Shown here: piece after piece, positions 1 to 64,000 of the stretch
How the letters are laid out: the number at the start of each line of letters is the position of its first letter
Position numbering within the stretch: position 1 is the first letter of the stretch
Assembly (NCBI GenBank): GCA_016929695.1
Contig: JAFGII010000054.1
Coordinates: 1-64,000 of the forward strand
DNA from: Ignavibacteria bacterium
Lineage (GTDB): Bacteria > Bacteroidota > Ignavibacteria > Tepidaquicellales > Tepidaquicellaceae
Length of the DNA: 64,000 nucleotides
Direction: 5' to 3'
Notes under the pieces: generated by a model
Databases searched by the model: none
Told to the model about the DNA's origin: nothing
The model's input: the letters and a program-made list of their open reading frames with translations, nothing else
Made by a program: the position numbers and the translations under genes

Positions 1-120
1 AAGCCCGTTACAGGATATGAAATACCGTTTGAAGCATCCGGATTATCGACAGGTGTTTATTTCTACAGAATGTCTGCAGGTGACATAAGTATTACTAAGA
101 AAATGATTCTTCAAAAATAA
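1..120 (+). CDS. 3' end of a secreted protein with a type IX secretion (T9SS) C-terminal sorting tail (partial)
   Basis: The reading frame is open from base 1 to a TAA at 118-120 and gives 39 residues. It contains the pattern LSTGVYFYRMSAG followed by a basic KKMILQK end. This is typical of the type A sorting domain that sends proteins through the outer membrane by the type IX system in Bacteroidota and Ignavibacteria. The functional part of the protein lies outside the window, so its activity cannot be named. A hairpin terminator follows directly. Confidence 0.8.
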   Translation, partial: KPVTGYEIPFEASGLSTGVYFYRMSAGDISITKKMILQK

Positions 121-121
121 A

Positions 122-170
122 AGATAAGTTTCTTAATAAAATAAGGGGACTGTTAGTAACAGTCCCCTTT
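122..170 (+). terminator. Terminator hairpin, copy 1 of a 49-bp perfect direct repeat
   Basis: Arms AAGGGGACTGTTA and TAACAGTCCCCTT form a nearly loop-free GC-rich palindrome just after the secreted-protein stop codon. All 49 bases recur identically at 752-800. In this copy the T tract is only three bases long before the insert sequence begins at 171, so its 3' tail has been interrupted. Confidence 0.75.
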
Positions 171-751
171 CCTGTTTTGCGCATTGGGACACCCTAGAAA
201 CTTTCTCTTATGACCTGCATTAATAATTGTTAATTTTCGTCCATTTTTAATACTTTTCTTACTCCATTTTTTTACGGAAGTTTATTTAAAAAACGTTAAA
301 TCCTGTCTTTTGATATTTTTATAATTTGATACCACTGAAGATAATCTATATTTTTTATTTTGCTCCCCGGATTTACTAATCGGGTTATGACTAAGTCTCG
401 AAATAAATTTTTCTTTTTTTGTCCGTATCATGCATAACCAAATATTCGAGCTAAGAAAAGCTCGGGTCCTGTAACTTCTATTTGTGAATTTGAAATATTC
501 TCTATAAACTCTTTTAAGAATGCACCTTTCATCACTGAAAAAACTTAACGGAATTTCATTTTTTTTCAACTTTATATTGTCCTTATGGTTTTGAGATTAT
601 TTGAACGATAAAACTTTCAGTTTTTCTTCTGTTTACTTAAAAAAAACATTAAAAATAGCCTCGGGACACCCAAAAATTTGATGAAATTATTGTTAACTAA
701 CTGTAAAACATTAATTTATTTTTTTGACTTTTCACACATGCGCAAAACAGG
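171..751. mobile_element. 581-bp insert with 14-bp perfect terminal inverted repeats, inside a duplicated terminator
   Basis: The segment begins CCTGTTTTGCGCAT (171-184) and ends with its exact reverse complement (738-751). It is bounded on both sides by the identical 49-bp terminator repeat. Two direct copies of GGGACACCC lie inside (186-194 and 663-671). The only sizeable frame (282-569, minus) does not resemble a transposase I recognise. It could be a non-autonomous MITE-like element or an eroded insertion sequence. A 49-bp duplication is much longer than usual target duplications, so mechanism and family are uncertain. Confidence 0.55.
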
Positions 752-800
752 AGATAAGTTTCTTAATAAAATAAGGGGACTGTTAGTAACAGTCCCCTTT
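752..800. terminator. Terminator hairpin, copy 2 (intact T tract); serves the leuCD-like operon from the other side
   Basis: Same 49 bases as 122-170. Here the hairpin is followed on plus by TTTTATTTT, and on minus by a U-rich ATTTTATT stretch. It can therefore stop the minus-strand operon ending at 822 as well as plus-strand transcription. A bidirectional terminator between convergent genes is the likely ancestral state. Confidence 0.75.
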
Positions 801-821
801 TATTTTCGTATGAAATTTAAT

Positions 822-1319
822 TTACTTTTTTAACTGTTCGAGCATTTTCTTTCGTGTATAAGGAATAAGACCTCCGGCATCAATAATTGCTTGACGTGCT
901 GGAGGAAGGGGTTCAATGCCAAAAGATTTTCCTGTCGTTTTATTAATTACTAAATTATCTTTTATTTCAATGTCATCGTCCACGTTTGCTTCGATATCTG
1001 GGCATACTATCAAATTCAATCCGAGATTGATTGCATTTTGCATAAAAATTCTTGCAAAATCTTTGGCTATTACATTAATACCATGACCTTTAATGCATGA
1101 AGCAGCTTGTTCTCTTGAAGAACCGCAACCAAAATTATTATCAGCAACAATAAAACTTCCTTCAGGATAATTTTTGTCATTAAGGTTTTTGTTGAAATCC
1201 ACATAATCTGCAAACGCATATTGCGGTGTTTCAATCGGCAATACTGTTGCCATATATCTACCGGGATATACAACATCCGTCGATATATCATCACCAAATT
1301 TATATATTACTTTTGGCAT
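822..1319 (-). CDS. leuD: LeuD-like small subunit of a 3-isopropylmalate/homoaconitate-type dehydratase
   Basis: At 165 residues this is the short archaeal-type small (swivel) subunit of the aconitase superfamily. It pairs with the LeuC-like large subunit encoded one base upstream. GCGSSREQAA at 64-73 is the conserved substrate-contact segment. The specificity loop after PGR reads YMAT (residues 22-25). From memory, characterised isopropylmalate isomerases carry YLVY or YLVM and homoaconitases YLRT, so the substrate is not settled by this loop. It is the last gene of a five-gene minus operon that lacks leuA. The leuD name reflects family, not proven leucine synthesis. Confidence 0.85.
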   Translation of the reverse strand: MPKVIYKFGDDISTDVVYPGRYMATVLPIETPQYAFADYVDFNKNLNDKNYPEGSFIVADNNFGCGSSREQAASCIKGHGINVIAKDFARIFMQNAINLGLNLIVCPDIEANVDDDIEIKDNLVINKTTGKSFGIEPLPPARQAIIDAGGLIPYTRKKMLEQLKK

Positions 1320-1320
1320 T

Positions 1321-2613
1321 TTAATTTCCTCCTTTCAATGGATTGGTTATTTCGCCGTATACTGCACTGATTGCAGCCACAGCCGGTGAACAGAGATATA
1401 CTTCTGCTTTCGGATTACCCATGCGACCTTTAAAATTCCTGTTTGTCGTAGATAATGCAACCTCTTCATCACCTAATGCCCCCTGATGAACACCGAGACA
1501 GCAACCGCAACCGGGATTCATAATTATTGCACCGGCATTAGACAATGATTCGAGATATCCCTTTTTCATAGATTCTTTGTAAATATTCCAACTGGCAGGA
1601 AATACAAGCATTCTAACACCTTTAGCTACTTTTTTACCTTTTAAAATATTTGCTGCAATTTCTATGTCATCAAGTCTTCCATTTGTACAGGAACCTATAA
1701 CAATCTGGTCAATTTTAGTACCTTTCATATCTGAAATTGGCTTTACGTTATCGACTGTGTGCGGACATGCTATCTGAGGTTCAAGTTCGTTAACATTTAT
1801 TTCAATTGTTTCGCTGTATATTGCATCATCATCAGGCAGAATAAAATTAATATCATCCGTCACACCGGCAACCTCGCGTAAATATCTTTCGGTTTCTTTA
1901 TCAGGAGGAACAATCCCTGAAGTTGCTCCTGCTTCTACTGCCATATTACATATAACCAGTCTGCCTGATGTACTCATATTTTTTATGGTTTCTCCATGAT
2001 ATTCTATAACTTTAAAGTTTGCACCCTGTGCTGATATTTTTCCTATAAGATACAGCACTAAATCTTTTGCAGTTACATTATTTTTAAATTTTCCCTTAAC
2101 AATAACTTTAATAGTATGAGGGACTTCTACATTTAATACTCTGCCAAGAGTCCAAACACTTGCCATTTCAGTAGCACCTATTCCAAAAGCAAATGAACCT
2201 AACGCACCGTGAGTTGTTGTATGGCTGTCTGTTCCAACCACAACGTAACCAGGTCTAACGTATCCGTATTCAGGAAGTATCTGATGACAAATTCCCCCTT
2301 CATCTGCTCTTATATCATGAAATTTTTTAATTTTATTTTTTCTTACAAAATCCCGGATTTTTTTCTGATTTGTAGCAGTTTTTGAACTTTCCGCAGGGAC
2401 TCTGTGATCAAAAATAATGGCAATTTTTTCAGGATTCCATATTTTTGGTTCTATACCTGTTCCTTTGAATACTTCATTAAACTGATTAATTACCAAGGCT
2501 CCGTTTTCATGAGACATTGCCAAATCAACTTTAGGTTCAAGTACATCGCCTGCTTTCACAATTTTCTGACCGGTAGCTTTTGCAAGTGTCTTTTCTACAA
2601 TGGTCATTCCCAT
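1321..2613 (-). CDS. leuC: LeuC-like large subunit of an iron-sulfur 3-isopropylmalate/homoaconitate-type dehydratase
   Basis: The 430-residue protein has the length of the shorter LeuC/HacA group. It carries the [4Fe-4S] ligand signatures GSCTNG (near residue 302) and NPGCGCC (near 362), plus the GTDSHTTTHGALG segment of the active site. With LeuD it should move a hydroxyl between adjacent carbons of a 2- or 3-hydroxydicarboxylate through an unsaturated intermediate. It starts 19 bases after the CoA-transferase stop and ends one base before leuD. Co-transcription with a CoA-transferase and an HMG-CoA-lyase-like protein is unusual for leucine biosynthesis. Confidence 0.88.
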   Translation of the reverse strand: MGMTIVEKTLAKATGQKIVKAGDVLEPKVDLAMSHENGALVINQFNEVFKGTGIEPKIWNPEKIAIIFDHRVPAESSKTATNQKKIRDFVRKNKIKKFHDIRADEGGICHQILPEYGYVRPGYVVVGTDSHTTTHGALGSFAFGIGATEMASVWTLGRVLNVEVPHTIKVIVKGKFKNNVTAKDLVLYLIGKISAQGANFKVIEYHGETIKNMSTSGRLVICNMAVEAGATSGIVPPDKETERYLREVAGVTDDINFILPDDDAIYSETIEINVNELEPQIACPHTVDNVKPISDMKGTKIDQIVIGSCTNGRLDDIEIAANILKGKKVAKGVRMLVFPASWNIYKESMKKGYLESLSNAGAIIMNPGCGCCLGVHQGALGDEEVALSTTNRNFKGRMGNPKAEVYLCSPAVAAISAVYGEITNPLKGGN

Positions 2614-2632
2614 TTATTTTCTCCGTATTTAG

Positions 2633-3826
2633 TTATATAATTTTATTTTTTTTAAATTGTATAATTTCTTCTTCAGAATATCCTAATTCTTTTAATATCT
2701 CATTTGTATGCTGAGATAATTGAGGAGGCGGTGAATCAACATCTCCGGATGTTTTATCAAATTTCGCCGTCAAATTGAATACTTTTATCTTTCCTACACT
2801 TGGTGTATCAACTTCAGTAATCGCATTTCTGTGTTTTATCTGAGGCTGGTTCAATGCGGCTTCAAGGCTAAGAATTTCACCGCTAGGAATACCTTTTTTA
2901 TTCAATGCATCGACCCAGTTTTTTGTTTCTTTTTCTTTGAGTTTTTCTTCGAGAAGCGGAGTTAATTCTTTTCTGTTTACTTTACGGGTATCTCTTTCTT
3001 TAAATCGAACATCTTCTTTAAGTTCAGGCAGTCCGAGTATATCGCATAAATCTTCCCATTGTTCCTGCTTATTTGCAGCAATATTTATGTAACCGTCTTT
3101 TGTCATAAATGTCCCTGATGGAGCAGCCGTAAAATTGTCGTTGCCCATAAGTACCGGATGTTTTCCTCCGATTAAAAGATTTGCAGCAACCCAACCCATT
3201 AATGGCATTATTGAGTCCAGCATTGCGATATCGATGAACTGACCTTGTCCGGTTTTGTCTCTATGGTATAAGGCAACCATTATGGAAAAGGCAGCATTTA
3301 GCCCCCCTACTGTATCACAGACGGGGAAACCTGCTCTCAAAGGATTCAGTCTTTCATCACCATTTATTGCCATAACACCACTCAAGCCTTGAATTATCTG
3401 GTCATAAGCTGGTTTAAAAGCATCCGGACCTGTTTGTCCGAATCCGGATATAGCACAATAAATGATTTTGGGATTTATTTCACATAGAGCACTATATGAT
3501 AATCCGAGCCGGTCCATAACACCCGGTCTGAAATTTTCTACGACAACATCGGACAATTTAACCAGTTTTCTGAATATTTCCTTCGCTTTTTCGTCTTTTA
3601 AGTTCAAAGTAATGGATTTCTTATTCGAATTTTGTGCAAGGAAACTTGTACCCATTAATTTGTTATTTAGTTCTGGAACATTTCCGAGTTTTCTTGCAAG
3701 GTCACCTGCGCCTGGGTTTTCGATTTTAATCACCTCAACTCCGCACAAAGCGAGATGCAGAGTTGCAAATGGTCCTGCCAAAACATTTGTTAAATCCAGG
3801 ATTCTGATTTTTTCTAATGATTTCAT
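2633..3826 (-). CDS. Class III (CaiB/BaiF family) CoA-transferase
   Basis: This 397-residue protein shows the family III layout: ILDLTNVLAGPFAT at the N-terminus, the VVENFRPGVMDRLGL segment near 95-110, and YDQIIQGLSG near 141-150. D142 in the last segment matches the catalytic aspartate that forms the acyl anhydride in formyl-CoA transferase. The family moves CoA between carboxylic acids, for example succinyl-CoA to a hydroxydicarboxylate. It lies 9 bases after the HMG-CoA-lyase-like gene, so it plausibly activates the acid that the lyase cleaves. The acceptor acid is unknown. Confidence 0.85.
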   Translation of the reverse strand: MKSLEKIRILDLTNVLAGPFATLHLALCGVEVIKIENPGAGDLARKLGNVPELNNKLMGTSFLAQNSNKKSITLNLKDEKAKEIFRKLVKLSDVVVENFRPGVMDRLGLSYSALCEINPKIIYCAISGFGQTGPDAFKPAYDQIIQGLSGVMAINGDERLNPLRAGFPVCDTVGGLNAAFSIMVALYHRDKTGQGQFIDIAMLDSIMPLMGWVAANLLIGGKHPVLMGNDNFTAAPSGTFMTKDGYINIAANKQEQWEDLCDILGLPELKEDVRFKERDTRKVNRKELTPLLEEKLKEKETKNWVDALNKKGIPSGEILSLEAALNQPQIKHRNAITEVDTPSVGKIKVFNLTAKFDKTSGDVDSPPPQLSQHTNEILKELGYSEEEIIQFKKNKII

Positions 3827-3835
3827 TATAAATAT

Positions 3836-4753
3836 TTAAGTGTTAATAATTTCAGGTACTTTTCCGGTTCTATGAATTATTCCCGGAAGTGTTCTTTTAA
3901 AGTATTCTGATGCCTGTTTTGTAACTTCAATAATACTTTCGAGATTAATATCATTTCTTAAACCCATTCTGTTAAAAAAATGCACCAGGTCTTCCGTGCA
4001 CACATTTCCACTTGATACAGCAGTAAAAGGGCATCCGCCAAGTCCTGCGAAAGATGATTCAAAATAATTCACACCGGATTTATACGCTGCATAAACATTA
4101 GCCATACCGAGACCAAATGTATCGTGAAAATGGGACGCCATATTCAAATCCATGCCAATTTCAAAAACTTCGTTATATAAATCCTCCACCTGAGAGGGAA
4201 AAGCATGTCCGGCAGTATCGGCTAAACTTATATTTTTAAATCCAGCATCAACATATTTCTGAATAATATTAAGGACTTTTTCTTTCGGAATTTTTCCTTC
4301 GAAACCGCAACCGAAGGCAGACTGAACAGAGACCTGAACTTTTTTTCCTGCTTCAAGTGCTTTTTTTCCCATTTTAATAATAACATTCAGGGCTTCATCT
4401 GTAGTCATTCCCGTATTTTTCTGACTATGAGTATTACTTGCAGAAACACCCATACAAAACATATCAACGCCGCAGGCGAGTCCCCTGTCGAGACCTTTAT
4501 CATTCAAAACGAGTCCTGCAAGTATAACATTTTCCGGTTTATTTTCAGGAAAATTAAAATATTTAAACAATTCGTCAGTATCCGCCATTTGCGGCATTCT
4601 TTTGGGATTAACGAAAGAGCCAATCTGAATAATATCAATTCCTGACTTAGAAAGTTCATTAATCCATTTAATTTTTACATCGGTCGGGACGATTTCCTTT
4701 TCAATTTGCAGACCATCTCTCGGACCAACTTCGTGAACAAAAATTTTCTTCAT
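3836..4753 (-). CDS. HMG-CoA lyase-like enzyme (DRE-TIM family) with a substituted catalytic glutamate
   Basis: The 305-residue TIM-barrel protein has VGPRDGLQ (residues 9-16, with R12 and D13), the metal-binding HFHDTFG (H208, H210) and the GLGGCPF loop with C241 followed by SGN (N250). All match HMG-CoA lyase. Aligned with my recollection of the human enzyme, SVIETTSFV corresponds to DIIQIGSFV here. The active-site glutamate (human E72) is therefore Q43. The enzyme probably cleaves a tertiary or secondary 3-hydroxyacyl-CoA, but the substitution makes plain HMG-CoA lyase activity uncertain. It is the second gene of the operon, 74 bases after the dehydrogenase. Confidence 0.8.
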   Translation of the reverse strand: MKKIFVHEVGPRDGLQIEKEIVPTDVKIKWINELSKSGIDIIQIGSFVNPKRMPQMADTDELFKYFNFPENKPENVILAGLVLNDKGLDRGLACGVDMFCMGVSASNTHSQKNTGMTTDEALNVIIKMGKKALEAGKKVQVSVQSAFGCGFEGKIPKEKVLNIIQKYVDAGFKNISLADTAGHAFPSQVEDLYNEVFEIGMDLNMASHFHDTFGLGMANVYAAYKSGVNYFESSFAGLGGCPFTAVSSGNVCTEDLVHFFNRMGLRNDINLESIIEVTKQASEYFKRTLPGIIHRTGKVPEIINT

Positions 4754-4773
4754 CGGATTTTTACAAAATAATA

Positions 4774-4798
4774 CTTATCCCGAAAATATCGGGATAAG
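4774..4798. repeat. Small palindrome (stem-loop) between dehydrogenase and lyase genes
   Basis: Arms CTTATCCCGA and TCGGGATAAG enclose a 5-base loop. A close relative occurs at 37305-37322. There is no U tract in the direction of the operon, so it is more likely an interspersed palindrome or a processing/stability element than a terminator. Confidence 0.5.
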
Positions 4799-4827
4799 AT
4801 AATTATAAATTATTAATTTAATAAAAT

Positions 4828-5946
4828 TTAAATCTTTTCAGCGACAGCGTTAGCTACATCGAGCGTTGTATTTGAGCCGCCCATATCATAAGTTTTAACA
4901 TTTCCTTCTTTAATGACTTCAGCAACTGCTTTTTGCAATTTATCAGCTTTATCTATTTCTCCAAGCCATTCAAGCATCATTTTAGCCGATAAAATAGTCG
5001 CAATCGGATTAACTTTATACAGACCAACATATTTAGGAGCAGAGCCGTGAGTAGGTTCAAAAACTGCAAGTTTTTCACCGATATTACCCGAGCATCCGAA
5101 CCCAAGACCGCCCACCATTTGTGCACACAAGTCTGAAATAATATCGCCAAACAGATTCGGAGCAACAATTACATCATAATTATAGGGATTTTTTAGCAAC
5201 CACATTGTCATTGCATCAATATTTGCATCATCCATTGCGATATCAGGATAATCTTTGGCGACTTCCTTAGCCGTTTCAAGGAAAAGACCGTCTGTTGCTC
5301 TTACTACATTAGATTTATGAACAACTGTTACTTTTTTCCTATTGAATTTCTTCGCAAAATCAAATGCCGCTCTGATAATTCTTTCGGAGCCTTTTCTTGT
5401 GTTAATTTTGCAGGAAATCGCATATTTATCAAGGGGAATATCTTTAAAGGGAGTAAAAGGTTTAGAAATCTTCCTTAACAAATCCGCAAGTTCCTGCGGA
5501 ACGGGGTTGAATTCAACTCCCGAGTACATACCTTCAGTATTTTCCCTGAAAACAACAAGGTCAATATTTTCTTTATAATTAAGAGGATTTCCCTCGAACG
5601 CTTTGCAGGGACGTAAACAGATATAAAGGTCAAACATTTGTCTCATTCTCACAATAGGTGACCTATAAGTGAGACCTTCATTTTGAAGCTCGGGTATTAA
5701 TTCTGCGGCAGCTGCTTTAACCGGTTTTGAAGTAATTGCACCGAACATTGCAGCATTAACTGATTTAAGAAGGTCAACTGTTCTCTGCGGGAAAGCATCC
5801 CCTTCCTTACACCAGAATTCCCATCCAATATCACCATAAATATAGTCTGCATCAAGTCGTAGTTTATCTAAAACTATTTTTGCTGCTTCAAGGACTTCAA
5901 CTCCTACCCCGTCTCCCGGAAGCCATGCTATCTTGTATTTGGACAT
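4828..5946 (-). CDS. Isocitrate/3-isopropylmalate dehydrogenase family protein (decarboxylating)
   Basis: About 372 residues of the beta-decarboxylating dehydrogenase family, which oxidises a 2-hydroxy-3-carboxy acid with NAD(P)+ and releases CO2. Visible motifs are LPGDGVGVEV at the N-terminus, FRENTEGMYSG in the substrate loop, NLFGDIISD for metal binding, and EPTHGSAPKYVG near the C-terminus. The substrate loop resembles isocitrate/homoisocitrate enzymes more than LeuB, so specificity is open. I chose the ATG at 5946 rather than the TTG one codon upstream because an AGGAG sits 6 to 7 bases before it. It is the promoter-proximal gene of the operon. Confidence 0.85.
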   Translation of the reverse strand: MSKYKIAWLPGDGVGVEVLEAAKIVLDKLRLDADYIYGDIGWEFWCKEGDAFPQRTVDLLKSVNAAMFGAITSKPVKAAAAELIPELQNEGLTYRSPIVRMRQMFDLYICLRPCKAFEGNPLNYKENIDLVVFRENTEGMYSGVEFNPVPQELADLLRKISKPFTPFKDIPLDKYAISCKINTRKGSERIIRAAFDFAKKFNRKKVTVVHKSNVVRATDGLFLETAKEVAKDYPDIAMDDANIDAMTMWLLKNPYNYDVIVAPNLFGDIISDLCAQMVGGLGFGCSGNIGEKLAVFEPTHGSAPKYVGLYKVNPIATILSAKMMLEWLGEIDKADKLQKAVAEVIKEGNVKTYDMGGSNTTLDVANAVAEKI

Positions 5947-5975
5947 CAAATTCTCCTGATTTATTTTATATTTTA

Positions 5976-6006
5976 CAAAATTATGTATTTAAAAGTCATT
6001 TAACAA
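5976..6006 (-). promoter_or_regulatory. Bacteroidetes-type promoter of the dehydrogenase/lyase/transferase operon
   Basis: On the minus strand a TTG (6004-6006) is followed after 20 bases by TAATTTTG (5976-5983). This is a full match to the Bacteroidetes TAnnTTTG -7 element with a normal spacing. It lies about 30 bases upstream of the start codon and its AGGAG. Inferred from sequence only. Confidence 0.55.
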
Positions 6007-6184
6007 TGATAACAGGAACGTAATTTGGGAACTTTTAAGGTGTTAAATACAGAATTTTAATATCAAAATAATGTCATTACAAAATATAAGATGGAGTAAA
6101 TAAATTTTATCTGGAACTACCCAAAATTATAATTACTTTTTATTACTTTTTATTATATATTAAAAAAACGCAAAAAATATTATT

Positions 6185-7315
6185 ATGAGCTATCCGGGAA
6201 TATATATACATATACCATTTTGCAGAAACAGATGCAATTACTGCGATTTTTACATAACGACAAGAACGGATATAAAAGGAAGATATATTGATAATCTTAT
6301 AAAAGAGTTTGAGCTATCGGCTGAAAATAATGCAGATAATTATTTTAATTCTATATATATCGGCGGCGGAACTCCATCCCTTCTTACTCCGGAGCAGGTT
6401 TTCAGAATAATAAACATCCTGAAAGGCAATTACAATATACAGGATAATTCAGAAATCACTCTCGAATTAAATCCGGAAGACATTACAGAAGATGAAAACA
6501 AGACAATCGAATACAGAGATTCGGGAATTAACAGAATAAGTTTCGGTTTACAATCATCAAATAAGGATGAACTAAAATTTTTAACGAGATTTGATGATAC
6601 AGAAAAAATTACAACTGCACTTGAAAGAGTACTTAAGTGCTTTAAAAATGCAAGTGTTGACATTATTTATTCAATACCCGGCTCACTAAGAAAAAAACTT
6701 GAGGACACTATCGAAAAAATAATTTCATTAAAGATACCACACATATCAGCTTACACATTAATATTTGAAAAAAACACACCTCTTTATTATCACTATGAAA
6801 ATAACAGAGTTTACCGCAATTCAGATGAAACAGAGGCTGAGTTATACGAATATCTATCTGACAGACTTACTTACGCAGGTTATAATCATTATGAAATTTC
6901 AAATTATGCATTACCCGGTTTTGAATCCATACATAACCTGAAATATTGGGAATATAATAATTATCTTGGTTTTGGTGCTTCATCACATTCATTTTTTCAT
7001 CCAAGAAGATGGAAAAACTATTCGAACATAATAAAATACAATCTTTCTCTGGAAAAGAATACACTTCCGACAGAAGAAACTCATACTTTAACTGCCGAAG
7101 AAAGTGAACGTGAAATAATTTTTCTCGGATTAAGAAGCAAAGGAGTAAACCTCAAAATATTCAAAAAAATTACAGGAATAATTTTTGAGAAAAAATATTC
7201 TTCTGCAATTAGAAAACTTGAAACAGGAAAATATGGTACTCTTGATTCAGAATATTTCTGTTTAACCAGAAAAGGTTCTAAAATTGCAGATGAAATTGCA
7301 ACTAAGTACTTCTGA
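6185..7315 (+). CDS. hemW: Radical SAM heme chaperone HemW (coproporphyrinogen oxidase-like)
   Basis: The 376-residue protein begins MSYPGIYIHIPFC and carries the radical SAM cysteines C13, C17 and C20, followed by the GGGTPSLL glycine-rich SAM segment. The HNLKYW motif near 240 matches the HNxxYW heme-binding motif of HemW. HemW delivers heme to respiratory enzymes. It lacks the fourth cysteine context of true HemN. The gene stands alone on plus, and its last 14 bases overlap the end of the convergent PAP2 gene. Confidence 0.9.
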   Translation: MSYPGIYIHIPFCRNRCNYCDFYITTRTDIKGRYIDNLIKEFELSAENNADNYFNSIYIGGGTPSLLTPEQVFRIINILKGNYNIQDNSEITLELNPEDITEDENKTIEYRDSGINRISFGLQSSNKDELKFLTRFDDTEKITTALERVLKCFKNASVDIIYSIPGSLRKKLEDTIEKIISLKIPHISAYTLIFEKNTPLYYHYENNRVYRNSDETEAELYEYLSDRLTYAGYNHYEISNYALPGFESIHNLKYWEYNNYLGFGASSHSFFHPRRWKNYSNIIKYNLSLEKNTLPTEETHTLTAEESEREIIFLGLRSKGVNLKIFKKITGIIFEKKYSSAIRKLETGKYGTLDSEYFCLTRKGSKIADEIATKYF

Positions 7316-8264
7316 TAATATCATTATTGTCAGGTTCATTTTTATATACTCTTTTAGCAATAAATACCGAAATCAGAGCTATTACAAATCCTGCAATAAT
7401 ATCAATAACATAATGATACCTCAAATAAACGGTAGCGAAAACCATAATCACGGAAAAAGGAAGATAAAAATAGAAAGAATTTGATTTAAATTTTGCCGAC
7501 AAATACGTGATAAGAAGAAGAATAATTGTATGACCCGACGGGAAAGCATCTCTTTGAGCAATTGTTTCTGGATTCGGGATATTTTTTGGATAAATTGACT
7601 CCCCGAAATTAATAATATCGCGTAACATTTCCGTTAGAAATACTCCGGGCATTTCGAGATTCAAATCCGCAAAATTATGAAGCGTAAATCTTGGACCTAT
7701 TGCCGGTAAAATCAAATATCCGAAAAATGAAAGATAAAATCCAAGAAGTATAAGGAAAGTTGCAAATTTAAATTCCCTGTACCTGTGCCAAAGGTACAAT
7801 TCAAGACCATAAATAACAGGCATAAGATAAAAGAGATTATAAATAATCTGAAGAAATTCAGTAAGAAACGGATTAGAAATTCCAAACAACTCCTGAGTGG
7901 GATTCGAATTAAATATCATATAGTCAATACTAATCAGCAAGTCATCATAAAGAAAATCACTTACTTTTATCATTATGACATAAATTTCCTTAAAGTAAAA
8001 AAATATCATAATCAAAGGATACCAATATCTGAGAATCTTCAAAAAGCGTGAATAATATTTATCTGAAAATTCAAGTTTTTCATATTTCAATACTATACAG
8101 ATCGTAAACACAGATAAAAGTACATTAATTACGACATAATAAAACCAGCCGGATATTTTATCGTTATTAATGATTATAATTACAGTTATAATCAGCAGGA
8201 AAATTTGATTTAAAATATCATGTTTATCCAGTAATTTGAAATTCCATGTAATTTTCGATGTCAT
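7302..8264 (-). CDS. PAP2-superfamily membrane phosphatase/transferase
   Basis: An integral membrane protein of 320 residues with about eight hydrophobic segments. The acid-phosphatase signature is split in the usual way: GPRFT, then AFPSGHTI, then RYHYVIDIIAG with the catalytic histidine. This family removes phosphate from lipids such as phosphatidate or undecaprenyl diphosphate. The N-terminal half and the GPR-type first motif resemble the inositol-phosphorylceramide-synthase-like branch, so a phospho-headgroup transfer role is possible. It is the last gene of rnhB-yraN-PAP2 and overlaps yraN by 4 bases. Confidence 0.8.
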   Translation of the reverse strand: MTSKITWNFKLLDKHDILNQIFLLIITVIIIINNDKISGWFYYVVINVLLSVFTICIVLKYEKLEFSDKYYSRFLKILRYWYPLIMIFFYFKEIYVIMIKVSDFLYDDLLISIDYMIFNSNPTQELFGISNPFLTEFLQIIYNLFYLMPVIYGLELYLWHRYREFKFATFLILLGFYLSFFGYLILPAIGPRFTLHNFADLNLEMPGVFLTEMLRDIINFGESIYPKNIPNPETIAQRDAFPSGHTIILLLITYLSAKFKSNSFYFYLPFSVIMVFATVYLRYHYVIDIIAGFVIALISVFIAKRVYKNEPDNNDIIRST

Positions 8265-8632
8265 TGTAAATTTTCAGTATGATTAATATTGAATTCCGAA
8301 TTAATAATAGTAATACCGATGGAATCAATTCTGATGTCGTAATCATTATATCCCGGATTTCTCATAAGAAATCCCTGAACACAAAACCTGTAATTTGCAA
8401 TTTTTTTATAATTAATAGAATCTTCAGGAGAAAAATATATCGATTCATGACGGGTTTTAACTTCAGTAAAAATCAGAATTTTATTTTTTTTATCGGCAAA
8501 AATTAAATCAACTTCTTTATTATGATATTTAAAATTTTGTTTAATGAACTTTAGACCTTTCTTCTTTAAATACTTTTTTGCAGTCTTTTCACCTAAAGCT
8601 CCTAAATCTTTATTATTTAAAATTTTTTTCAT
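8261..8632 (-). CDS. YraN/UPF0102 family putative endonuclease
   Basis: A 123-residue protein with the family pattern LGALGEKTAKKYL, then EVDLIFAD, then FTEVKTR. Together these make the PD-(D/E)xK-type nuclease core. The biological role of the family is not settled. A start-stop ATGA overlap couples it to the upstream rnhB, an association seen in many bacteria. It is followed with another 4-base overlap by the PAP2 gene. Confidence 0.88.
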   Translation of the reverse strand: MKKILNNKDLGALGEKTAKKYLKKKGLKFIKQNFKYHNKEVDLIFADKKNKILIFTEVKTRHESIYFSPEDSINYKKIANYRFCVQGFLMRNPGYNDYDIRIDSIGITIINSEFNINHTENLQ

Positions 8633-9195
8633 AAATATTTAGCGCAAAATGTTTTTCTGTGAATACCGGTTATCCCAATTTTTTTCACTGTTTCGATATG
8701 TTTAGGAGTAGGATAACCTTTATTTTTAATAAAATCATATTCTGGATAAAGGGAATCCATAAATTCCATAATTTTGTCACGCGTAACTTTTGCGATCACA
8801 GAAGCTGCCGAAATATGAAATATCCTGTCATCACCTTTTATGATCAATTTATAATTATATTTTTTATGAGATTTATTATCTAATACAAAATAATTACCGT
8901 CTATAAGTACAAGTTCTCTCTTAATTTTAAGATGTTTCAGGCATCTTTTTATGCCAAGCATAGTACTCTTTAAAATATTTATTTTATCTATAATGTCATT
9001 GTTAATAACCTGCACTTGATATGCGATACAATTCCGAATAATCAATTCATAGAAGTAATTCCGTCTTGTGGGAGAAAGTTTTTTTGAATCTTTTACGCCA
9101 TTTATTCTGAATCCAAAAGGGAAAACTACTGCAGCGACCACTACAGGTCCTGCTAGAGGTCCTCGCCCGGCTTCATCAATTCCGCAAACTAACAT
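8629..9195 (-). CDS. rnhB: Ribonuclease HII
   Basis: The 188-residue enzyme removes ribonucleotides and RNA from RNA-DNA hybrids. GIDEAGRGPLAGPVV at the N-terminus provides catalytic D7 and E8. LIDGNYF and SASVIAKVTRDKIM supply the further acidic residues. Length and motif order are those of a standard RnhB. It is the first gene of a three-gene minus operon, with a 270-base gap to the divergent ffh. Confidence 0.93.
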   Translation of the reverse strand: MLVCGIDEAGRGPLAGPVVVAAVVFPFGFRINGVKDSKKLSPTRRNYFYELIIRNCIAYQVQVINNDIIDKINILKSTMLGIKRCLKHLKIKRELVLIDGNYFVLDNKSHKKYNYKLIIKGDDRIFHISAASVIAKVTRDKIMEFMDSLYPEYDFIKNKGYPTPKHIETVKKIGITGIHRKTFCAKYL

Positions 9196-9465
9196 AATGA
9201 GTATGAAATATGAGACATTTGTATAATTTAATAATGCAGAAAATTTAAAGAAATGATAATAAATATCTTTGTACTGGGATTTGCGTATATGGCTATAAAT
9301 ATGTCAACTCTGTGAAGTTAAGGATATAGGAAGAAGATAGAGTAAATTGATTTATTTTTTTAACCAATTTATTTAAATTCTAATGAAAATTAATAAATAT
9401 TGTTTTATCAATAATTCACTTGAATAAATTCAAAGATATTTTTAAATTAGACGTTTTAGTTAATA

Positions 9466-10815
9466 ATGTTTGAAGACCTATCAAATAAGCTGGAAACTGT
9501 CCTTAAAAAGATACGCGGGCAGGGAAAAATCTCGGAAAAAAACATAGAAGAATCTCTTCGCGAGATTCGTCGTGTATTATTTGATGCTGATGTTAATTAC
9601 AAAGTCGTCGGCAATTTTTTGAATGAGGTTAAGAAAAAATCCTTAGGTCAGAACGTAATTAACAGTATTACTCCCGGACAGTTAATAGTAAAAATTATTT
9701 ACGATGAATTAATCAAACTGATGGGAAGTGAAAAATCCGATATTAATTTTTCTAATGACATTCCATCAACAATTTTAATAGTCGGATTGCAGGGTTCAGG
9801 AAAAACTACATTTTCAGTAAAACTTGCCGGATATTTAAAATCGAAAGGAAAAGCTCCGCTTCTTGCAGCATGTGATATATACAGACCTGCAGCGATAAAA
9901 CAGCTTGAAGTACTTGGAAAACAAATTCAAATTCCAGTTTATTCAGAATCTGACAATCGAGATGCAATAAAAATAGCGCAAAATGCCATAATTGAAGCAA
10001 GAAAGAATGCAAGAGATACATTAATTATTGATACAGCGGGAAGACTCTCAATTGATGAGATAATGATGAATGAAGTATCGAACATCAAGAACTCAGTAAA
10101 ACCTGCTGAAATTTTATTTGTCGTTGATTCAATGACAGGTCAGGATGCAGTAAACACTGCAAAAGTATTTCACGAAAAACTTGATTATGACGGTGTCATA
10201 CTGACAAAATTAGACGGTGACACGAAAGGCGGAGCTGCTTTATCAATAAAGGCAGTAGCGGACAAGCCTATAAAATTTGTCAGCACAGGCGAGAAATTAA
10301 ATGCAATAGAGCCCTTTTATCCAGACAGAATGGCATCCCGCATACTTGGAATGGGTGATATAGTTACATTTGTTGAGAAAGCACAGCAGGAATTCGATCT
10401 TGACGAAGCTGCTAAACTGGAAGAAAAGTACCGTAAAAATATATTTGACTTTAATGACTATTTAACGCAAATTAGACAAATAAAGAAAATGGGTTCACTT
10501 TCAAACATAGTTTCTATGTTACCGGGAGTCGGGTCGAAGATAAAGGAATCCGATATTGACGAAAAAATATTCACAAGATTAGAGGCAATAATATTATCAA
10601 TGACAGAAGAGGAACGTGAAAGCCCCTCTGTCTTAAATGGTTCAAGGCGCAGAAGAATTGCCAACGGCAGCGGGACATCCATACAGGATGTAAACAAAAT
10701 GATAAAACAGTACGATGAAATGAAAAAAATGATGAAGGGAATGAACACAGGAAAAATGAAAGGGATGATGAAAAAAATGAATATACCAGCAAATTTTTTA
10801 AACAGATATAATTAA
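9466..10815 (+). CDS. ffh: Signal recognition particle protein Ffh
   Basis: This 449-residue SRP54 GTPase targets nascent membrane and secreted proteins. The N domain occupies residues 1-90. The G domain has GLQGSGKTT (107-115), DTAGR and TKLDGD. The methionine-rich M domain at the C-terminus includes the GSGTSIQDVN RNA-binding segment and a run of KKMMKGM-type residues. It heads the conserved ffh-rpsP-khpA-rimM-trmD-rplS order. I saw no SRP RNA gene in the window. Confidence 0.96.
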   Translation: MFEDLSNKLETVLKKIRGQGKISEKNIEESLREIRRVLFDADVNYKVVGNFLNEVKKKSLGQNVINSITPGQLIVKIIYDELIKLMGSEKSDINFSNDIPSTILIVGLQGSGKTTFSVKLAGYLKSKGKAPLLAACDIYRPAAIKQLEVLGKQIQIPVYSESDNRDAIKIAQNAIIEARKNARDTLIIDTAGRLSIDEIMMNEVSNIKNSVKPAEILFVVDSMTGQDAVNTAKVFHEKLDYDGVILTKLDGDTKGGAALSIKAVADKPIKFVSTGEKLNAIEPFYPDRMASRILGMGDIVTFVEKAQQEFDLDEAAKLEEKYRKNIFDFNDYLTQIRQIKKMGSLSNIVSMLPGVGSKIKESDIDEKIFTRLEAIILSMTEEERESPSVLNGSRRRRIANGSGTSIQDVNKMIKQYDEMKKMMKGMNTGKMKGMMKKMNIPANFLNRYN

Positions 10816-10835
10816 GAATAACAAGGAGATATAAA

Positions 10836-11288
10836 TTGGTAAAACTCAGATTAAAAAGAGCCGGGAAAAAGAAAAAGCCGGTTTATAAGATCGTTGCCGC
10901 AGATGCAAGATCTCCCAGGGACGGCAGATTTATAGAAGAAATCGGATATTATGACCCGAATTTTGACCCCATTAAATTATCTGTTGAATACAGCAGAATT
11001 CAATACTGGATGAGTAATGGTGCCAAACCGACATTGACGGTATACAATCTATTGAAAAACGACGGGATTTTATATAAAATGTATCTTGAAAAGAAAGGTA
11101 AGACACCTGACGAAATAGAATATGAAATGGATAAGTTCAGAAACACAAGAAAAGAAAAACTTGCAAGAGCAAGAGAAAAGAAAGAAAAATTAAATGCTAG
11201 AAAGAAGGAGAAATCAATAGAATCTAAAGAAGTTAAAGAACCTAAAGAAGGAAAGGCTGAACCAGAAAAGGTTAAAACTGAAGAATGA
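10836..11288 (+). CDS. rpsP: 30S ribosomal protein S16 with a charged C-terminal extension
   Basis: The first 85 or so residues are a normal S16, beginning VKLRLKRAGKKKKPVYKIV with AADARSPRDGRFIEEIGYYDP. Residues from about 90 to 150 form a Lys/Glu-rich tail that makes the protein about 60 residues longer than E. coli S16. Translation starts at a TTG (10836), supported by an AAGGAG seven bases upstream and by the conserved N-terminus. It lies 20 bases after ffh. Confidence 0.95.
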   Translation: MVKLRLKRAGKKKKPVYKIVAADARSPRDGRFIEEIGYYDPNFDPIKLSVEYSRIQYWMSNGAKPTLTVYNLLKNDGILYKMYLEKKGKTPDEIEYEMDKFRNTRKEKLARAREKKEKLNARKKEKSIESKEVKEPKEGKAEPEKVKTEE

Positions 11289-11346
11289 AAAAATTAATTC
11301 ATAACTCAACTAATATTTATTAATTTATCAGAAGGAGGAACTGGTT

Positions 11347-11592
11347 ATGAGGGAATTTATTGAATACATTGCCAAGAACCTTGTAGACAAACCGGAGGAA
11401 GTTAGAATAGAGGAAATGTTTGAAGAAGGAAGAATGAAATACCGTTTATTTGTAAACAAAGAAGAGACCGGAAAAGTAATTGGCAAAGAAGGCAGAACAG
11501 CTAAGGCAATCAGGACGCTTCTGACTGCAGTAGCGGCAAAAGAAGGGAAAAGATGTTCTTTGGAAATACCGGACAAAAAATTAGTTACATAA
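11347..11592 (+). CDS. khpA: KhpA-type KH domain RNA-binding protein
   Basis: An 81-residue single type II KH domain with the GxxG loop in GKVIGKEGRTAKAIR near 38-52. KhpA (YlqC) binds RNA and in several bacteria works with KhpB. Its place between rpsP and rimM is conserved across phyla. A strong GAAGGAGG Shine-Dalgarno lies about 8 bases before the ATG. Confidence 0.92.
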   Translation: MREFIEYIAKNLVDKPEEVRIEEMFEEGRMKYRLFVNKEETGKVIGKEGRTAKAIRTLLTAVAAKEGKRCSLEIPDKKLVT

Positions 11593-11598
11593 AGGTAA

Positions 11599-12132
11599 TT
11601 GCGTGATAATCACATTGTCGTAGGTAAAATTTTAAAAAACATTGGTAAAAACGGAGATGTTAAAGTTTTACCTCTTACTGATTTTCCGGACAGATTTAAG
11701 AGACTCGAATCAGTTTACTTATTCCTTGAACACGGTAATGAATATATTTTAAATAACGATTCCGAGTTATTTGAGATAGCAAATGTTGACATACAGAATG
11801 AATCAGTAATAATGAAATTTCACGGAATATCGAATCAAGATGATGCATCAAAATTAAGAAATGCGTTAATTTGTATTGATGAAAAAGACAGGATACCGTT
11901 GCCTGATGGAAGATTTTATTTATACGAACTTATCGGATTCAGGGTAAAAGCTGAGGGCACGTATTTAGGAAAAGTCGAAAAAATAGAGAATTACGGAGGA
12001 GATGATTTACTCAAAGTTAAAAGTTTTAAAGAGAAGTTTTTCTTTGTACCTATTAATGAATTTTTTATAATCAAGATTAACAGTTCACTGAAGGAAATAG
12101 AAATAAACCTGATAGAAGGTTTAATCGAATAA
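11599..12132 (+). CDS. rimM: Ribosome maturation factor RimM
   Basis: A 177-residue protein with an N-terminal RimM barrel domain (VVGKILKNIGKNGDVKVLPLTDFPDRF) and a C-terminal PRC-barrel domain around FYLYELIGFRV and GGDDLLKVKSFKEKFFFVPI. It binds S19 and assists 30S head assembly. The start is a TTG at 11599, six bases after the khpA stop. No ATG or GTG is available in frame early enough, and the conserved VGK motif fixes the N-terminus. Confidence 0.92.
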   Translation: MRDNHIVVGKILKNIGKNGDVKVLPLTDFPDRFKRLESVYLFLEHGNEYILNNDSELFEIANVDIQNESVIMKFHGISNQDDASKLRNALICIDEKDRIPLPDGRFYLYELIGFRVKAEGTYLGKVEKIENYGGDDLLKVKSFKEKFFFVPINEFFIIKINSSLKEIEINLIEGLIE

Positions 12133-12134
12133 AG

Positions 12135-12830
12135 ATGAGAATTGACATCATAAGCGCAAATCCTGAAATACTTGAAAGTACTATTACGAACGGTCTGATA
12201 TCAAGAGCAGTAAAAAAGGGATTATTAGAAGTTCTTTTACATAATTTACGTGATCACGCCGAAGGGAATTACAGACAAATTGATGATGAACCATACGGTG
12301 GCGGTTCAGGAATGATATTAAAACCCGAACCATTTTTCCGCTGCATAGAATTACTGCAGGGAGAAAGAAAGTATGACGATATAATTTATTTTTCGCCTCA
12401 GGGAAAAATATTTAACCAGAAAGCCGCAAACAGATATTCACTGAAAAATAATTTCATTCTTATTTGCGGTCATTACAAAGGAATTGATGAAAGAGTTATT
12501 GAAAGATTTGTGACGAAAGAAATTTCCATTGGAGAATATGTAATTTCCTGCGGAGATATAGCGGCTATAATTTTCACCGATGCTTTAGCGAGATTGATTC
12601 CGGGCGTTCTAAATGACAGTGAATCGGCATTAACAGATACATTTCAGACAACGGAGATGTTTGACCCTCCGCAATACACGAGACCTGAAATATTCGCAGA
12701 CATGAGTGTTCCCGAAATTTTATTAAGCGGAAATCATTCCGAAATACAAAAATGGCGAGAAAAAAAATCAGAAGAAAAATTAAATAAGTATACAGAGATT
12801 AATTTCAGAAATAAAAAAGACAAGTTTTAA
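12135..12830 (+). CDS. trmD: tRNA (guanine-37-N1)-methyltransferase TrmD
   Basis: This 231-residue SPOUT methyltransferase modifies G37 next to the anticodon to prevent frameshifting. Characteristic segments are DDEPYGGGSGMILKPEPFF, the knot residues YFSPQGKIFNQ and LICGHYKGIDERV, and the adjacent EISIGEYVISCGD. The last reads CGD where most TrmD proteins have GGE, a mild deviation. The C-terminus ends NHSEIQKWREKKSEEK, as in the family. It follows rimM by two bases. Confidence 0.95.
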   Translation: MRIDIISANPEILESTITNGLISRAVKKGLLEVLLHNLRDHAEGNYRQIDDEPYGGGSGMILKPEPFFRCIELLQGERKYDDIIYFSPQGKIFNQKAANRYSLKNNFILICGHYKGIDERVIERFVTKEISIGEYVISCGDIAAIIFTDALARLIPGVLNDSESALTDTFQTTEMFDPPQYTRPEIFADMSVPEILLSGNHSEIQKWREKKSEEKLNKYTEINFRNKKDKF

Positions 12831-12861
12831 AAAAGATTAATTAAGGAGATATAAACAAAAA

Positions 12862-13287
12862 ATGAATACCAAAGTAAAATTAGTTACTGCAGGACAGTTC
12901 AGAAACGACATACCGCAATTTCATCCCGGAGATACAGTATCTGTTTACGTCAAGGTTATTGAAGGGGATAAAGAGAGACTGCAGCAGTTCAGAGGAATTG
13001 TCATGGGAATAAAGGGCTCGGGGAACAGCAAAACTTTCAGAGTTCGAAAAATATCGAACGGAGTAGGTGTAGAAAGAATATTTCCTATGAATTCTCCCAA
13101 GATAGCGAAAGTTGAAATTATAAAAGAAGGAAGCGTAAGAAGAGCAAAGTTATATTATTTAAGGAAGTTAACCGGAAAAGCCGCTACTAAAATAAAGGAA
13201 AAGAAAAGAAAATTATTGATTGTAGAGGAGAGGACAGGTCCGACAGAAAATGATACTTCGGTTCCACAAGAGGCAAACAGCGAATAA
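12862..13287 (+). CDS. rplS: 50S ribosomal protein L19
   Basis: A 141-residue L19 with [30 protein letters not shown] and [13 protein letters not shown]. It has a short basic, then acidic C-terminal extension beyond the usual length of about 115. L19 sits at the interface of the two ribosomal subunits. An AAGGAG precedes the ATG. It is the last gene of the translation operon before a hairpin terminator. Confidence 0.96.
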
Positions 13288-13302
13288 CTTTTATAATTAA
13301 AT

Positions 13303-13329
13303 TAAACCGTCTTTAAAACGGTTTTTTTA
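13303..13329 (+). terminator. Rho-independent terminator/attenuator after rplS
   Basis: Arms AAACCGT and ACGGTTT flank a 7-base loop and are followed by a seven-T run. The U tract ends only about six bases before the TTG start of the deoxynucleoside kinase. The hairpin therefore either ends the ribosomal operon or attenuates read-through into the kinase. Confidence 0.75.
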
Positions 13330-13334
13330 TAGAC

Positions 13335-13952
13335 TTGGCGAAAAATAAATTTGTAACTATTGCAGGAAATATAGGTTCAGGAAAATCTTCCCTTACCAAA
13401 CTTATTGCCGAAAGATATCAATGGATTCCGTACTTTGAATCTGTCGGTGATAATCCGTATCTCAAGGATTTCTACGCCGATATGAACAGATGGTCTTTTA
13501 ACCTTCAGATTTATTTCCTGTCACACAGATTCAGAATTCATAAAGAGATTACAAATCTTAACAAATCAGTTATTCAGGACAGAAGCATTTATGAAGACGT
13601 TGAAATATTTGCGAAAAATTTATACAAACTCGGAAGAATGTCTGAAAGAGATTACGAAACTTACAATTCATTATTTAAGGAAATGATTGCATATCTTAAT
13701 CCGCCCGACCTGCTTGTATATTTAAAGGCTGACATCAGCACATTATTAGACCAAATCAGACACAGAGGAAGGGATTTCGAAAAAAACATTGAAGTATCAT
13801 ACCTCGAGGAACTCAATTCAAGTTATAATGAGTGGATAGAGAGGTATAAATACGGTAAATCTCTCATAATAGAGTCGGATTCGTTGGATTTTGTCAGTTC
13901 ATCAGAGGATCTGGATAAAATTGCGAATATGATAACAGGGGCAATTGGTTGA
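13335..13952 (+). CDS. Deoxynucleoside kinase (dAdo/dGuo kinase family)
   Basis: A 205-residue kinase with the P-loop GNIGSGKSS (residues 11-19), the FESVGDNPYLKDFY substrate segment and the DRSIYEDVEIF motif of the dNK/dGK/dCK family. The LID arginines lie in RHRGRDFEKN. It phosphorylates deoxyribonucleosides for dNTP salvage; base preference cannot be read directly. The apparent start is a TTG at 13335, with no obvious Shine-Dalgarno because the rplS terminator lies directly upstream. The P-loop leaves no room for a later start. Confidence 0.88.
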   Translation: MAKNKFVTIAGNIGSGKSSLTKLIAERYQWIPYFESVGDNPYLKDFYADMNRWSFNLQIYFLSHRFRIHKEITNLNKSVIQDRSIYEDVEIFAKNLYKLGRMSERDYETYNSLFKEMIAYLNPPDLLVYLKADISTLLDQIRHRGRDFEKNIEVSYLEELNSSYNEWIERYKYGKSLIIESDSLDFVSSSEDLDKIANMITGAIG

Positions 13953-14078
13953 TTTTCTCATGATTGGTATAAACCTTCAAAACCGATTTTGGGATACATT
14001 GAATTTTTTATTCCCACGAATGAAAACTCAGCATGAAAATAAAATGATACAATAATCCACACTGATTTCTGATGAAGT

Positions 14079-15446
14079 TTATTGTGTCGGTTTTCCGTTT
14101 ATTTTCGGCGGTTTTTGGATGTTATATTTATTGATAAGATTATACATATGGCTACGCTGGATTTTCAGAATATCTGCCGTGCGTGAGACATTGTAATCAT
14201 AATCACTCAGCATTTTAATAAGAAATAATTTTTCCGATTCGTTCTGAAATTCGTTCAGCGACATATTTTTACTGAATAATTCTGTAAATGTTCTCGAATG
14301 TTTTGTCTCAGGCAATTCTATGTCATCAGAATCTATAATATCTTTATTTACGGTAAAAATCAGTCTCTCGATCAGATTTCTTAATTCTCTTACATTTCCC
14401 GGATACCTGAGAGTTTTCAAAATTTCCACTGCCTGAGGAGTAAAATTTTTCTCATCAATATTATAAGACCTGCTTACCTGATTTGAAAACAACTTAATAA
14501 GTACCGGGATATCCTCTGTTCTTTCCCTTAACGGAGGAATATTGATATTTAACACATTAATTCTGTGATAAAATTCACTTCTGAACAGATTATCTTCTAT
14601 CAAACTTTCAATATCCTGATTAGTCGAAAAAATAAATCGGGCATTAATTGTTGATTCTTTCGATTCCCCTACCCTGATAAATTTTTTTTCTTCAATAACC
14701 TTGAAAATAATCATCTGGGTTTCAGGCGATAAATTTGCAATTTCATCAAACAAAACAGTACCTTCAGTTGCTTCCAGTAATTTACCTTCTGAAACAAGTT
14801 CTTTATTTTCAATTTTTCCGAATAATTCAGTTTCGATATTATCTTTATTCAGTCTGGCACAATTTATTCTAATGAAAGGTTTATCCGAGCGGAATGATTT
14901 GAAATGAATTAATTTAGCAGCGAGCATTTTCCCCGTTCCGCTTTCTCCTGTTATCAGAACATTCAATTCAAGGTCAACGAACTTATCGATTTTTTCCCTT
15001 ACATCAGAAATAGCACTGCTGTTACCTGAAAAGTCATTGGATTGAATTAATTCTTCCCTGTATTTTTTAATTTCATCCCTTGATTTTTTTAACTTAAGTG
15101 CATTCTGAAATTTCAGATTTAGTTCAACCAAACCAAAAGGTTTTTCAAGAAAATCATAAGCACCTTTCTTAGTTGACTCTACGGCAGTTTCAACCGTACC
15201 GTGCCCCGATATCATAACGACCACAAGGTCTTTATTGATTTCCATTGCTTTTTCCAGAACTTCGATACCGTCCATCTTCGGCATTTTTATATCAAGGAAA
15301 ACTATATCATAATCATTTGTTTTAATTTTTTCCAGCGCAGTAAATCCGTCGAGGCAGGAATCAATTTCACATCCTGTATCGTCAAGTACCATAGAAAACG
15401 ATTCAACGATACCGGGTTCGTCATCAACGATTAATATTTTATTCAT
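14079..15446 (-). CDS. NtrC-family response regulator lacking the GAFTGA sigma-54 contact loop
   Basis: 455 residues: receiver domain (1-120; phospho-acceptor D52 in LDIKMPKMDG), AAA+ domain (Walker A GESGTGKM 167-174; Walker B GTVLFDEI 229-236; arginine segment PPLRERTEDIP) and a Fis-type helix-turn-helix at the C-terminus (NVSRTADILKIQRSHMYNLI). Between ELFG (207-210) and EGTVLFDE, normal activators carry a GAFTGA loop. Here the stretch reads KIENKELVSEGKLLEAT, so the loop is absent. It may therefore act independently of sigma-54, as TyrR or HupR do. It is 57 bases downstream of mutS2. No histidine kinase partner is nearby. Confidence 0.85.
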   Translation of the reverse strand: MNKILIVDDEPGIVESFSMVLDDTGCEIDSCLDGFTALEKIKTNDYDIVFLDIKMPKMDGIEVLEKAMEINKDLVVVMISGHGTVETAVESTKKGAYDFLEKPFGLVELNLKFQNALKLKKSRDEIKKYREELIQSNDFSGNSSAISDVREKIDKFVDLELNVLITGESGTGKMLAAKLIHFKSFRSDKPFIRINCARLNKDNIETELFGKIENKELVSEGKLLEATEGTVLFDEIANLSPETQMIIFKVIEEKKFIRVGESKESTINARFIFSTNQDIESLIEDNLFRSEFYHRINVLNINIPPLRERTEDIPVLIKLFSNQVSRSYNIDEKNFTPQAVEILKTLRYPGNVRELRNLIERLIFTVNKDIIDSDDIELPETKHSRTFTELFSKNMSLNEFQNESEKLFLIKMLSDYDYNVSRTADILKIQRSHMYNLINKYNIQKPPKINGKPTQ

Positions 15447-15503
15447 ATCAGTATTTTTAAAATAAGTTAGTAATTATTAAATATGAATAAAAGCAAAAAG
15501 CAA

Positions 15504-17867
15504 TTACATTTCTATTATAGTAACGCCGGAATCTCCTTCATTCCAGTTTCCGAATCTGAATGATTTAACGTATTTATTTTTTTTCAAAATTTCCTGCACT
15601 TTTTCCCTTAATTTCCCTGTTCCTTTTCCGTGAATTATTCTTAAATATGTTAAACCGCTGTTAAGTGCATCATTGAAGAATTCCTCTATTTTGACTTCGA
15701 TCTCTTCAGGATATAATCCCCTCAGGTCAAGTTCCTGTCTGATTTCTCTGAAATCATAAACACTCCTGTCCTCAGCACCTGAGTATTCATTTTTTATTTT
15801 CTGTCTTTTTAGCGGGACAATATCCTCGAGTTTTGATTTAATTATTATACCGTTTGTATTAATTTTCACGACATTATTTACAATATCCTCAATGACTCCT
15901 TTTGTATCGGTATTTTTTATAATAACCGTGTCTCCCGTTTTAAATTCCACTTTTTCCTTTTCTGTTTCAGCATCATTGCTATCGAAAGCATTTTTTACTT
16001 TTTCGGTTTCCTTCTTAAATTTATTTTTAATTTCAGCGGGTTTCAGATTTTGGGATTCACGGATTTCTTTAATCGTCTTTTCAATCAAACGGTTAGCATC
16101 TGAAATAATTTGACCTGCTTTTTCACGTGCAGATTTCATTTGTTCTTTTTCAAACTGTTTAAGAGAATTAACTTTCTCCCCGTATATTTTGAGCAAACCT
16201 TTCAGCCGTGAATTTTCAATATCATTTTCGGATTTCAGTTTTCTGTATTTCTGTATATTCTCTTCCAGTTCCCGGATTAAGTCATCGGTATTTTTATCGC
16301 TTTTTGTCAGATAAGATTTAGCCGTTTTTATTACTCTCTCCGGAATGCTGTATTTCCTTGCGATTTCAAAAGTGAAACTCTGCCCCGGAATACCTATTTT
16401 GAAATGGAAATTCGGAGAAATAGTATCGAGGTCAAACTCAAGCGAGGCATTCTTCACTTTCTTGTTTTTATATGCATAGGATTTTAATTCTCCTATATGA
16501 GTAGTAATTACGGATACCGAACCTCTTTCCGATAACACCTCGAGAATTGCCTCGGCAAGAGCACTTCCCGAATTCGGGTCGGTACCTGAACAGATTTCAT
16601 CTATAAGTACAAGAGATTTGTCGTCTGCATTTTCAATTATTTCGTTTATATATTTCAGATGAGAACTAAATGAACTAAGGTTGTTTTCTATTGACTGCTC
16701 GTCTCCGATACTGACAAATATCCTATTGAACAATCTGAATTCACTGTGAGGTTCACAGGGCACGAGCATTCCTGTCTGAACCATTAACTGCAGTATACCA
16801 ATTGTTTTAAGCGATACGGTTTTTCCGCCGGCGTTAGGACCCGTTATGACAACTGTATTGAACGATTCGTCAATTTCAAAACCCAGAGGGACTACATTTT
16901 CCTTTTTCAACCTGCCAAGTAAAATAGGATGAAATGCATTTATGATTTTAATATTGTCCGATATCTGCGGTTTAACCGCATTTATTTCGATTGCATATCT
17001 TGCCTTTGCATTCAGAAAATCCAGTTCGGAAACTGCTTCACAACTTTCAAGCAGTTCTGTCATCTTTAAAGCCAACTGCGAAGATATTTCCTTAAGAAGT
17101 GATTCAACTTCCCGTTTTTCTTCATAGGCAAGTTCAGTGATTTCATTATTAATTTCTATTGTTTCAGCGGGCTCGATAAAAACCGTTATTCCCGAAGCGG
17201 ATGAACTGTGAATAATTCCCTGAACTTTTCTTTTATTTTCGATTTTTACCGGTATTACAAATCTGCCGTCACGAAGTGAAATAATATCATCTCTTGTTAA
17301 ATCCTGGTCAGAAACATCCTTTAAAATTCTCGTTAATGTTTTCCGTAGTGATTCCGACTTTTTCTTTATTTCATTTCTGATTTGCTTTAATTTGGATGAT
17401 GCAGTATCTTTTACATTCCCGTTTTCATCAATAGTAGCATCAATATTATGTTCAAGCAATTTATCGGCAAAAATATTTTCCGCAATTGCAGACAGCTTTT
17501 CATACTCTCCGTGTAAATCGTCATTATGTATTTTAATAAACGATTTAGCATACCTCGATATTTTCAGAAAATCAAGAACCCATAAAAGTTTATCGGAAGC
17601 AATAAAATAACCTTCGATTTTCAGATTAGAAATTACTTTTTTAACATCCCTGATTCCGTCCAGTTGAATTCCGCCTTCTACGGTAATTAGATTTCTCATT
17701 TCTTCAGTCAGGTCCAGTTCTTTTTTCACGAATGTTTTTTCCGTTTCGAAAACAATATTATCGCATTTTTCGGAACCGAGGGGAGTGGATAAATAGGACT
17801 TCAGTTTTTCCGTAATTTTAGGGAATTCAAGTTTTGAAAAGATATCGGTGTAAATTATTTCCGTCAT
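15504..17867 (-). CDS. mutS2: Endonuclease MutS2 (MutS family ATPase with Smr domain)
   Basis: This 787-residue protein lacks the MutS mismatch-recognition domain. It has core and coiled clamp regions, the ABC ATPase (TGPNAGGKT near 340, then LVLIDEICSGTDPNSG) and a C-terminal Smr domain with LDLRGLYPEE and the catalytic HGKGTG. MutS2 proteins act in recombination suppression or in rescue of collided ribosomes. The start codon overlaps cvpA by 4 bases, a pairing seen widely in Firmicutes and Bacteroidota. Confidence 0.95.
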   Translation of the reverse strand: MTEIIYTDIFSKLEFPKITEKLKSYLSTPLGSEKCDNIVFETEKTFVKKELDLTEEMRNLITVEGGIQLDGIRDVKKVISNLKIEGYFIASDKLLWVLDFLKISRYAKSFIKIHNDDLHGEYEKLSAIAENIFADKLLEHNIDATIDENGNVKDTASSKLKQIRNEIKKKSESLRKTLTRILKDVSDQDLTRDDIISLRDGRFVIPVKIENKRKVQGIIHSSSASGITVFIEPAETIEINNEITELAYEEKREVESLLKEISSQLALKMTELLESCEAVSELDFLNAKARYAIEINAVKPQISDNIKIINAFHPILLGRLKKENVVPLGFEIDESFNTVVITGPNAGGKTVSLKTIGILQLMVQTGMLVPCEPHSEFRLFNRIFVSIGDEQSIENNLSSFSSHLKYINEIIENADDKSLVLIDEICSGTDPNSGSALAEAILEVLSERGSVSVITTHIGELKSYAYKNKKVKNASLEFDLDTISPNFHFKIGIPGQSFTFEIARKYSIPERVIKTAKSYLTKSDKNTDDLIRELEENIQKYRKLKSENDIENSRLKGLLKIYGEKVNSLKQFEKEQMKSAREKAGQIISDANRLIEKTIKEIRESQNLKPAEIKNKFKKETEKVKNAFDSNDAETEKEKVEFKTGDTVIIKNTDTKGVIEDIVNNVVKINTNGIIIKSKLEDIVPLKRQKIKNEYSGAEDRSVYDFREIRQELDLRGLYPEEIEVKIEEFFNDALNSGLTYLRIIHGKGTGKLREKVQEILKKNKYVKSFRFGNWNEGDSGVTIIEM

Positions 17868-18400
17868 TTCGGTTTACTTTTTGTAGTATCTTTTTTCAGA
17901 AAATCGTTGATATCAATAAAAGATTTATCCGAACCGAAAATATTTTTCTTAAAAAAATCAAATATGCCCGGAGCGAAACTTGAAACATAACCATAAGTAT
18001 AAGAGGATTTTTTATCATTTTCGGAAATCATACCTGTTACATTCGAAATCAGAAGTAAAATACTTGCAATCAGCAAACCTTTAAACAACCCGAACGCAAG
18101 TCCCCCAGCTTTATCTACGGTTTTTGTCATAAAACTCATTTTACTTATTTTGCTCGCAATAAGAATACCCGTTAAATAAATAAAAACCGCAATTGCGCAA
18201 AAAGAAATAATGTCCAGCCATTTGTCGTCGTTGATAAATCTTTTTAAAACAAATGCCAGATTCGAATGAAATTTAGTAGCGAGATAAATTCCAAGAATGA
18301 TGGAAATTAAAGATACGAGTGATTTTATTAATCCCTTTTTAAAACTTAATAAAGTCGGTACAAGAATAATTATTAATATTATTACATCTAATGAATTCAA
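17864..18400 (-). CDS. CvpA family inner-membrane protein
   Basis: A 178-residue protein with four predicted transmembrane segments (about 5-22, 28-45, 65-85 and 100-122). The GLIKSLVSLISIILGIYLA start and the VDKAGGLAFGLFKGLLIASILL segment are typical of the CvpA/colicin V production family. The family's role is linked to envelope homeostasis but is not well defined. The start is a TTG at 18400, five bases after yqeY, and the end overlaps mutS2 by 4 bases. Confidence 0.85.
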   Translation of the reverse strand: MNSLDVIILIIILVPTLLSFKKGLIKSLVSLISIILGIYLATKFHSNLAFVLKRFINDDKWLDIISFCAIAVFIYLTGILIASKISKMSFMTKTVDKAGGLAFGLFKGLLIASILLLISNVTGMISENDKKSSYTYGYVSSFAPGIFDFFKKNIFGSDKSFIDINDFLKKDTTKSKPK

Positions 18401-18404
18401 ATAT

Positions 18405-18860
18405 TTACTGATTCATTCCGAGGTTTTTTCTTACAACATCCTGAATAAATTTGCCTTCTGCCTTACCTTTAAGTTCTTTCATAGCGGCACCCATAATTTT
18501 ACCGAAATCTTTTTCCGTTACTTCTCCGAAGCCCGATATAATCTTATCGAGAATTTTAAGCACTTCATCTTCGGGCAATTGTGCGGGTAAATATTCATTT
18601 ATAATTTCGAGCTGGAGTTTTTCTCTTTCAACCAAGTCTGTCCTACCTGCTTTTTCGAATATCTCAATAGATTCCTTACGCATCTTGGATTGCTTTTTAA
18701 GCAGGTCAATTTCTTCTTCCGGAGTCATTTCCCTGTTCATTCCGGATTTATCCATTTTTAAAATTTCCGCCCTGATGGAGCGAAGCGTGTCGAGTCTTGC
18801 CTGATTCTGTGTTTTTATAGCTGATTTTAAATCCTCGTTTATCTTTTCTTTTAGTGACAT
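18405..18860 (-). CDS. GatB/YqeY domain protein
   Basis: The 151-residue protein matches the free-standing YqeY family: LKEKINEDLKSAIKTQNQARLDTLRSIRAEI at the N-terminus and a C-terminal domain with DFGKIMGAAMKELKGKAEG. The C-terminal part is related to the tRNA-binding tail of amidotransferase GatB, but the cellular role is undefined. It starts 3 bases after the TPR-protein stop. Confidence 0.92.
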   Translation of the reverse strand: MSLKEKINEDLKSAIKTQNQARLDTLRSIRAEILKMDKSGMNREMTPEEEIDLLKKQSKMRKESIEIFEKAGRTDLVEREKLQLEIINEYLPAQLPEDEVLKILDKIISGFGEVTEKDFGKIMGAAMKELKGKAEGKFIQDVVRKNLGMNQ

Positions 18861-18863
18861 AAA

Positions 18864-19532
18864 TTAATGTTTAGGATTATATCTTTCCGACATAGCAATG
18901 TACTGTGATTTCGGATATTCGGTTTTAATTTTTTCGATTAATTTTTTTGCATTTTCAAAATCGTCAGCCCAGTAATAATTTCTAACGGCATAAAACAGGT
19001 ATTCATCCGCATTTGATAATTCATCTCCGAGTTTTGCAGCATTCTCATATTCCTCTGCTGCATTAGAATACTCCCCTCTTGCTTCGTAAATTGATGCAGT
19101 CCCCGCAAAAGATGCAGCTTTCAAAAACGGATTCTTACCCGAGAAATCTTTATAATACTTTTCTGCACTGTTGATATCCCTTAATGCAAGAAAACTGTTT
19201 GCCAGAAGGATTTTAGCAGTTTCACCGTTTTCGGAGGACCCATAATTATTGACGATAAATAAAAGTCCTTTTGCGATTCCTAATGAGTCACCGTTAATTG
19301 CCTGGTCATATTTACCCTCGAGATATAAAGGCTTTATCAAATTCAGTTCCAGTCCAGCAACTTCATTATTTGCGGCTTGTCTTTTAAAATAAATAAAAAC
19401 TACCAGAATTATGGCTATAACAGCAATTCCGCCTATATAAAAATGTTTCTTATATTTTTCAAAAAAATCTACTGCCTCTATATAATAATCGTATAACTTG
19501 TTTTCAGGACCCTTGGTTTTTATTTTAGCCAT
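18864..19532 (-). CDS. Membrane-anchored TPR protein (YfgM-like)
   Basis: 222 residues: a short basic cytoplasmic N-terminus, one hydrophobic segment (about 33-50, FYIGGIAVIAIILVVFIYF), then tetratricopeptide-like helices rich in ALA/TYR pairs (for example SAEKYYKDFSGKNPFLKAAS and NAAEEYENAAKLGD). The architecture resembles YfgM/AncM, which acts at the Sec translocon and with periplasmic chaperones; that comparison is inference. It is the first gene of the minus operon leading to mutS2. Confidence 0.75.
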   Translation of the reverse strand: MAKIKTKGPENKLYDYYIEAVDFFEKYKKHFYIGGIAVIAIILVVFIYFKRQAANNEVAGLELNLIKPLYLEGKYDQAINGDSLGIAKGLLFIVNNYGSSENGETAKILLANSFLALRDINSAEKYYKDFSGKNPFLKAASFAGTASIYEARGEYSNAAEEYENAAKLGDELSNADEYLFYAVRNYYWADDFENAKKLIEKIKTEYPKSQYIAMSERYNPKH

Positions 19533-19623
19533 ATTTATTAAATTTTAATTAATCGAATTTTAAAAACGTTAAATTTAATTATTAATTTTTATTAATTAAA
19601 GTCATATTTAGGGAAAAATTTAA

Positions 19624-19840
19624 TTTTGAATTTTGAATTATGTACGAAGCAGGATATATATTACGAATTATTACTTTAGTCATAAAATTCTGCGTAAACC
19701 GGACAACTTAATTCTAAAAAATTTAATGCAAGTATTACGTATCATGCACACTGATGACACTGATTAGACTGATTTACGCAGATTATTGAAAAGAAAAAAA
19801 CCTTTTGCTTCCTGTTTTACTGGGTTAAGAATTATTAATA
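19624..19840. repeat. Dispersed degenerate intergenic repeat, copy 1
   Basis: This lies in the 398-base gap between the TPR gene and the ygfZ-like gene, which holds no coding sequence I can support. Recognisable blocks are ATTCTGCGTAAACCGG (19687-19702), AAGTATTACGTATCA (about 19730-19744), CTGATTAGACTGATTTACG and TTTGCTTCC. The same blocks in the same order recur around 32985-33175 and 37192-37530. Confidence 0.5.
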
Positions 19841-19930
19841 GAGGGATTTAATGAGGGAGTTATGGATTTTGAACTAAATTGAAATACTATGTTAAAATGA
19901 CTAAATTTTAGGTTAAATTTATAATTTTCA

Positions 19931-20830
19931 TTGATATCGTTAGCGAAAAAATATTTTATCCGCCCTGTGGCAGTAATTGAAGGCAGGGGTTCTGAGGTTA
20001 TTGATTTTTTAAACAGAATCAGTTCAAATCAACTGAAAACATTAAAACCGGGACAAAACGCAGGAACAATTTTCTTAAATGACAAAGGAAGAATAATAGG
20101 ATTCGCAAAGATTATCAATGATTTCGAAAGGATCTTGATTAATACGGAAAAAGGTACAGAAAAAGTAATATCCGAACATCTTGAAAAATATATCTTCAAT
20201 GACGACGTAAAATTAACACTTTTAGAAAGCGAACATTCAGAAACGTACATATTTTACGAGGATATAAATGAATATATCGAATTCAGAAATGAAATCATAA
20301 AAAACTATTCCGGGAAAAGAAATTTTTTTTATTACACGGATTCTTTATACGGGAACACTTTCAATATATTAATTAAGCGTGAAGAACTACATCATATATT
20401 CGAATACCTAAAAGATTATAAAAAAGCCGATGAAGGAATGATTGAATATTACAGAATTATAAATAAAATCCCGAAATACCCTAACGAAATTAACGATACT
20501 TTTAATCCACTCGAATGCGGACTGGAAAAATACATATCACTCGATAAAGGATGTTACACTGGGCAGGAAGTTCTTGCGAGAATAGACAGCCGGAAAAAAC
20601 TTCCGAAATCGCTGAAGGTATTCAAAACCTCTACTAAACCCGGAGATAAAGGCATTATATATTTCGCTCAGGATGAAAAAGAAACAGAGGTGGGGATAAT
20701 AACAAGTGTAACAGAATACAAAAACGAAATTTTTTGTTTAGGATTTATAAGAACGATATATTTTTCGGACGAGAACGAATACTACGTAATAAAAAACAAA
20801 GAAAAAATTAAATTAATATTAATAAACTAA
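19931..20830 (+). CDS. YgfZ/GcvT-domain protein (folate-binding, Fe-S related)
   Basis: A 299-residue member of the aminomethyltransferase-fold YgfZ/IBA57 family. The diagnostic KGCYTGQEVLARID lies near 209-222, with the invariant cysteine. YgfZ uses tetrahydrofolate in the maintenance of certain Fe-S enzymes, including tRNA-thiolation proteins. The start is a TTG at 19931, and the first residues ISLAKKYFIRPVAV run straight into the conserved domain. It is 12 bases upstream of the aldolase gene. Confidence 0.85.
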   Translation: MISLAKKYFIRPVAVIEGRGSEVIDFLNRISSNQLKTLKPGQNAGTIFLNDKGRIIGFAKIINDFERILINTEKGTEKVISEHLEKYIFNDDVKLTLLESEHSETYIFYEDINEYIEFRNEIIKNYSGKRNFFYYTDSLYGNTFNILIKREELHHIFEYLKDYKKADEGMIEYYRIINKIPKYPNEINDTFNPLECGLEKYISLDKGCYTGQEVLARIDSRKKLPKSLKVFKTSTKPGDKGIIYFAQDEKETEVGIITSVTEYKNEIFCLGFIRTIYFSDENEYYVIKNKEKIKLILIN

Positions 20831-20842
20831 AAATAAAGCAAA

Positions 20843-21907
20843 ATGAACGAAAACATCAAGAAATTACTCGGTGCGGACAATGAATATCTTCTGCAGCACA
20901 AATGCACGACAATTCCGAAGGAAATGTTACATTTACCCGGACCGGATTTTGTAGAAAGAGTATTCATGGACACAGACAGGCATCCTGCGGTATTAAGGAA
21001 CATGCAACTGATATTCAACACAGGCCGTTTAGCGGGAACCGGATATTTATCCATACTACCCGTTGACCAAGGGATTGAGCATTCAGCCGGAGCATCATTT
21101 GCACCCAATCCCGCATATTTCGACCCGGAAAACATCGTAAAACTCGCAATAGAAGGCGGCTGCAATGCAGTAGCATCGACACTCGGAGTTTTAGGTGCCG
21201 TATCAAGAAGATATACACACAGAATTCCATTCATTCTGAAAATCAATCACAATGAATTACTCACCTATCCGAACAAATACGACCAGGTATTATTTGCAAA
21301 CATAGACCAGGCATTTGACATGGGCGCATCCGCCGTAGGTGCGACAGTATATTTCGGTTCGGAAGAATCCACAAGGCAGATAATGGAAATCTCCGATGCC
21401 TTTGCATACGCACATGAATTAGGGCTTGTAACTATTCTCTGGTGTTACCTTCGGAATTCTGCTTTTAATGTAAGAGGTGACAAAGACTACCACGTATCCG
21501 CAGATTTAACAGGTCAGGCAAATCATCTCGGAGTAACGATAGAAGCGGATATAATAAAGCAGAAACTTCCCGAGAACAACGGAGGATTCAACGCGATAAA
21601 ATTCGGAAAGACGCACAAACTCGTATACGAAAAACTCACATCAGATAATCCGATTGATTTAACAAGGTATCAGGTAGCAAACAATTATATGGGCAGAGCA
21701 GGATTAATAAACTCCGGCGGTGCCTCCACAGGCAAGGGCGAATCCGACTTACAGGAAGCCGTAAAGACAGCTGTCATTAACAAGCGTGCAGGAGGAATGG
21801 GACTAATATCCGGCAGGAAGGCATTCCAGAAGCCAATTAAAGAAGGAATTAAACTTCTGAATGCAATTCAGGATGTATATCTCGATAGTGACATAACAGT
21901 AGCATAA
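20843..21907 (+). CDS. fbaB: Class I fructose-bisphosphate aldolase (FbaB/DhnA type)
   Basis: This 354-residue Schiff-base aldolase catalyses the reversible cleavage of fructose-1,6-bisphosphate. [21 protein letters not shown] and [21 protein letters not shown] match the archaeal/bacterial class I group. [16 protein letters not shown] and the phosphate-binding [11 protein letters not shown] and [12 protein letters not shown] segments follow. Codon use is more GC-rich and regular than in its neighbours, consistent with strong expression. Confidence 0.92.
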
Positions 21908-21923
21908 AATAAATCAAAATTAA

Positions 21924-22028
21924 ATGAACAAAGCAAAAAAGAAAGTTCTGAAGAAACACAGAAAAAAACAGTCAAAGGCAAAAGAAAAGATAAAAGCCTC
22001 AAAACAAAACAAGAAAAAAGAAAATTAA
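21924..22028 (+). CDS. 34-residue lysine-rich microprotein
   Basis: ATG at 21924, TAA ending 22028, only 16 bases after the aldolase stop. The peptide starts MNKAKKKVLKKHRKK and is about half lysine and arginine, with no hydrophobic segment. Such size and charge fit a ribosome- or nucleic-acid-associated small protein. A loose likeness to short KKxKHRKK ribosomal proteins (AURKAIP1/COX24 type) is only suggestive. A stem-loop follows at 22036-22067. No function can be assigned from sequence. Confidence 0.6.
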   Translation: MNKAKKKVLKKHRKKQSKAKEKIKASKQNKKKEN

Positions 22029-22035
22029 AAATTTC

Positions 22036-22067
22036 GCTGCAATACCGGTGAGAGCCTGTATTGCAGC
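22036..22067 (+). other. Stem-loop after the microprotein gene
   Basis: Arms GCTGCAATAC and GTATTGCAGC pair perfectly over 10 bp around a 12-base loop. There is no T run after it, so it is not a classic terminator. It sits 15 bases before the EamA transporter start and could act in mRNA stability or as an RNA element. Confidence 0.5.
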
Positions 22068-22082
22068 ATACAAAAAGATTCG

Positions 22083-23006
22083 ATGAAAAAGTTTATTATT
22101 TTCGCATACCTGATATTCAGTACATCTTTTACACCAATAGCCGCAAAAGTTGCTGTCGAGCAAATATCTCCTCTTTCACTTGCATTTTTCAGATTTGGAC
22201 TCGCAGCAATACTTTTTAATCTGATATTTCTGATACGCAGACAATCCTATAAAATCGATAGGAAAGATATTCCAATGTTTCTGTGGCTCGGTGCACTTGC
22301 CATTCCGATAAATCAGTTCTGTTTTTTAAAGGGAGTATCATTTTCCAATGCATCCCACTCGGGTGTAATATATTCACTTACCCCCCTATTTGCATACCTT
22401 CTGTCCGTAAAAATCAAAAACGAAAATTTTTCAGCAAAAAAATTATTTATAATACTGTTATCAATAACGGGAATAATAATAATATTCTATGAAAATTTAG
22501 TTATAACAAATCTGACCGAAGGAAACGTAATAACGGGAGATATTTTACTCGTGGGAGCAGTGTTTTCATGGGCTGCATATTTATCATACAGCAAAAACAT
22601 GGTTGAAAAATACGGTGCAATTAAAACCTCCGCTATAGCATTTTCAACAGGAATAATATTATACATTCCGGTTCTCATTTCAGATATAAAAAACCTGTCT
22701 TTCGATAAGGTTAATTTTTACGGTATATTAAGTTTCTTTCATCTGTCAGTACTCGTTGCTTTTTTAAGTTATTTTATTTTTGTATATTCATCAAAGACTT
22801 TTAAAGTCAGCAATCTAACTACTTATCTGAATTCTTCACCTGCCATAACCATATTTTTTTCCTGGCTTATATTAAATGAGCCTCTATCAGAACTTTTTAT
22901 AATCGGTGCATTAATTACTATTTCAGGTTCGATTCTTCTTCAGTATATATGCGGAAATAAAGAAAAAGCAAAATTACTCAACAAGGAATTGCTGGAATAT
23001 GAATGA
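22083..23006 (+). CDS. EamA/DMT-family inner-membrane transporter
   Basis: 307 residues with about ten hydrophobic helices arranged as two EamA repeats. FTPIAAKVAVEQISPLSLAFFRFGLAA marks the first repeat and GAVFSWAAYLSYSKNMVEKYG the second. These drug/metabolite-transporter proteins export amino acids or other metabolites; the substrate is unknown. The last 8 bases overlap the CDF gene, implying co-transcription. Confidence 0.88.
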   Translation: MKKFIIFAYLIFSTSFTPIAAKVAVEQISPLSLAFFRFGLAAILFNLIFLIRRQSYKIDRKDIPMFLWLGALAIPINQFCFLKGVSFSNASHSGVIYSLTPLFAYLLSVKIKNENFSAKKLFIILLSITGIIIIFYENLVITNLTEGNVITGDILLVGAVFSWAAYLSYSKNMVEKYGAIKTSAIAFSTGIILYIPVLISDIKNLSFDKVNFYGILSFFHLSVLVAFLSYFIFVYSSKTFKVSNLTTYLNSSPAITIFFSWLILNEPLSELFIIGALITISGSILLQYICGNKEKAKLLNKELLEYE

Positions 23007-24396
23007 TAAAATCGCAGATATCAACAAAAAGAAAATGAAAGTCGCAAAAGTATCACTTTTTGTTGCGATATTCATTGTACTGCTGAAAACTTCCGCATCA
23101 ATCTGGAGCGGCAGTCTTGCGGTATTATCCGAATTATTTCACTCTTCAACCGACCTGATTGCATCTTTGGTCACGATTATATCTCTCAAATATTCGGCAA
23201 GACCTCCCGACGAAGACCATCATTACGGACACGATAAAATTGAAAGTTTCTCTGCCCTTATACAGGTCTTAGTTCTCGTATTTATGTGCGTATACATACT
23301 TTATGAAGCAGTTTCGAGAATAATCAACCCTCCTTCAAATGTTAACATAGATTATTATTCATTTCTCGTTATATCAGTATGCATTGTCCTGGATTTTACA
23401 AGGTCGAGAGCATTAAAAAAAACGGCAAGAGAGACAAATTCACAGGCACTTGAAGCAGATGCTCTACATTTTTCATCGGATATTTTAAGTTCAGGCGTAG
23501 TGCTTATCGGTATCGCATTATATTACATAGAACCTGTCTTTGACCCCATAGCTGCAATAATAGTTTCCGTTATAATAATAATGATAACCTCAAAATTAAC
23601 CAAAAAAGCATATGACTCACTTATGGATAAAGTCCCTAAGGGGATGTACGAAAAAATAAAAAACGTCATAACGTCCACGGAAGGCATAGAAGGACTGAAA
23701 AATTTAAGAGTTCGTTCGACCAGTTCAAAAATATTTATTGACGCAACGGTTAATGTAGGAAGAACAAAATTATTTTACGAGACTCATGAAATTACTGAAA
23801 AAATCGAAGATAAGATAAAAAAAATTGCAGAGAATGCAGATATAATACTGCACACCGAACCTGTGGAAAGCAAAGACGAAACAATTAACGATAAAATCAG
23901 AATAATAGTAAACAATTCGGGATACAGATGCCACGATATATTCACATATAAATATAAAAACAGAATCACAGCCGAACTGCACATAGAAATACCGAACACG
24001 AAAGCTCTAACTGAAGCCCACGATACAGTAACACGACTGGAAGAAAAGATAAAAAATGGAATCAAAGTTATAGATGATGTAAAAGTACACATAGACAAAC
24101 CGGGTTTAATAGCCGACGAAGCAGAGGACATAACAAACAAATCAAACGAGATAGTAAGAATAACGGAAAACATAATAAAAGAGAACCGCAACGTACTGAA
24201 TTTTCATCATATAAAGGTATTCAGACTCCGGTCGGGATTGCGGTTATCCTGCGACTGTGAATTTGAACACAGTATTCCGTTCGACAGGGTACACAATTTT
24301 GTCACGGAACTCGAAAGTAAAATTTACATAAAATTAAAAGAACTTTATCCCGAATTAATAAACATAATAATACACGCAGAACCCAAAGGACAATAA
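22999..24396 (+). CDS. Cation diffusion facilitator with an extended cytosolic tail
   Basis: 465 residues. The six-helix CDF core carries the two metal sites HSSTD (helix 2) and HFSSD (helix 5) and the cytosolic DEDHHYGHDKIES segment, as in Zn/Mn/Fe exporters. The soluble C-terminal part runs from about 205 to 465, which is long enough for three consecutive ZT-dimer-like modules instead of the usual one. The HTEPV and HAEP repeats around 275-283 and 459-462 support this. Metal specificity is unknown. It overlaps the EamA gene and lies one base before the Gfo/Idh gene. Confidence 0.88.
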   Translation: MNDKIADINKKKMKVAKVSLFVAIFIVLLKTSASIWSGSLAVLSELFHSSTDLIASLVTIISLKYSARPPDEDHHYGHDKIESFSALIQVLVLVFMCVYILYEAVSRIINPPSNVNIDYYSFLVISVCIVLDFTRSRALKKTARETNSQALEADALHFSSDILSSGVVLIGIALYYIEPVFDPIAAIIVSVIIIMITSKLTKKAYDSLMDKVPKGMYEKIKNVITSTEGIEGLKNLRVRSTSSKIFIDATVNVGRTKLFYETHEITEKIEDKIKKIAENADIILHTEPVESKDETINDKIRIIVNNSGYRCHDIFTYKYKNRITAELHIEIPNTKALTEAHDTVTRLEEKIKNGIKVIDDVKVHIDKPGLIADEAEDITNKSNEIVRITENIIKENRNVLNFHHIKVFRLRSGLRLSCDCEFEHSIPFDRVHNFVTELESKIYIKLKELYPELINIIIHAEPKGQ

Positions 24397-24397
24397 T

Positions 24398-25405
24398 ATG
24401 GAAAACAAAATAAGAATCGGAATCATCGGCATAGGTCATCTCGGAAAGATGCATCTGAAAAACATAAAGGAACTGGAATCAGAACTCGGTTACATAGAAC
24501 TCTCAGGTGCATTCGACACAGACGCGGATAAGTTAAAGGAAGCATCAGATAGATTTAACGTAAAAACTTATTCAACCCTGCAGGAAATAATAAATGAAAT
24601 AGACGCTGCATTAATAATAACTCCGACTTCAACACACTTCGAAATTGCGGCAGAATTAATCAAAAACGATAAAAATATTTTCATCGAAAAGCCCGTTACT
24701 TCAAGTCCGGAGGAGGCAACCAAACTTAAAAAAATTTTAAACGAAAAAAACCTCACCGTTCAGGTCGGTCACATCGAAAGATTCAATCCTGCACTTCTTG
24801 CGGTTGAGAAGCACGAACTAAAGCCCCTATTCATCGAGAGCCACAGATTGTCAACATACAATCCACGCGGGTCAGACGTTTCAGTAATACAGGATTTAAT
24901 GATACACGACATTGATTTAATATTAAGTCTGATTAAATCCGAGGTCGAGGATATAGATGCAAGCGGAGTTGCATTAATCTCTAACAGCATAGACATTGCG
25001 AATGCGAGAATAAAATTCAGAAACGGTTCAGTTGCAAACATAACCGCATCTCGCATATCACAGAAGAAAATGCGAAAGATGAGAATATTTCAGAAAAACG
25101 CATACATATCACTTGATTTTCAGGAGAACATTGCGGAAGTATTCAAGTTAACAGAGACATCGAAAACATCATTCTTCAATTTCAGAAAAATCAAGATACC
25201 CGATACGGATATGAGCATATTATACGAAAAGCCGGAAATAAAGGAAAAGAATCCGATGAAGACGGAGCAGAGAAGATTTTTCGAAAGCATAAAGAACTCG
25301 ACTCCGCCGACAGTAACACTTGACGACGGAATCCGTGCATTAAAAGTGGCGGAAGAAATCATTAAAAAAAGCAACGACTCTTTAACCAAAATACTGAATC
25401 AATGA
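24398..25405 (+). CDS. Gfo/Idh/MocA-family sugar oxidoreductase
   Basis: 335 residues: an N-terminal Rossmann fold with GIIGIGHLGKMHLKNI, the FIEKPVTSSPEE catalytic lysine segment, and VGHIERFNPALLAVEK. The last is characteristic of the UDP-GlcNAc 3-dehydrogenase (GnnA-like) branch used for diamino lipid A. No gnnB or lpxA lies in the window, so that identity is a suggestion only. The start is one base after the CDF stop, and the 3' end overlaps the phosphoesterase by 4 bases. Confidence 0.82.
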   Translation: MENKIRIGIIGIGHLGKMHLKNIKELESELGYIELSGAFDTDADKLKEASDRFNVKTYSTLQEIINEIDAALIITPTSTHFEIAAELIKNDKNIFIEKPVTSSPEEATKLKKILNEKNLTVQVGHIERFNPALLAVEKHELKPLFIESHRLSTYNPRGSDVSVIQDLMIHDIDLILSLIKSEVEDIDASGVALISNSIDIANARIKFRNGSVANITASRISQKKMRKMRIFQKNAYISLDFQENIAEVFKLTETSKTSFFNFRKIKIPDTDMSILYEKPEIKEKNPMKTEQRRFFESIKNSTPPTVTLDDGIRALKVAEEIIKKSNDSLTKILNQ

Positions 25406-26217
25406 ATTTCAAAATCGCACATATTTCCGATTTGCACATAAACAGAAAAAACAAAGAACTTACTGAAAGATACGACAAACTAGTGAAAAGCATATCGAAA
25501 AATAAAATAGACCATCTGTTCATCACGGGAGACATAGTTCACAATCCCTTCGAAGGCGACTACAACACAGTAATAAAAAAATTAAAAAAATACGGTTACT
25601 TCAGCCGCGACAGATTATCCGTCTGCATCGGCAATCACGAAATATACGGCGGAGCAGAGCACGGCGGAAAATCATACCTTTTTCCTACACAATGCAAGAA
25701 CACGAACAAGAGAAAACGCATACAGGAATTCTGTAATTATTTCTGTGATACATTTCCTGAAAACCGAAAAATATTTCCATACGCAAAAGAAATCGGGGAT
25801 TTTGTAATATTCGGAATAAATTCAGTAGCCGACTGGTCATTAGACGGCAATCCAATCGGTTCAAACGGCGAAATCACAAACAAAGAATTAACCCAACTGA
25901 AAAAACTGCTTAACAATAAAATATTTACAGAAAAAATAAAAATTGTCCTGATACATCACCATTTTTATTACACCTCACTGAACAATGACGAGGTTTTTTC
26001 AAACTGGTTATATTCCGAGCGAGACACAATGCAATTGCATAACAGCAAAAACATCATTAATTTATTCAGAGAATACGGAATTAAATTGGTTTTTCACGGG
26101 CACACGCACATAAACGAAAATTATAAAATGAATGACATTACTTTCTTCAATACTTCCGGATGTCTTCTTCCTTTTACTAAAAAACATAAATACGAATATG
26201 CTACATTAACTTTATAA
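25402..26217 (+). CDS. Calcineurin-like metallophosphoesterase
   Basis: A 271-residue phosphoesterase with all five metal motifs: HISDLHINR (D-x-H), ITGDIVHNPFEGD, GNHEIYGG, LIHHHFYY and FHGHTHINE. It has no signal peptide, so it is cytosolic. The fold serves many phosphodiesters and phosphomonoesters. The single-domain length resembles CpdA- or LpxH-like enzymes, but neither can be chosen from motifs alone. An ATGA overlap links it to the upstream oxidoreductase. Confidence 0.85.
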   Translation: MNFKIAHISDLHINRKNKELTERYDKLVKSISKNKIDHLFITGDIVHNPFEGDYNTVIKKLKKYGYFSRDRLSVCIGNHEIYGGAEHGGKSYLFPTQCKNTNKRKRIQEFCNYFCDTFPENRKIFPYAKEIGDFVIFGINSVADWSLDGNPIGSNGEITNKELTQLKKLLNNKIFTEKIKIVLIHHHFYYTSLNNDEVFSNWLYSERDTMQLHNSKNIINLFREYGIKLVFHGHTHINENYKMNDITFFNTSGCLLPFTKKHKYEYATLTL

Positions 26218-26218
26218 T

Positions 26219-27622
26219 TTGAAAAACATATTTAAAAATACAATAATAAACAAAATATCAAAAATCGCAGTCGAAAACAATTTTGACGTATTTTTAGTAG
26301 GCGGTTATGTACGGGACAGGATACTTGAACTTCCTTCGACGGATATAGATTTCATGGTACTGGGCGATGCAACAGAATTTGCGGAATCAGCCGCAAAGCA
26401 ACTCAAAACAAATCTCGATGCGGTTTACAAAAAATTCGGAACGGCATTAATAAATTATAAAGAATACAAACTCGAATTTTCTTCCGCAAGGAAAGAAAGT
26501 TACAAGAAAGATTCACGTAAACCTAAAATTGAATTCTCAAATCTTGAAGACGATTTATCGAGACGCGACTTCACAATAAACGCACTTGCAGTACCGCTAT
26601 CTAATCCCGAAAAGATTATTGATTTATTCGACGGATTAAAGGACATAGAAAAAAAAGTAATCAGAACTCCTCTTGACCCTGAAAGAACATTTGATGACGA
26701 CCCTCTACGCATAATGAGAGCAATCAGGTTCGCTTCCCAACTGGAATTTCAGATAGAGCCCGAAACATTTTCTGCAATAAATAAAATGGCTTACCGTCTT
26801 AAAGAAGACAAAGTGGTTTCACAGGAAAGGATAACCAATGAACTTATCCTCATACTAAAATCAAAAAAACCTTCAATAGGTCTTGACCTTATGTATTTAT
26901 CCGGTGTAATGGATTATGTTTTCCCGGAAATATCTACAATGGCGGGAGTTGACCAAACATCCGCATACCATCACAAAGACGTATTTCACCACACTCTTCA
27001 GGTTGTAGATAACACAGCAAAAATCTCCGATGATATATGGCTCAGATTCGCTGCACTTGTTCACGATATTGCAAAGCCAAAAACCAAAAGATTTGTCGAA
27101 GGAACGGGCTGGACATTCCACGGACATTCCGAAATCGGCGCAAGAATGATCAAGAAAATCTTCAACAACCTTAAACTGCCGTTAAATAAACTAAATTATG
27201 TTGAAAAACTTATCAGGCTGCATTTAAGACCTATTCCTTTATCAGAAGAAGGCGTAACTGATTCTGCAATCAGGCGTCTTGCAGCGGAAGCGGGAGAAGA
27301 GCTGCCTGATTTAATGAAACTATGCAGGGCAGACATAACATCAAAGAATCCGGAGAAAATGAAGCGATTCATAGCGAACTACGATAAAATCGAAAAGCGG
27401 ATACTCGAAGTACAGGAAAAGGACGATCTCCGAAATTTCCAGTCACCTGTCCGCGGTGAAGAAATAATGGAAATCTGTAATTTGCATCCCTCTAAAGCCG
27501 TAGGAACTATAAAGAAAGCGATAGAAGAAGCGATACTTGAAGGAATAATTCCCAATGAATACGATGCCGCAAAAGAGTATCTTTACAAAATAAAGGATGA
27601 TATATTAAATAATATAAAATAG
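26219..27622 (+). CDS. cca: CCA-adding tRNA nucleotidyltransferase with HD domain
   Basis: 467 residues of the class II nucleotidyltransferase family. It shows the catalytic FLVGGYVRD and STDIDFMV (D42, D44), the RRDFTINALAV motif and the EDPLRIMRAIRFASQL-like neck (FDDDPLRIMRAIRFASQL). A C-terminal HD phosphohydrolase domain contains HHKDVFHHTLQV and LVHDIAKP. It completes tRNA 3' ends; neither tRNA in this window encodes CCA. The start is a TTG one base after the phosphoesterase stop. Confidence 0.9.
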   Translation: MKNIFKNTIINKISKIAVENNFDVFLVGGYVRDRILELPSTDIDFMVLGDATEFAESAAKQLKTNLDAVYKKFGTALINYKEYKLEFSSARKESYKKDSRKPKIEFSNLEDDLSRRDFTINALAVPLSNPEKIIDLFDGLKDIEKKVIRTPLDPERTFDDDPLRIMRAIRFASQLEFQIEPETFSAINKMAYRLKEDKVVSQERITNELILILKSKKPSIGLDLMYLSGVMDYVFPEISTMAGVDQTSAYHHKDVFHHTLQVVDNTAKISDDIWLRFAALVHDIAKPKTKRFVEGTGWTFHGHSEIGARMIKKIFNNLKLPLNKLNYVEKLIRLHLRPIPLSEEGVTDSAIRRLAAEAGEELPDLMKLCRADITSKNPEKMKRFIANYDKIEKRILEVQEKDDLRNFQSPVRGEEIMEICNLHPSKAVGTIKKAIEEAILEGIIPNEYDAAKEYLYKIKDDILNNIK

Positions 27623-27704
27623 TTTAAATTAGATATATAACTACATTATTTTTATATAAATTATATATTATTATTTGTAGTCATTTATATTACTTTTATT
27701 AATG

Positions 27705-27725
27705 TTCTAAAAAATTATTTTAGAA
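27705..27725 (+). other. AT-rich stem-loop upstream of the CrtW-like gene
   Basis: Arms TTCTAAAA and TTTTAGAA enclose a five-base loop in the 121-base gap after cca. It could be a weak terminator for the preceding operon or a leader hairpin. There is no clear U tract. Confidence 0.35.
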
Positions 27726-27743
27726 AATCAACAATAGAATTTT

Positions 27744-28415
27744 ATGGGAATTTTAATTTCAGTTTCAATAATATTAATCTGGGCTGTGCACCTTATATAC
27801 AGCATTATGTATGTAGAGGTTGATTTTTCAAATCCTTTATTTTATATCCACATTTTGCTGCAGGGTTACCTTTTCACAGGATTATTCATAACCGCACACG
27901 ATGCAATGCACAGGACAGTATCGAGAAATAAAAGGATTAACAATGCTATCGGAAGGACATCGGCATTTCTATTTGCAGGATTTTCATACAAGAAATTGCT
28001 GAAGAACCATCATTTACACCACAAGCATCCCTGCACAGAAGAAGACCCTGACTACTGCACAAAATCACAGAACTTTTTCATCTGGTTTTTCACATTCTTT
28101 TTCAGATATATCACGCTTACACAAATAATAATAATCGCAATTATTTTCAATCTATTGAGTTTTATAAACGGCGAAACCCCTGTCTGGTTTTATTTTGTAA
28201 TTCCTTCATTCATCGGAACATTTCAGTTATTTTATTTCGGCACTTATCTCACTCACAGAAAACCACACACTCCCGAAATGATGCCCTATCACGCCCGAAC
28301 GCTTAAGAAAAATCATTTTTTGGCAATGCTGACATGTTATTTTTTCGGATATCATTACGAGCATCATTCAAAACCGTATATACAATGGTGGCAATTATAC
28401 AAAACGAAAGTTTAA
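27744..28415 (+). CDS. CrtW-like beta-carotene ketolase / membrane fatty-acid-desaturase-family oxygenase
   Basis: 223 residues with four or so membrane helices and the three histidine clusters of membrane di-iron oxygenases: AHDAMHR (H52, H56), HHLHHKH (89-95) and GYHYEHH (202-208). The TAHDAMHRTVSR first box and YHYEHH last box fit the bacterial CrtW ketolase branch, which makes canthaxanthin or astaxanthin from beta-carotene. No other carotenoid gene is in the window, so a different lipid substrate cannot be excluded. The gene stands alone. Confidence 0.75.
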   Translation: MGILISVSIILIWAVHLIYSIMYVEVDFSNPLFYIHILLQGYLFTGLFITAHDAMHRTVSRNKRINNAIGRTSAFLFAGFSYKKLLKNHHLHHKHPCTEEDPDYCTKSQNFFIWFFTFFFRYITLTQIIIIAIIFNLLSFINGETPVWFYFVIPSFIGTFQLFYFGTYLTHRKPHTPEMMPYHARTLKKNHFLAMLTCYFFGYHYEHHSKPYIQWWQLYKTKV

Positions 28416-28427
28416 TAACGGCGGTTG

Positions 28428-28459
28428 TACCCTGCGTTCAACGAAGAGAACGCAGGGTA
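28428..28459. other. Strong stem-loop between convergent genes
   Basis: Arms TACCCTGCGTTC and GAACGCAGGGTA (12 bp, perfect) surround an 8-base loop. No T run follows on either strand. It lies between the CrtW-like and porin genes and may block transcription or protect mRNA 3' ends on both sides. Confidence 0.55.
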
Positions 28460-28487
28460 ACCAGAAAGAATAAAAATTTACTTTATA

Positions 28488-29711
28488 TTAGAAATTATAA
28501 ATAAAAGCCAATAAACCTCTTATATTCGTTACAGATTTAGTATTTTCAACTTTTCCTTTATCAGCATAATTAACCGTACCATAAGCGGCAGATGTAAATT
28601 CAAGTTCAGCGGCGATTTTTGTTTTTCCGGAAATAATTGCGAATCTCGGAGAGACTCTGAACAAATTATCAATATTTCCTCCTCTGCCGTAGAAAGCGGT
28701 AAAATTATCATCCGCACCGAGATTCATAGAAACTCCCGCAAAAATTCCCACTTCAATATTTTTCGTATATGAAATATCCGTCCAGGCGGAAACTGTGTTT
28801 ATGTTCGTATATGTTTCAATTCCCGTATTAGTATCGAGTGATTTAACGCCATAACCTCCCAGCATAGTCAGATCGGTCATATTTTGCCCGTACACCCCTT
28901 CAATTTTCCAGAGCACGTCATTGAATTTGAATTTTCCGAATACGAGAGCGGATAAACTTCCGACAGTTTCATCCGACTTATAATTTTTCGCCGTACTGAT
29001 ACGCGGGGCGAGCATTTTATAACCGCCGCCTAATCCAAAAGCATTATCCCCTGCTTCAAATCTTAACTGACCGTGAAGACCGGGAAGCACCGCATTTCTA
29101 AGATATTTAGAAGAAAACCCATCGGGACCATTGCTTTGAAAATCCCTTTGAGAATATGCAACTGCAGTAAAACTCAAATTATCAAATTTCTGTGTAAATC
29201 TAAGTTGCGGATTTCTTGCAAACGGCTGAAACGGAACGCCTGTATTGAAAGATATTGTACCCGGAAAGCAATCAACAATAAACATCGGATTCCAGAACTG
29301 ACCGGCAAGAAAAGAAGTATTAGTCCAGTCAAGTTTCACAAATGCGTGCCGCAGCCTGAGACCATTCACATCAGCATCAGAGGTACCGAAGAATTCTGCT
29401 TCAATCAAACCGGATGTTTTTGCATCAAGAAAATCGGGACCCGTAATTTTTCCTGTAACTCTTGTTTGAACCGAAAGAAAATTCAGATGAGGTTTAGCAT
29501 TAATATCCTCACCGTTTTTATCAAGCAATTCATTTTCCGGAAACAGCAAAAAATGCCCCTCGCGAATTGATGTTACCTGACGTGAATCAGCAAAAAAATC
29601 CGCTTTAACAAATCCCGAAAAAGAAATACCGAATTTGCCTTCCTGTTTATCCTGAGCGTACAGAGAAACAGATAAAAAAACTAAAAATCCGAGTAAAAAT
29701 ACTTTTCTCAT
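28488..29711 (-). CDS. Outer-membrane porin-like beta-barrel protein
   Basis: I start at the ATG at 29711 because it begins MRKVFLLGFLVFLSVSLYAQ, a clear signal peptide. An upstream in-frame ATG (29804) adds 31 residues that do not look like part of a secreted protein. The mature part alternates polar and aromatic residues throughout and ends in a terminal phenylalanine (FIYNF), as outer-membrane barrels do. It resembles DcaP/porin-type trimeric channels in length (407 residues). The substrate is unknown. Confidence 0.75.
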   Translation of the reverse strand: MRKVFLLGFLVFLSVSLYAQDKQEGKFGISFSGFVKADFFADSRQVTSIREGHFLLFPENELLDKNGEDINAKPHLNFLSVQTRVTGKITGPDFLDAKTSGLIEAEFFGTSDADVNGLRLRHAFVKLDWTNTSFLAGQFWNPMFIVDCFPGTISFNTGVPFQPFARNPQLRFTQKFDNLSFTAVAYSQRDFQSNGPDGFSSKYLRNAVLPGLHGQLRFEAGDNAFGLGGGYKMLAPRISTAKNYKSDETVGSLSALVFGKFKFNDVLWKIEGVYGQNMTDLTMLGGYGVKSLDTNTGIETYTNINTVSAWTDISYTKNIEVGIFAGVSMNLGADDNFTAFYGRGGNIDNLFRVSPRFAIISGKTKIAAELEFTSAAYGTVNYADKGKVENTKSVTNIRGLLAFIYNF

Positions 29712-29928
29712 AGTAATGACTGATTTATTTAATAAATTTGTACAATTTAACAATTTATTTTTCTCATAGAAATACAATTTTTTATAGAATCCGTAAAGCC
29801 TCAAATTTCGGGTTAAATATATGATTTTGAAAGTTCAATTCTGAACAATAAAAATCAAAAACTGATTTTATGAAAACAATACCAAATGATTGGAAAAGGA
29901 TTTACCAAGAAAAGCGGCATTGAAATTA

Positions 29929-30060
29929 ATGAGCATTGTTTATCATACTAAAGCGAGACTCCTATTGCAATTTCAGTTTAATAAATCGGGGCATAGAATG
30001 AGTTTTAAGGAAAAGGAATTTGAGAGGGTTTTTAAGGAGTATCGGCAAAAAGAAGTGTGA
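29929..30060 (+). CDS. Possible 43-residue basic ORF of unknown function
   Basis: The ORF lies in the 415-base gap between the porin and the exported protein. It is ATG-started and basic, ending KEKEFERVFKEYRQKEV. The frame stays open upstream to about 29890. There is no clear Shine-Dalgarno and no recognisable family. It could be a remnant of a longer gene. The rest of the gap shows nothing I can name. Confidence 0.2.
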   Translation: MSIVYHTKARLLLQFQFNKSGHRMSFKEKEFERVFKEYRQKEV

Positions 30061-30126
30061 TAATATTTATATTTAATAAATTTTTCTAAATGATTAGATT
30101 GAAATAAGAAAATAAAAATAATTAAA

Positions 30127-30594
30127 ATGAATAATAAATATTTTAAGCCATTATTAGGATGTTTCCTTTTTCTTACAATTGTTTGCAATTCAGGAAATCT
30201 ATTATCACAGGAAATAAATTTAGATGAAACAGTAAAATACATTAACAACAGAATAAATTTAAACATTAATCACAAAGAAATATTTGAGATAAGTGAATAC
30301 GGTGATACGAAACTTACAATCATAAATGAGGGCGACACCCTGAAGCAAATTGTAAAATTTAATTTAAATGATATTGATGAAATTACATATTTAGAGGACA
30401 AAAATTATTTTTATTGTACAAGATTATCCTGTGCATCCGGAAAGTGCATTAAATTTTACAGTTCCGGTGATATAAGAAATTATACCAGCTGGGAATTCTG
30501 GTCATTTTGCAATAATACCGAATCAGACGCCAAAGCATTAGTCAAAGCATTTAATCACTTAAAATCATTAATTAAGACTGATCCGTTTAAATAA
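30127..30594 (+). CDS. Hypothetical exported protein
   Basis: 155 residues beginning with a signal peptide (MNNKYFKPLLGCFLFLTIVCNSGNLLSQ). The short mature domain contains two close cysteines (YCTRLSCASGKC near 99-110) and a later FCNN, which could form disulfides. I do not recognise the family. It sits alone between the porin and tRNA-Ser, and the 270 bases after it hold no supported gene. Confidence 0.6.
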   Translation: MNNKYFKPLLGCFLFLTIVCNSGNLLSQEINLDETVKYINNRINLNINHKEIFEISEYGDTKLTIINEGDTLKQIVKFNLNDIDEITYLEDKNYFYCTRLSCASGKCIKFYSSGDIRNYTSWEFWSFCNNTESDAKALVKAFNHLKSLIKTDPFK

Positions 30595-30827
30595 AGAAAA
30601 GATTTGTTCGGAGGGTTGTAATTACAAATTTTTTTTGCATAAATACTTTACCCTTCGCGGTTTAATATTCCGGAAAAATTATACGAATCAGAAATTAAGA
30701 ATTTCAAATCCTGAATGAGAAGGATAAGAAAGATTTAAGCGGGATGAAATTCACAGTCGCCTTGACGAAACGATGAGATGCAGAGCGAACAGAGAGATAG
30801 TAGTTAGCAGTATAAGTCAGTTATAAA

Positions 30828-30860
30828 ATCTAAAAAATAAAAAAGGCTCTTAAAGAGCCT
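30828..30860 (-). terminator. Rho-independent terminator of tRNA-Ser
   Basis: On the minus strand, arms AAGGCTCTT and AAGAGCCTT meet with almost no loop and are followed by TTTTATTTTTT. It lies 7 bases beyond the tRNA 3' end. Confidence 0.75.
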
Positions 30861-30866
30861 TATAAT

Positions 30867-30955
30867 GCGGAAGGGGCGAGATTCGAACTCGCGGTACAGT
30901 ATTCCCGTACGACGGTTTAGCAAACCGTTGGTTTCAGCCACTCACCCACCCTTCC
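30867..30955 (-). tRNA. tRNA-Ser (anticodon GCU)
   Basis: The reverse complement folds as a class II tRNA. The acceptor is GGAAGGG / CCCTTCC with discriminator G. The anticodon stem-loop ACGGTTTGCTAAACCGT carries GCT. There is a long variable arm, and the T arm is GCGAGTTCGAATCTCGC. CCA is not encoded (GCA follows), so the CCA-adding enzyme must complete it. Confidence 0.95.
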
Positions 30956-30970
30956 GGACAGATGCTGAAA

Positions 30971-30976
30971 ATTATA
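30971..30976 (-). promoter_or_regulatory. Putative -10 element of tRNA-Ser
   Basis: TATAAT on the minus strand ends 15 bases before the tRNA 5' end. An upstream TTTACA is 14 bases away, which is short for a -35, so only the -10 is proposed. Confidence 0.35.
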
Positions 30977-31073
30977 AGAACATAATTTTTTGTAAAATAC
31001 AAAAATAAATAAAAATAAAATACAATAAAATTTTTCCGGCAGGTTATATTGGAGAATGTATTTTTTAGTTCCG

Positions 31074-31102
31074 AGAGTCCCCCGATAAATCGGTGAGACT
31101 CT
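31074..31102. repeat. Imperfect palindrome in the tRNA-Ser/methyltransferase gap
   Basis: Outer arms AGAGTC/GACTCT and inner arms CCGAT/ATCGG form a two-part hairpin. A second short palindrome ACCCC-GTT-GGGGT with a T-rich tail lies at 31144-31159. The 297-base gap holds no supported gene besides these. Confidence 0.45.
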
Positions 31103-31252
31103 ACGGTACGGTTACAATTTTTTATTTTATTCCGAAATATGTCACCCCGTTGGGGTTTTATTTATATAAGTTTCATCCTATATGATTTTTTCTTGCTGTT
31201 AAACTTAAGAACTTTTTAATTAATTTTGCGTAACATAGTCGTACATTAATAT

Positions 31253-31896
31253 ATGAAACTTTACCGGATTAACGATTTAACGAAAAAGGCATATGATAAA
31301 ACAGCGGAGAAGTATCATAATTATTTTAAAGATGAAATCAGACAAAAGAAATATGACAGAATAATAATGGATAAATTTGCAAGTATGCTCTCCGATTGCA
31401 CTTCTGTATGCGATACTGGATGCGGTCCTTCCTGCCAGTACGGAAAATATCTTTACGAAAAAGGTTTCAGTGTTACGGGTATTGACATTTCGGATAAATG
31501 CATAGAGATGGCTGCTTTAAATAACCCGAAAATCAATTTAGCGTTATGGATATGATGAAAACGGATTTTTCAGATAACATTTTTGGCGGTATTATTTCAT
31601 TTTATTCGATTGTATATACTCCGAAAAAATATATAGACAGAATATTCAGGGAATTCTACAGGATATTGCGTCACGGAGGAAAACTGCTTGTTACAGTTAA
31701 AAAGGGAGAGTCCGAAGGAATTACAGATGATGCATGGTATGAAGGCAACGAGGTATATTTCAGTTATTTCCTTGAAGATGAGATAAAAGGATTTTTTAAA
31801 AACAATAAATTCGAATTAGATTTTTTCGATGTCAGAAAACCGTATGATTTTGAGATGAACGTCGAAAGAATTTATGCGATTGGAACGAAAAAATAA
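31253..31896 (+). pseudogene. Class I SAM-dependent methyltransferase, frameshifted
   Basis: Two overlapping frames encode successive parts of one methyltransferase. Frame 1 (31253-31555) has VCDTGCGPSCQYGKYLYEKGFSVTGIDIS, which is SAM motif I and the acidic strand 2 end. Frame 2 (31546-31896) has MDMMKTDFSDNIFGGIISFYSIVYT and YRILRHGGKLLVTV. The shift is -1, and adding one T to the TTT at 31537-31539 would give an unbroken ORF reading NFSVMDMM. So it is either a one-base deletion or an assembly error. The substrate is unknown. The gene is 5 bases before the DHCW cupin gene. Confidence 0.8.
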
Positions 31897-31901
31897 AATA
31901 T

Positions 31902-32252
31902 ATGGATAACAAAAACATTCCTTTCCGGAGGATTGACTGGACGACGGTTCCTAAAACGGAACACAGGGGAGATACAGGTACATCATTCTGGCAGACACTC
32001 GAATATTCCGGTTTGCGAATCAGGATAGTGGAATATACAAAAGATTATGTTGCCGACCACTGGTGTCAGAAAGGACATATCGTTCATTGTCTTGAAGGTG
32101 AATTTACGAGCGAATCGCAAGAAGGTAAAGAAATAACTATGAATAAAGGTATGACGTATGTTGTATCGGATAATTTAAGTTCACACCGTTCTGTGAGTGA
32201 AAACGGTGCAGTGCTGTTGATTATTGACGGAGATTTTTTGAAGTTGAAATGA
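31902..32252 (+). CDS. DHCW-motif cupin-fold protein
   Basis: A 116-residue small cupin with the diagnostic DHWCQKGH segment (near 52-59), that is YVADHWCQKGHIVHCLEGEF, followed by SSHRSVSENGAVLLIID. Members are small metal-binding barrels of unknown substrate, often annotated only by this motif. The start is an ATG 5 bases after the frameshifted methyltransferase, so the two probably form one transcript. Confidence 0.8.
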   Translation: MDNKNIPFRRIDWTTVPKTEHRGDTGTSFWQTLEYSGLRIRIVEYTKDYVADHWCQKGHIVHCLEGEFTSESQEGKEITMNKGMTYVVSDNLSSHRSVSENGAVLLIIDGDFLKLK

Positions 32253-32283
32253 CGGACAGTTTTTCTTTTTTATACATGGAATT

Positions 32284-32312
32284 ACCTTCCTAAGCCGGAG
32301 CTTGGGAAGGAG
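32284..32312. repeat. Interspersed palindrome family A, copy 1
   Basis: CTTCCTAAG and CTTGGGAAG arms around CCGGAG form a stem with one mismatch. The same core with small changes occurs at 46628-46656. A second palindrome type, TCCCGAGTGCCCGGGA at 32338-32353, matches 37208-37223. Confidence 0.5.
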
Positions 32313-32383
32313 TTTTGTTAACGTTGCCAAAACGGAGTCCCGAGTGCCCGGGATAGACATTGAGAAAGAGCGTAATAAAATAA

Positions 32384-32965
32384 ATAAAAATATTTATCAA
32401 AAAAGAAAATAAAAACAGAGTTTGCCCAGTTGAAAACGCAAAAGGTCTGGATAATTTTTTAAGAAAGATTCATCAGAATCCAAAAAAGATATTGAAAGGT
32501 CATATCAAAGAAGGAATGTCTGTAATTGATTTTGGATGCGGACCGGGATATTTCACGATGGAAATTGCCCGGATGCTGAATAATTCGGGGAAAGTAATTG
32601 CCGCCGATTTACAGGACGGAATGCTTGATATTGTAAGAAATAAAATCAACGGAAGCGGTTTCGAAAATATAATTGAATTACATAAATGCGGCGAGGATAA
32701 TACGGGCATCAATGAAAAAGCCGATTTCGTTTTTGCATTTTATGTCGTGCATGAAGTACCGAATCATGATAATTTTTTTAATGAGATTTATTCTCTGTTA
32801 AATGCAGTCGGAAAATTTTATATAGTTGAGCCGAATTTCCACGTATCAAAAAGTGAATTTGAGGAGATGATTAATAAATTGAAGAGTTTTAGATTTGAAA
32901 TAATTGACAGACCGAAAATATTTTTCAGCAGAGCGGTATTGGTGGGGAAGACCGGGAATGTGTAA
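32384..32965 (+). pseudogene. Class I SAM-dependent methyltransferase whose start codon is missing
   Basis: The domain VIDFGCGPGYFTMEIARML with strand-2 VIAADLQDGMLDIV and VFAFYVVHEVPNHDNFF is a clear small methyltransferase. The first TTG (32492) would remove the conserved start of this family. Upstream in-frame codons from about 32417 read NRVCPVENAKGLDNFLRKI, like the usual CPVEHAGxLDN N-terminus. No ATG, GTG or TTG lies between the stop at 32381 and 32492; only ATA or ATC codons do. It is either translated from TTG in shortened form, uses a rare start, or is decaying. Confidence 0.65.
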
Positions 32966-32984
32966 ATGATTTGTTTAAATTTTG

Positions 32985-33175
32985 AATTATGAATTTTGAA
33001 TTATACCGTTAACTTTCATATTCTGCGAAAACCGGCAAGTTTTTTATTAGACCGCGGAATAGCGGAATCTCGCAGATAACAAGTATTACGTGTCACTTGC
33101 CGCGGCGAACGGATGAACACGGAATTTAATTATTAAAACAAGCATTTTGGTTCCGGCTATGCCAGATTATGAATC
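32985..33175. repeat. Dispersed degenerate intergenic repeat, copy 2
   Basis: It contains TTTTGAATTATG-like repeats, TTCTGCGAAAACCGGCAAG, CAGATAACAAGTATTACGTG and GGTTCCGGCT...TTATGAAT, in the same order as the copies at 19624 and 37192. It fills the gap between the start-less methyltransferase and the metallopeptidase. Confidence 0.5.
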
Positions 33176-33204
33176 TTATCCGTGAAAACGGATATGTAAG
33201 GTTC

Positions 33205-35256
33205 TTATTTTACTTTTTTTAAGGCTTCGTCCACGGCGTGGAGAAGCGGGTTTACGGAGATATTTGAGCCAACTGCATTATGCATCCAGACCTGCGGGAT
33301 AATATTTCCGGCGGCGCACATTCTCTGCATTTCGGGACCGACGGTTTTATCTTTCAGGTAATCTTCTATCTGGAACTGTATGAGATGACCGAGCGCATAA
33401 TTCGGCAGATAAAGCGGATTATCTATCATATGTGAATAAATTCCGAGCAGAATCACATCTTTAATTCCGAATACATCCGCATAATATTTATTCCAGACAT
33501 CCTTTGCAATATTAATCACTGCTTCTTTAAGTTCGGCAGGTGTGCAGTCGGGATGAGCGTACATCCAGTTCCACACTTTCATATCAACCATAGAGACGCC
33601 CATTATTTCATAAGTGCTCCAGAATATATCGAGTGCTTTTAAATCTTCCGCGAGGGGGTCTTCATTTTTTATTCCCAGCAATTCAAGGTCTCTCGCCTGA
33701 AATACAAATGCAAACGCTTCAGTAAAACTCGTATTCGGCACGCCGTTAAGAGTGTAATAATCCATCTTATAGAGCGTGAGCGTCTGCTCAACACAATGTC
33801 CGAGTTCGTGAACGGCAATATTAAATCCCTTGTAGGTCATACCGTCTTTTCCTATTCTTGTACGAAGTCTTGCCTTGAATTCCTTAATGGCTGCTCCGAT
33901 TGCGTGACCAGCGCCCCTTGAATTATCAACTCTGATTTTCTCTGCAACATATTCAGCGATTTCATCACTGAATCCGAGTTTCAGCATAATATTATCAATA
34001 TCATTTTCAAATGCTTCGACATCCGGATATTTTGCTTTAACAATTTTATCGAGTTCCGCTTCATCAATTTTCGATTTCGATTTAAAACCCGTAAACCAAA
34101 TATCAAACGGTCTTAAATCCCTGCCGAGTTTCGATTTCACCAATTGAGCAACTTTTTTAACCTGCGGAGATTTGAGCATTTCATCGAACATATCTTCAAC
34201 TTCCTTTTCCGATACTTCCCTGCCGAGGTCAAAACTTCTCTTCATATGCGTATTGAGTCCCGGATAATAATCATCAAGCAGTTTATTTGTTTTGAAATTA
34301 TTTAAAAACATTTCATACCTTGTATCCTGTTCTCTGACGGCATTTATAACTTCGGTTCCGTTTTTATATAGTTTATTGCTGTACGGATTCCACAGGTATT
34401 GATCGCTATTCACAACATTTTCCGGAATTTCCTGTCTGATTATTCTCTGCATAACCTGATATATCATTTCCTGCTTCGGCAAATCGCCTTCGTTTGCGTA
34501 TCTCGCCTTCAGTTCATCCCTTAAGCCCCAGTGTGAAATCAGTTTCAGACCTTCGGGGAAATGCGTTTTCATTTCATCATCAACAAGTTTGTTCATTACT
34601 ATATTGTAATTCGATATATAATTATCTCCCGAAGTATAAGCATCGTTCACTTTCTGGTTAATATCGGCGGGAACGCGTGCATTGAACATCGAGGCGAGCC
34701 TGGCGTAAGCCCATTCCTGCCTGTTCCAGTTCATTCCCAGCTGTGTTCTTTCCTCAAGAGAGTATCTTGGAAAATTCAGCAGAACAATAAATGCGTATTT
34801 ATTTTTAAACAAGTCATCTGTTAAATGTGCTGAAGGATTGAAACTTCCCATAATTAAATCCACCGGTTTAATATCCCCCATTTCAAGGTCGAGCGGCTGG
34901 CGGAGTTTAATACTCATTTCGGTAAAATATCCGAATGTAATTTCGTTAAAAAATTCAATCCTGTCGTAAAGCGACTCAAGTTGAACGCCGGAAGCAGTGA
35001 AATTATCCCTGCAGAATTTCACATATTCTTCCGCAGTGCCGTCTTCTTCAAGCCAGAATTCAGCAACCTGATTAATCCCTTTTTCAATTCTGAATTTTTC
35101 CGCTTCGCCGTATTTGGCAATCAGCAGATTCATTGCTTCTTTTTTTGAAGCGTCGTCAACAATTGTTTTCCGTTCCTGTGACTGTAAGTCTTCCATAAAT
35201 AATGTTATTATTGATAATAAAATAACGAAAATGAATTTAAAAATTTTTGTGCTCAT
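33205..35256 (-). CDS. Secreted zinc metallopeptidase (HExxH, M3-like)
   Basis: 683 residues starting with a signal peptide (MSTKIFKFIFVILLSIITLF, ending near SQ at residue 26). The zinc motif HELGH is at 483-487 and a downstream NTSFTEAFAF supplies the likely third ligand glutamate, a gluzincin arrangement as in the M3 family. Most of the protein is helical. It is probably periplasmic or surface-exposed and degrades peptides. The downstream-facing neighbour is an aminotransferase, 4 bases upstream on the same strand. Confidence 0.75.
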   Translation of the reverse strand: MSTKIFKFIFVILLSIITLFMEDLQSQERKTIVDDASKKEAMNLLIAKYGEAEKFRIEKGINQVAEFWLEEDGTAEEYVKFCRDNFTASGVQLESLYDRIEFFNEITFGYFTEMSIKLRQPLDLEMGDIKPVDLIMGSFNPSAHLTDDLFKNKYAFIVLLNFPRYSLEERTQLGMNWNRQEWAYARLASMFNARVPADINQKVNDAYTSGDNYISNYNIVMNKLVDDEMKTHFPEGLKLISHWGLRDELKARYANEGDLPKQEMIYQVMQRIIRQEIPENVVNSDQYLWNPYSNKLYKNGTEVINAVREQDTRYEMFLNNFKTNKLLDDYYPGLNTHMKRSFDLGREVSEKEVEDMFDEMLKSPQVKKVAQLVKSKLGRDLRPFDIWFTGFKSKSKIDEAELDKIVKAKYPDVEAFENDIDNIMLKLGFSDEIAEYVAEKIRVDNSRGAGHAIGAAIKEFKARLRTRIGKDGMTYKGFNIAVHELGHCVEQTLTLYKMDYYTLNGVPNTSFTEAFAFVFQARDLELLGIKNEDPLAEDLKALDIFWSTYEIMGVSMVDMKVWNWMYAHPDCTPAELKEAVINIAKDVWNKYYADVFGIKDVILLGIYSHMIDNPLYLPNYALGHLIQFQIEDYLKDKTVGPEMQRMCAAGNIIPQVWMHNAVGSNISVNPLLHAVDEALKKVK

Positions 35257-35260
35257 ATAT

Positions 35261-36457
35261 TTATTTTAAAATATTTTTCAATGACGAAATTAAATATTCA
35301 TACTGTTCAAAAGTATTATATGCCTGTGCAGAAATCCTTAGAAGCCTGTCCGGGGCTTTCTCCCAGTAACTCACCATAACTTCAATATTGTATTTAAAGA
35401 ACAAAGTTTCCTGCAGTTGACTTCTCTGATTGATTGTATCAGATTTAATCATATCATCCTTGAAAAACGGAATTCCGTAAATCGAGCCGGTCATTTCTTC
35501 AGGATAGGGCATCGGAATTTCAAATTCTTCGCATATCATTTCAGCCACATTATAAACGAGTTCGCTGTTCCTCTTCATAAGACCCTGAATGCCGTTTTCA
35601 TTCAGAGAATTTAAAAATTCAATTGCAAAAGGAATAGTCAAAACGGCACTCGTATCAAGTGTACCCTGCCACGAAAATTCAAGTTGAAAATCGTTTTTAT
35701 ACCTGCCTTTTTCGAGTGAAATTCGGCTTGTTACAAGCGGATGGATTTTATTTTGATTTTTTTTCTTTACGTAAAGCAATGCAGAGCCTTTCGGAGTGCA
35801 GAGCCATTTATGGCAATTGCCCGTGTAATAATCAGGATTTACTTCTGAAATATTCAGCGGGAACATACCCGGAGCGTGCGCACCGTCTATGAGAATCTCG
35901 ACTCCCCTATTGTGCAGTTCTTCCGTTATTTCTTTAACGGGAAAAATCATACCCGGAAGCGACGAGATGTGGTCAAGCAGCACAATTTTAGTTTTTTCAT
36001 TTACACCTTCAAGTATTTGATTAATGATTTCTTCTTTACCTGTAACAGGCAGTTTAATTATAACTTCTTTGAATCCTACTCCTATTGTCTCATTCAAGAA
36101 GATTATTGTATTTCTGCAGGCAGGATAAATCTGATTAGTAAAGAGGATTTCATCATCGGGTTTTAAATCGAGGGATTTCAAAACCGTGTTAACACCTATA
36201 GTAGCATTCTGAACAAAAACGAGGTCTTCCGCATCGCATCCCGTAAATTCTGCCAGAGCAGATTGTGATTTCAGGTAATCATTCTCATATTCCCTTAGGA
36301 AATATCTCAGCGGCTCGGTCTCAAGTTTTTTCCTGAATCTAATTTGTTCATCGAGTATGGGTATCGGACAGGCGCCAAAGGAACCGTGATTAAGAAAAAT
36401 AATATTCTTATCCAGCATCCATAAATCCGCAACATCTGAATATCCGTTGTTAAGCAT
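35261..36457 (-). CDS. Class V aminotransferase-fold PLP enzyme (isopenicillin-N-epimerase-like)
   Basis: 398 residues. FLNHGSFGACPIPILDEQ at the N-terminus, VLLDHISSLPGMIFPVKEI, LIDGAHAPGMFPLNI and the PLP-lysine segment TGNCHKWLCTPKGSALLYV match the class V group containing isopenicillin N epimerase-like and cysteine-desulfurase-like enzymes. No NRPS or beta-lactam gene is near, so the substrate is unknown. It precedes the metallopeptidase by 4 bases, suggesting a two-gene unit. Confidence 0.82.
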   Translation of the reverse strand: MLNNGYSDVADLWMLDKNIIFLNHGSFGACPIPILDEQIRFRKKLETEPLRYFLREYENDYLKSQSALAEFTGCDAEDLVFVQNATIGVNTVLKSLDLKPDDEILFTNQIYPACRNTIIFLNETIGVGFKEVIIKLPVTGKEEIINQILEGVNEKTKIVLLDHISSLPGMIFPVKEITEELHNRGVEILIDGAHAPGMFPLNISEVNPDYYTGNCHKWLCTPKGSALLYVKKKNQNKIHPLVTSRISLEKGRYKNDFQLEFSWQGTLDTSAVLTIPFAIEFLNSLNENGIQGLMKRNSELVYNVAEMICEEFEIPMPYPEEMTGSIYGIPFFKDDMIKSDTINQRSQLQETLFFKYNIEVMVSYWEKAPDRLLRISAQAYNTFEQYEYLISSLKNILK

Positions 36458-36634
36458 TTCTATTGTTATAATTTTTTACCGGACAGTTTTTTATTTTTAT
36501 TCCGGGGGTTTTATATAACTCATTTTCCTCGGCAAATGTATCAGTTGCAATAATTATTACTTGTTTCAGGAATTTAGACCTGAAATAAGTCAGAAAACAA
36601 ATTTTATGAGAAACTCCCGACAATTAAAAAGCAA

Positions 36635-37045
36635 TTATTCCTGCATTAATTTGATTAAGCGTATAAGGCACTTCCTCGTTTCCTTGATTTCCTTCGCATT
36701 TAACTTCGATATTATTTTATTTTCACATCCTTCGATTATCTCATTAATTTTCTGTTTAGCTTTTATTCCTTCTATGGTAAGGGAAATTATACTGCACCTT
36801 TTATCACTCTTAAGTTTTTCCTCCTTAAAGTATCCTTTGGAAAGCAGTTTATTAATCACCCTGCTGCCTCTTGAAATAGAAAGTCCCATTTTACCCGAAA
36901 GGGAGTGGCAGGTAATTTTTTCTCCTTTATCCAGCGACATTATTCCGTTGAATTCGGCGGGTGAAAGTTTAATATCATCCCTGATTCTTTCATCATTAAG
37001 GATACAGGAATTTTTCAGTAGTGTAATTGCTTCTAATATTTTCAT
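36635..37045 (-). CDS. MarR-family transcriptional regulator
   Basis: 136 residues with a winged helix-turn-helix: LSPAEFNGIMSL, then ITCHSLSGKMGLSISRGSRVINKLLSKGYFKEEKLKSDKRCSIISLTIEG, which is the MarR recognition helix and wing. MarR proteins sense small ligands and repress adjacent genes. The neighbours are the aminotransferase (177 bases downstream on the same strand) and a repeat-rich gap. The target is not evident. Confidence 0.82.
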   Translation of the reverse strand: MKILEAITLLKNSCILNDERIRDDIKLSPAEFNGIMSLDKGEKITCHSLSGKMGLSISRGSRVINKLLSKGYFKEEKLKSDKRCSIISLTIEGIKAKQKINEIIEGCENKIISKLNAKEIKETRKCLIRLIKLMQE

Positions 37046-37191
37046 TATATTTTCTTTGCTAATGGCAAATTTATTAAAATATTATTAAATGTTAAATGGC
37101 AAAGCAAATAACAAACAGTAAATAACAAATAGCAAAGAGTAAATATTGAATGAAAACAATATGTAATGTAAAATAATGAATTATTTCATTA

Positions 37192-37530
37192 ATTTTCAAA
37201 TTATGCGTCCCGAGTTCCCGGGAGCAAACTTTTCATTAGTCCGATGATAACGCGGAAAAATCATGTGGACACTGAACAGATAACAAGCATTACACATCAG
37301 AATAATCCCGAAAGATCGGGATAAACTCCTGGACACAGACAAATACGGATATTATTTAAAATTAAAAATAGTTTGCTTCCGGCTTGTACGGGTTATGAAT
37401 TATTTGAATGTGAAATGCGCGGAACTTTACAGCGGACACGGAACGGAATAAAAATATTACGTATCAGAAACACAGATTATACTGATTAAAACGGATTAAT
37501 ACGGACATTATTTAATGTTCGATGTGCAAT
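37192..37530. repeat. Repeat-rich gap: dispersed repeat copies 3 and 4 with nested palindromes
   Basis: The 687-base gap 37046-37732 has no supported gene. Copy 3 (37192-37405) has CAGATAACAAGCATTAC, TTTGCTTCCGGCTTGTACGG and GGTTATGAATTATT, with palindromes at 37208-37223 and 37305-37322. Copy 4 (about 37413-37530) has AATATTACGTATCAG and ACTGATTAAAACGGATTAA. Before and after are low-complexity words (AACAAATAGCAAA near 37095-37140; ATGTTCGATG twice near 37514-37540) and ACCGCAAAGGAGCAAAG. Confidence 0.5.
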
Positions 37531-37732
37531 GTTCGATGAGAAAATTAACCGCAAAGGAGCAAAGAAGGCAAGGTTCAATGGATAATATTTAATTGTTCAA
37601 TAAGAAAGGAAAAATATCAGATTTATTTTTGTTCCAAAATTTTTGAAAATATTTTCTAATATAAAAATTATTTATTGAACTTTATAATTTGATGATTGTT
37701 TTAAATAATAAGTGAAGTAAACTGTATATATA

Positions 37733-38011
37733 GTGAAAAAAACTACTAAGATCAGCAGGAAATTATCCAAACCAAAAACAAAAAAAGACAAAAATATAAT
37801 AGAAAATTTAAGCGAAGAACCGGTATTTTGTACTGAATGCGGCAAGGAGCTGGATAATTTCTGGCAGGACAAGAGAGCAGACCATCCCGATACAGTCAGG
37901 AGAAACCACGAAAGATGTGTTAAGACCGGTAAATTCAATGGTATATACTGTTCCAAGTTATTTATAATAAGTTCGGATGATATTGATGATGCGTGGTTAG
38001 GGAATGACTGA
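37733..38011 (+). CDS. Small putative zinc-binding protein
   Basis: 92 residues from a GTG at 37733. The N-terminal 25 residues are basic, then FCTECGKELDNFW gives a CxxC pair, followed by HPDTVRRNHERC and IYCSKLF. Together these could form a zinc ribbon or treble-clef. The acidic C-terminus ends DDIDDAWLGND. I do not recognise a named family. It stands alone upstream of tRNA-Leu. Confidence 0.55.
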   Translation: MKKTTKISRKLSKPKTKKDKNIIENLSEEPVFCTECGKELDNFWQDKRADHPDTVRRNHERCVKTGKFNGIYCSKLFIISSDDIDDAWLGND

Positions 38012-38201
38012 GAAAAAAGAATGCAGATAATTTCTATTTGTGAAAAAATTATTATCAGGTAGTTATTAAATATTTGAACATAATTTTTTAATTAAAACAT
38101 TGTTTAATGAAGATTCTCAAATCCGGTTTATTTAAAGTGAGAATTTAAATCCATTCAATATTCATTTCATTTTTATATTAATTAGATTATTTTTGTAAGT
38201 T

Positions 38202-38283
38202 GCGCAATTGGCGGAACTGGTAGACGCGCTAGACTTAGGATCTAGTGGGATAACCCATGGGGGTTCGAGTCCCTCATTGCGCA
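38202..38283 (+). tRNA. tRNA-Leu (anticodon UAG)
   Basis: Acceptor GCGCAAT / ATTGCGC with discriminator A. The anticodon stem-loop CTAGACTTAGGATCTAG carries TAG. There is a class II variable arm, and the T arm is GGGGTTCGAGTCCC. No CCA is encoded (CTG follows). A TATTTTTG element (38188-38195) just upstream resembles the Bacteroidetes -7 box, though no TTG is found at the expected distance. Confidence 0.95.
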
Positions 38284-38305
38284 CTGTATTATAATATTAT
38301 TATAT

Positions 38306-39595
38306 ATGGCAAATAAACCTACAACAACAAAAACATCGCAACAACCGAGATGCTCGTTTTGCGGCAGAAGTGCAGATAAAGTTACAAATATGATTAAAGG
38401 TCCAACAGATGTAGCAGGAAAATCCTCTTACATATGCGAAATTTGTGTCAGCAACGCCTTGCAGATAATCAAAATGAATAACGAAAGTGTAACGAGTAAA
38501 TCGGTAAATAAATTAAAATCAAATTTCACTCCTTTAGGTATTAAAGAGTTTCTTGATGAATATGTTATCGGTCAGGAAAGAGCCAAGAAGTCACTCGCTG
38601 TTGCGGTTTATAATCATTACAAAAGAATTGATTCATTCGAATTCAAAACTCTTGACGACGTAGAAATAGAAAAGAGCAATGTCATATTAATTGGTTCCAC
38701 GGGAACAGGGAAGACATATCTTGCACAAACTCTTGCTAAATTCTTAAATGTTCCGTTTGCTATTGCGGACGCCACAACGCTTACGGAAGCCGGATATGTA
38801 GGAGATGACGTAGAATCCATTCTTGTACGACTTTTACAAAACGCAAATTACGATGTAGCCAAAGCCGAACGTGGAATAATTTATCTTGATGAAATTGATA
38901 AAATTTCCCGTAAAAGCGAAAATGTATCTATTACACGCGATGTCTCTGGTGAAGGTGTTCAGCAGGCATTATTAAAAATTATCGAAGGAACAATTTCCGG
39001 TGTCCCTCCAAAAGGCGGAAGGAAGCACCCCGAACAGCCTTTGATTAATATTAATACGAAAAATATTTTATTTATTTGCGGAGGCGCTTTCGACGGACTG
39101 GAAAAGATTATAGAGAAACGAATTGCATCGAGTTCTATCGGTTTTGGTGCTCAGGTAGTAGGAAAAAAAGATATAAGTAAAGATTTTATCCTTGCAAAAG
39201 CGGAAGCGGGAGATTTAGTCCAATATGGACTTATTCCTGAACTTGTCGGCAGGTTGCCTATAGTAACATCTCTCGATGCACTTGACAAGGAAGCATTACT
39301 GAATATATTAACTGTACCAAAGAATGCTATAGTTAAGCAGTTCAAGAAACTTTTTCGGATGGAAGGTGTTCAACTGGAATTTAAGGAAGAAGCACTCGAA
39401 GCGATTGCAGATATAGCAATAAAAAGAGCATCAGGTGCAAGAGCACTTCGCTCGATTATTGAATCTGTTATGCTTGATATTATGTACAAAATTCCGTCCA
39501 AGCAAAATATAACTCATTGCATTATTACTAAAGAAGTCGTAGAGGATAAGGCGGAACCCGTTTATCTCAATGCTAATAAGAAGGCACTGGCGTAA
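38306..39595 (+). CDS. clpX: ATP-dependent Clp protease ATP-binding subunit ClpX
   Basis: A 429-residue AAA+ unfoldase that feeds ClpP. The N-terminal zinc domain has C16/C19 and C44/C47 (CSFCGR, ICEICV). The Walker [15 protein letters not shown], Walker [26 protein letters not shown] and the sensor-2 [10 protein letters not shown] segments are all present. It is 22 bases after tRNA-Leu and may share its promoter. No clpP is adjacent. Confidence 0.96.
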
Positions 39596-40007
39596 TCTCA
39601 AATAGTAAATAGTAAATAGCAAATAACAAATCACACAAAATCGGGGAGATAAAGAGGAATTTCACGCAACTCTTCAATCAGGATGAATTTTATTTTCCGC
39701 TTAGACCATAAAAAAAATTCCAATAATCAGAATACATTTAAAAGCGGATTATTACCATTAAAAATTTACACTGAGAACATTAAAATTGCGAGTGTATATA
39801 AAAAAATATATTTTTTACTCCTGAGAAACCAAAATTCAATTGAGAGCACCAAAAATTTTAATCCATTAGAAACGCTGTTTTTTTAATATTTTGCAAGAAT
39901 TCTAAATTTAAGAGAATGCAACTATGTATTAATTTAGATTGTTATTCATTTAAATTGAAAATTATAAATTCTATTTTGTATAATTAAATATAATGATAAA
40001 ATAAACT
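39596..40007. other. Gene-poor leader region between clpX and alaS
   Basis: 412 bases with no supported gene. The first 40 bases contain the low-complexity words AATAGTAAATAG and AATAACAAAT, also seen near 37100. A 67-codon plus frame (39683-39886) lacks a ribosome-binding site and coding character. I see no T-box or other riboswitch fold by eye. Confidence 0.5.
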
Positions 40008-42746
40008 GTGAAGTTAACGGCGAATGAAATACGGAAATCATTTTTAGATTTTTTCGAAGGGAAAAAACATAAGATTGTAGACTCTTCCCCTGTCGTACCT
40101 TACGACGACCCGACACTGCTTTTTACTAATGCGGGAATGAACCAGTTCAAGGATGTATTCCTTGGAACCGGCACCAGAGATTTCACGAGGTGCGCCAATT
40201 CGCAGAAATGTATTAGGGCAGGCGGCAAGCACAATGACCTTGATGAAGTCGGAGTTGACGGATATCATCATACGTTTTTTGAAATGCTGGGAAACTGGTC
40301 TTTCGGTGATTATTACAAAAAGGAAGCTATTAAATGGGCATGGGAACTGCTGACTGAAGTATGGAAACTTCCGAAAGAAAGATTATGGGCAACAGTTCAT
40401 CACACAGACGATGAATCATTTGAATTATGGAAATCCGAAACCGACATAAAATCAAATCACATTTTAAAATTCGGAGATAAAGACAATTTCTGGGAAATGG
40501 GCGAGACAGGTCCATGCGGACCGTGTTCCGAAATTCACATTGACCTTACTGAAAAAAGATGCTCTCAGAAAGACATAAATGCAAGTAAAGAAGACGTAAT
40601 TGAAATATGGAATCTTGTTTTCATTCAGTACAATCGTAACGAAAAAGGCGAACTCACTCCCCTGCCGAAAAAGCACGTAGATACCGGTATGGGATTTGAA
40701 AGAACCGTTCGAGTACTCCAGAACAAGAAATCTAATTACGAAACGGATATTTTTCTACCGGTCATAAAAAATATAACAAAAATAATCGGGATAGAATACT
40801 CCGGAGAAAACATTCCCTCATTAAATGCCATTGCTGACCACATAAGGTGTTTAACATTCGCTATAGCAGACGGTGCGATTCCTTCAAATGAAGGACGCGG
40901 ATACGTACTCCGCAGAATTTTAAGAAGAGCGGCAAGACTCGCCGGTAAATTAGGATATGACGAACCCTTCCTTTATAAAATTGTTGATACCATAGAAAAA
41001 TTATTTGCGAATATTTATCCTGAAATTGCCGAGAAGAAAGATTTCATAAAGGAAATAATTAAAAACGAAGAAATCAGTTTCGGACATACGCTCGGAAGAG
41101 GACTTCAATTATTCAATGAAGTTTTGCATAGATTATCAGGTAAAACTAATAAAGTTTTTCCCGGCGAGGATGCATTTAAACTCTACGATACTTATGGATT
41201 TCCCATTGACCTTACACAGGTAATGGCAAGGGAAAACGGACTTGAAGTCGATATGATAAAATTCGACGAGGAGATGGCAAAGCAGAAAGAACGTGCAAGA
41301 AATGCAAGAAAAGAAGATAATGTTCAGACAGAATTAGCAAACGAAAATCTTGAGAAAGAAATAAAAAGCAAAGAAGCAAAGTATAATCCTTATGACCTCA
41401 AAAAGAACGGATTAAAAACAATCACAGTAAAATCTAAAATTAGCCACGATTTCCAAACAGACTTATTGATATTAAAGGAAAATCCTTTTTATTCCGAAGC
41501 GGGCGGACAAATCAGCGATACAGGAAAAATAATACTTCAAAACGGAACAGAACTTCCCGTAGTTGATGTAAAAAATCAGTATTATATATACGTAAAAAAC
41601 CCGGGGAAAATAAATCTAAACGAACAGGAAATAACTGCAGTAGTCGATTACGAAAAGCGTAGAGCCGTGCAGAGGAATCATTCAGCAACGCACCTCGTAC
41701 ACGAAGCACTGAGGCAGGTTCTCGGCGGACACGTTAAACAGATGGGCTCGCTCGTCGCCGATGAATATTTGCGGTTCGATTTCCCGCACTTCAAAAAAGT
41801 ATCACAGGACGAAATCAGTGAAATCGAGAATATTGTAAATGCAAAAATCATTGAAGCCATTCCCGTAAAAACCCTTCCTGACCTTCCGACTGAAAAAGCC
41901 GATAAAATCCCTAATGTTAAAAAATTCTTCGGTGATAAATACGGAGATACTGTCAGAATCGTTATAATGGACGATAATTTCAGTGTGGAATTCTGCGGCG
42001 GTACTCACGTTACTAATACAAATGATATAGGATTGTTTAAAATAGTAAAAGAGGAAAGCATCTCTTCGGGTGTAAGAAGAATATTCGCTAAAACCGGTTC
42101 GGGCATTATTGAACATATGAATGACAGGGTTACAAACCTTAACAACATAATAAATTCATTGCCGCCTGATTACTCAGGAAAGATTCAGTATAAAATTGAC
42201 GAACTAACAAAATCATTTTCTTCAACCGATTATCTCAACACAAAACTTCTGAAGGAACTGATAGAGAATCAGGATAATCTTCTTTTACAGGTCAAGGAAT
42301 TAAAATCACAATACGAAGAGGAGAAAAAATCCCTCGAAAAACAATTACTGAAACAAAACCTTCAGAAAATATTTAACAACATTGACAAATTAATTTCGTC
42401 TGCAAATACGGATTTAGGATTCAGATTGGTAATGGGAAGACTCAATGTAAACAATAACAGCGAATTCAAAGAAATCGGAGACAGACTGAAACAGAAATTA
42501 AGCGACGGTGCCGGCATTATATTTTCTGTTACCAACGATAAAATCAATATTGTATGCGCAGTCGGGAATAAACTTATTAAAGAAAAAGGACTTAATGCGG
42601 GAAAAATCATTTCCGTAATTGCAAAAGAACTCGGCGGAGGCGGAGGCGGAAGACCAGACATTGCAACTGCCGGCGGTAAAAATATTGAAAAACTCGATGA
42701 AGTTATAAATAAAATTCCTTCAATAATTAAAAACTTTTTATCATAA
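40008..42746 (+). CDS. alaS: Alanine-tRNA ligase
   Basis: 912 residues with the class II catalytic core (SSPVVPYDDPTLLFTNAGMNQFKD, HHTFFEMLGNWSFGDYYK, GTGMGFER-like DTGMGFERTV), the editing domain with HSATHLVHEAL and FCGGTH zinc/editing motifs, and a C-terminal C-Ala domain with the GGGGGGRPDIATAGG-type glycine run. The start is a GTG at 40008, and the MKLTANEIRKSFLDFFEGKKH N-terminus is standard. It is followed 4 bases later by the nucleotidyltransferase. Confidence 0.96.
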   Translation: MKLTANEIRKSFLDFFEGKKHKIVDSSPVVPYDDPTLLFTNAGMNQFKDVFLGTGTRDFTRCANSQKCIRAGGKHNDLDEVGVDGYHHTFFEMLGNWSFGDYYKKEAIKWAWELLTEVWKLPKERLWATVHHTDDESFELWKSETDIKSNHILKFGDKDNFWEMGETGPCGPCSEIHIDLTEKRCSQKDINASKEDVIEIWNLVFIQYNRNEKGELTPLPKKHVDTGMGFERTVRVLQNKKSNYETDIFLPVIKNITKIIGIEYSGENIPSLNAIADHIRCLTFAIADGAIPSNEGRGYVLRRILRRAARLAGKLGYDEPFLYKIVDTIEKLFANIYPEIAEKKDFIKEIIKNEEISFGHTLGRGLQLFNEVLHRLSGKTNKVFPGEDAFKLYDTYGFPIDLTQVMARENGLEVDMIKFDEEMAKQKERARNARKEDNVQTELANENLEKEIKSKEAKYNPYDLKKNGLKTITVKSKISHDFQTDLLILKENPFYSEAGGQISDTGKIILQNGTELPVVDVKNQYYIYVKNPGKINLNEQEITAVVDYEKRRAVQRNHSATHLVHEALRQVLGGHVKQMGSLVADEYLRFDFPHFKKVSQDEISEIENIVNAKIIEAIPVKTLPDLPTEKADKIPNVKKFFGDKYGDTVRIVIMDDNFSVEFCGGTHVTNTNDIGLFKIVKEESISSGVRRIFAKTGSGIIEHMNDRVTNLNNIINSLPPDYSGKIQYKIDELTKSFSSTDYLNTKLLKELIENQDNLLLQVKELKSQYEEEKKSLEKQLLKQNLQKIFNNIDKLISSANTDLGFRLVMGRLNVNNNSEFKEIGDRLKQKLSDGAGIIFSVTNDKINIVCAVGNKLIKEKGLNAGKIISVIAKELGGGGGGRPDIATAGGKNIEKLDEVINKIPSIIKNFLS

Positions 42747-42750
42747 AATT

Positions 42751-43740
42751 ATGAAAGCTATAATTCCGGTTGCAGGTTCAGGAACGAGATTAAAACCCCA
42801 TACGCTGACAAAACCTAAAGTGCTTATGAATGTTGCAGGGAAACCCATGATTCATTACATAATCGAGCAATTGACAGAGGAAAAATTCGTTAACGAAATA
42901 ATAATGATTACGGGAGTAATGGGTGATATGATAAAAAATTATCTCAAAGAAAAGTTTAAATTTAATTTCAAATTCATTGAGCAGAAAAAACAACTGGGAT
43001 TAGGACACGCAGTTAACTGTGCAAGAGCAGAATTCACTGAAAATGAAGACGTCCTTATAATTCTCGGCGATACGCTTTTTGACCTGAAGTTAAAAGAACT
43101 CTGCGATTCAAAGTATTCCGTTATAGGAGTGAAAAAAGTTGACGACCCAAAAAGATTCGGAGTGGTTGAAAGAAACAAGCAGGGATTTATTTCAAGATTT
43201 GTAGAAAAGCCAGCCTCTCCGGAAGTATCACTTTCCAATAAAGCAATAGTTGGAATATACTATCTGAAAAATTCGGATACTTTATTCGGAAGCCTCGATG
43301 AAATCATCGCAAAAGGGATTAAGACAAAAAATGAATATCAACTGACCGATGCACTCAGTAATATGCTGATTAAAGGCGAGAAACTTGTTACTTTTGAAGT
43401 CGAGAACTGGCTTGACTGCGGAAAGAAGGATACTATACTTGATACAAGCGAATATTTTCTGAAAAAATTCAATAATAAATATAAATATGACGGATGTATT
43501 TTAAAACAACCGTTATATATAGGAGAAAATGTAATAATCGAAAATTCGATAATCGGTAAAAACGTTACAATTTCAGATAACTGCATAATTAAGAATTCGA
43601 TTATCAAACGTGCAATTATTGAAGAGCATTCTATGATTGAAAATGCAATTATTGAAGATTCACTGATTGGAGAACATACAAAAATTAAAAAGAAAACTGA
43701 TGTATTGAATTTAGGAGATTATTCGGAGTTTTGTGATTAG
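42751..43740 (+). CDS. Sugar-1-phosphate nucleotidyltransferase with left-handed beta-helix tail
   Basis: 329 residues. The GT-A-type pyrophosphorylase domain begins MKAIIPVAGSGTRLKPHTLTKPK, has LIILGDTLFDL and FVEKP, and extends to about 230. The remainder is a hexapeptide repeat of I-I-E-N-S type (VIIENSIIGKNVTI, CIIKNSIIKRAII), a left-handed beta-helix. It would make an NDP-sugar such as dTDP- or UDP-glucose; nucleotide specificity is not decided. The neighbouring gene is alaS, so its pathway is not indicated by context. Confidence 0.88.
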   Translation: MKAIIPVAGSGTRLKPHTLTKPKVLMNVAGKPMIHYIIEQLTEEKFVNEIIMITGVMGDMIKNYLKEKFKFNFKFIEQKKQLGLGHAVNCARAEFTENEDVLIILGDTLFDLKLKELCDSKYSVIGVKKVDDPKRFGVVERNKQGFISRFVEKPASPEVSLSNKAIVGIYYLKNSDTLFGSLDEIIAKGIKTKNEYQLTDALSNMLIKGEKLVTFEVENWLDCGKKDTILDTSEYFLKKFNNKYKYDGCILKQPLYIGENVIIENSIIGKNVTISDNCIIKNSIIKRAIIEEHSMIENAIIEDSLIGEHTKIKKKTDVLNLGDYSEFCD

Positions 43741-43815
43741 TTGTTGATTATTAGTTGTTGGTGGTGTCATGTGAATAGAAATGCTTTATACGCTGAACAG
43801 AATTAAATTGAATCG

Positions 43816-45876
43816 TTATTTTCTTCTCAGAACGAAGGCAGAATATATTATTTCAAGAATAATAAATATTACCGCTAATATTAAGAAAAACGGTGTTAGT
43901 TCTATACCCTTTCTGTTTTTTTCAATTGCGGATTTCAGGTCTTCGATGTTATTGAAATACCTGACATTGGAAAATCCTTTTAATTTAAAATATTCAAGTG
44001 CGGAATTTTCATTAATTTTTTGCATAAAACTTTCATTAATGTCATTGTTAACTGCATAAAACTTTTCTTCCGACTTTGAATTTATTACTCTGTAAAAACC
44101 GCTTTTATTAAAATATTTGTCCATTATCATGGATAAATTACTTCCGTTATTGCCGGCAGTAATAATTTTTGTGCCGTCGGGTTTATATACCGTATCAATT
44201 CCGTTTCTCAAACCATCAAACAATACTCCTGAATTAATTCTGCCCGTTCTCAATATATTATCATTATTTGAAAGCAGGAAAACTCCCCTGATTATCATTG
44301 GCAGAAAAAAATTTTTTTTCGGTAGGTCGCTCATTTCAAAATCAGGTGATAATGCGGATAAAATAATTCTCGAATGCCCTTTCATATATTCCGATACAAA
44401 CTTCGCTCCGTTATTAAAAGAAATCACGGGATATGTATTTTCTCCGGATAAAATTTTAAAATATGTTTTCAGTACCGGCGATTCCGGATTTTGTTTCATG
44501 CTCTCACCTGTACCGGATTTAAAAACTCCTTTGAATAAAGAATGCTCTGTTTTGATTTCGGATATTTTTATATTTTCCGCGTTTGTTTCTTTCGATTCTA
44601 TCCGTAAAGAAGAAATTCTTTTAAGTAACAAATTTATATTCTGTATGTCGGTATTAGCAGGCGGAAATATGAGTATCCCTTTCCCCGATGACGAAAATTT
44701 TTCAAGCAAATTTATATCATTTTCTGTAAATCCGGATTTAATGAGATACAGAGCATCATAATCATAAATTTCATCTGAAATTATATTACTTAAAATATAA
44801 TTAATTCTTCCCGTTTCATCTGCGCCGTTGAATACTTCGAAGGACTTTATAATGTATGATGCATTTTTATAATTATCGGAAACCAGCAATATTCTGTATT
44901 CTTCGGGAATACTTAAGACTTTGAAAAAACGGTTATCTTCCTTTATTTCATCTTCCGCAGGATTCGGTATTTTTATTATCGACTCAATTTTCTGCTCTCC
45001 GTAAGCAAAAGGTTTGAAATTTATTTCAAATTCCTTCAGTTCATTTTCCAAAAAATCCAGATTTGAAAAATGCGCATATGAACCGTTGTTACTCATTTCA
45101 AATTCGACTGATGATACAGAAAAATCATTATGATTTCTTATACTTACTTTGAATACCATATCTGTGTTTAAATCAGGAAATTGATTTATGAGCTGCACGT
45201 CCTGAATTGAAATATTTGCAGGCTCTCGCTCTGATATATCAAGCAGGTAAAAATAGATGTTATCTTTATCGGCTGAATAGTTTCCACTGCCGGAATATTC
45301 CTTGAAATTTGCCCTGCTGAAATCCGAAACTGCAATTACTTCATTCAGAATTGATTTCTCTTTTTCAAGATTAATGTTAACGGTTTCCAGTATTTCATTT
45401 ATGAAAAAAGGTTTATGAGATATTTCGGCTCCTTGAATATCGGACGATACCGTTAAATTATTCGTACCCGAAAAAATCCTTAGATTATCCGTAGGATTAT
45501 ATAAACCTGAGATTTCCGATGCGGATGATTTGCATTCTTCGAAATTATTTACTTTACCCGATATATTGTTAAGACTGAATGAATTGTCAAGAAACAACAG
45601 CGCGGTTTTGTTTTTTATATCGGTAAGACTGAATCTGCTCTCCATTACTGGATTTGCAAAGGAAAGAACAAGAAATGTGATAAGCAGAATCCTGATTAAC
45701 AATAATATTAATTCTTTTAATCTTAATTTTTTAATTTCAGTTTCCTCGATTTGCCTGACAAACATCAATGAACTGAAATTGACTTTTTGGGCTTTCCGTA
45801 AATTAAATAAATGAATAATAACGGGCACCGCAATCAATCCCAGTCCTAACAGCATCAATGGATTAATAAAGGTCAT
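43816..45876 (-). CDS. BatA-domain double-membrane-anchored protein
   Basis: 686 residues. The N-terminus FINPLMLLGLGLIAVPVIIHLFNLRKAQKVNFSSLMFVRQIEE is the BatA/aerotolerance N-terminal membrane module, with a second helix near 60-78. A long extracytoplasmic part has a VWA-like fold start (ALLFLDNSFSLNN) and a later Ig-like or glutamine-amidotransferase-like portion. It ends in one C-terminal helix (FFLILAVIFIILEIIYSAFVL). The role is unknown. A TATTTTTG -7-like box lies at 45905-45912 on minus, 30 bases before the start. Confidence 0.8.
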   Translation of the reverse strand: MTFINPLMLLGLGLIAVPVIIHLFNLRKAQKVNFSSLMFVRQIEETEIKKLRLKELILLLIRILLITFLVLSFANPVMESRFSLTDIKNKTALLFLDNSFSLNNISGKVNNFEECKSSASEISGLYNPTDNLRIFSGTNNLTVSSDIQGAEISHKPFFINEILETVNINLEKEKSILNEVIAVSDFSRANFKEYSGSGNYSADKDNIYFYLLDISEREPANISIQDVQLINQFPDLNTDMVFKVSIRNHNDFSVSSVEFEMSNNGSYAHFSNLDFLENELKEFEINFKPFAYGEQKIESIIKIPNPAEDEIKEDNRFFKVLSIPEEYRILLVSDNYKNASYIIKSFEVFNGADETGRINYILSNIISDEIYDYDALYLIKSGFTENDINLLEKFSSSGKGILIFPPANTDIQNINLLLKRISSLRIESKETNAENIKISEIKTEHSLFKGVFKSGTGESMKQNPESPVLKTYFKILSGENTYPVISFNNGAKFVSEYMKGHSRIILSALSPDFEMSDLPKKNFFLPMIIRGVFLLSNNDNILRTGRINSGVLFDGLRNGIDTVYKPDGTKIITAGNNGSNLSMIMDKYFNKSGFYRVINSKSEEKFYAVNNDINESFMQKINENSALEYFKLKGFSNVRYFNNIEDLKSAIEKNRKGIELTPFFLILAVIFIILEIIYSAFVLRRK

Positions 45877-45963
45877 CTGTAAATTAATAATATTATTGTT
45901 TTTACAAAAATAACAGTTTATTTTAATAAATTAAGACATTAAAATAATCGATATAAAAATAAA

Positions 45964-46608
45964 ATGAAAACTAAAGCGGTAATTTTTTTGAACGGTGTTT
46001 TTCCCCACACAAAGGTAATATCCGCAAATATAAATACCGCCGATTATCTGATAGCCGCAGACGGTGCCGCAAACTTACTGAAAGACATCCAAATCACCCC
46101 TGACGTCATAATTGGCGACCTCGATTCGATAGAGAAAAACGTCCTGAAATACTTTCTTGCTAAGGATGTTCCGGTGATTAAATATACCGAGCAGGAAACC
46201 ACCGACTTTGAAAAATCGCTTAACTTTGTTTTACAAACAGCTATAAAAGATGTTATAATTTTCGGATTCACGAGTTTAAGACCTGATCACAGTCTGAACA
46301 ACTTCAGCGTACTCAAAAGGTATTATAAGAAATTAAACATCAAGTTCATTGACGATACTTTCATAATAGAATTTATAAAGAAAAAAGTAAGTTTTAAATA
46401 CAGGAAAAACCGGTTGATTTCGTTACTGCCATTTCCTGGGGCGAGAGGTATCACGACAAAAGGATTACGGTATTCATTGAATGACGAATCGCTTTCTCTC
46501 GGAGTAAGGGAAGGAACATTGAACGTTGCGACTTCGGAAAACGTTACTGTGTCTTTCAAGACTGGTGATTTGATTTTGTTCAGGAAGCATTTTATCGGTT
46601 TGAGATAA
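45964..46608 (+). CDS. thiN: Thiamine pyrophosphokinase
   Basis: 214 residues. YLIAADGAANLLKDIQITPDVIIGDLDSI contains the conserved catalytic acidic segment, TEQETTDFEKSLNFVL the substrate region, and the C-terminal beta-roll includes TKGLRYSL and NVATSENVTVSFKTGDLILF. It converts thiamine and ATP to thiamine diphosphate. It is monocistronic and divergent from the BatA-type gene. No TPP-riboswitch motif was seen upstream. Confidence 0.92.
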   Translation: MKTKAVIFLNGVFPHTKVISANINTADYLIAADGAANLLKDIQITPDVIIGDLDSIEKNVLKYFLAKDVPVIKYTEQETTDFEKSLNFVLQTAIKDVIIFGFTSLRPDHSLNNFSVLKRYYKKLNIKFIDDTFIIEFIKKKVSFKYRKNRLISLLPFPGARGITTKGLRYSLNDESLSLGVREGTLNVATSENVTVSFKTGDLILFRKHFIGLR

Positions 46609-46627
46609 CTTTTTCTAACTGAAAAAA

Positions 46628-46656
46628 ACCTTCCCAAGAAGGAGCTCGGGAAGAAG
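46628..46656. repeat. Interspersed palindrome family A, copy 2
   Basis: CTTCCCAAG and CTCGGGAAG arms around AAGGAG. It corresponds closely to 32284-32312. Read on minus it is followed by seven T residues, so it could act as a terminator in that direction. Confidence 0.5.
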
Positions 46657-46739
46657 AATTAGTAACGGAATGTTTGCACAAGGTGACAGTACTGATTTCC
46701 GGTTTATTCGACGATAAAATAGTATTATAAATTAACAGA

Positions 46740-48155
46740 TTGAAGATAACCTTAGACATATCCGATATAATTATTATAGCCGCTTTCTTTTTTATAACAT
46801 CATATATCGGAATAAGAACAAAAAACAGAGATAATTCCGAACTTGATTATCTTATTGCCGGCAGGATGGTTACACTTCCCGCATTTGTCGCAACTCTTGT
46901 ATCCACATTTTACGGCGGAATTCTCGGAATAGGTGAATTTACTTACAGGTACGGAATTTCAAGCTGGTTTCTGAATGCATTCCCCTATTATGTATTCATT
47001 ACGATTTTTGCATTTTTCCTCGCAAAGAAAATAAGAAAAACGGAACTATGCACAATCCCGGAAAAACTCGGTCTGAAATTCGGAAAAAGCGTCAGTGTAT
47101 TCAGCGGATTAATGATTTTCATACTCTCAACACCCGCTCCTTATGTATTTATGATAGGAATTATAATCAATCTGATATTTGGAATTTCGCATATCTGGGG
47201 AATGCTGATAGCAAGTATGTTCTCGGTTATATTTATTTATTCAGGCGGTCTTAAAAGTGATATCAAGGTGAATATCATAGAATTTATTGTTATGTTTCTC
47301 GGATTCGCTGTAATTCTGCCGTTTTGTTTTATTGAATTCGGAGGACTGATATCGCTCATTGATTCATTGCCTTCCGATTTTGTTAATCCGGCAGGCGGTC
47401 ATTCGGCTTTATATATTATTTCATGGTTTATTATAGGTTCGTGGGCACTGGTTGACCCGTCTTTCCATCAGAGATGCTATGCCGCAAAAGATGAAAAAAC
47501 TGCTAAAAACGGAATTTTAATTTCGCTCTTATTCTGGTTCATTTTTGATTTTATGACGACAACTGCAGGATTGTATTCTGTTGCACATATTAAGGGACTT
47601 GCAAATCCGGTCGAATCCTATCCTGCACTTGCGGAGAAAATTCTGCCGCCTGTCGCAAAAGGTTTTTTTCTGACGGGTATACTTGCCACTATTCTTTCAA
47701 CCTTGCATTCGTATTTGTTTATTTCCGCCTCGACTTTCAGTGTTGATATAGTTTCCAAATTTTCCAATCTGAAAAGAAACATTAATGATTATACCAAAGC
47801 AGGAATTATCGTTTCCGCTGTTATATCACTTGTCGTCGCGGTCATTATACCTTCAGTAGTGGAAATCTGGTATACCTTAGGTTCCCTTACTATTCCTCCT
47901 TTACTTACCGGTGTTATACTTTCATATACCGATAAAATCAGAATCCACAGAATTTATGTATTGCTTGCTATGGTATCGTCATTTACGATTTCATTGTTTT
48001 CATTCATCTCAGGTTATATTAACAAAACGGATAAAATTCCGGGTTATTTATTCGGAATAGAACCTATGTATCCGGGTTTGATACTCTCAATTATATTTAT
48101 TTTTTCAGGTATGATAATTAACTTTCTGGATAAAAGAAAAAACACAAATGTTTAA
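46740..48155 (+). CDS. Sodium:solute symporter family protein
   Basis: 471 residues with about thirteen membrane helices. DYLIAGRMVTLPAFVATLVSTFYGGILGIGEFTYRYGISSWF is the SSS signature region, and GILATILSTLHSYLFISASTF corresponds to the sodium-site helix 8 region. The substrate is unknown. The start is a TTG at 46740 with MKITLDISDIIIIAAFFFI at the N-terminus. The 3' end overlaps the patatin gene by 8 bases, so the two are probably co-transcribed. Confidence 0.85.
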   Translation: MKITLDISDIIIIAAFFFITSYIGIRTKNRDNSELDYLIAGRMVTLPAFVATLVSTFYGGILGIGEFTYRYGISSWFLNAFPYYVFITIFAFFLAKKIRKTELCTIPEKLGLKFGKSVSVFSGLMIFILSTPAPYVFMIGIIINLIFGISHIWGMLIASMFSVIFIYSGGLKSDIKVNIIEFIVMFLGFAVILPFCFIEFGGLISLIDSLPSDFVNPAGGHSALYIISWFIIGSWALVDPSFHQRCYAAKDEKTAKNGILISLLFWFIFDFMTTTAGLYSVAHIKGLANPVESYPALAEKILPPVAKGFFLTGILATILSTLHSYLFISASTFSVDIVSKFSNLKRNINDYTKAGIIVSAVISLVVAVIIPSVVEIWYTLGSLTIPPLLTGVILSYTDKIRIHRIYVLLAMVSSFTISLFSFISGYINKTDKIPGYLFGIEPMYPGLILSIIFIFSGMIINFLDKRKNTNV

Positions 48156-50895
48156 AATACGGTATATATTAATATTAATATTGTGTTTAATTTTTGAGGC
48201 ATCTGTCGCCCAGACAGATAACGACTCGAATTTTACTCTTCTTGATTTACCGTTGAGAAATAAGTATAATTTAGATACTAATTTATTCAATATATTTCCG
48301 AAAAAATATAACAGAAAAAAAGTTGCACTTGTTTTAAGCGGCGGGGGTGCGAGAGGATTTGCACAGTTGGGTGTATTAAAATCGTTTGAGAAAAATAATA
48401 TTGACTTCGATTTTATTGTAGGTACAAGTATAGGAAGTGTTATAGGCGGATTGTATTCTACCGGATACACAACATTGGAAATTGACAGTCTGGCTAAAAA
48501 TGCAGATTGGAAAGACCTTGTGGTAATATCAAATAAATATTCGCGCGAATTCCTGTTCCCGGAGCAGAAAAGAATTCAGGATATGAATTTAATTACACTG
48601 TCACTCGACGGTCTCGTACCCGTAATGCCTACTTCTCTGACATCAGGTCAGCAGATAACTGAATTTCTTAATGAACTGTTTCTGAATTCACGTATTAATA
48701 ATACGGATAATTTTTTCAATCTGAAAATTCCCTTTTTTCCTGTTGCAACTGAACTCAAAAAAGGAGAAAGAATTGTATTTACTGAAGGAAATATTACTGA
48801 ATGCGTAAAAGCCTCATTTACATTTCCACTGATTTATTCTCCGACAAAAATCATGGATATGGATTTGATAGACGGCGGGTTAACTGCAAATATTCCGGTA
48901 GATGTTGCATTTGAGAAGGATGCCGACTACGTTATTACTATAAATTCGACCAGTCCGCTGAAAACAGAAGAAGAACTGAAAGATAATCCGATTAATACGG
49001 CAGACCAGATTCTTTCGATATCAATGGCACAGTTGAATAAATATCAACTTGAAAAATCGAGTTTCACGATAACTCCGGATGTAGGAAATCATAAAGCCGA
49101 GGATTTCATTAATCTTACAAATCTTATTAATATAGGTGAACTGTATGCGGACAATTCTGCCGGTAAATTAAAGTATGAACTCGATTCACTGGAAGCGTCC
49201 GCTTCCGAGCAATATAATAATTTTCTGACAAACCCAATTGTAATTTTTAGTTCCGGCATAATTCCGGACAGCATGAAAACAGTAATAACGGAAGAGCAAA
49301 ACCTGAAATTCGTTAAATATATACAGATAGAAAGAACTATGAGAAGCATATATGACCTCGGATACTTCAGTGATGTATATGCGAAAATTTACAGGGAAAA
49401 CGGAATCCTGAAACTTAAATATTATGCGGTAAATAACCCCGTCTTAACCGATATCAGTTACACTTCACTATCAACTGCAGCAGATAAACATATCCTGAAA
49501 TTCCTCACCGAAAATATAAACGACATTGTGAACCTGAAAAAAACTGAACAACTCTATTTTGATATACTCGGAATTTTAAGAAATGAACAATTATCCTCCG
49601 TTGATATAACAGAATTCTATCTTAATTATAATACAGGAATTTTAAACATTAGTTTTAGTAAAGGAATTATAAATCAGATTAATTTAACAGGCAATCTCAA
49701 ATCGAATCCTGACCTCGTTCTAAGAGAAATTTCAATAAAATATTACGAGACTCCAAAATTCAGTGATATAAAATACAGTTTAAAAAATATCAGCGGTACG
49801 AATCTCTTCTCACAGGTAAGTTTATACAGAACTACAGATTCAATTTCAGGCAAGAATATAATGAATATCAGTCTAGTTGAAAGAAGCAACCGCATACTGA
49901 GTTTTGCGCTTAGAGTTGATAATGAAAGAAATCTTCAGTTGCTCGGTGATATCAGGGACAGAAACTTATTCGGTACAGGAGCCGAATTCGGTCTGATTGC
50001 CAGCGGAGGATTGAGGTCACGAGAATACAAATTTGAATTTCAGTCCAACAGGCTTTTTAAAACATACTATACATTTAATTTATCCGGCTATTATAATTTT
50101 ATCGATTATTTTGATTATAAAGAGAATATCAGTACCGACAATTTATCATTTGACAGAACAAAGACAGGTGAATTCAGAGATATCAGATATGGTCTAAAAT
50201 TTCTCGCAGGAACGCAGATGGAAAAAATCGGCACGATATTCGGTCAGATTACAATGGAAAAAATAAAAATTAAAGACCTCGACAAAACAAATTACGCCTC
50301 TGATATCAATGCTTTAAAATTCAGATTCGGAGGTAAAGTGGATACACGTGACCAATATCCGTTTCCTGTAAAAGGAACAGAAATGGATTATTATTTCGAA
50401 ACTGCACAAAACCGGCTTCAGGGAAACGAAAATTACTCAAAACTATTCATTGGATTCGGTTATTATTTTAATCTGTTTGAAAGATTAAACTTGAAACCTA
50501 AATTTTGTATCGGGTTTGCCGATCTAACCACACCCTTTGCAGAGCAATTTAATTTGGGCGGGGAAGATATATTTATGGGAATGCTTGAAAACCAGTTAAG
50601 AGGAAGGCAGATATTTGCTACATCAGTCGAATTCAGATATAAATTCCCTTTTAAAATTTTCTTCGACACATACCTCGCTTTTAGGTATGATATTGGTAGG
50701 ATATGGGAAAAATCAGAAGATATAAGATTCAAGGATTTGAGGCACGGTCTCGGACTATCCGGACAATTTGATACACCGATTGGTAAAGCAAGTTTTTCCG
50801 TAGGACGTTCATTTTTAATCAACAGCGGATTAACAGCAAATTCATTTATCTGGGGTCCTTACACTTTTTACTTCAGTCTCGGATATGACTTATAA
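48148..50895 (+). CDS. Patatin-like phospholipase fused to an outer-membrane beta-barrel
   Basis: 915 residues: signal peptide (1-21, ending VAQ), patatin domain about 55-290 with oxyanion SGGGARG (64-70), nucleophile S94 in GTSIGS and the DGG dyad near 242, a linker with POTRA-like folding (about 380-540), then a BamA-type barrel to the C-terminus. This is the PlpD/FplA (type Vd) layout, in which the barrel may anchor or export the lipase. It overlaps the symporter by 8 bases and precedes the PP2C pair by 8 bases. Confidence 0.88.
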   Translation: MFKIRYILILILCLIFEASVAQTDNDSNFTLLDLPLRNKYNLDTNLFNIFPKKYNRKKVALVLSGGGARGFAQLGVLKSFEKNNIDFDFIVGTSIGSVIGGLYSTGYTTLEIDSLAKNADWKDLVVISNKYSREFLFPEQKRIQDMNLITLSLDGLVPVMPTSLTSGQQITEFLNELFLNSRINNTDNFFNLKIPFFPVATELKKGERIVFTEGNITECVKASFTFPLIYSPTKIMDMDLIDGGLTANIPVDVAFEKDADYVITINSTSPLKTEEELKDNPINTADQILSISMAQLNKYQLEKSSFTITPDVGNHKAEDFINLTNLINIGELYADNSAGKLKYELDSLEASASEQYNNFLTNPIVIFSSGIIPDSMKTVITEEQNLKFVKYIQIERTMRSIYDLGYFSDVYAKIYRENGILKLKYYAVNNPVLTDISYTSLSTAADKHILKFLTENINDIVNLKKTEQLYFDILGILRNEQLSSVDITEFYLNYNTGILNISFSKGIINQINLTGNLKSNPDLVLREISIKYYETPKFSDIKYSLKNISGTNLFSQVSLYRTTDSISGKNIMNISLVERSNRILSFALRVDNERNLQLLGDIRDRNLFGTGAEFGLIASGGLRSREYKFEFQSNRLFKTYYTFNLSGYYNFIDYFDYKENISTDNLSFDRTKTGEFRDIRYGLKFLAGTQMEKIGTIFGQITMEKIKIKDLDKTNYASDINALKFRFGGKVDTRDQYPFPVKGTEMDYYFETAQNRLQGNENYSKLFIGFGYYFNLFERLNLKPKFCIGFADLTTPFAEQFNLGGEDIFMGMLENQLRGRQIFATSVEFRYKFPFKIFFDTYLAFRYDIGRIWEKSEDIRFKDLRHGLGLSGQFDTPIGKASFSVGRSFLINSGLTANSFIWGPYTFYFSLGYDL

Positions 50896-50903
50896 AATTT
50901 AAT

Positions 50904-53405
50904 ATGAACTATCTGAAAATAATACCTGAAAATACATTGAAGCTTTTTATAATAATAATATCAGTATATACATTACTGTTAAGCGGTGTTATTTTTCTGA
51001 AAGCATCTTTGACAGATAGTTTAACGATGGATGATGTTTTTATTGATTATTCAAATCCCTTGAATCACCGCAATATGGGAGTGGTAATATGGGAATTGAG
51101 ACCCGGTGGAAATACGGAAAAAGCAGGTCTAATGAAAGGCGATGTGATTTTAAAAATCAACAATTATAATATTAGAGACGTAAACCAGTACAGAAATTTA
51201 CTAAATCAATATGAGGCAGGAGATACACTTGAATATTTAATCAAACGAAAAAACGAAAATTTTACCGTAACAATACAGGTATATAAATACTTTCATCTGA
51301 TATTCTATATATTTTCGCTCCTCGGTTTCGGATTTCTATTTAATTCCATCATAGTCGGACTGTCCAAACCGAATGAATTAACCTCCTTTTTATTTTTCCT
51401 GCTTGGAGTTTCTGCCTGTCTCGGTTTCAATATATTCGGTGGCGGAATATATTATTCGGGATATGGGTCATTCATTTTCAATAATTTCTGGTTTGGGAAT
51501 GTGATGTTCGATCCTTTAATACTACATTTCTTTCTGACATTCCCGGTTAAATATGAATTCCCGAAAAGAAAGTATGTAATTCCCATAATTTACATTTTTC
51601 CTGTTTCTTTGTTTTTTATTAATTTTTTTATTTCTTCATTTAACACCGGTAATATAATTTTTACAATTACTTATTTTCTCGGGTATGTTCCTTTCAGTTT
51701 TCTCTTTCTCGGAATCCTGTTCTTCGTGATTTCTTATTTCAGAATCAAAGATGAAGAAAAAAAGAAACCTCTGAAAATTATATTCATCGGTTTGATTTTA
51801 GGTCTTATAGGTTTTCTTTATTACTTTTTTGTATTCAATCCATACATATCTTCCAATTACACAAGCGTATTACCAAGGGTTCCCGCACTGCTTGTTCTGG
51901 CGATTCCCGTTACATTTTCCTATTCCATTTTAAAATACAAAATATTGCACTCAGGTTACTCGCTTAAACGAAACATCATAATTATATTTGTTTCCCTTAT
52001 TTTAATTCTTATTTTCCTTATAATTTTTAATATTCTTAGTTCGTTAATTTTCAAGCATTTTGGTCAGCAGGAAAAACTTATTATACTGTTTGCTGTATTA
52101 ATTCTGATTTTTCTGTTTGATTTCATTAATAAGGCAATAAGAAAAAAAATTGACAACAAATTATTAAGAAATACTGCTTTACAAAAAAAATTATATCTTG
52201 AGTTTACAGAAAGTCTTCCTTATTTTAAGAGAGCAGACGATATTTCGGAAAAACTTATTACTACAATAAAAAATTTATTTAGAATTGACAATGTTAAGTT
52301 ATGGATTAACCGTGATGAATATCCGCTGCTGTATAATGAAATAAAAAATTACAATTTCATATTCAATATTCGGAATGTAGTAAAGAAGGATTTATTTAAG
52401 AACAACCCGCATATAATAATCTCAAAAAGCGATAAATTATTCAGTCAGTTCAACCCACCGCCTGATACTTTAAAAATATACATATTTTCCTTCGGGAAGA
52501 AAGACGTACTTACCGGAAGCATTATTTTATATATAAATGAATACGAAATGATTTTTTCTGACACTGAAACAGAACTCCTTGAGACAATATCATATCATTC
52601 GGGAGCAGCTCTTGAGAATGCAAGATTAAGGCTGGAGGAAATTAAGAAACTGAGATTTGAGGAAGAAATGGAAATAGCAAAACACATACAAAACAGTTTA
52701 ATACCAAAGATAGACATTATCGGTAAAAACTATGAAATATCCGCATATAATTCCGGCTCGGATTCGATAAGCGGAGATTTCTTCGATATAATCAGGTTCG
52801 ATGACGGAAAATTCCTGCTGGTTGTTGCGGATACATCAGGAAAAGGTATTCCCGCTGCTTTGCTTATGTCGAAGGTTCAGTCTATAACAAGATTCGCGGC
52901 AAAATATTACCTTACTCCGAAAGAAATTTTAAAAGAATTAAATAAGAATATTTACAGTGAATTTGAAAAAAACACGAGAGTCACGATGGTTCTTTCACTG
53001 TTTGACATAATCAATAGTAAGGTCACGATTTCGGGAGCCGGACATAATCATCCGCTGCTCCTTGAAAATAATTCTTTGAAATTAATAGAAACAGGCGGAA
53101 TAGCTATGGGTATTGAAAATGAAAAATTTTTCAATCCTGAAATTAGCGAAAAAATAATAACTCTTAAGAATAATTCTGTATTTCTGTTTTACAATTGCGC
53201 TTCTTCTGAACCAAACGGGAAAATAATTGGTGATAATGTTTTTAAATTAATCATGAATTTTATGCAGAATCATCCTACGGACGATTTAAAAATATTACAA
53301 CAAAATCTGGTAAACTTCGTATATAAATATATGCAAGACAGTAAATATAATGAAGATTTAACAACAGTTTTAATAAAAATTAAAACGGATTTCAGAAATG
53401 ATTAA
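50904..53405 (+). CDS. PDZ/membrane/GAF protein with a degenerate PP2C (SpoIIE/RsbU-type) domain
   Basis: 833 residues: one N-terminal helix, a periplasmic PDZ-like domain (about 55-130; ELRPGGNTEKAGLMKGDVILKINNY), seven or so membrane helices (about 133-410), a GAF-like region (about 430-570) and a PP2C domain (about 590-830). SGDFFD and ADTSGKGIPAA are kept, but the usual Y-S-D-G-x-T-E reads YNCASSE (763-769), with the metal-binding aspartate replaced by C765. The final DDxT is EDLT. It may be a regulatory pseudo-phosphatase of the next gene, which overlaps by 8 bases. Confidence 0.83.
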   Translation: MNYLKIIPENTLKLFIIIISVYTLLLSGVIFLKASLTDSLTMDDVFIDYSNPLNHRNMGVVIWELRPGGNTEKAGLMKGDVILKINNYNIRDVNQYRNLLNQYEAGDTLEYLIKRKNENFTVTIQVYKYFHLIFYIFSLLGFGFLFNSIIVGLSKPNELTSFLFFLLGVSACLGFNIFGGGIYYSGYGSFIFNNFWFGNVMFDPLILHFFLTFPVKYEFPKRKYVIPIIYIFPVSLFFINFFISSFNTGNIIFTITYFLGYVPFSFLFLGILFFVISYFRIKDEEKKKPLKIIFIGLILGLIGFLYYFFVFNPYISSNYTSVLPRVPALLVLAIPVTFSYSILKYKILHSGYSLKRNIIIIFVSLILILIFLIIFNILSSLIFKHFGQQEKLIILFAVLILIFLFDFINKAIRKKIDNKLLRNTALQKKLYLEFTESLPYFKRADDISEKLITTIKNLFRIDNVKLWINRDEYPLLYNEIKNYNFIFNIRNVVKKDLFKNNPHIIISKSDKLFSQFNPPPDTLKIYIFSFGKKDVLTGSIILYINEYEMIFSDTETELLETISYHSGAALENARLRLEEIKKLRFEEEMEIAKHIQNSLIPKIDIIGKNYEISAYNSGSDSISGDFFDIIRFDDGKFLLVVADTSGKGIPAALLMSKVQSITRFAAKYYLTPKEILKELNKNIYSEFEKNTRVTMVLSLFDIINSKVTISGAGHNHPLLLENNSLKLIETGGIAMGIENEKFFNPEISEKIITLKNNSVFLFYNCASSEPNGKIIGDNVFKLIMNFMQNHPTDDLKILQQNLVNFVYKYMQDSKYNEDLTTVLIKIKTDFRND

Positions 53406-55932
53406 AAGGCACAGGTCAAGATTCTGGATAATATTATTCTCAGTATATTGTTTTCTGTTATCCTTGAATGTATTTCATACTGTTATGATTCAGAACAGAA
53501 TGACAACGGATGACTGTCTGTGGACTTATATTTATGATACCGCATCAAAAAGATATACATTTTTAATTTCGGATATTATTCCGGGCGGAGTTGCGGATTC
53601 CGCAGGTATAAAAGACGGTGATGTACTGCTTGAAATCGAGGGATTGTCCTTTATGAATATGGAAGATGCAATGAGAATTCTGCAACCTTATCAGAATGAG
53701 TTTGTCCGATATACAATCCTTCGTGAAGGAGAAATAATCTACAAGGATATCTGGGTATATAAACATCTGAATATACTTTTTCTGATATTCTGGCTAATGG
53801 GAACTGGTTTCCTGATTGTAGGTTTCATAGTGGGCTTTTCAAAACCGTCTGAATTATCTTCAAAAATATTCTTCTTCCTCGGATGCTGTGCATCTCTGGG
53901 ATTTGTGATGTACGGAAATGCAAACCTTTATGTTTATGATTTTGATAAAATATTTGAAAATCTCGGCGATTTTGCTAAGTTCTTTCTCTTCATCAACCAT
54001 TTAGCGGCGATGCTTGCATTTCAGGCAATTCTGTTTCATTTTTTTGCCACGTACCCGAAAAAATTTGATTTTAAGGGAAAAAGAAAGTTCGTTATCATTT
54101 CGGTATATGTAATTGCATTTTTGCCTTCTCTTTTTACGATGTTTTTTAATCTGCTGAGCGATAACACAATTTTCAGGTTGGGTTATTTTATTATTTATGT
54201 GCTTCCTGCTGTTATTATTTCGGTTAGTCTGATTATGTTTATGAAATCATACAGGCAAATTGAGGACCAGCAAAACAAGAAATCTATCCGTATTATAAGA
54301 AACGGTTTCATAATTGCCGCATTCGGAGCGGTTTATTTTATTATTTATCAGATTTTTTTCTCGAAACCCATTTTCCTTGTAAATAATTTATTACTTCTCC
54401 CCATAATAACAGTTCTTGCAATACCGCTTTCATTCGGATATTCAATCATTAAATACCGCATTCTCGATACCGAATATCTGATTAAACGGGGCATAGTCTT
54501 CGGAATAGTTTCCTTCATTATAATAGTTGTTTATCTTTCACTTGTTTATCTGATAGATTCATACATAGGAAGAAATATGGAATTTAACCGGCAATACCTT
54601 ATTGTTGCATTTATAATATTCGTTACGTTTACGTTTGATTTCGTTAACAATAAAGCAAAAGATTTCGTGGATAAGATTTTCTACAAGGAACGGTATAATT
54701 TCAGGAAATCTCTTCTGGAATTTTCACATCAATTGTCCTATATAAAAAATATAGATGAAATATTGATAAGAATAAGAGAAGAAGTAAACAAATCACTCGG
54801 AATAAACATACTGAAAATATGGATAACTGATGATAAGTATCTGAAAATGATAGATAAAACAAGTATCCCGGAAAATTTCCTGACCAACTATGAAGAAGTA
54901 AAAGTAATTACAAATAAACTTTTTCATAAATCAGCCGAGCCAGCTATGCTCTCATATGCTTTTTACAGGGATTACAATCTTAATGAAAAAGAAATTGAGA
55001 TAATTAAATACTGCGGTATTAATCTTGCGGTTCCTCTGTTTATTCATAATAACCTTATAGGCAGTTTAAATTTCGGTCCGAAAATATCCGGTAAAGCATT
55101 CTCCGATGAAGATTTAGACCTTCTGAGGACAATTTCCGTACAAACCGCAATTTCAATAGAAAATTACAGGCTTGAGAAGGAAGAGTTGAGTAAAAAGAAA
55201 ATAGAGGAGGAACTCCTGATTGCAAGAAGAATTCAGACCGGACTGCTGCCTGAAAGTAATTTTAACAGCGATAAAATTAATATATCGGGTATATCTGTTC
55301 CGGCAAGAATAATAGGAGGGGACTTTTTTGATGTAATAAAATCAGACGACAATAAGATTTATTCTCTTGTTGCCGATGTTTCAGGGAAAGGGATTCCGGC
55401 AGCTATTTATATGTCAAAAGTTCAGTCAGTAATACAGTTCGCAACAACAGTAATAGAAAATCCGAAGGATATTCTGATTGAAATAAATAAACAAATATTC
55501 GAACAGATTGAGAGAAAATATTTTATTACAATTATATTTCTGATGTTCGATTTTAATAATAATCTGATGAAAGTATGCAGGGCCGGGCATCTGCCGATGA
55601 TTCTTTTCAGAAACGGTAAAACTGAAAAAATCAATCCCCGAGGAATCGGGCTTGGACTCGAAAAAGGAAAAATATTTGAAAAAGAACTCGAAGAATTTAT
55701 CATACCAATTAAGAAAAATGATGTTTATTTTATATATTCTGACGGCTTAACCGAGAGTTTTAACGAGCAAAATGAAGAATTTGGACTTGAAAGATGCATC
55801 AGGATAATAGAAGAAAATATTAACGGTGAACCTGAACATGTTAAGAGATTAATTATTTCAGATGTTCACGGTTTTATGGGTTCAGCCGAACAACACGACG
55901 ATATAACATTTGAAATTATAAAAATAAAATAA
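53398..55932 (+). CDS. PDZ/membrane/GAF/PP2C serine phosphatase (RsbU/SpoIIE-type)
   Basis: An 844-residue paralogue of the preceding protein with the same order: helix, PDZ (about 55-120; IIPGGVADSAGIKDGDVLLEIEGL), membrane helices, GAF (about 430-580) and PP2C. All catalytic motifs are intact: GGDFFDV, ADVSGKGIPAA, YSDGLTE (D782) and HDDITF. RsbU-type phosphatases dephosphorylate anti-sigma-factor antagonists, but no RsbV/RsbW-like partner lies nearby. Overlap with the upstream paralogue and a one-base gap to purB suggest one transcript. Confidence 0.88.
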   Translation: MIKRHRSRFWIILFSVYCFLLSLNVFHTVMIQNRMTTDDCLWTYIYDTASKRYTFLISDIIPGGVADSAGIKDGDVLLEIEGLSFMNMEDAMRILQPYQNEFVRYTILREGEIIYKDIWVYKHLNILFLIFWLMGTGFLIVGFIVGFSKPSELSSKIFFFLGCCASLGFVMYGNANLYVYDFDKIFENLGDFAKFFLFINHLAAMLAFQAILFHFFATYPKKFDFKGKRKFVIISVYVIAFLPSLFTMFFNLLSDNTIFRLGYFIIYVLPAVIISVSLIMFMKSYRQIEDQQNKKSIRIIRNGFIIAAFGAVYFIIYQIFFSKPIFLVNNLLLLPIITVLAIPLSFGYSIIKYRILDTEYLIKRGIVFGIVSFIIIVVYLSLVYLIDSYIGRNMEFNRQYLIVAFIIFVTFTFDFVNNKAKDFVDKIFYKERYNFRKSLLEFSHQLSYIKNIDEILIRIREEVNKSLGINILKIWITDDKYLKMIDKTSIPENFLTNYEEVKVITNKLFHKSAEPAMLSYAFYRDYNLNEKEIEIIKYCGINLAVPLFIHNNLIGSLNFGPKISGKAFSDEDLDLLRTISVQTAISIENYRLEKEELSKKKIEEELLIARRIQTGLLPESNFNSDKINISGISVPARIIGGDFFDVIKSDDNKIYSLVADVSGKGIPAAIYMSKVQSVIQFATTVIENPKDILIEINKQIFEQIERKYFITIIFLMFDFNNNLMKVCRAGHLPMILFRNGKTEKINPRGIGLGLEKGKIFEKELEEFIIPIKKNDVYFIYSDGLTESFNEQNEEFGLERCIRIIEENINGEPEHVKRLIISDVHGFMGSAEQHDDITFEIIKIK

Positions 55933-55933
55933 T

Positions 55934-57229
55934 ATGATTCCAAGATATTCAAGAAAAGAAATGTCAGAAATCTGGTCTGACGAAAATAAGTTTAAAATAT
56001 GGCTCGATATCGAAATACTCGCCTGTGAGGCGCAGAACAAACTCGGACTGATACCCGACTCATCGTTTAAAAAAATTAAAACAAAAGCAAATTTTAATAT
56101 TCAGAAAATCTTAAAACTTGAAGAAATATTAAAGCATGATGTTATCGCATTTCTGACAAATGTCGCAGAATATATCGGAAAGGATTCGAGATTTATTCAT
56201 ATGGGTATGACGAGTTCGGACGTCCTTGATACATGCCTTTCGGTTCAGATGAAACAAGCAGGTGAATTAATTCTTAAAGATCTCTATAATCTGAGAAAGG
56301 AACTCGGAAGAAAAGCAAAAAAATACAAACTTCTACTTCAAATAGGCAGAACACACGGCGTTCACGCTGAACCGATTACTCTCGGATTAAAATTTGCTCT
56401 TTGGTACGACGAAACCAACCGTAATATTGAAAGATTAAAAGAAGCAATAAAAAATATTTCTGTAGGTCAGATTTCCGGAGCTGTAGGTACTTATGAGCAT
56501 ATATCACCTTTTGTTGAAAAATATGTCTGCAAAAAACTTGGATTAAAAACTACAAAAATATCAACTCAGATTTTACAAAGAGACAGGCACGCTCAATATA
56601 TGACGACTCTCGCAATCATTGCATCTTCACTCGAAAAATTTGCCACAGAAATCAGACATCTTCAGAAAACAGAAGTACTTGAACTTGAAGAGCACTTCTC
56701 AAAAGGACAGAAAGGTTCTTCCGCAATGCCTCACAAAAAAAATCCCATAACTTCTGAACAAATATCAGGACTTGCAAGAGTTCTAAGGGGAAATTCTCTA
56801 GCCGCACTTGAAAATATTCCCTTGTGGCATGAAAGAGATATATCCCATTCATCTGCAGAAAGAATTATAATCCCTGACTCTGCAATATTAATAGATTATA
56901 CTTTAAATAAATTTGCTAACTTAATTAAATATATGGTAATTAATAAAAAGAATTTAGAAAACAATATAAAGTTAACTAAGGGCTTGTTCTTTTCACAGAC
57001 TTTGTTATTGAAATTGATTGAAAAAGGATTCAGACGTGAAGAATCATATAAAATTGTTCAGGATATTGCACTGAAGTGCTGGAATGATAGAAGCGATTTT
57101 AAATCAGCCGTTATATCAAATCCGGGTATAAGAAAATTTTTATCGGAAGAAGAAATTGATATAATATTCGATTATAAAAACTCTTTGAAATATGTGAATT
57201 TTATTTTTAACCGCTTAGGATTGAAATAA
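55934..57229 (+). CDS. purB: Adenylosuccinate lyase
   Basis: A 431-residue fumarase-superfamily enzyme acting twice in purine synthesis. MIPRYSRKEMSEIWSDENKFKIWLDIE at the N-terminus, GMTSSDVLDTC, GRTHGVHAEPITLG and the signature GSSAMPHKKNPITSE are all present. It is one base downstream of the PP2C gene, an unusual partner, and converges on lexA with an 87-base AT-rich gap. Confidence 0.95.
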   Translation: MIPRYSRKEMSEIWSDENKFKIWLDIEILACEAQNKLGLIPDSSFKKIKTKANFNIQKILKLEEILKHDVIAFLTNVAEYIGKDSRFIHMGMTSSDVLDTCLSVQMKQAGELILKDLYNLRKELGRKAKKYKLLLQIGRTHGVHAEPITLGLKFALWYDETNRNIERLKEAIKNISVGQISGAVGTYEHISPFVEKYVCKKLGLKTTKISTQILQRDRHAQYMTTLAIIASSLEKFATEIRHLQKTEVLELEEHFSKGQKGSSAMPHKKNPITSEQISGLARVLRGNSLAALENIPLWHERDISHSSAERIIIPDSAILIDYTLNKFANLIKYMVINKKNLENNIKLTKGLFFSQTLLLKLIEKGFRREESYKIVQDIALKCWNDRSDFKSAVISNPGIRKFLSEEEIDIIFDYKNSLKYVNFIFNRLGLK

Positions 57230-57316
57230 GATATTATAAGTTTTAAAATAATTAATCAATTAATTTTTTAAAAATTCAAATTTTCCTGTAACATTAAAAG
57301 AATTTGGGGAAAACAG

Positions 57317-57946
57317 TTACAAAATAACTTTTTCGTAATTTCGCCTTAATTCAATAACTTTTCCTATTACTGAAAAAGGTTTATCAATTATGGATTTATA
57401 TTTCGCATTAGATGCTTCAAGGTAAACTCTTATTTTATTTTTTCTGAACTTTTTTACTGTTGCTTCATCTTCAAGCATAGCAATGACAATATCTCCGTCA
57501 TCCGCCGCATCCTGCTTTTGTACAATGACAATGTCTCCGTTATATATTCCTGAATCAATCATGCTGTCTCCCTGAACCTCAAGTGCAAAATGCAGTTTAT
57601 GTCCGCGTGATATTTTATTTATCGAAATATATCCCCTTATATTATCGCTTGCAAAGATAGGTTCCCCTGCTGCAACTTTCCCGTAAAGCGGAATAACTTC
57701 TTTTTCTGAATTATCCTGATAAGAAGATAATCCTCTCGTTTTAAGTATTTTAAATCCTCGTGCAGTATCTTTTTTCTTTTCAAGGTACCCTTTTTTTTGC
57801 AAGGCGAATATATGGTCTTGTACTGTGCCAATCGTAACCTTGAAATGCTCGGCAATTTCTTTTAATGTCGGAGGGTATGAATTTATTCTTGAATAACTTT
57901 TAATGTATTCAAGTATTTCCTTTTGTTTGTAAGTTAACTTATCCAT
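57317..57946 (-). CDS. lexA: LexA SOS repressor
   Basis: 209 residues. The winged helix-turn-helix covers about 1-65 (YPPTLKEIAEHFKVTIGTVQDHIFALQKKGYL). The autoproteolysis site is A93-G94 (KVAAGEPIFA). Catalytic residues are S128 (GDSMID) and K165 (EATVKKF). The helix-turn-helix recognition segment TIGTVQDHI differs from the E. coli SRAVRRHL type, so the operator is expected to differ. A short AATAT-GGT-ATATT inverted repeat lies directly upstream of the start at 57952-57964. Confidence 0.93.
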   Translation of the reverse strand: MDKLTYKQKEILEYIKSYSRINSYPPTLKEIAEHFKVTIGTVQDHIFALQKKGYLEKKKDTARGFKILKTRGLSSYQDNSEKEVIPLYGKVAAGEPIFASDNIRGYISINKISRGHKLHFALEVQGDSMIDSGIYNGDIVIVQKQDAADDGDIVIAMLEDEATVKKFRKNKIRVYLEASNAKYKSIIDKPFSVIGKVIELRRNYEKVIL

Positions 57947-57951
57947 AAATT

Positions 57952-57964
57952 AATATGGTATATT
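57952..57964 (-). promoter_or_regulatory. Candidate short operator upstream of lexA
   Basis: AATAT and ATATT arms around GGT, six bases upstream of the lexA start. Its position would suit autorepression, but a pure AT arm could arise by chance in this background. Confidence 0.2.
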
Positions 57965-58084
57965 TTTTTAAAAAAATCAAGTACTAAACGTAACCTGCAA
58001 TTTTTCGGAACTGAAAAAATAAATTAACATTTTTAACTGTCTGTAGAAACAAAGCATACTTGTCTTAATAAAACATAATCATAA

Positions 58085-58200
58085 TCCCAAATTCGTAACA
58101 CGTTCAATCCGGAACTAAAGATTTTTTCTAAATAAATACGAGTAAAAAGGTGTAATACGTGTTCCGGATGCACAACGCTGATTTATAATCCTTTGACATT
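58085..58200. repeat. Degenerate inverted repeat in the lexA/CapA gap
   Basis: The 330-base gap 57947-58276 has no supported gene. ATCCGGAAC (58107-58115) and its exact reverse complement GTTCCGGAT (58161-58169) lie about 45 bases apart, with related CGTAACACGTT and GTAATACGTG words beside them. This looks like another eroded intergenic element. Confidence 0.35.
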
Positions 58201-58276
58201 TTACCCGCAATTTCTGAACCAAAAATAATAATATTATATTCATCTTTATGCCAAAGATAGACTCTACTACTATTTA

Positions 58277-59377
58277 CTATTTAAAGACTATCTTCCCCTC
58301 CTCCGTTATTTCAATTTCGTTCTCAGGAAAATCTTTTAAACTTAAATTCCTCATAAGAATCGCTGCACTGTTTTTTTTATCCGGTACCGGTATGCCTCCC
58401 TTAATTTGTTTCGCCGAAATAATTTTCCCTTTTAGAAACTCTCCTTTTCCGTTTATGAATAATTTTATTATCGGAGCATATCCCTGAGCTCCGTTAAGAG
58501 GAAATTTTGCATAGGTACAGAAATTTCCGAGACTATATACTATCAATCTGTTTTTGTATAATTCAATTGCCCTCGGGACATGTGGTCCGTGTCCGAGTAT
58601 TAAATCAGCTCCGGCATCAATAAGTTTATGAGAAAATCTGTAAATATCCCCTCTTAGTTCATCACCGTAATATTCTTCTCTTTTTGGAACGCGAAGTGCA
58701 GATAATCCTTCTGAACCGGAATGAACTGAAACTATAACAATATCAGCGCTCTTCTTCAATTCTTCCACCATTTTTGCGGCAACAACCGGAGAATTAAGAT
58801 GATGATTTCTCGCAAATCCTATCAACCCGATTTTTAAATTTTTATAATATAAAGTATCAGAAGGATATTCATTAAGTCCGAAAAATAATATTCCGTTATT
58901 GCGCAATGTTTCCTTTGTTGATTTTTTTCCTGCCGGACCCATATCATTAGAATGGTTATTGGCAAGATTCATTGCATCAAATCCCGCATCCTTAAGATAT
59001 CTTGCATAATGTACGGGTGTACGAAATGAAACACATCTTTTACATACTTTCGGAATTCCTCCTGAATTCAGTAGTGTTCCTTCAAGATTTCCAATTGTAT
59101 AATCGGCATCCGAAAGAATATGCTTAACTGCATCAAAAATATATTTCCCGTCATCGGGAGGAAGTACATTAGATGGATAATTACTGCCCATCATAATATC
59201 CCCTACTCCGATTATGGATATCGTATCACTAAATAATAATGTATCATTTGTATATTCTGATAAAGCATCGTTATTAATCTCTTCTTGACTTGCGTCATTG
59301 CAGGAATAATGAAACAGAAAGTTCAGAAGAAATAATATCTTTATGAATAAGATATTTTTATCTGCTGATAATTTCAA
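58277..59377 (-). CDS. CapA-family (PgsA-like) metallophosphatase-fold lipoprotein
   Basis: 366 residues. Hydrophobic KNILFIKILFLLNFLFHYSC at the N-terminus with C27 fits a lipoprotein signal. The PGA_cap domain shows SIIGVGDIMMGSNYP, DYTIGNLEGTL, NLANNHSNDMG and VSVHSGSEG, plus LGHGPHVPRAIELY. CapA proteins take part in poly-glutamate or other surface-polymer synthesis. This is a calcineurin-like fold. The start is a TTG at 59377 that overlaps the upstream kinase by 20 bases, and no ATG lies early enough. Confidence 0.85.
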   Translation of the reverse strand: MKLSADKNILFIKILFLLNFLFHYSCNDASQEEINNDALSEYTNDTLLFSDTISIIGVGDIMMGSNYPSNVLPPDDGKYIFDAVKHILSDADYTIGNLEGTLLNSGGIPKVCKRCVSFRTPVHYARYLKDAGFDAMNLANNHSNDMGPAGKKSTKETLRNNGILFFGLNEYPSDTLYYKNLKIGLIGFARNHHLNSPVVAAKMVEELKKSADIVIVSVHSGSEGLSALRVPKREEYYGDELRGDIYRFSHKLIDAGADLILGHGPHVPRAIELYKNRLIVYSLGNFCTYAKFPLNGAQGYAPIIKLFINGKGEFLKGKIISAKQIKGGIPVPDKKNSAAILMRNLSLKDFPENEIEITEEGKIVFK

Positions 59378-60959
59378 TAGTATTAGACACTATTAATTTG
59401 TCCCTGCTCGTGAATAAAGATACTCTGTAGGTTCCGGGAGAATCGAATTTTAGTTCTTTCTTATTCTGAAAATAAATATAATTAAAGTCAGGTTCTACGC
59501 TGAAGTCTACTGTTTTAACCAATTTTTCAGGTATGGATTCTCCCGCTGAATTTTTTATCTTAACAATTTCAATATATACACTCTTAACTCCGATTTCAAC
59601 ATCAGCAGGTCTTAAATCTACCATTACGGTCAGCCAGCCTGTTGTAAATCTGCTGCTTACGTTGACTTCTTTTCCGTTTTTATAGTCTTCACAAAAATAT
59701 AATTTTGCACCTCGGATTCCTTTAATGTCCGTTCCATAATCATCTTTAAGACTTGTTTCTTCTTCTGACTTTTTTGTTCTCTTAGGTTCTGTTTTCTCTG
59801 TCTTATCGGTTCTTTCCCTCTTTTCGGTAATAACAGGGTCGTCTTTTTCTTCATTTAAAAGAGATGCAACATACATTCCTCCAAGAACGAACAAAGAAAT
59901 AATTATCAGTACTATTATGATACCTCCGATTATATAGCCGGTTTTTTTCGGAGGTTTACTTCTGGGGACATTTGAACCGTACGGACTTTGATATTGCTGA
60001 CTTGAATTCACGGAACCGATTTGATTTGAAGTATAATCATATTTTTCAAATACCGGAGGGGGCGGTAATGTTGAGCCTGTTCCGCTTACTACAGTTTTTT
60101 GTTCATATATCGGCTGTGCGCTAATAACCGTAGTCTGTTGTATTCCCGGTTGTAATGCTTCCCTGAATTCATCACAACTTCTGAATCTGTCATCGGGGTA
60201 TTTGGATGTCGCCTTATTAACTATGTATTCCATCCTTTCAGAAACTGCCGGATATATCGTTCTTATCGGTGGAAGAGGTTCTTTTACAATTTTTTCTTGT
60301 ATTAAATATTCACTCGTAATATTTTCGTCATAAGGTTTTTTCCCGCACAGCATTTCAAATAATGTAACTCCAAGGGAATATATATCCGTTCTGAAATCTA
60401 TAGGTCTTCCAAGTATCTGTTCCGGACTCATGTAGTATATTGTACCTATTTTTGTACCTGTCTTAGTCAGATTTATATCTCCATGAAGTATCTTCGCAAT
60501 ACCAAAATCAAGAATCTTTGGAACATCTCCTGCTTGAAGTAATATATTTGAAGGTTTGATGTCCCTGTGAACTATGCCTTTCTTATGTGCGAAACTGAAA
60601 GCACTTAGTATCTGTCCGAAGATGTTTATGGAACGCGCTTCAGGTATGGCGCCCGTTAAATTTCTTACAATATGCTCAAGTGAATTTCCTTCTATGTACT
60701 CCATTATAATTACAAGATTATCCTCGAACTCGGTAAAGTCGTATAACGTAACGATATTCTGATGTGTGAGAGTCGACAGAACTTTTGCCTCATTTATAAA
60801 TCTCTGCCTCAGTTCCTCATTAAATACAAATTCGGGATTCAGAACCTTGACGGCAACTTTTCTTTCCAGAGTTAAATGACGGGCAAGATATACTTTTCCC
60901 ATACCTCCTTCCCCGATTAAAGATATGATTTCGTAATTCTGGATTTTTTTGCCTATCAT
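59358..60959 (-). CDS. Transmembrane Ser/Thr protein kinase (PknB-like)
   Basis: 533 residues. Kinase domain about 9-270: glycine loop GEGGMGKVYLA (16-26), K38, HRDIKPSN (131-138) and DFG (151-153). A proline-rich linker follows, then one membrane helix (341-367) and an acidic/basic linker (370-400). The extracytoplasmic domain (about 405-533) ends with FDSPGTYRVSLFTSRDKLIVSNTIEI, an Ig-like sandwich rather than PASTA repeats. It probably senses an envelope signal. It lies between NamZ-like and CapA-like lipoprotein genes on one minus transcript. Confidence 0.9.
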   Translation of the reverse strand: MIGKKIQNYEIISLIGEGGMGKVYLARHLTLERKVAVKVLNPEFVFNEELRQRFINEAKVLSTLTHQNIVTLYDFTEFEDNLVIIMEYIEGNSLEHIVRNLTGAIPEARSINIFGQILSAFSFAHKKGIVHRDIKPSNILLQAGDVPKILDFGIAKILHGDINLTKTGTKIGTIYYMSPEQILGRPIDFRTDIYSLGVTLFEMLCGKKPYDENITSEYLIQEKIVKEPLPPIRTIYPAVSERMEYIVNKATSKYPDDRFRSCDEFREALQPGIQQTTVISAQPIYEQKTVVSGTGSTLPPPPVFEKYDYTSNQIGSVNSSQQYQSPYGSNVPRSKPPKKTGYIIGGIIIVLIIISLFVLGGMYVASLLNEEKDDPVITEKRERTDKTEKTEPKRTKKSEEETSLKDDYGTDIKGIRGAKLYFCEDYKNGKEVNVSSRFTTGWLTVMVDLRPADVEIGVKSVYIEIVKIKNSAGESIPEKLVKTVDFSVEPDFNYIYFQNKKELKFDSPGTYRVSLFTSRDKLIVSNTIEIISR

Positions 60960-60974
60960 ATTCTTTCCTTTCTT

Positions 60975-62192
60975 TTATTGTTTTGGGTAAAGTAATATTT
61001 TTTCTTTTTTAAAATTGAAATCTTGTAATTCCTCATTACAGTCGTTTAGTATCTCATCAACAGTCATACCCTTATTTATATTATTTCTTAATCTGTCAGT
61101 ACCAGCTAATTTATCAATAAAATTTTTATTTATCCATTTAAATTCATGATTAAGATTCTTCAGAGAAATTAATATTGCAAGAGATAATTTAAAAGGCGAA
61201 AACTTTTTATAATTCTTTAAAATAATTTTTACACCGTAACATATTTTACCTTTAAATTTGGGATTTGAATATGCAGAACTGCTTTCGGGAATGAATTCCG
61301 CAGGTTCAAATTCTATCCCTTCCATTTCATATTTTTTCAATTCATTTATAATATCAGATGAATTACAGAATGGTGCACCGATAAGTGTAAATGGATTTCC
61401 GGTTCCCCTGCCTTCTGATATATTGGTTCCCTCCAGAAAACATAAAGCTGAATATAACCTGCCCGCCTCAGTAGAACGTATATTAGGGGAAGGATTAATC
61501 CATTTTAAATTCAGGTCATTAAAATCTGCGCTTCTGGTATATCCCTGCATTTTCATAACCAATAAATCTAAATTTCTAAGGTCCGGATCCGTGTTCTCTT
61601 TCAGATATATTCCGAGTTCTCCGGCTGTCATTCCGTAAATTACCGGAACGGGAATCATTCCGATAAATGATGAATAATTTTTATCCAGAAGATATCCGCC
61701 TGTATAATTCAAATCTGCAATGGAAGGTCTGTCACAAATAATAAATTTCTTTCCGTATTTTGCGGCATCTTTCATTGTTAAATAAAGAGTCGACGTATAT
61801 GTATAAAATCTCACACCAAGGTCCTGTATATCGAAAATTAAAATGTCTATGTCTTTGAGATATTTTCCACCGATATTCTTGCTGTCTCCGTAAAGCGAAA
61901 CTGTTTCAATCTCAGAGAAAAATGTGTCGTATTTATCATCAATATTAAATCCATGCTCGGGAGTGAATATTCTTCTTATATTTATATTATTATATACTAA
62001 TTCACTTACGAAATGATTTCCTCTTGTCGTGATACCTGTGCTGTTTGTGATTATACCGATATTTTTTCCTCTGAGCAGATGTAATGAATCAATAAGTACT
62101 TCATTACCTGTTTTAAATTCCTGACATGAAGCTCTGCAATTAAAAAACAATGTTATTATAAATATTAATAATATATATATTCTTATCCTCAT
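60975..62192 (-). CDS. NamZ-like exo-beta-N-acetylmuramidase (DUF1343) lipoprotein
   Basis: 405 residues with a signal ending LFFNC (possible lipobox). The DUF1343 core is recognisable: GKNIGIITNSTGITTRG, RRIFTPEHGF, SLYGDSK, DILIFDIQDLGVRFYTYTSTLYLTM, ICDRP and the WINPSPNIRS/GTNISEGRGTGNPF region. Characterised NamZ enzymes release terminal MurNAc from peptidoglycan fragments. An ATGA overlap couples it to the upstream membrane protein, and the kinase follows 15 bases later. Confidence 0.87.
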   Translation of the reverse strand: MRIRIYILLIFIITLFFNCRASCQEFKTGNEVLIDSLHLLRGKNIGIITNSTGITTRGNHFVSELVYNNINIRRIFTPEHGFNIDDKYDTFFSEIETVSLYGDSKNIGGKYLKDIDILIFDIQDLGVRFYTYTSTLYLTMKDAAKYGKKFIICDRPSIADLNYTGGYLLDKNYSSFIGMIPVPVIYGMTAGELGIYLKENTDPDLRNLDLLVMKMQGYTRSADFNDLNLKWINPSPNIRSTEAGRLYSALCFLEGTNISEGRGTGNPFTLIGAPFCNSSDIINELKKYEMEGIEFEPAEFIPESSSAYSNPKFKGKICYGVKIILKNYKKFSPFKLSLAILISLKNLNHEFKWINKNFIDKLAGTDRLRNNINKGMTVDEILNDCNEELQDFNFKKEKILLYPKQ

Positions 62193-63061
62193 TTTTTTGA
62201 TGTATCTCTGCTTGCGGGTTTATCTTTGTCTTCGGATTTTATTTCAGGTGTTTCTTCTTTTTTGGTATCATCGCCATTTATTTTCTCTCTTTCTGCTTCT
62301 TCACTTTTCTTTTCGCCGTCTTCAATTATTTCTTCTTTACTTTTTACGGCAGAGGAAGTATCTTTTTTTACTTTTGCAGTTGAATCAGATGATATTAAAG
62401 AATCTTTTTTTACTGATTGCTTTGTTGTATCTGAAGGAGTTGTAATAACAGGTAATTCAATACTTTTAAAATGTTCATAATTGAGTTCAAGACTCCTTAT
62501 TGTTATAACGTTGTCTTTATTCTCAAAATCAATAACAAATTCGGCATAAACAAGATTTTTTTCGTTATCATTGTAATTTGCTCTGTAAATCCAGCTTTCG
62601 ACGTAAAGGTCTTTGTATGATTTAAAATCTATGACAATACTGTAAACAAAACCCATATCAGATAGTCTCCTGTGCAGTTTATCTCTCGACAGCATTTCGG
62701 TTATGTCTTTGCGGATAAATTGAATACTGTCCGAACGGTATTCTATTGAATCTGGAACCGGTATGTCATTGTGTAAATTTAAAAGTATAAACTCAATATT
62801 CGATTCAAGCCCCGATTGATAGTTTTTAACGTAATTTGCATTTATTACGGGAGGAAATAATTTTGATTTATTGCTGCTGATAAATATGAAAATAATTACA
62901 AGAAGCAAAATAATTATTGCCACCGGTATGATGACTTTTTTGTTCTTCTTCGTCCATTTCTTCAGTGTATTTGAAAATCCTTCTCTTATCTCAATTTCGG
63001 GGGTGGAAAATATATCATTATTTTTTATGTGCTCAGGAAGATTACTTTTGTTTTTTTCCAT
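62189..63061 (-). CDS. Hypothetical single-pass membrane protein with charged tail
   Basis: 290 residues: a cytoplasmic N-terminus of about 40 residues, one helix (about 44-62; VIIPVAIIILLLVIIFIFIS), a compact domain (about 70-200), then a low-complexity Lys/Glu/Ser/Asp tail (about 205-290). I do not recognise the domain. It is the first gene of the NamZ/kinase/CapA transcript, so a role at the envelope is likely. The tail probably contributes a disordered tether. Confidence 0.65.
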   Translation of the reverse strand: MEKNKSNLPEHIKNNDIFSTPEIEIREGFSNTLKKWTKKNKKVIIPVAIIILLLVIIFIFISSNKSKLFPPVINANYVKNYQSGLESNIEFILLNLHNDIPVPDSIEYRSDSIQFIRKDITEMLSRDKLHRRLSDMGFVYSIVIDFKSYKDLYVESWIYRANYNDNEKNLVYAEFVIDFENKDNVITIRSLELNYEHFKSIELPVITTPSDTTKQSVKKDSLISSDSTAKVKKDTSSAVKSKEEIIEDGEKKSEEAEREKINGDDTKKEETPEIKSEDKDKPASRDTSKK

Positions 63062-63200
63062 ACAATTTTGTTTTACTGTCCGTACATTCGGATTACTTCT
63101 GTATTTAATATAAAATTATTATGTATAATTTTAAATATAATTACATTTGAGAAATATATTATTTTTTCTGCGGTTTTTTAACGACACTCTTTTGCTGAAA

Positions 63201-64000
63201 CTAATTCTTGCTTCTTACAAAATCCTTGATTGCCCTGATATTCATTATTCTGAAGGCAAATATTGAAATTATGAATATTAAAAGCAACAATATTTTCACG
63301 GAAATTAAATTTCCGGCAATATAAAAATTTGTAATATAAATAGCTCCTATAATTATGAAAACAGTTATTATTTTTGAATATTCGTACTGAATGGGATAAT
63401 ATTTATGTGACACAACATAAATTCCCGCCGTCATTGCAAAATAACTCAGTAAAGTAGAAATTGCCGCCCCGTATATATCTAACGATGGAATAAGCAAAAT
63501 ATTTACAATAATATTAATCAATGCGGCTCCTCCCGTTATAAAAGGTAGAAATTTTGTTTTCTTTTTTATATATATACCTGCCATCAGGTTTATGTAAACA
63601 CCATACAGCAAATAGGCGAAAAGTATAATTGGAACAATTGCAAGACCAGACCAGTATGCTTTACCGACCAATGTTCCCCTGCCGAGTAAAGGAATTTTTA
63701 CTATGTCCTCGATAAATAAAGAAAGAACAATAAATATAAAACTTCCGGCAATGACAAAAATCGTCATTATTTTCGAAAATAGTTTTTTTGCATCGGGCAG
63801 CATAAAATTCTGCATAAAAAAAGGTCGCCATGCAAATTCAAACATTGAAACAAACAGCATCATAAATATTCCGAGTTTATAATTTGCCTGAAATATCCCG
63901 ACCGAATTCGCACTACCGGTAATCGCATACAGCATAGGTCTGTTAATTACCTGTACAAGGTTTGAACTAATTCCCGCAGGTATGTAAGGCAGTGAAAACT
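63201..64000 (-). CDS. Polysaccharide/oligosaccharide flippase, C-terminal part (5' truncated)
   Basis: The frame stays open from the right edge to the stop at 63201 and gives about 266 residues. At least six membrane helices are visible, with the GIFQANYKLGIFMMLFVSMFEFAWRPFFMQNF segment typical of Wzx/MVF-type lipid-linked sugar flippases. An internal ATG at 63935 is not the true start, because the frame upstream reads PYIPAGISSNLVQVINRP, consistent with the family. The rest lies outside the window. Confidence 0.8.
   Translation of the reverse strand, partial: FSLPYIPAGISSNLVQVINRPMLYAITGSANSVGIFQANYKLGIFMMLFVSMFEFAWRPFFMQNFMLPDAKKLFSKIMTIFVIAGSFIFIVLSLFIEDIVKIPLLGRGTLVGKAYWSGLAIVPIILFAYLLYGVYINLMAGIYIKKKTKFLPFITGGAALINIIVNILLIPSLDIYGAAISTLLSYFAMTAGIYVVSHKYYPIQYEYSKIITVFIIIGAIYITNFYIAGNLISVKILLLLIFIISIFAFRIMNIRAIKDFVRSKN

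Follow-up and report, generated by a model that had tools for sequence, protein, structure and literature searches.

The window, by which we mean the whole 64,000-nucleotide stretch of DNA that was analysed, shares its first base with its contig, and the feature described here (122–800) begins 121 bases from this edge of the assembly. Two stretches of 49 bases, which are identical at 49 of 49 positions and whose neighbouring outer bases differ, enclose an insert of 581 bp that opens with CCTGTTTTGCGCAT and closes with the exact reverse complement of this sequence, perfect pairing of the two ends stopping at 14 bp. This architecture had been reported in a preliminary description of the DNA and was reproduced base for base. 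It lies between two genes, and its parts are arranged as follows.

1–120, plus strand: 3′-terminal part of a gene that the contig edge truncates, its frame read by hand from the sequence; stop codon at 118–120; convergent with the leuD-like gene
122–170, no strand: copy 1 of the 49-bp repeat, read as a target-site duplication; 49/49 against 752–800; holds the hairpin 143–169; plus-strand T tract shortened by the insert
171–751, minus strand (transposase remnant): 581 bp, very probably a non-autonomous, deleted IS1634-family element; 14-bp inverted ends; ends common to full-length IS1634 elements; remnants of a transposase gene
171–184, plus strand: terminal inverted repeat on the 3′ side of the transposase, CCTGTTTTGCGCAT
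738–751, minus strand: terminal inverted repeat on the 5′ side of the transposase
752–800, no strand: copy 2 of the 49-bp repeat, likewise read as a target-site duplication; holds the intact terminator hairpin 773–799
822–1319, minus strand: open reading frame of 165 amino acids, which we take to be a leuD-like gene; convergent towards the insertion; matches of 69–72% identity in three relatives

Since the plus-strand frame ends at 120 and the leuD-like gene at 822, the two neighbours converge, and the insertion thus lies between genes that share a two-way terminator. This terminator-like structure, a hairpin of 12 pairs with a 3-nt loop, is present in each 49-bp repeat. The left junction, at copy 1, reads CCCCTTT followed directly by the CCTG of the element, compared to CCCCTTTTATTTT at copy 2, which bears out the earlier remark that copy 1 loses its T tract at the insert, as far as the plus strand is concerned. 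In the minus direction, the tail ATTTTATTAA is retained by both hairpin copies. For the leuD-like gene, copy 2 still provides a complete terminator, whereas the upstream gene reads into a copy 1 that is devoid of its T tract, copy 2 being the next intact terminator.

A chance origin of the repeat is excluded because only one of 20,000 random position pairs within loci gave a flank repeat of at least 20 bp. The hairpin core has no third site in the 2.78-Mb, 124-contig host genome with up to three mismatches allowed, and the whole insert (171–751) finds no further match in its own genome at E ≤ 0.001. A comparison of the insert to the genomes of relatives returned five short matches of 27–50 bases.

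Transposase remnants and full-length relatives

Three pieces of a transposase gene, numbered below by the amino acids of full-length relatives, and two copies of a subterminal motif were found inside the insert.

187–194, minus strand: subterminal motif GGGTGTCC; begins 24 nt from the element 3′ end and is part of the pattern with which the family was collected
197–256, minus strand: C-terminal transposase remnant, amino acids 489–508; tblastn E 0.04, weak alone but located next to the right end, as expected; one stop
278–544, minus strand: transposase remnant, amino acids 60–148; tblastn E 3e-21, 43% identity to the L041 protein; two in-frame stops
562–630, minus strand: transposase remnant, amino acids 7–29; tblastn E 2.6e-4; one in-frame stop; its frame differs from that of the next piece
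664–671, minus strand: second copy of GGGTGTCC, at element nucleotides 81–88

The order and orientation of the three transposase pieces are correct, and the gap between the pieces that end at amino acid 148 and begin at amino acid 489 amounts to ~340 codons, in agreement with the size difference of ~1.06–1.1 kb. A search of the genome with the IS1634 profile gave a match at 272–421 (E 8e-5, 22 bits, under the cut-off of 100), and Pfam searches with the 36-amino-acid C-terminal fragment and with the open frame 282–569 returned nothing useful.

Relatives of the insert were collected by their ends. The end sequence CCTGTTTTGCG-AT-GGGACACC also occurs near the edge of contig C8 of the same genome and is found with a single mismatch close to two contig edges of genome G313, and an end-like CCTGTATTGCGCAA lies at the edge of the host's contig C1. 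A phylum-wide search for the end pattern was positive in two of 395 genomes, namely the host and G313, with both G313 copies near contig ends. A scan of a species-level genome collection with GGTGTCCCNATNCGNAAAACAGG produced 73 stretches, several of them from the same assembly and 54 with Bacteroidota-type titles (as read from the list); two end patterns had no match in viral contigs. The last 26 bases of contig C8 form a palindrome-like AACTCCGTAGGAGTT-ATGTTAATA just inside the IS1634-type end (L009), and this sequence occurs once more at C72:20658-20683.

Looking back from the collected ends, we found full-length elements of 1639–1676 bp with one open frame of ~500 codons. Seven of these were translated and gave proteins of 506–516 amino acids (L078, which has a 510-codon open frame, was left out as an ATG was found only near its end). 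All four full-length-relative proteins tested matched NF033559, the IS1634 family transposase, with 360–376 bits against a cut-off of 100, and the tested proteins also matched Pfam DDE_Tnp_1. The preliminary description had suggested looking for full-length relatives that encode a transposase; such relatives do exist, and their transposase is of the IS1634 type.

The ends of the window copy (CCTGTTTT-CG, with GGTGTCC inside one end) are identical in full-length members. A start-side copy of GGGTGTCC is present in 22 of 27 elements when at most one mismatch is allowed (21 at nucleotides 67–91 and one at nucleotide 150), including 11 of 11 full-length ones. The element ends, the GGGTGTCC motifs and the decayed transposase pieces place the insert in a family in which full-length members carry an IS1634 transposase gene. 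In L061, L133 and other full-length members, GGGTGTCC stands near both ends in the same orientation and is not inverted (start-side copy at nucleotides 67–91); such a pair would suit an asymmetric arrangement of transposase binding.

At 581 bp, the window copy falls short of the full size of the family (1.5–2.0 kb), and it is thus filed as a deletion derivative rather than as an autonomous member. The profile search detected no IS1634 transposase over the cut-off in the host assembly, so that a source acting in trans was not seen there; one locus of the same genome (L099) reached 35 bits, which is under the cut-off. IS copies tend to drop out of draft assemblies.

Direct repeats, hairpins and the order of events

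The left end was accepted for 27 members of the family, the window copy included, two of which have no right flank because of a contig edge, leaving 25 that could be evaluated. Clear direct repeats flank 12 of the 25. Their lengths are 31 bp (L053), ~40 bp (L045), 49 bp (window), ~54 bp (L087), ~58 bp (L094), 66 bp (L041), 70 bp (L061), ~83 bp (L081), ~90 bp (L054), 111 bp (L028), 159/152 bp (L086) and 183/167 bp (L063). Two more are tentative: a 14-bp repeat in L044, and a 32-bp match at 313–345 in L064, which ends 345 bp out. The remaining 11 (L030, L033, L035, L037, L051, L058, L059, L068, L088, L089 and L091), some of which have short flanks, show no direct repeat; L089, counted here as repeat-free, gives a marginal alignment that scores 26.8 with 900-base flanks and 22.7 with 350-base flanks, the latter compared to a shuffled maximum of 21.7. 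L055 (97 bp, 97%) was struck from the list of repeats, because the repeat extends beyond its supposed left end, which is no true end of an element, and L095, with a doubtful left end, was not counted.

Further copies come from other sources. A full-length copy with a 43/44 bp repeat is present in G007, a genome from the same bacterial family as the host. A search of plasmids covered 124 records, of which 25 were listed and eight of these examined. The finished plasmid records of Persicobacter psychrovividus NBRC 101262 carry two related copies with repeats of 33/33 (L133) and 406/406 bp (L134). The latter, a full-length relative at 1086–2736 of plasmid pPP1, has a perfect 406-bp repeat that opens with a hairpin, and the incomplete gene table of the record shows no feature for it. 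The complete record of Aliarcobacter cryaerophilus plasmid pCNAC48 has a 679/680-bp direct repeat around the copy at 1086–2822 (L135); a large part of a gene annotated as a Crp/Fnr-type regulator lies within this repeat and is now present on either side of the element. Four Rhodococcus plasmid copies display 23 bp, 97 bp (imperfect at the end), 5–7 bp and nothing convincing, respectively, and a Microbacterium plasmid copy displays 5 bp, so that three of the five actinobacterial plasmid copies have only 5–7 bp or nothing convincing.

Because long repeats recur at the element ends in members of the family, the 49-bp repeat is, as judged from the sequences, a target-site duplication. Its length and A-rich boundary agree with the targets of the IS1634 family, which are AT-rich and give duplications of either 5–6 bp or long, variable size. 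We are highly confident that 171–751 derives from an IS1634-family element by internal deletion, is non-autonomous and, on insertion, duplicated a 49-bp target that includes the terminator; it was probably shifted in trans into the convergent gap.

The gene has acquired stops, changed frame and lost ~1.1 kb, whereas the repeats are still identical, and the insertion is therefore probably more recent than the decay of the transposase. The element probably decayed first and was later moved by a transposase supplied in trans. The earlier suggestion of a recent event is upheld insofar as perfect repeats around a decayed element would fit a fairly recent insertion. The leuD-like gene is matched in G002, G006 and G007 and, at 34%, in G004. 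An empty-site allele was not found in G002 and G006, the two relatives with readable DNA downstream of this gene, where the sequence is too different and by eye has nothing in common with the window repeat; in G006, the DNA downstream of the leuD-like gene contains one hairpin of other sequence. The contig of G007 stops 26 bases past the leuD-like match. The preliminary description had held the lack of both other genomic copies and an empty site against a mobile element. Taken literally, both are lacking (the genome has no second full copy, and no empty-site allele was found), and we do not count this against the element, since the missing evidence comes from its relatives at other sites.

Other orders and origins were considered. 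The terminator could have been duplicated by slippage or recombination before the element came or was carried in. Identical repeats alone cannot order the events, and no empty site is known that would speak for or against a terminator-first order; the repeat, however, stops exactly at both ends of the element, and repeats of other sequence and length abut their elements just as exactly at unrelated sites, which makes this order very improbable. The recurrence of the long-repeat architecture at unrelated sites likewise removes the need for the recombination product carrying a terminator along that was the second option of the preliminary description. We regard an artefact of assembly as similarly improbable: the feature is only 121 bases from the contig start, and two further end-like sequences of the host genome are at contig ends (C8 and C1), but the architecture is the family's own and is found in complete plasmid records as well. 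That the insert belongs to IS1202, another family with long duplications (16–28 bp in IS1202-group elements according to PMC10132070), has a negligible likelihood. The transposase profile of its relatives is that of IS1634, and the ISAjo2 group of the IS1202 family is described in the same source with TGT ends and inverted repeats of 24–26 bp, compared to CCTG and 14 bp here. A TnsB-like transposase and TGT ends, the marks of IS1202 membership, are replaced in this family by the IS1634 profile and CCTG ends.

More weight has to be given to the proposal of a target preference for terminator hairpins, which we nevertheless consider unlikely. The hairpin of the window starts one base into the 49-bp repeat, a hairpin also opens the 406-bp duplication of Persicobacter, and hairpins are located within 14 bases of the boundary in L050, L062 and L087. 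Compared to all motif-matched sites, boundary hairpins are enriched (stems of at least 7, 4/75 vs 67/4000, p 0.04; stems of at least 8, 4/75 vs 28/4000, p 0.003), as they are in a looser count (11/74 vs 78/1119 controls). These control sets, however, contain coding DNA. Against non-coding controls, the figures are 4/68 vs 26/628 for stem 7 (p 0.52) and 4/68 vs 16/628 for stem 8 (p 0.12). In a set of 57 sites, from which the window was dropped (flank under 400 bases) and L087 was removed by the coding filter, they are 4/57 vs 55/1209, 2/57 vs 35/1209 (p 0.68) and 2/57 vs 29/1209 for stems 6, 7 and 8, respectively. A repeat of the test that restored the window and used three coding filters gave 3/59 vs 35/1209 for stems of at least 7 (p 0.42), and over nine settings with the window included p ranged from 0.06 to 1.0, with an excess of at most about two-fold that was never significant. 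Furthermore, none of the perfect duplications L028, L041, L053 and L061 has a hairpin at its boundary. Insertions are mostly located outside open frames of at least 80 codons (14/71 are in frames vs 2791/4000 motif-matched controls), as selection alone would give. The preliminary idea of a mobile element that targets terminator palindromes and makes an unusually long duplication thus holds for the mobile element and for the long duplication; for the targeting, the hairpin excess over non-coding DNA is not significant. The terminator is most likely a passenger and not a recognised target, and a modest preference for hairpins is compatible with the small sample.

A boundary motif and the long duplications

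Reading outward from the right end, the first base is an A at 65 of 75 unique sites (background 0.30), followed by a purine at 62 of 75 and by A at 40 and again 40. The left end is the mirror image, with a T as the first base in 23 of 27 cases and a pyrimidine as the second in 26 of 27. These boundary A and T bases belong to the target and not to the element, because the far copies of perfect repeats, which are not joined to the end in question, have them too. Not all boundaries conform: L061 ends in G, L134 in A and L133 in C. Both ends adjoin the same short motif whatever their spacing, a regularity that our literature search did not find in print.

The repeat lengths show no helical phasing (n=11, 23 to 680 bp, two of them actinobacterial), which is compatible with independent joints but is weak as evidence. 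With boundaries anywhere between 23 and 680 bp apart, the two ends seem to locate their motifs separately. We tentatively raise the possibility, to which we give somewhat less than an even chance, that in this branch of IS1634 the two ends pick their target strands independently, each by an outward ARAA-like motif, the duplication being the distance between the motifs (31–680 bp) instead of a stagger fixed by the transposase.

For the window, the following sequence of events can be envisaged. A transposase supplied in trans would carry the element into the convergent gap between the two genes. Each end of the element would then join its own target strand beside a short ARAA-like motif, with the joints 49 bp apart on opposite strands, as the flanks suggest. 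Host DNA synthesis would fill the interval on both sides, giving two 49-bp copies with a two-way terminator in each.

The direct repeats of IS1634 and IS1549 are given as 8–514 bp in PMC2266710, which states that no mechanistic model had been proposed as of 2008 and that the family otherwise makes duplications of 5–6 bp; a 6-bp case within the family appears in PMC8024623. If true, independent choice by the two ends would explain the long, variable repeats that PMC2266710 left without a model. The value of the present locus is that of one member of a large readable set, which comprises dozens of insertions, mostly in Bacteroidota assemblies and several with perfect long duplications. Persicobacter psychrovividus NBRC 101262, with its 33- and 406-bp duplications, is a strain in which the puzzle of IS1634-type long duplications could be tested.

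Comparison with known systems

IS1634 of Mycoplasma mycoides and the IS1634 family (NF033559), which are IS4-like DDE insertion sequences, share with the elements described here the transposase family of the relatives, a C as the first terminal base, a full size of 1.5–2.0 kb and, in some members, long and variable direct repeats (PMC2266710). The window copy differs in its length of 581 bp and in having no working transposase; the relatives found here are mainly from Bacteroidota, and one pair of repeats (680 bp, L135) is above the 8–514 bp range given in PMC2266710. IS1549 of Mycobacterium smegmatis is a member of the same family and, according to the same text, also produces long direct repeats on insertion; it comes from another host phylum, and the likeness drawn here is one of description.

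A parallel to the short size of the insert is provided by non-autonomous, MITE-like elements of bacterial IS, such as the MITE of Cardinium related to ISCca4 (IS982; PMC9769881), a short derivative that has the ends of its parent IS and would be moved in trans. The parent family is a different one, however, and the window element retains recognisable coding remnants and is the sole full copy in its genome. The IS1202 family, as described in PMC10132070, resembles the present family in the longer-than-usual duplications (16–28 bp) of one group but differs in its TnsB-like transposase and in its ends. Set beside these systems, the locus is an ordinary small mobile-element insertion, of an already known kind of element.

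Follow-up and report, generated by a model that had tools for sequence, protein, structure and literature searches.

A tandem pair of membrane PDZ-PP2C paralogs in an Ignavibacteria bacterium: an intact SpoIIE-type phosphatase and a probable pseudo-phosphatase

The locus and its two proteins

The window analysed here is a stretch of 64,000 nucleotides from an Ignavibacteria bacterium, lying on contig C84 of genome G000 (2.78 Mb, 124 contigs). It contains two adjacent plus-strand genes, here called A (50904-53405; 833 aa) and B (53398-55932; 844 aa), whose products share one architecture: a first transmembrane helix (TM1), a PDZ domain, about nine further membrane helices, a GAF-like part, a long helix and a SpoIIE-type PP2C domain. 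All metal ligands are intact in B; A is a probable pseudo-phosphatase. The initial annotation had described paralogs with the same domain order and an 8-base overlap (53398-53405, plus strand), and the open reading frames, which lie at exactly these coordinates, together with Pfam and the AlphaFold models (mean pLDDT 79 for A and 84 for B), bear this out.

The pair lies within a tight run of plus-strand genes: a sodium:solute symporter (46740-48155), a patatin-Omp85 outer-membrane protein (48148-50895), A, B, and a purB-like gene (55934-57229; a putative adenylosuccinate lyase, by resemblance), with successive junctions of an 8-bp overlap, an 8-bp gap, an 8-bp overlap and a 1-bp gap. These neighbours are conserved, as is a thiamin pyrophosphokinase gene (45964-46608, plus strand). 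In the window's family (f1), wherever contigs were long enough, the locus runs from pyrophosphokinase through symporter and patatin/Omp85 to one or two PDZ-PP2C genes, then purB and, on the minus strand, LexA, a few rearrangements occurring at the two ends; 25 of the 29 f1 genomes have the locus, each with one or two copies. The A/B pair, a tandem duplication, recurs across a single family of Ignavibacteria, in a fixed place between patatin/Omp85 and purB. A patatin-Omp85 gene stands upstream of PDZ-PP2C as its neighbour in f1 and also in a second family, f4 (L209, L212, L214-L222, L225, L226, L230), which suggests that this outer-membrane phospholipase-like protein and the phosphatase are functionally linked. 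A Hanks-type Ser/Thr kinase gene (59358-60959, minus strand) is also near, outside the conserved synteny of the relatives examined, and its product could in principle act as the opponent of a phosphatase.

Both PDZ and SpoIIE (PF07228) exceed the Pfam cut-offs in A and in B; GAF does so only in B (PF01590, 23.3 against 22.4 bits), and the Pfam scan of A did not report it, although that region of A aligns and is modelled with an alpha/beta fold. The PDZ domains lie at residues 57-126 of A (51072-51281; PF13180) and at model residues 41-122 of B (53518-53763). The SpoIIE/PP2C domain of A (52800-53381) matches PF07228 over its full length (positions 1-191/192; about 89.4-93.6 bits) and still has Asp625, Asp643 and its switch helices, while that of B (55348-55926) scores about 129.8-133.6 bits. 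With about ten helices and positive loops on the inner side, the predicted topology is N-in; the loops SKPNE, KYEFPKRK, KDEEKKK and KILHSGYSLKRN would then face the cytoplasm and the PDZ domains the periplasm, as had been proposed from the outset. In the models the linker helix and switch helices alpha1 and alpha2 lie at 553-599, 649-668 and 672-686 in A and at 570-616, 666-685 and 689-700 in B; these elements, through which the proteins are predicted to dimerise, are thus modelled in both.

The metal site of A and its divergence

Where B reads YSDGLTE (with Asp782) and DDIT (with Asp834), A reads YNCASSE (763-769) and EDLT (817-820), exactly as first reported. With SpoIIE chain 3T91 as the aligned reference, D746 corresponds to Cys765 of A (codon TGC, 53196-53198) and Asp782 of B (55741-55743), and D795, the first Asp of DDxT, to Glu817 of A (codon GAA, 53352-53354) and Asp834 of B (55897-55899). 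The equivalents of D610 and D628 are kept in both proteins (Asp625 and Asp643 in A, Asp642 and Asp660 in B). Since the Mn of SpoIIE is coordinated by D628, D746 and D795 (PMC3517971), with D610 as the would-be ligand of a second metal (SpoIIE structure papers), two of the three ligands of one metal are altered in A, and not only the single aspartate named in the heading of the initial annotation. Two glycines are gone too, Gly734 and the one that follows the metal Asp, and together these changes make it likely, as judged from sequence, that A has lost phosphatase activity. The model of A falls below pLDDT 50 at residues 768-774, in the SDG loop, against values of mostly 80-90 for the strands and helices of PP2C around it; B has no such gap. 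We considered a compensated frameshift at YNCASSE and rejected it, as no SDG-like reading is present in the other frames.

The divergence of A is uneven. Expressed as retention, the identity of a segment relative to normal A-A identity, A is best kept in the PDZ domain (0.90), TM2-9 (0.83), the switch helices (0.82) and the linker helix (0.72), and is eroded in GAF (0.65), the helix after the last TM (0.51), the DDxT segment (0.51) and the SDG segment (0.47), the last two having fallen to about 20% identity; B retains 0.72-0.94 in every segment. Counted by conserved positions, A is altered at 12 of 39 in PP2C and at 14 of 26 in the post-TM helix and GAF. In neutral simulations, started from an intact relative and run to the same divergence (200 runs), A would acquire about 20-32 stops per 830 codons and no run was stop-free; when only the last 88 codons were considered, stop-free runs numbered 4-12 of 200. 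The open frame of A thus argues that selection has acted on the gene as a whole, with its metal-binding end perhaps free to drift.

Relatives of the pair

Named database relatives come from Ignavibacteria, MAGs labelled Chlorobiota/Bacteroidetes and Melioribacteraceae, and the protein family is widespread in the class, with a match at E <= 1e-90 in 177 of 294 sampled genomes (some related paralogs counted). In the tree, the upstream copies and window A form a clade with moderate support, and B is joined by the downstream copies and by most of the single ones; both copies of genome G013 are loosely placed. The longest branch of the family is that of window A (1.9-2.5, against 0.1-1.0 for the other A-clade rows), and that of B is also raised (0.9-1.1). 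No closer relative of A, such as would show whether Cys765 is conserved, came from the 29 family genomes searched (nearest at 38% identity) or from a contig scan (best tblastn 30%) from which records very near the window's were possibly omitted.

Among readable proteins the SDG/TDG aspartate is retained by 49 of 51 from the family set and by each of the 71 true homologues from the class set (about 120 in total; one 60.9-bit chance alignment is omitted from the class-set count). It is lost only in window A and in the upstream copy of G013, which reads YTNGLVAQ (D to N) and retains DD. In this second copy retention drops to 0.58 in the SDG segment, with 0.83-1.04 in the other PP2C segments and, outside the SDG segment generally, 0.76-1.04 except for TM1 (0.58). 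A single loss shared by the two was considered and set aside: the constrained tree is not favoured, though not rejected (p-AU 0.09), and the residues differ, with C in window A and N in G013.

The initial annotation had also seen a phosphatase/pseudo-phosphatase couple and had asked after it in relatives. The two genes are indeed encoded together, and the pair is conserved family-wide, but the A ortholog is catalytically intact nearly everywhere, and so the probably dead state of A is not part of the system as conserved. The pair is also missing from two sister species of the same genus (G001 and G002), whose patatin-purB gaps of 46 and 78 bp hold no remnant of either gene; this loss implies that the A/B branch is dispensable. 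A related membrane PP2C protein of 967-973 aa (G000:C66:3210-6113; L080, L081) is kept in the sister species without the pair. At L060 (G006:C383) both tandem copies have frame breaks, and the C-terminus of A continues in another frame; these copies, taken as sequencing error or pseudogenes, were left out of our counts.

A periplasmic motif and a partner-switching context

Directly after TM1, B carries a periplasmic D-D-C-L-W motif (residues 38-42; 53509-53523, plus strand). The general form, D-x-C-x-W, is present at this place in 39 of 39 class-set orthologs, which is the independent figure as the wider motif-bearing set was selected by the motif itself, and in all readable f1 B-type and single copies except that of G007, which has a short deletion. 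Its Cys (C40 in B) is the sole Cys conserved throughout the motif-bearing set; a lone periplasmic Cys so near the membrane hints at a disulfide-linked dimer or at thiol sensing. The motif precedes the PDZ domain of none of the 15 A-clade members, window A included, and the upstream copy of G013 has DSTLW at the site, without the Cys. Its absence from the whole clade indicates that this sensor element was lost earlier than the metal ligands of window A.

An anti-sigma pathway had been suggested for the pair, with a search of the genome for STAS/HATPase partners. Five STAS genes and three HATPase_c_2 genes of G000 score over the cut-off, but none is near the pair: the nearest are on contigs C14, C62, C47 and C87, and a local partner-switching module was rejected, the pair's neighbours being patatin and purB. 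The link comes instead from gene context in other families. At 16 loci in families f10, f22 and f26, a single-copy PDZ-PP2C is the last gene of the cassette PP2C(~690) - STAS - HATPase - PP2C(~559) - PDZ-PP2C (at one of them, L240, the first PP2C was not detected), pointing to a role of these proteins in STAS/HATPase partner switching. At these loci (L079, L228, L232, L233, L235-L246) three different SpoIIE phosphatases thus surround one STAS/HATPase pair, and in G051 the cassette is preceded by an ECF-type sigma gene (Sigma70 r2 and r4).

Contig C14 of G000 carries a comparable module, STAS - HATPase - PP2C of 574 aa. Its STAS protein (G000:C14:20190-20534) is 47-61% identical to the cassette STAS proteins, its PP2C is a relative of the cassette PP2C559, and a relative of the STAS protein is present in 29 of 29 f1 genomes, those without the pair included. 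From this context the C14 STAS protein is the best candidate substrate, and B is likely to dephosphorylate a STAS anti-anti-sigma protein.

What A may do beside B

We propose, at a probability of roughly 0.45, that A is a non-catalytic regulator or retained partner of an active B. B would be an active RsbU/SpoIIE-type Ser/Thr phosphatase whose cytoplasmic PP2C domain may be controlled by the periplasmic D-x-C-x-W plus PDZ unit and the membrane bundle, its substrate likely being the phosphorylated STAS anti-anti-sigma protein of the C14 module. A would be a tandem duplicate from which the D-x-C-x-W sensor motif was lost first, throughout the A clade, and metal binding afterwards, in the window's lineage. 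It could be joined to B by contacts in the membrane bundle, the linker helix and the switch helices, and would in this way set the amount of active B:B dimer, or which signal gets to that dimer. More tentatively, and with clearly lower odds, the dead paralog without the Cys-Trp motif may pair with the live one that bears it as a brake or signal selector of partner switching. The architecture, the missing ligands, the pattern of conservation, the synteny and the cassette of other families are observations; from these we infer the loss of activity in A, the A-B heteromer, the substrate and the direction of control.

The targeted erosion of A, low in the metal segments and high in the PDZ, membrane and switch-helix segments, supports the partner reading, as do the alteration of two of three metal ligands in A alone, the SDG-segment drop and TNG of the G013 upstream copy, the poorly modelled SDG loop of A, a gap that the model of B does not have, and the frame kept open against the neutral expectation. 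SpoIIE-type PPM phosphatases dimerise via alpha0/alpha1/alpha2 (PMC5468089, PMC12143880), in keeping with an A-B pair, and the 16 cassettes, with the universal C14 STAS protein in f1, support the proposed substrate. Against it, the 14 of 26 helix/GAF positions lost in A could weaken pairing, its last 88 codons are possibly near-neutral and both genes are gone from G001 and G002; moreover, the C14 STAS module has a PP2C of its own and is unlinked to the pair in G000.

Decay of A is the strongest competitor, though one we consider distinctly less probable. The sensor branch would be dispensable in the genus and the upstream duplicate non-functional, heading for the deletion seen in the sisters; its open frame would be a recent leftover, or kept only because translation of A aids the overlapping B. 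The clean absence of the pair in the two sister species, the long end branch of A (with that of B raised), the broad loss in the GAF/helix part and the near-neutral C-terminal segment would all fit; 833 codons without stop or frameshift despite such divergence, the sparing of the PDZ domain, membrane bundle and switch helices, and a similar full-length copy without the Asp in G013 would not.

It is rather unlikely that A has kept phosphatase activity at a modified metal site, in which Glu817 (perhaps with Cys765 or water) replaces Asp and gives low or metal-shifted activity. Asp625 and Asp643 are kept, D to E is conservative and the SpoIIE domain still scores 89-94 bits, but both altered residues ligate the same metal, the glycines are lost, the loop is poorly modelled and the SDG and DDxT segments are strongly diverged.

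The known systems nearest to the pair bear on a further reading, to which we give slightly less weight again: that A is an adaptor, independent of B, binding a STAS or sigma-like target without dephosphorylation as E. coli RssB does. The latter is a stress-signalling protein with a PPM fold lacking active-site residues and with the same switch elements, and it establishes that a PPM domain can persist as a bacterial pseudo-enzyme (PMC12143880, PMC7226468, PMC5468089), and so bacterial pseudo-PPMs are already a known kind; eukaryotic PP2C pseudophosphatases, TAB1 and PHLPP2 (PMC5468089, PMC12002173), also keep the fold without catalysis, as predicted for A, in unrelated pathways and domain settings. 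E. coli RssB is soluble and C-terminally truncated, has a receiver domain and delivers sigma S to ClpXP, whereas A has a full-length PP2C domain, lies in the membrane, has no receiver (by Pfam and model) and is encoded next to an active twin. RssB structures are the top fold matches, but the best of these show the P. aeruginosa protein, a catalytically active enzyme. By fold and by sequence the PP2C domain is matched best by P. aeruginosa RssB, the SiaA PP2C and M. tuberculosis Rv1364c, which differ from A and B in their sensor domains; none of the three is degenerate, to our knowledge.

Least probable by far is an error of sequence or assembly: it would be consistent with a single metagenome-type draft genome, with the remaining readable A-clade members intact, and intact SDG relatives had at first been named as its sign, but the changes in PP2C and helix/GAF are ordinary substitutions in an intact frame, and the intact relatives therefore reflect lineage-specific change in A.

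The pair resembles the RsbU/SpoIIE/RsbP-type phosphatases (PF07228) in that its PP2C domain has switch helices, follows a long helix and is joined to a variable N-terminal sensor, and their STAS/HATPase partners are matched here by gene context. Unlike these, its sensor is a periplasmic D-x-C-x-W plus PDZ unit with a ten-helix membrane part and GAF, and it comprises two tandem paralogs, A without two metal ligands. Our literature search on the combination of PDZ with RsbU/SpoIIE found no relevant paper and no description of a PDZ-PP2C family, in agreement with the original remark that no system of this layout had been described, a remark that E. coli RssB qualifies as regards the pseudo-enzyme itself. 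The novelty lies in a membrane pair of one live and one probably dead protein, and in the sensor family marked by PDZ and Cys-Trp. If A does tune B, the locus would present a dead and a live SpoIIE-type phosphatase side by side in nature, and would offer a direct genetic test of whether phosphatases of this type are generally controlled at dimerisation through the linker and switch helices. Concrete handles on the signal that the PDZ-PP2C family senses, and on the target that it switches, are given by its invariant D-x-C-x-W motif and by the STAS cassette.
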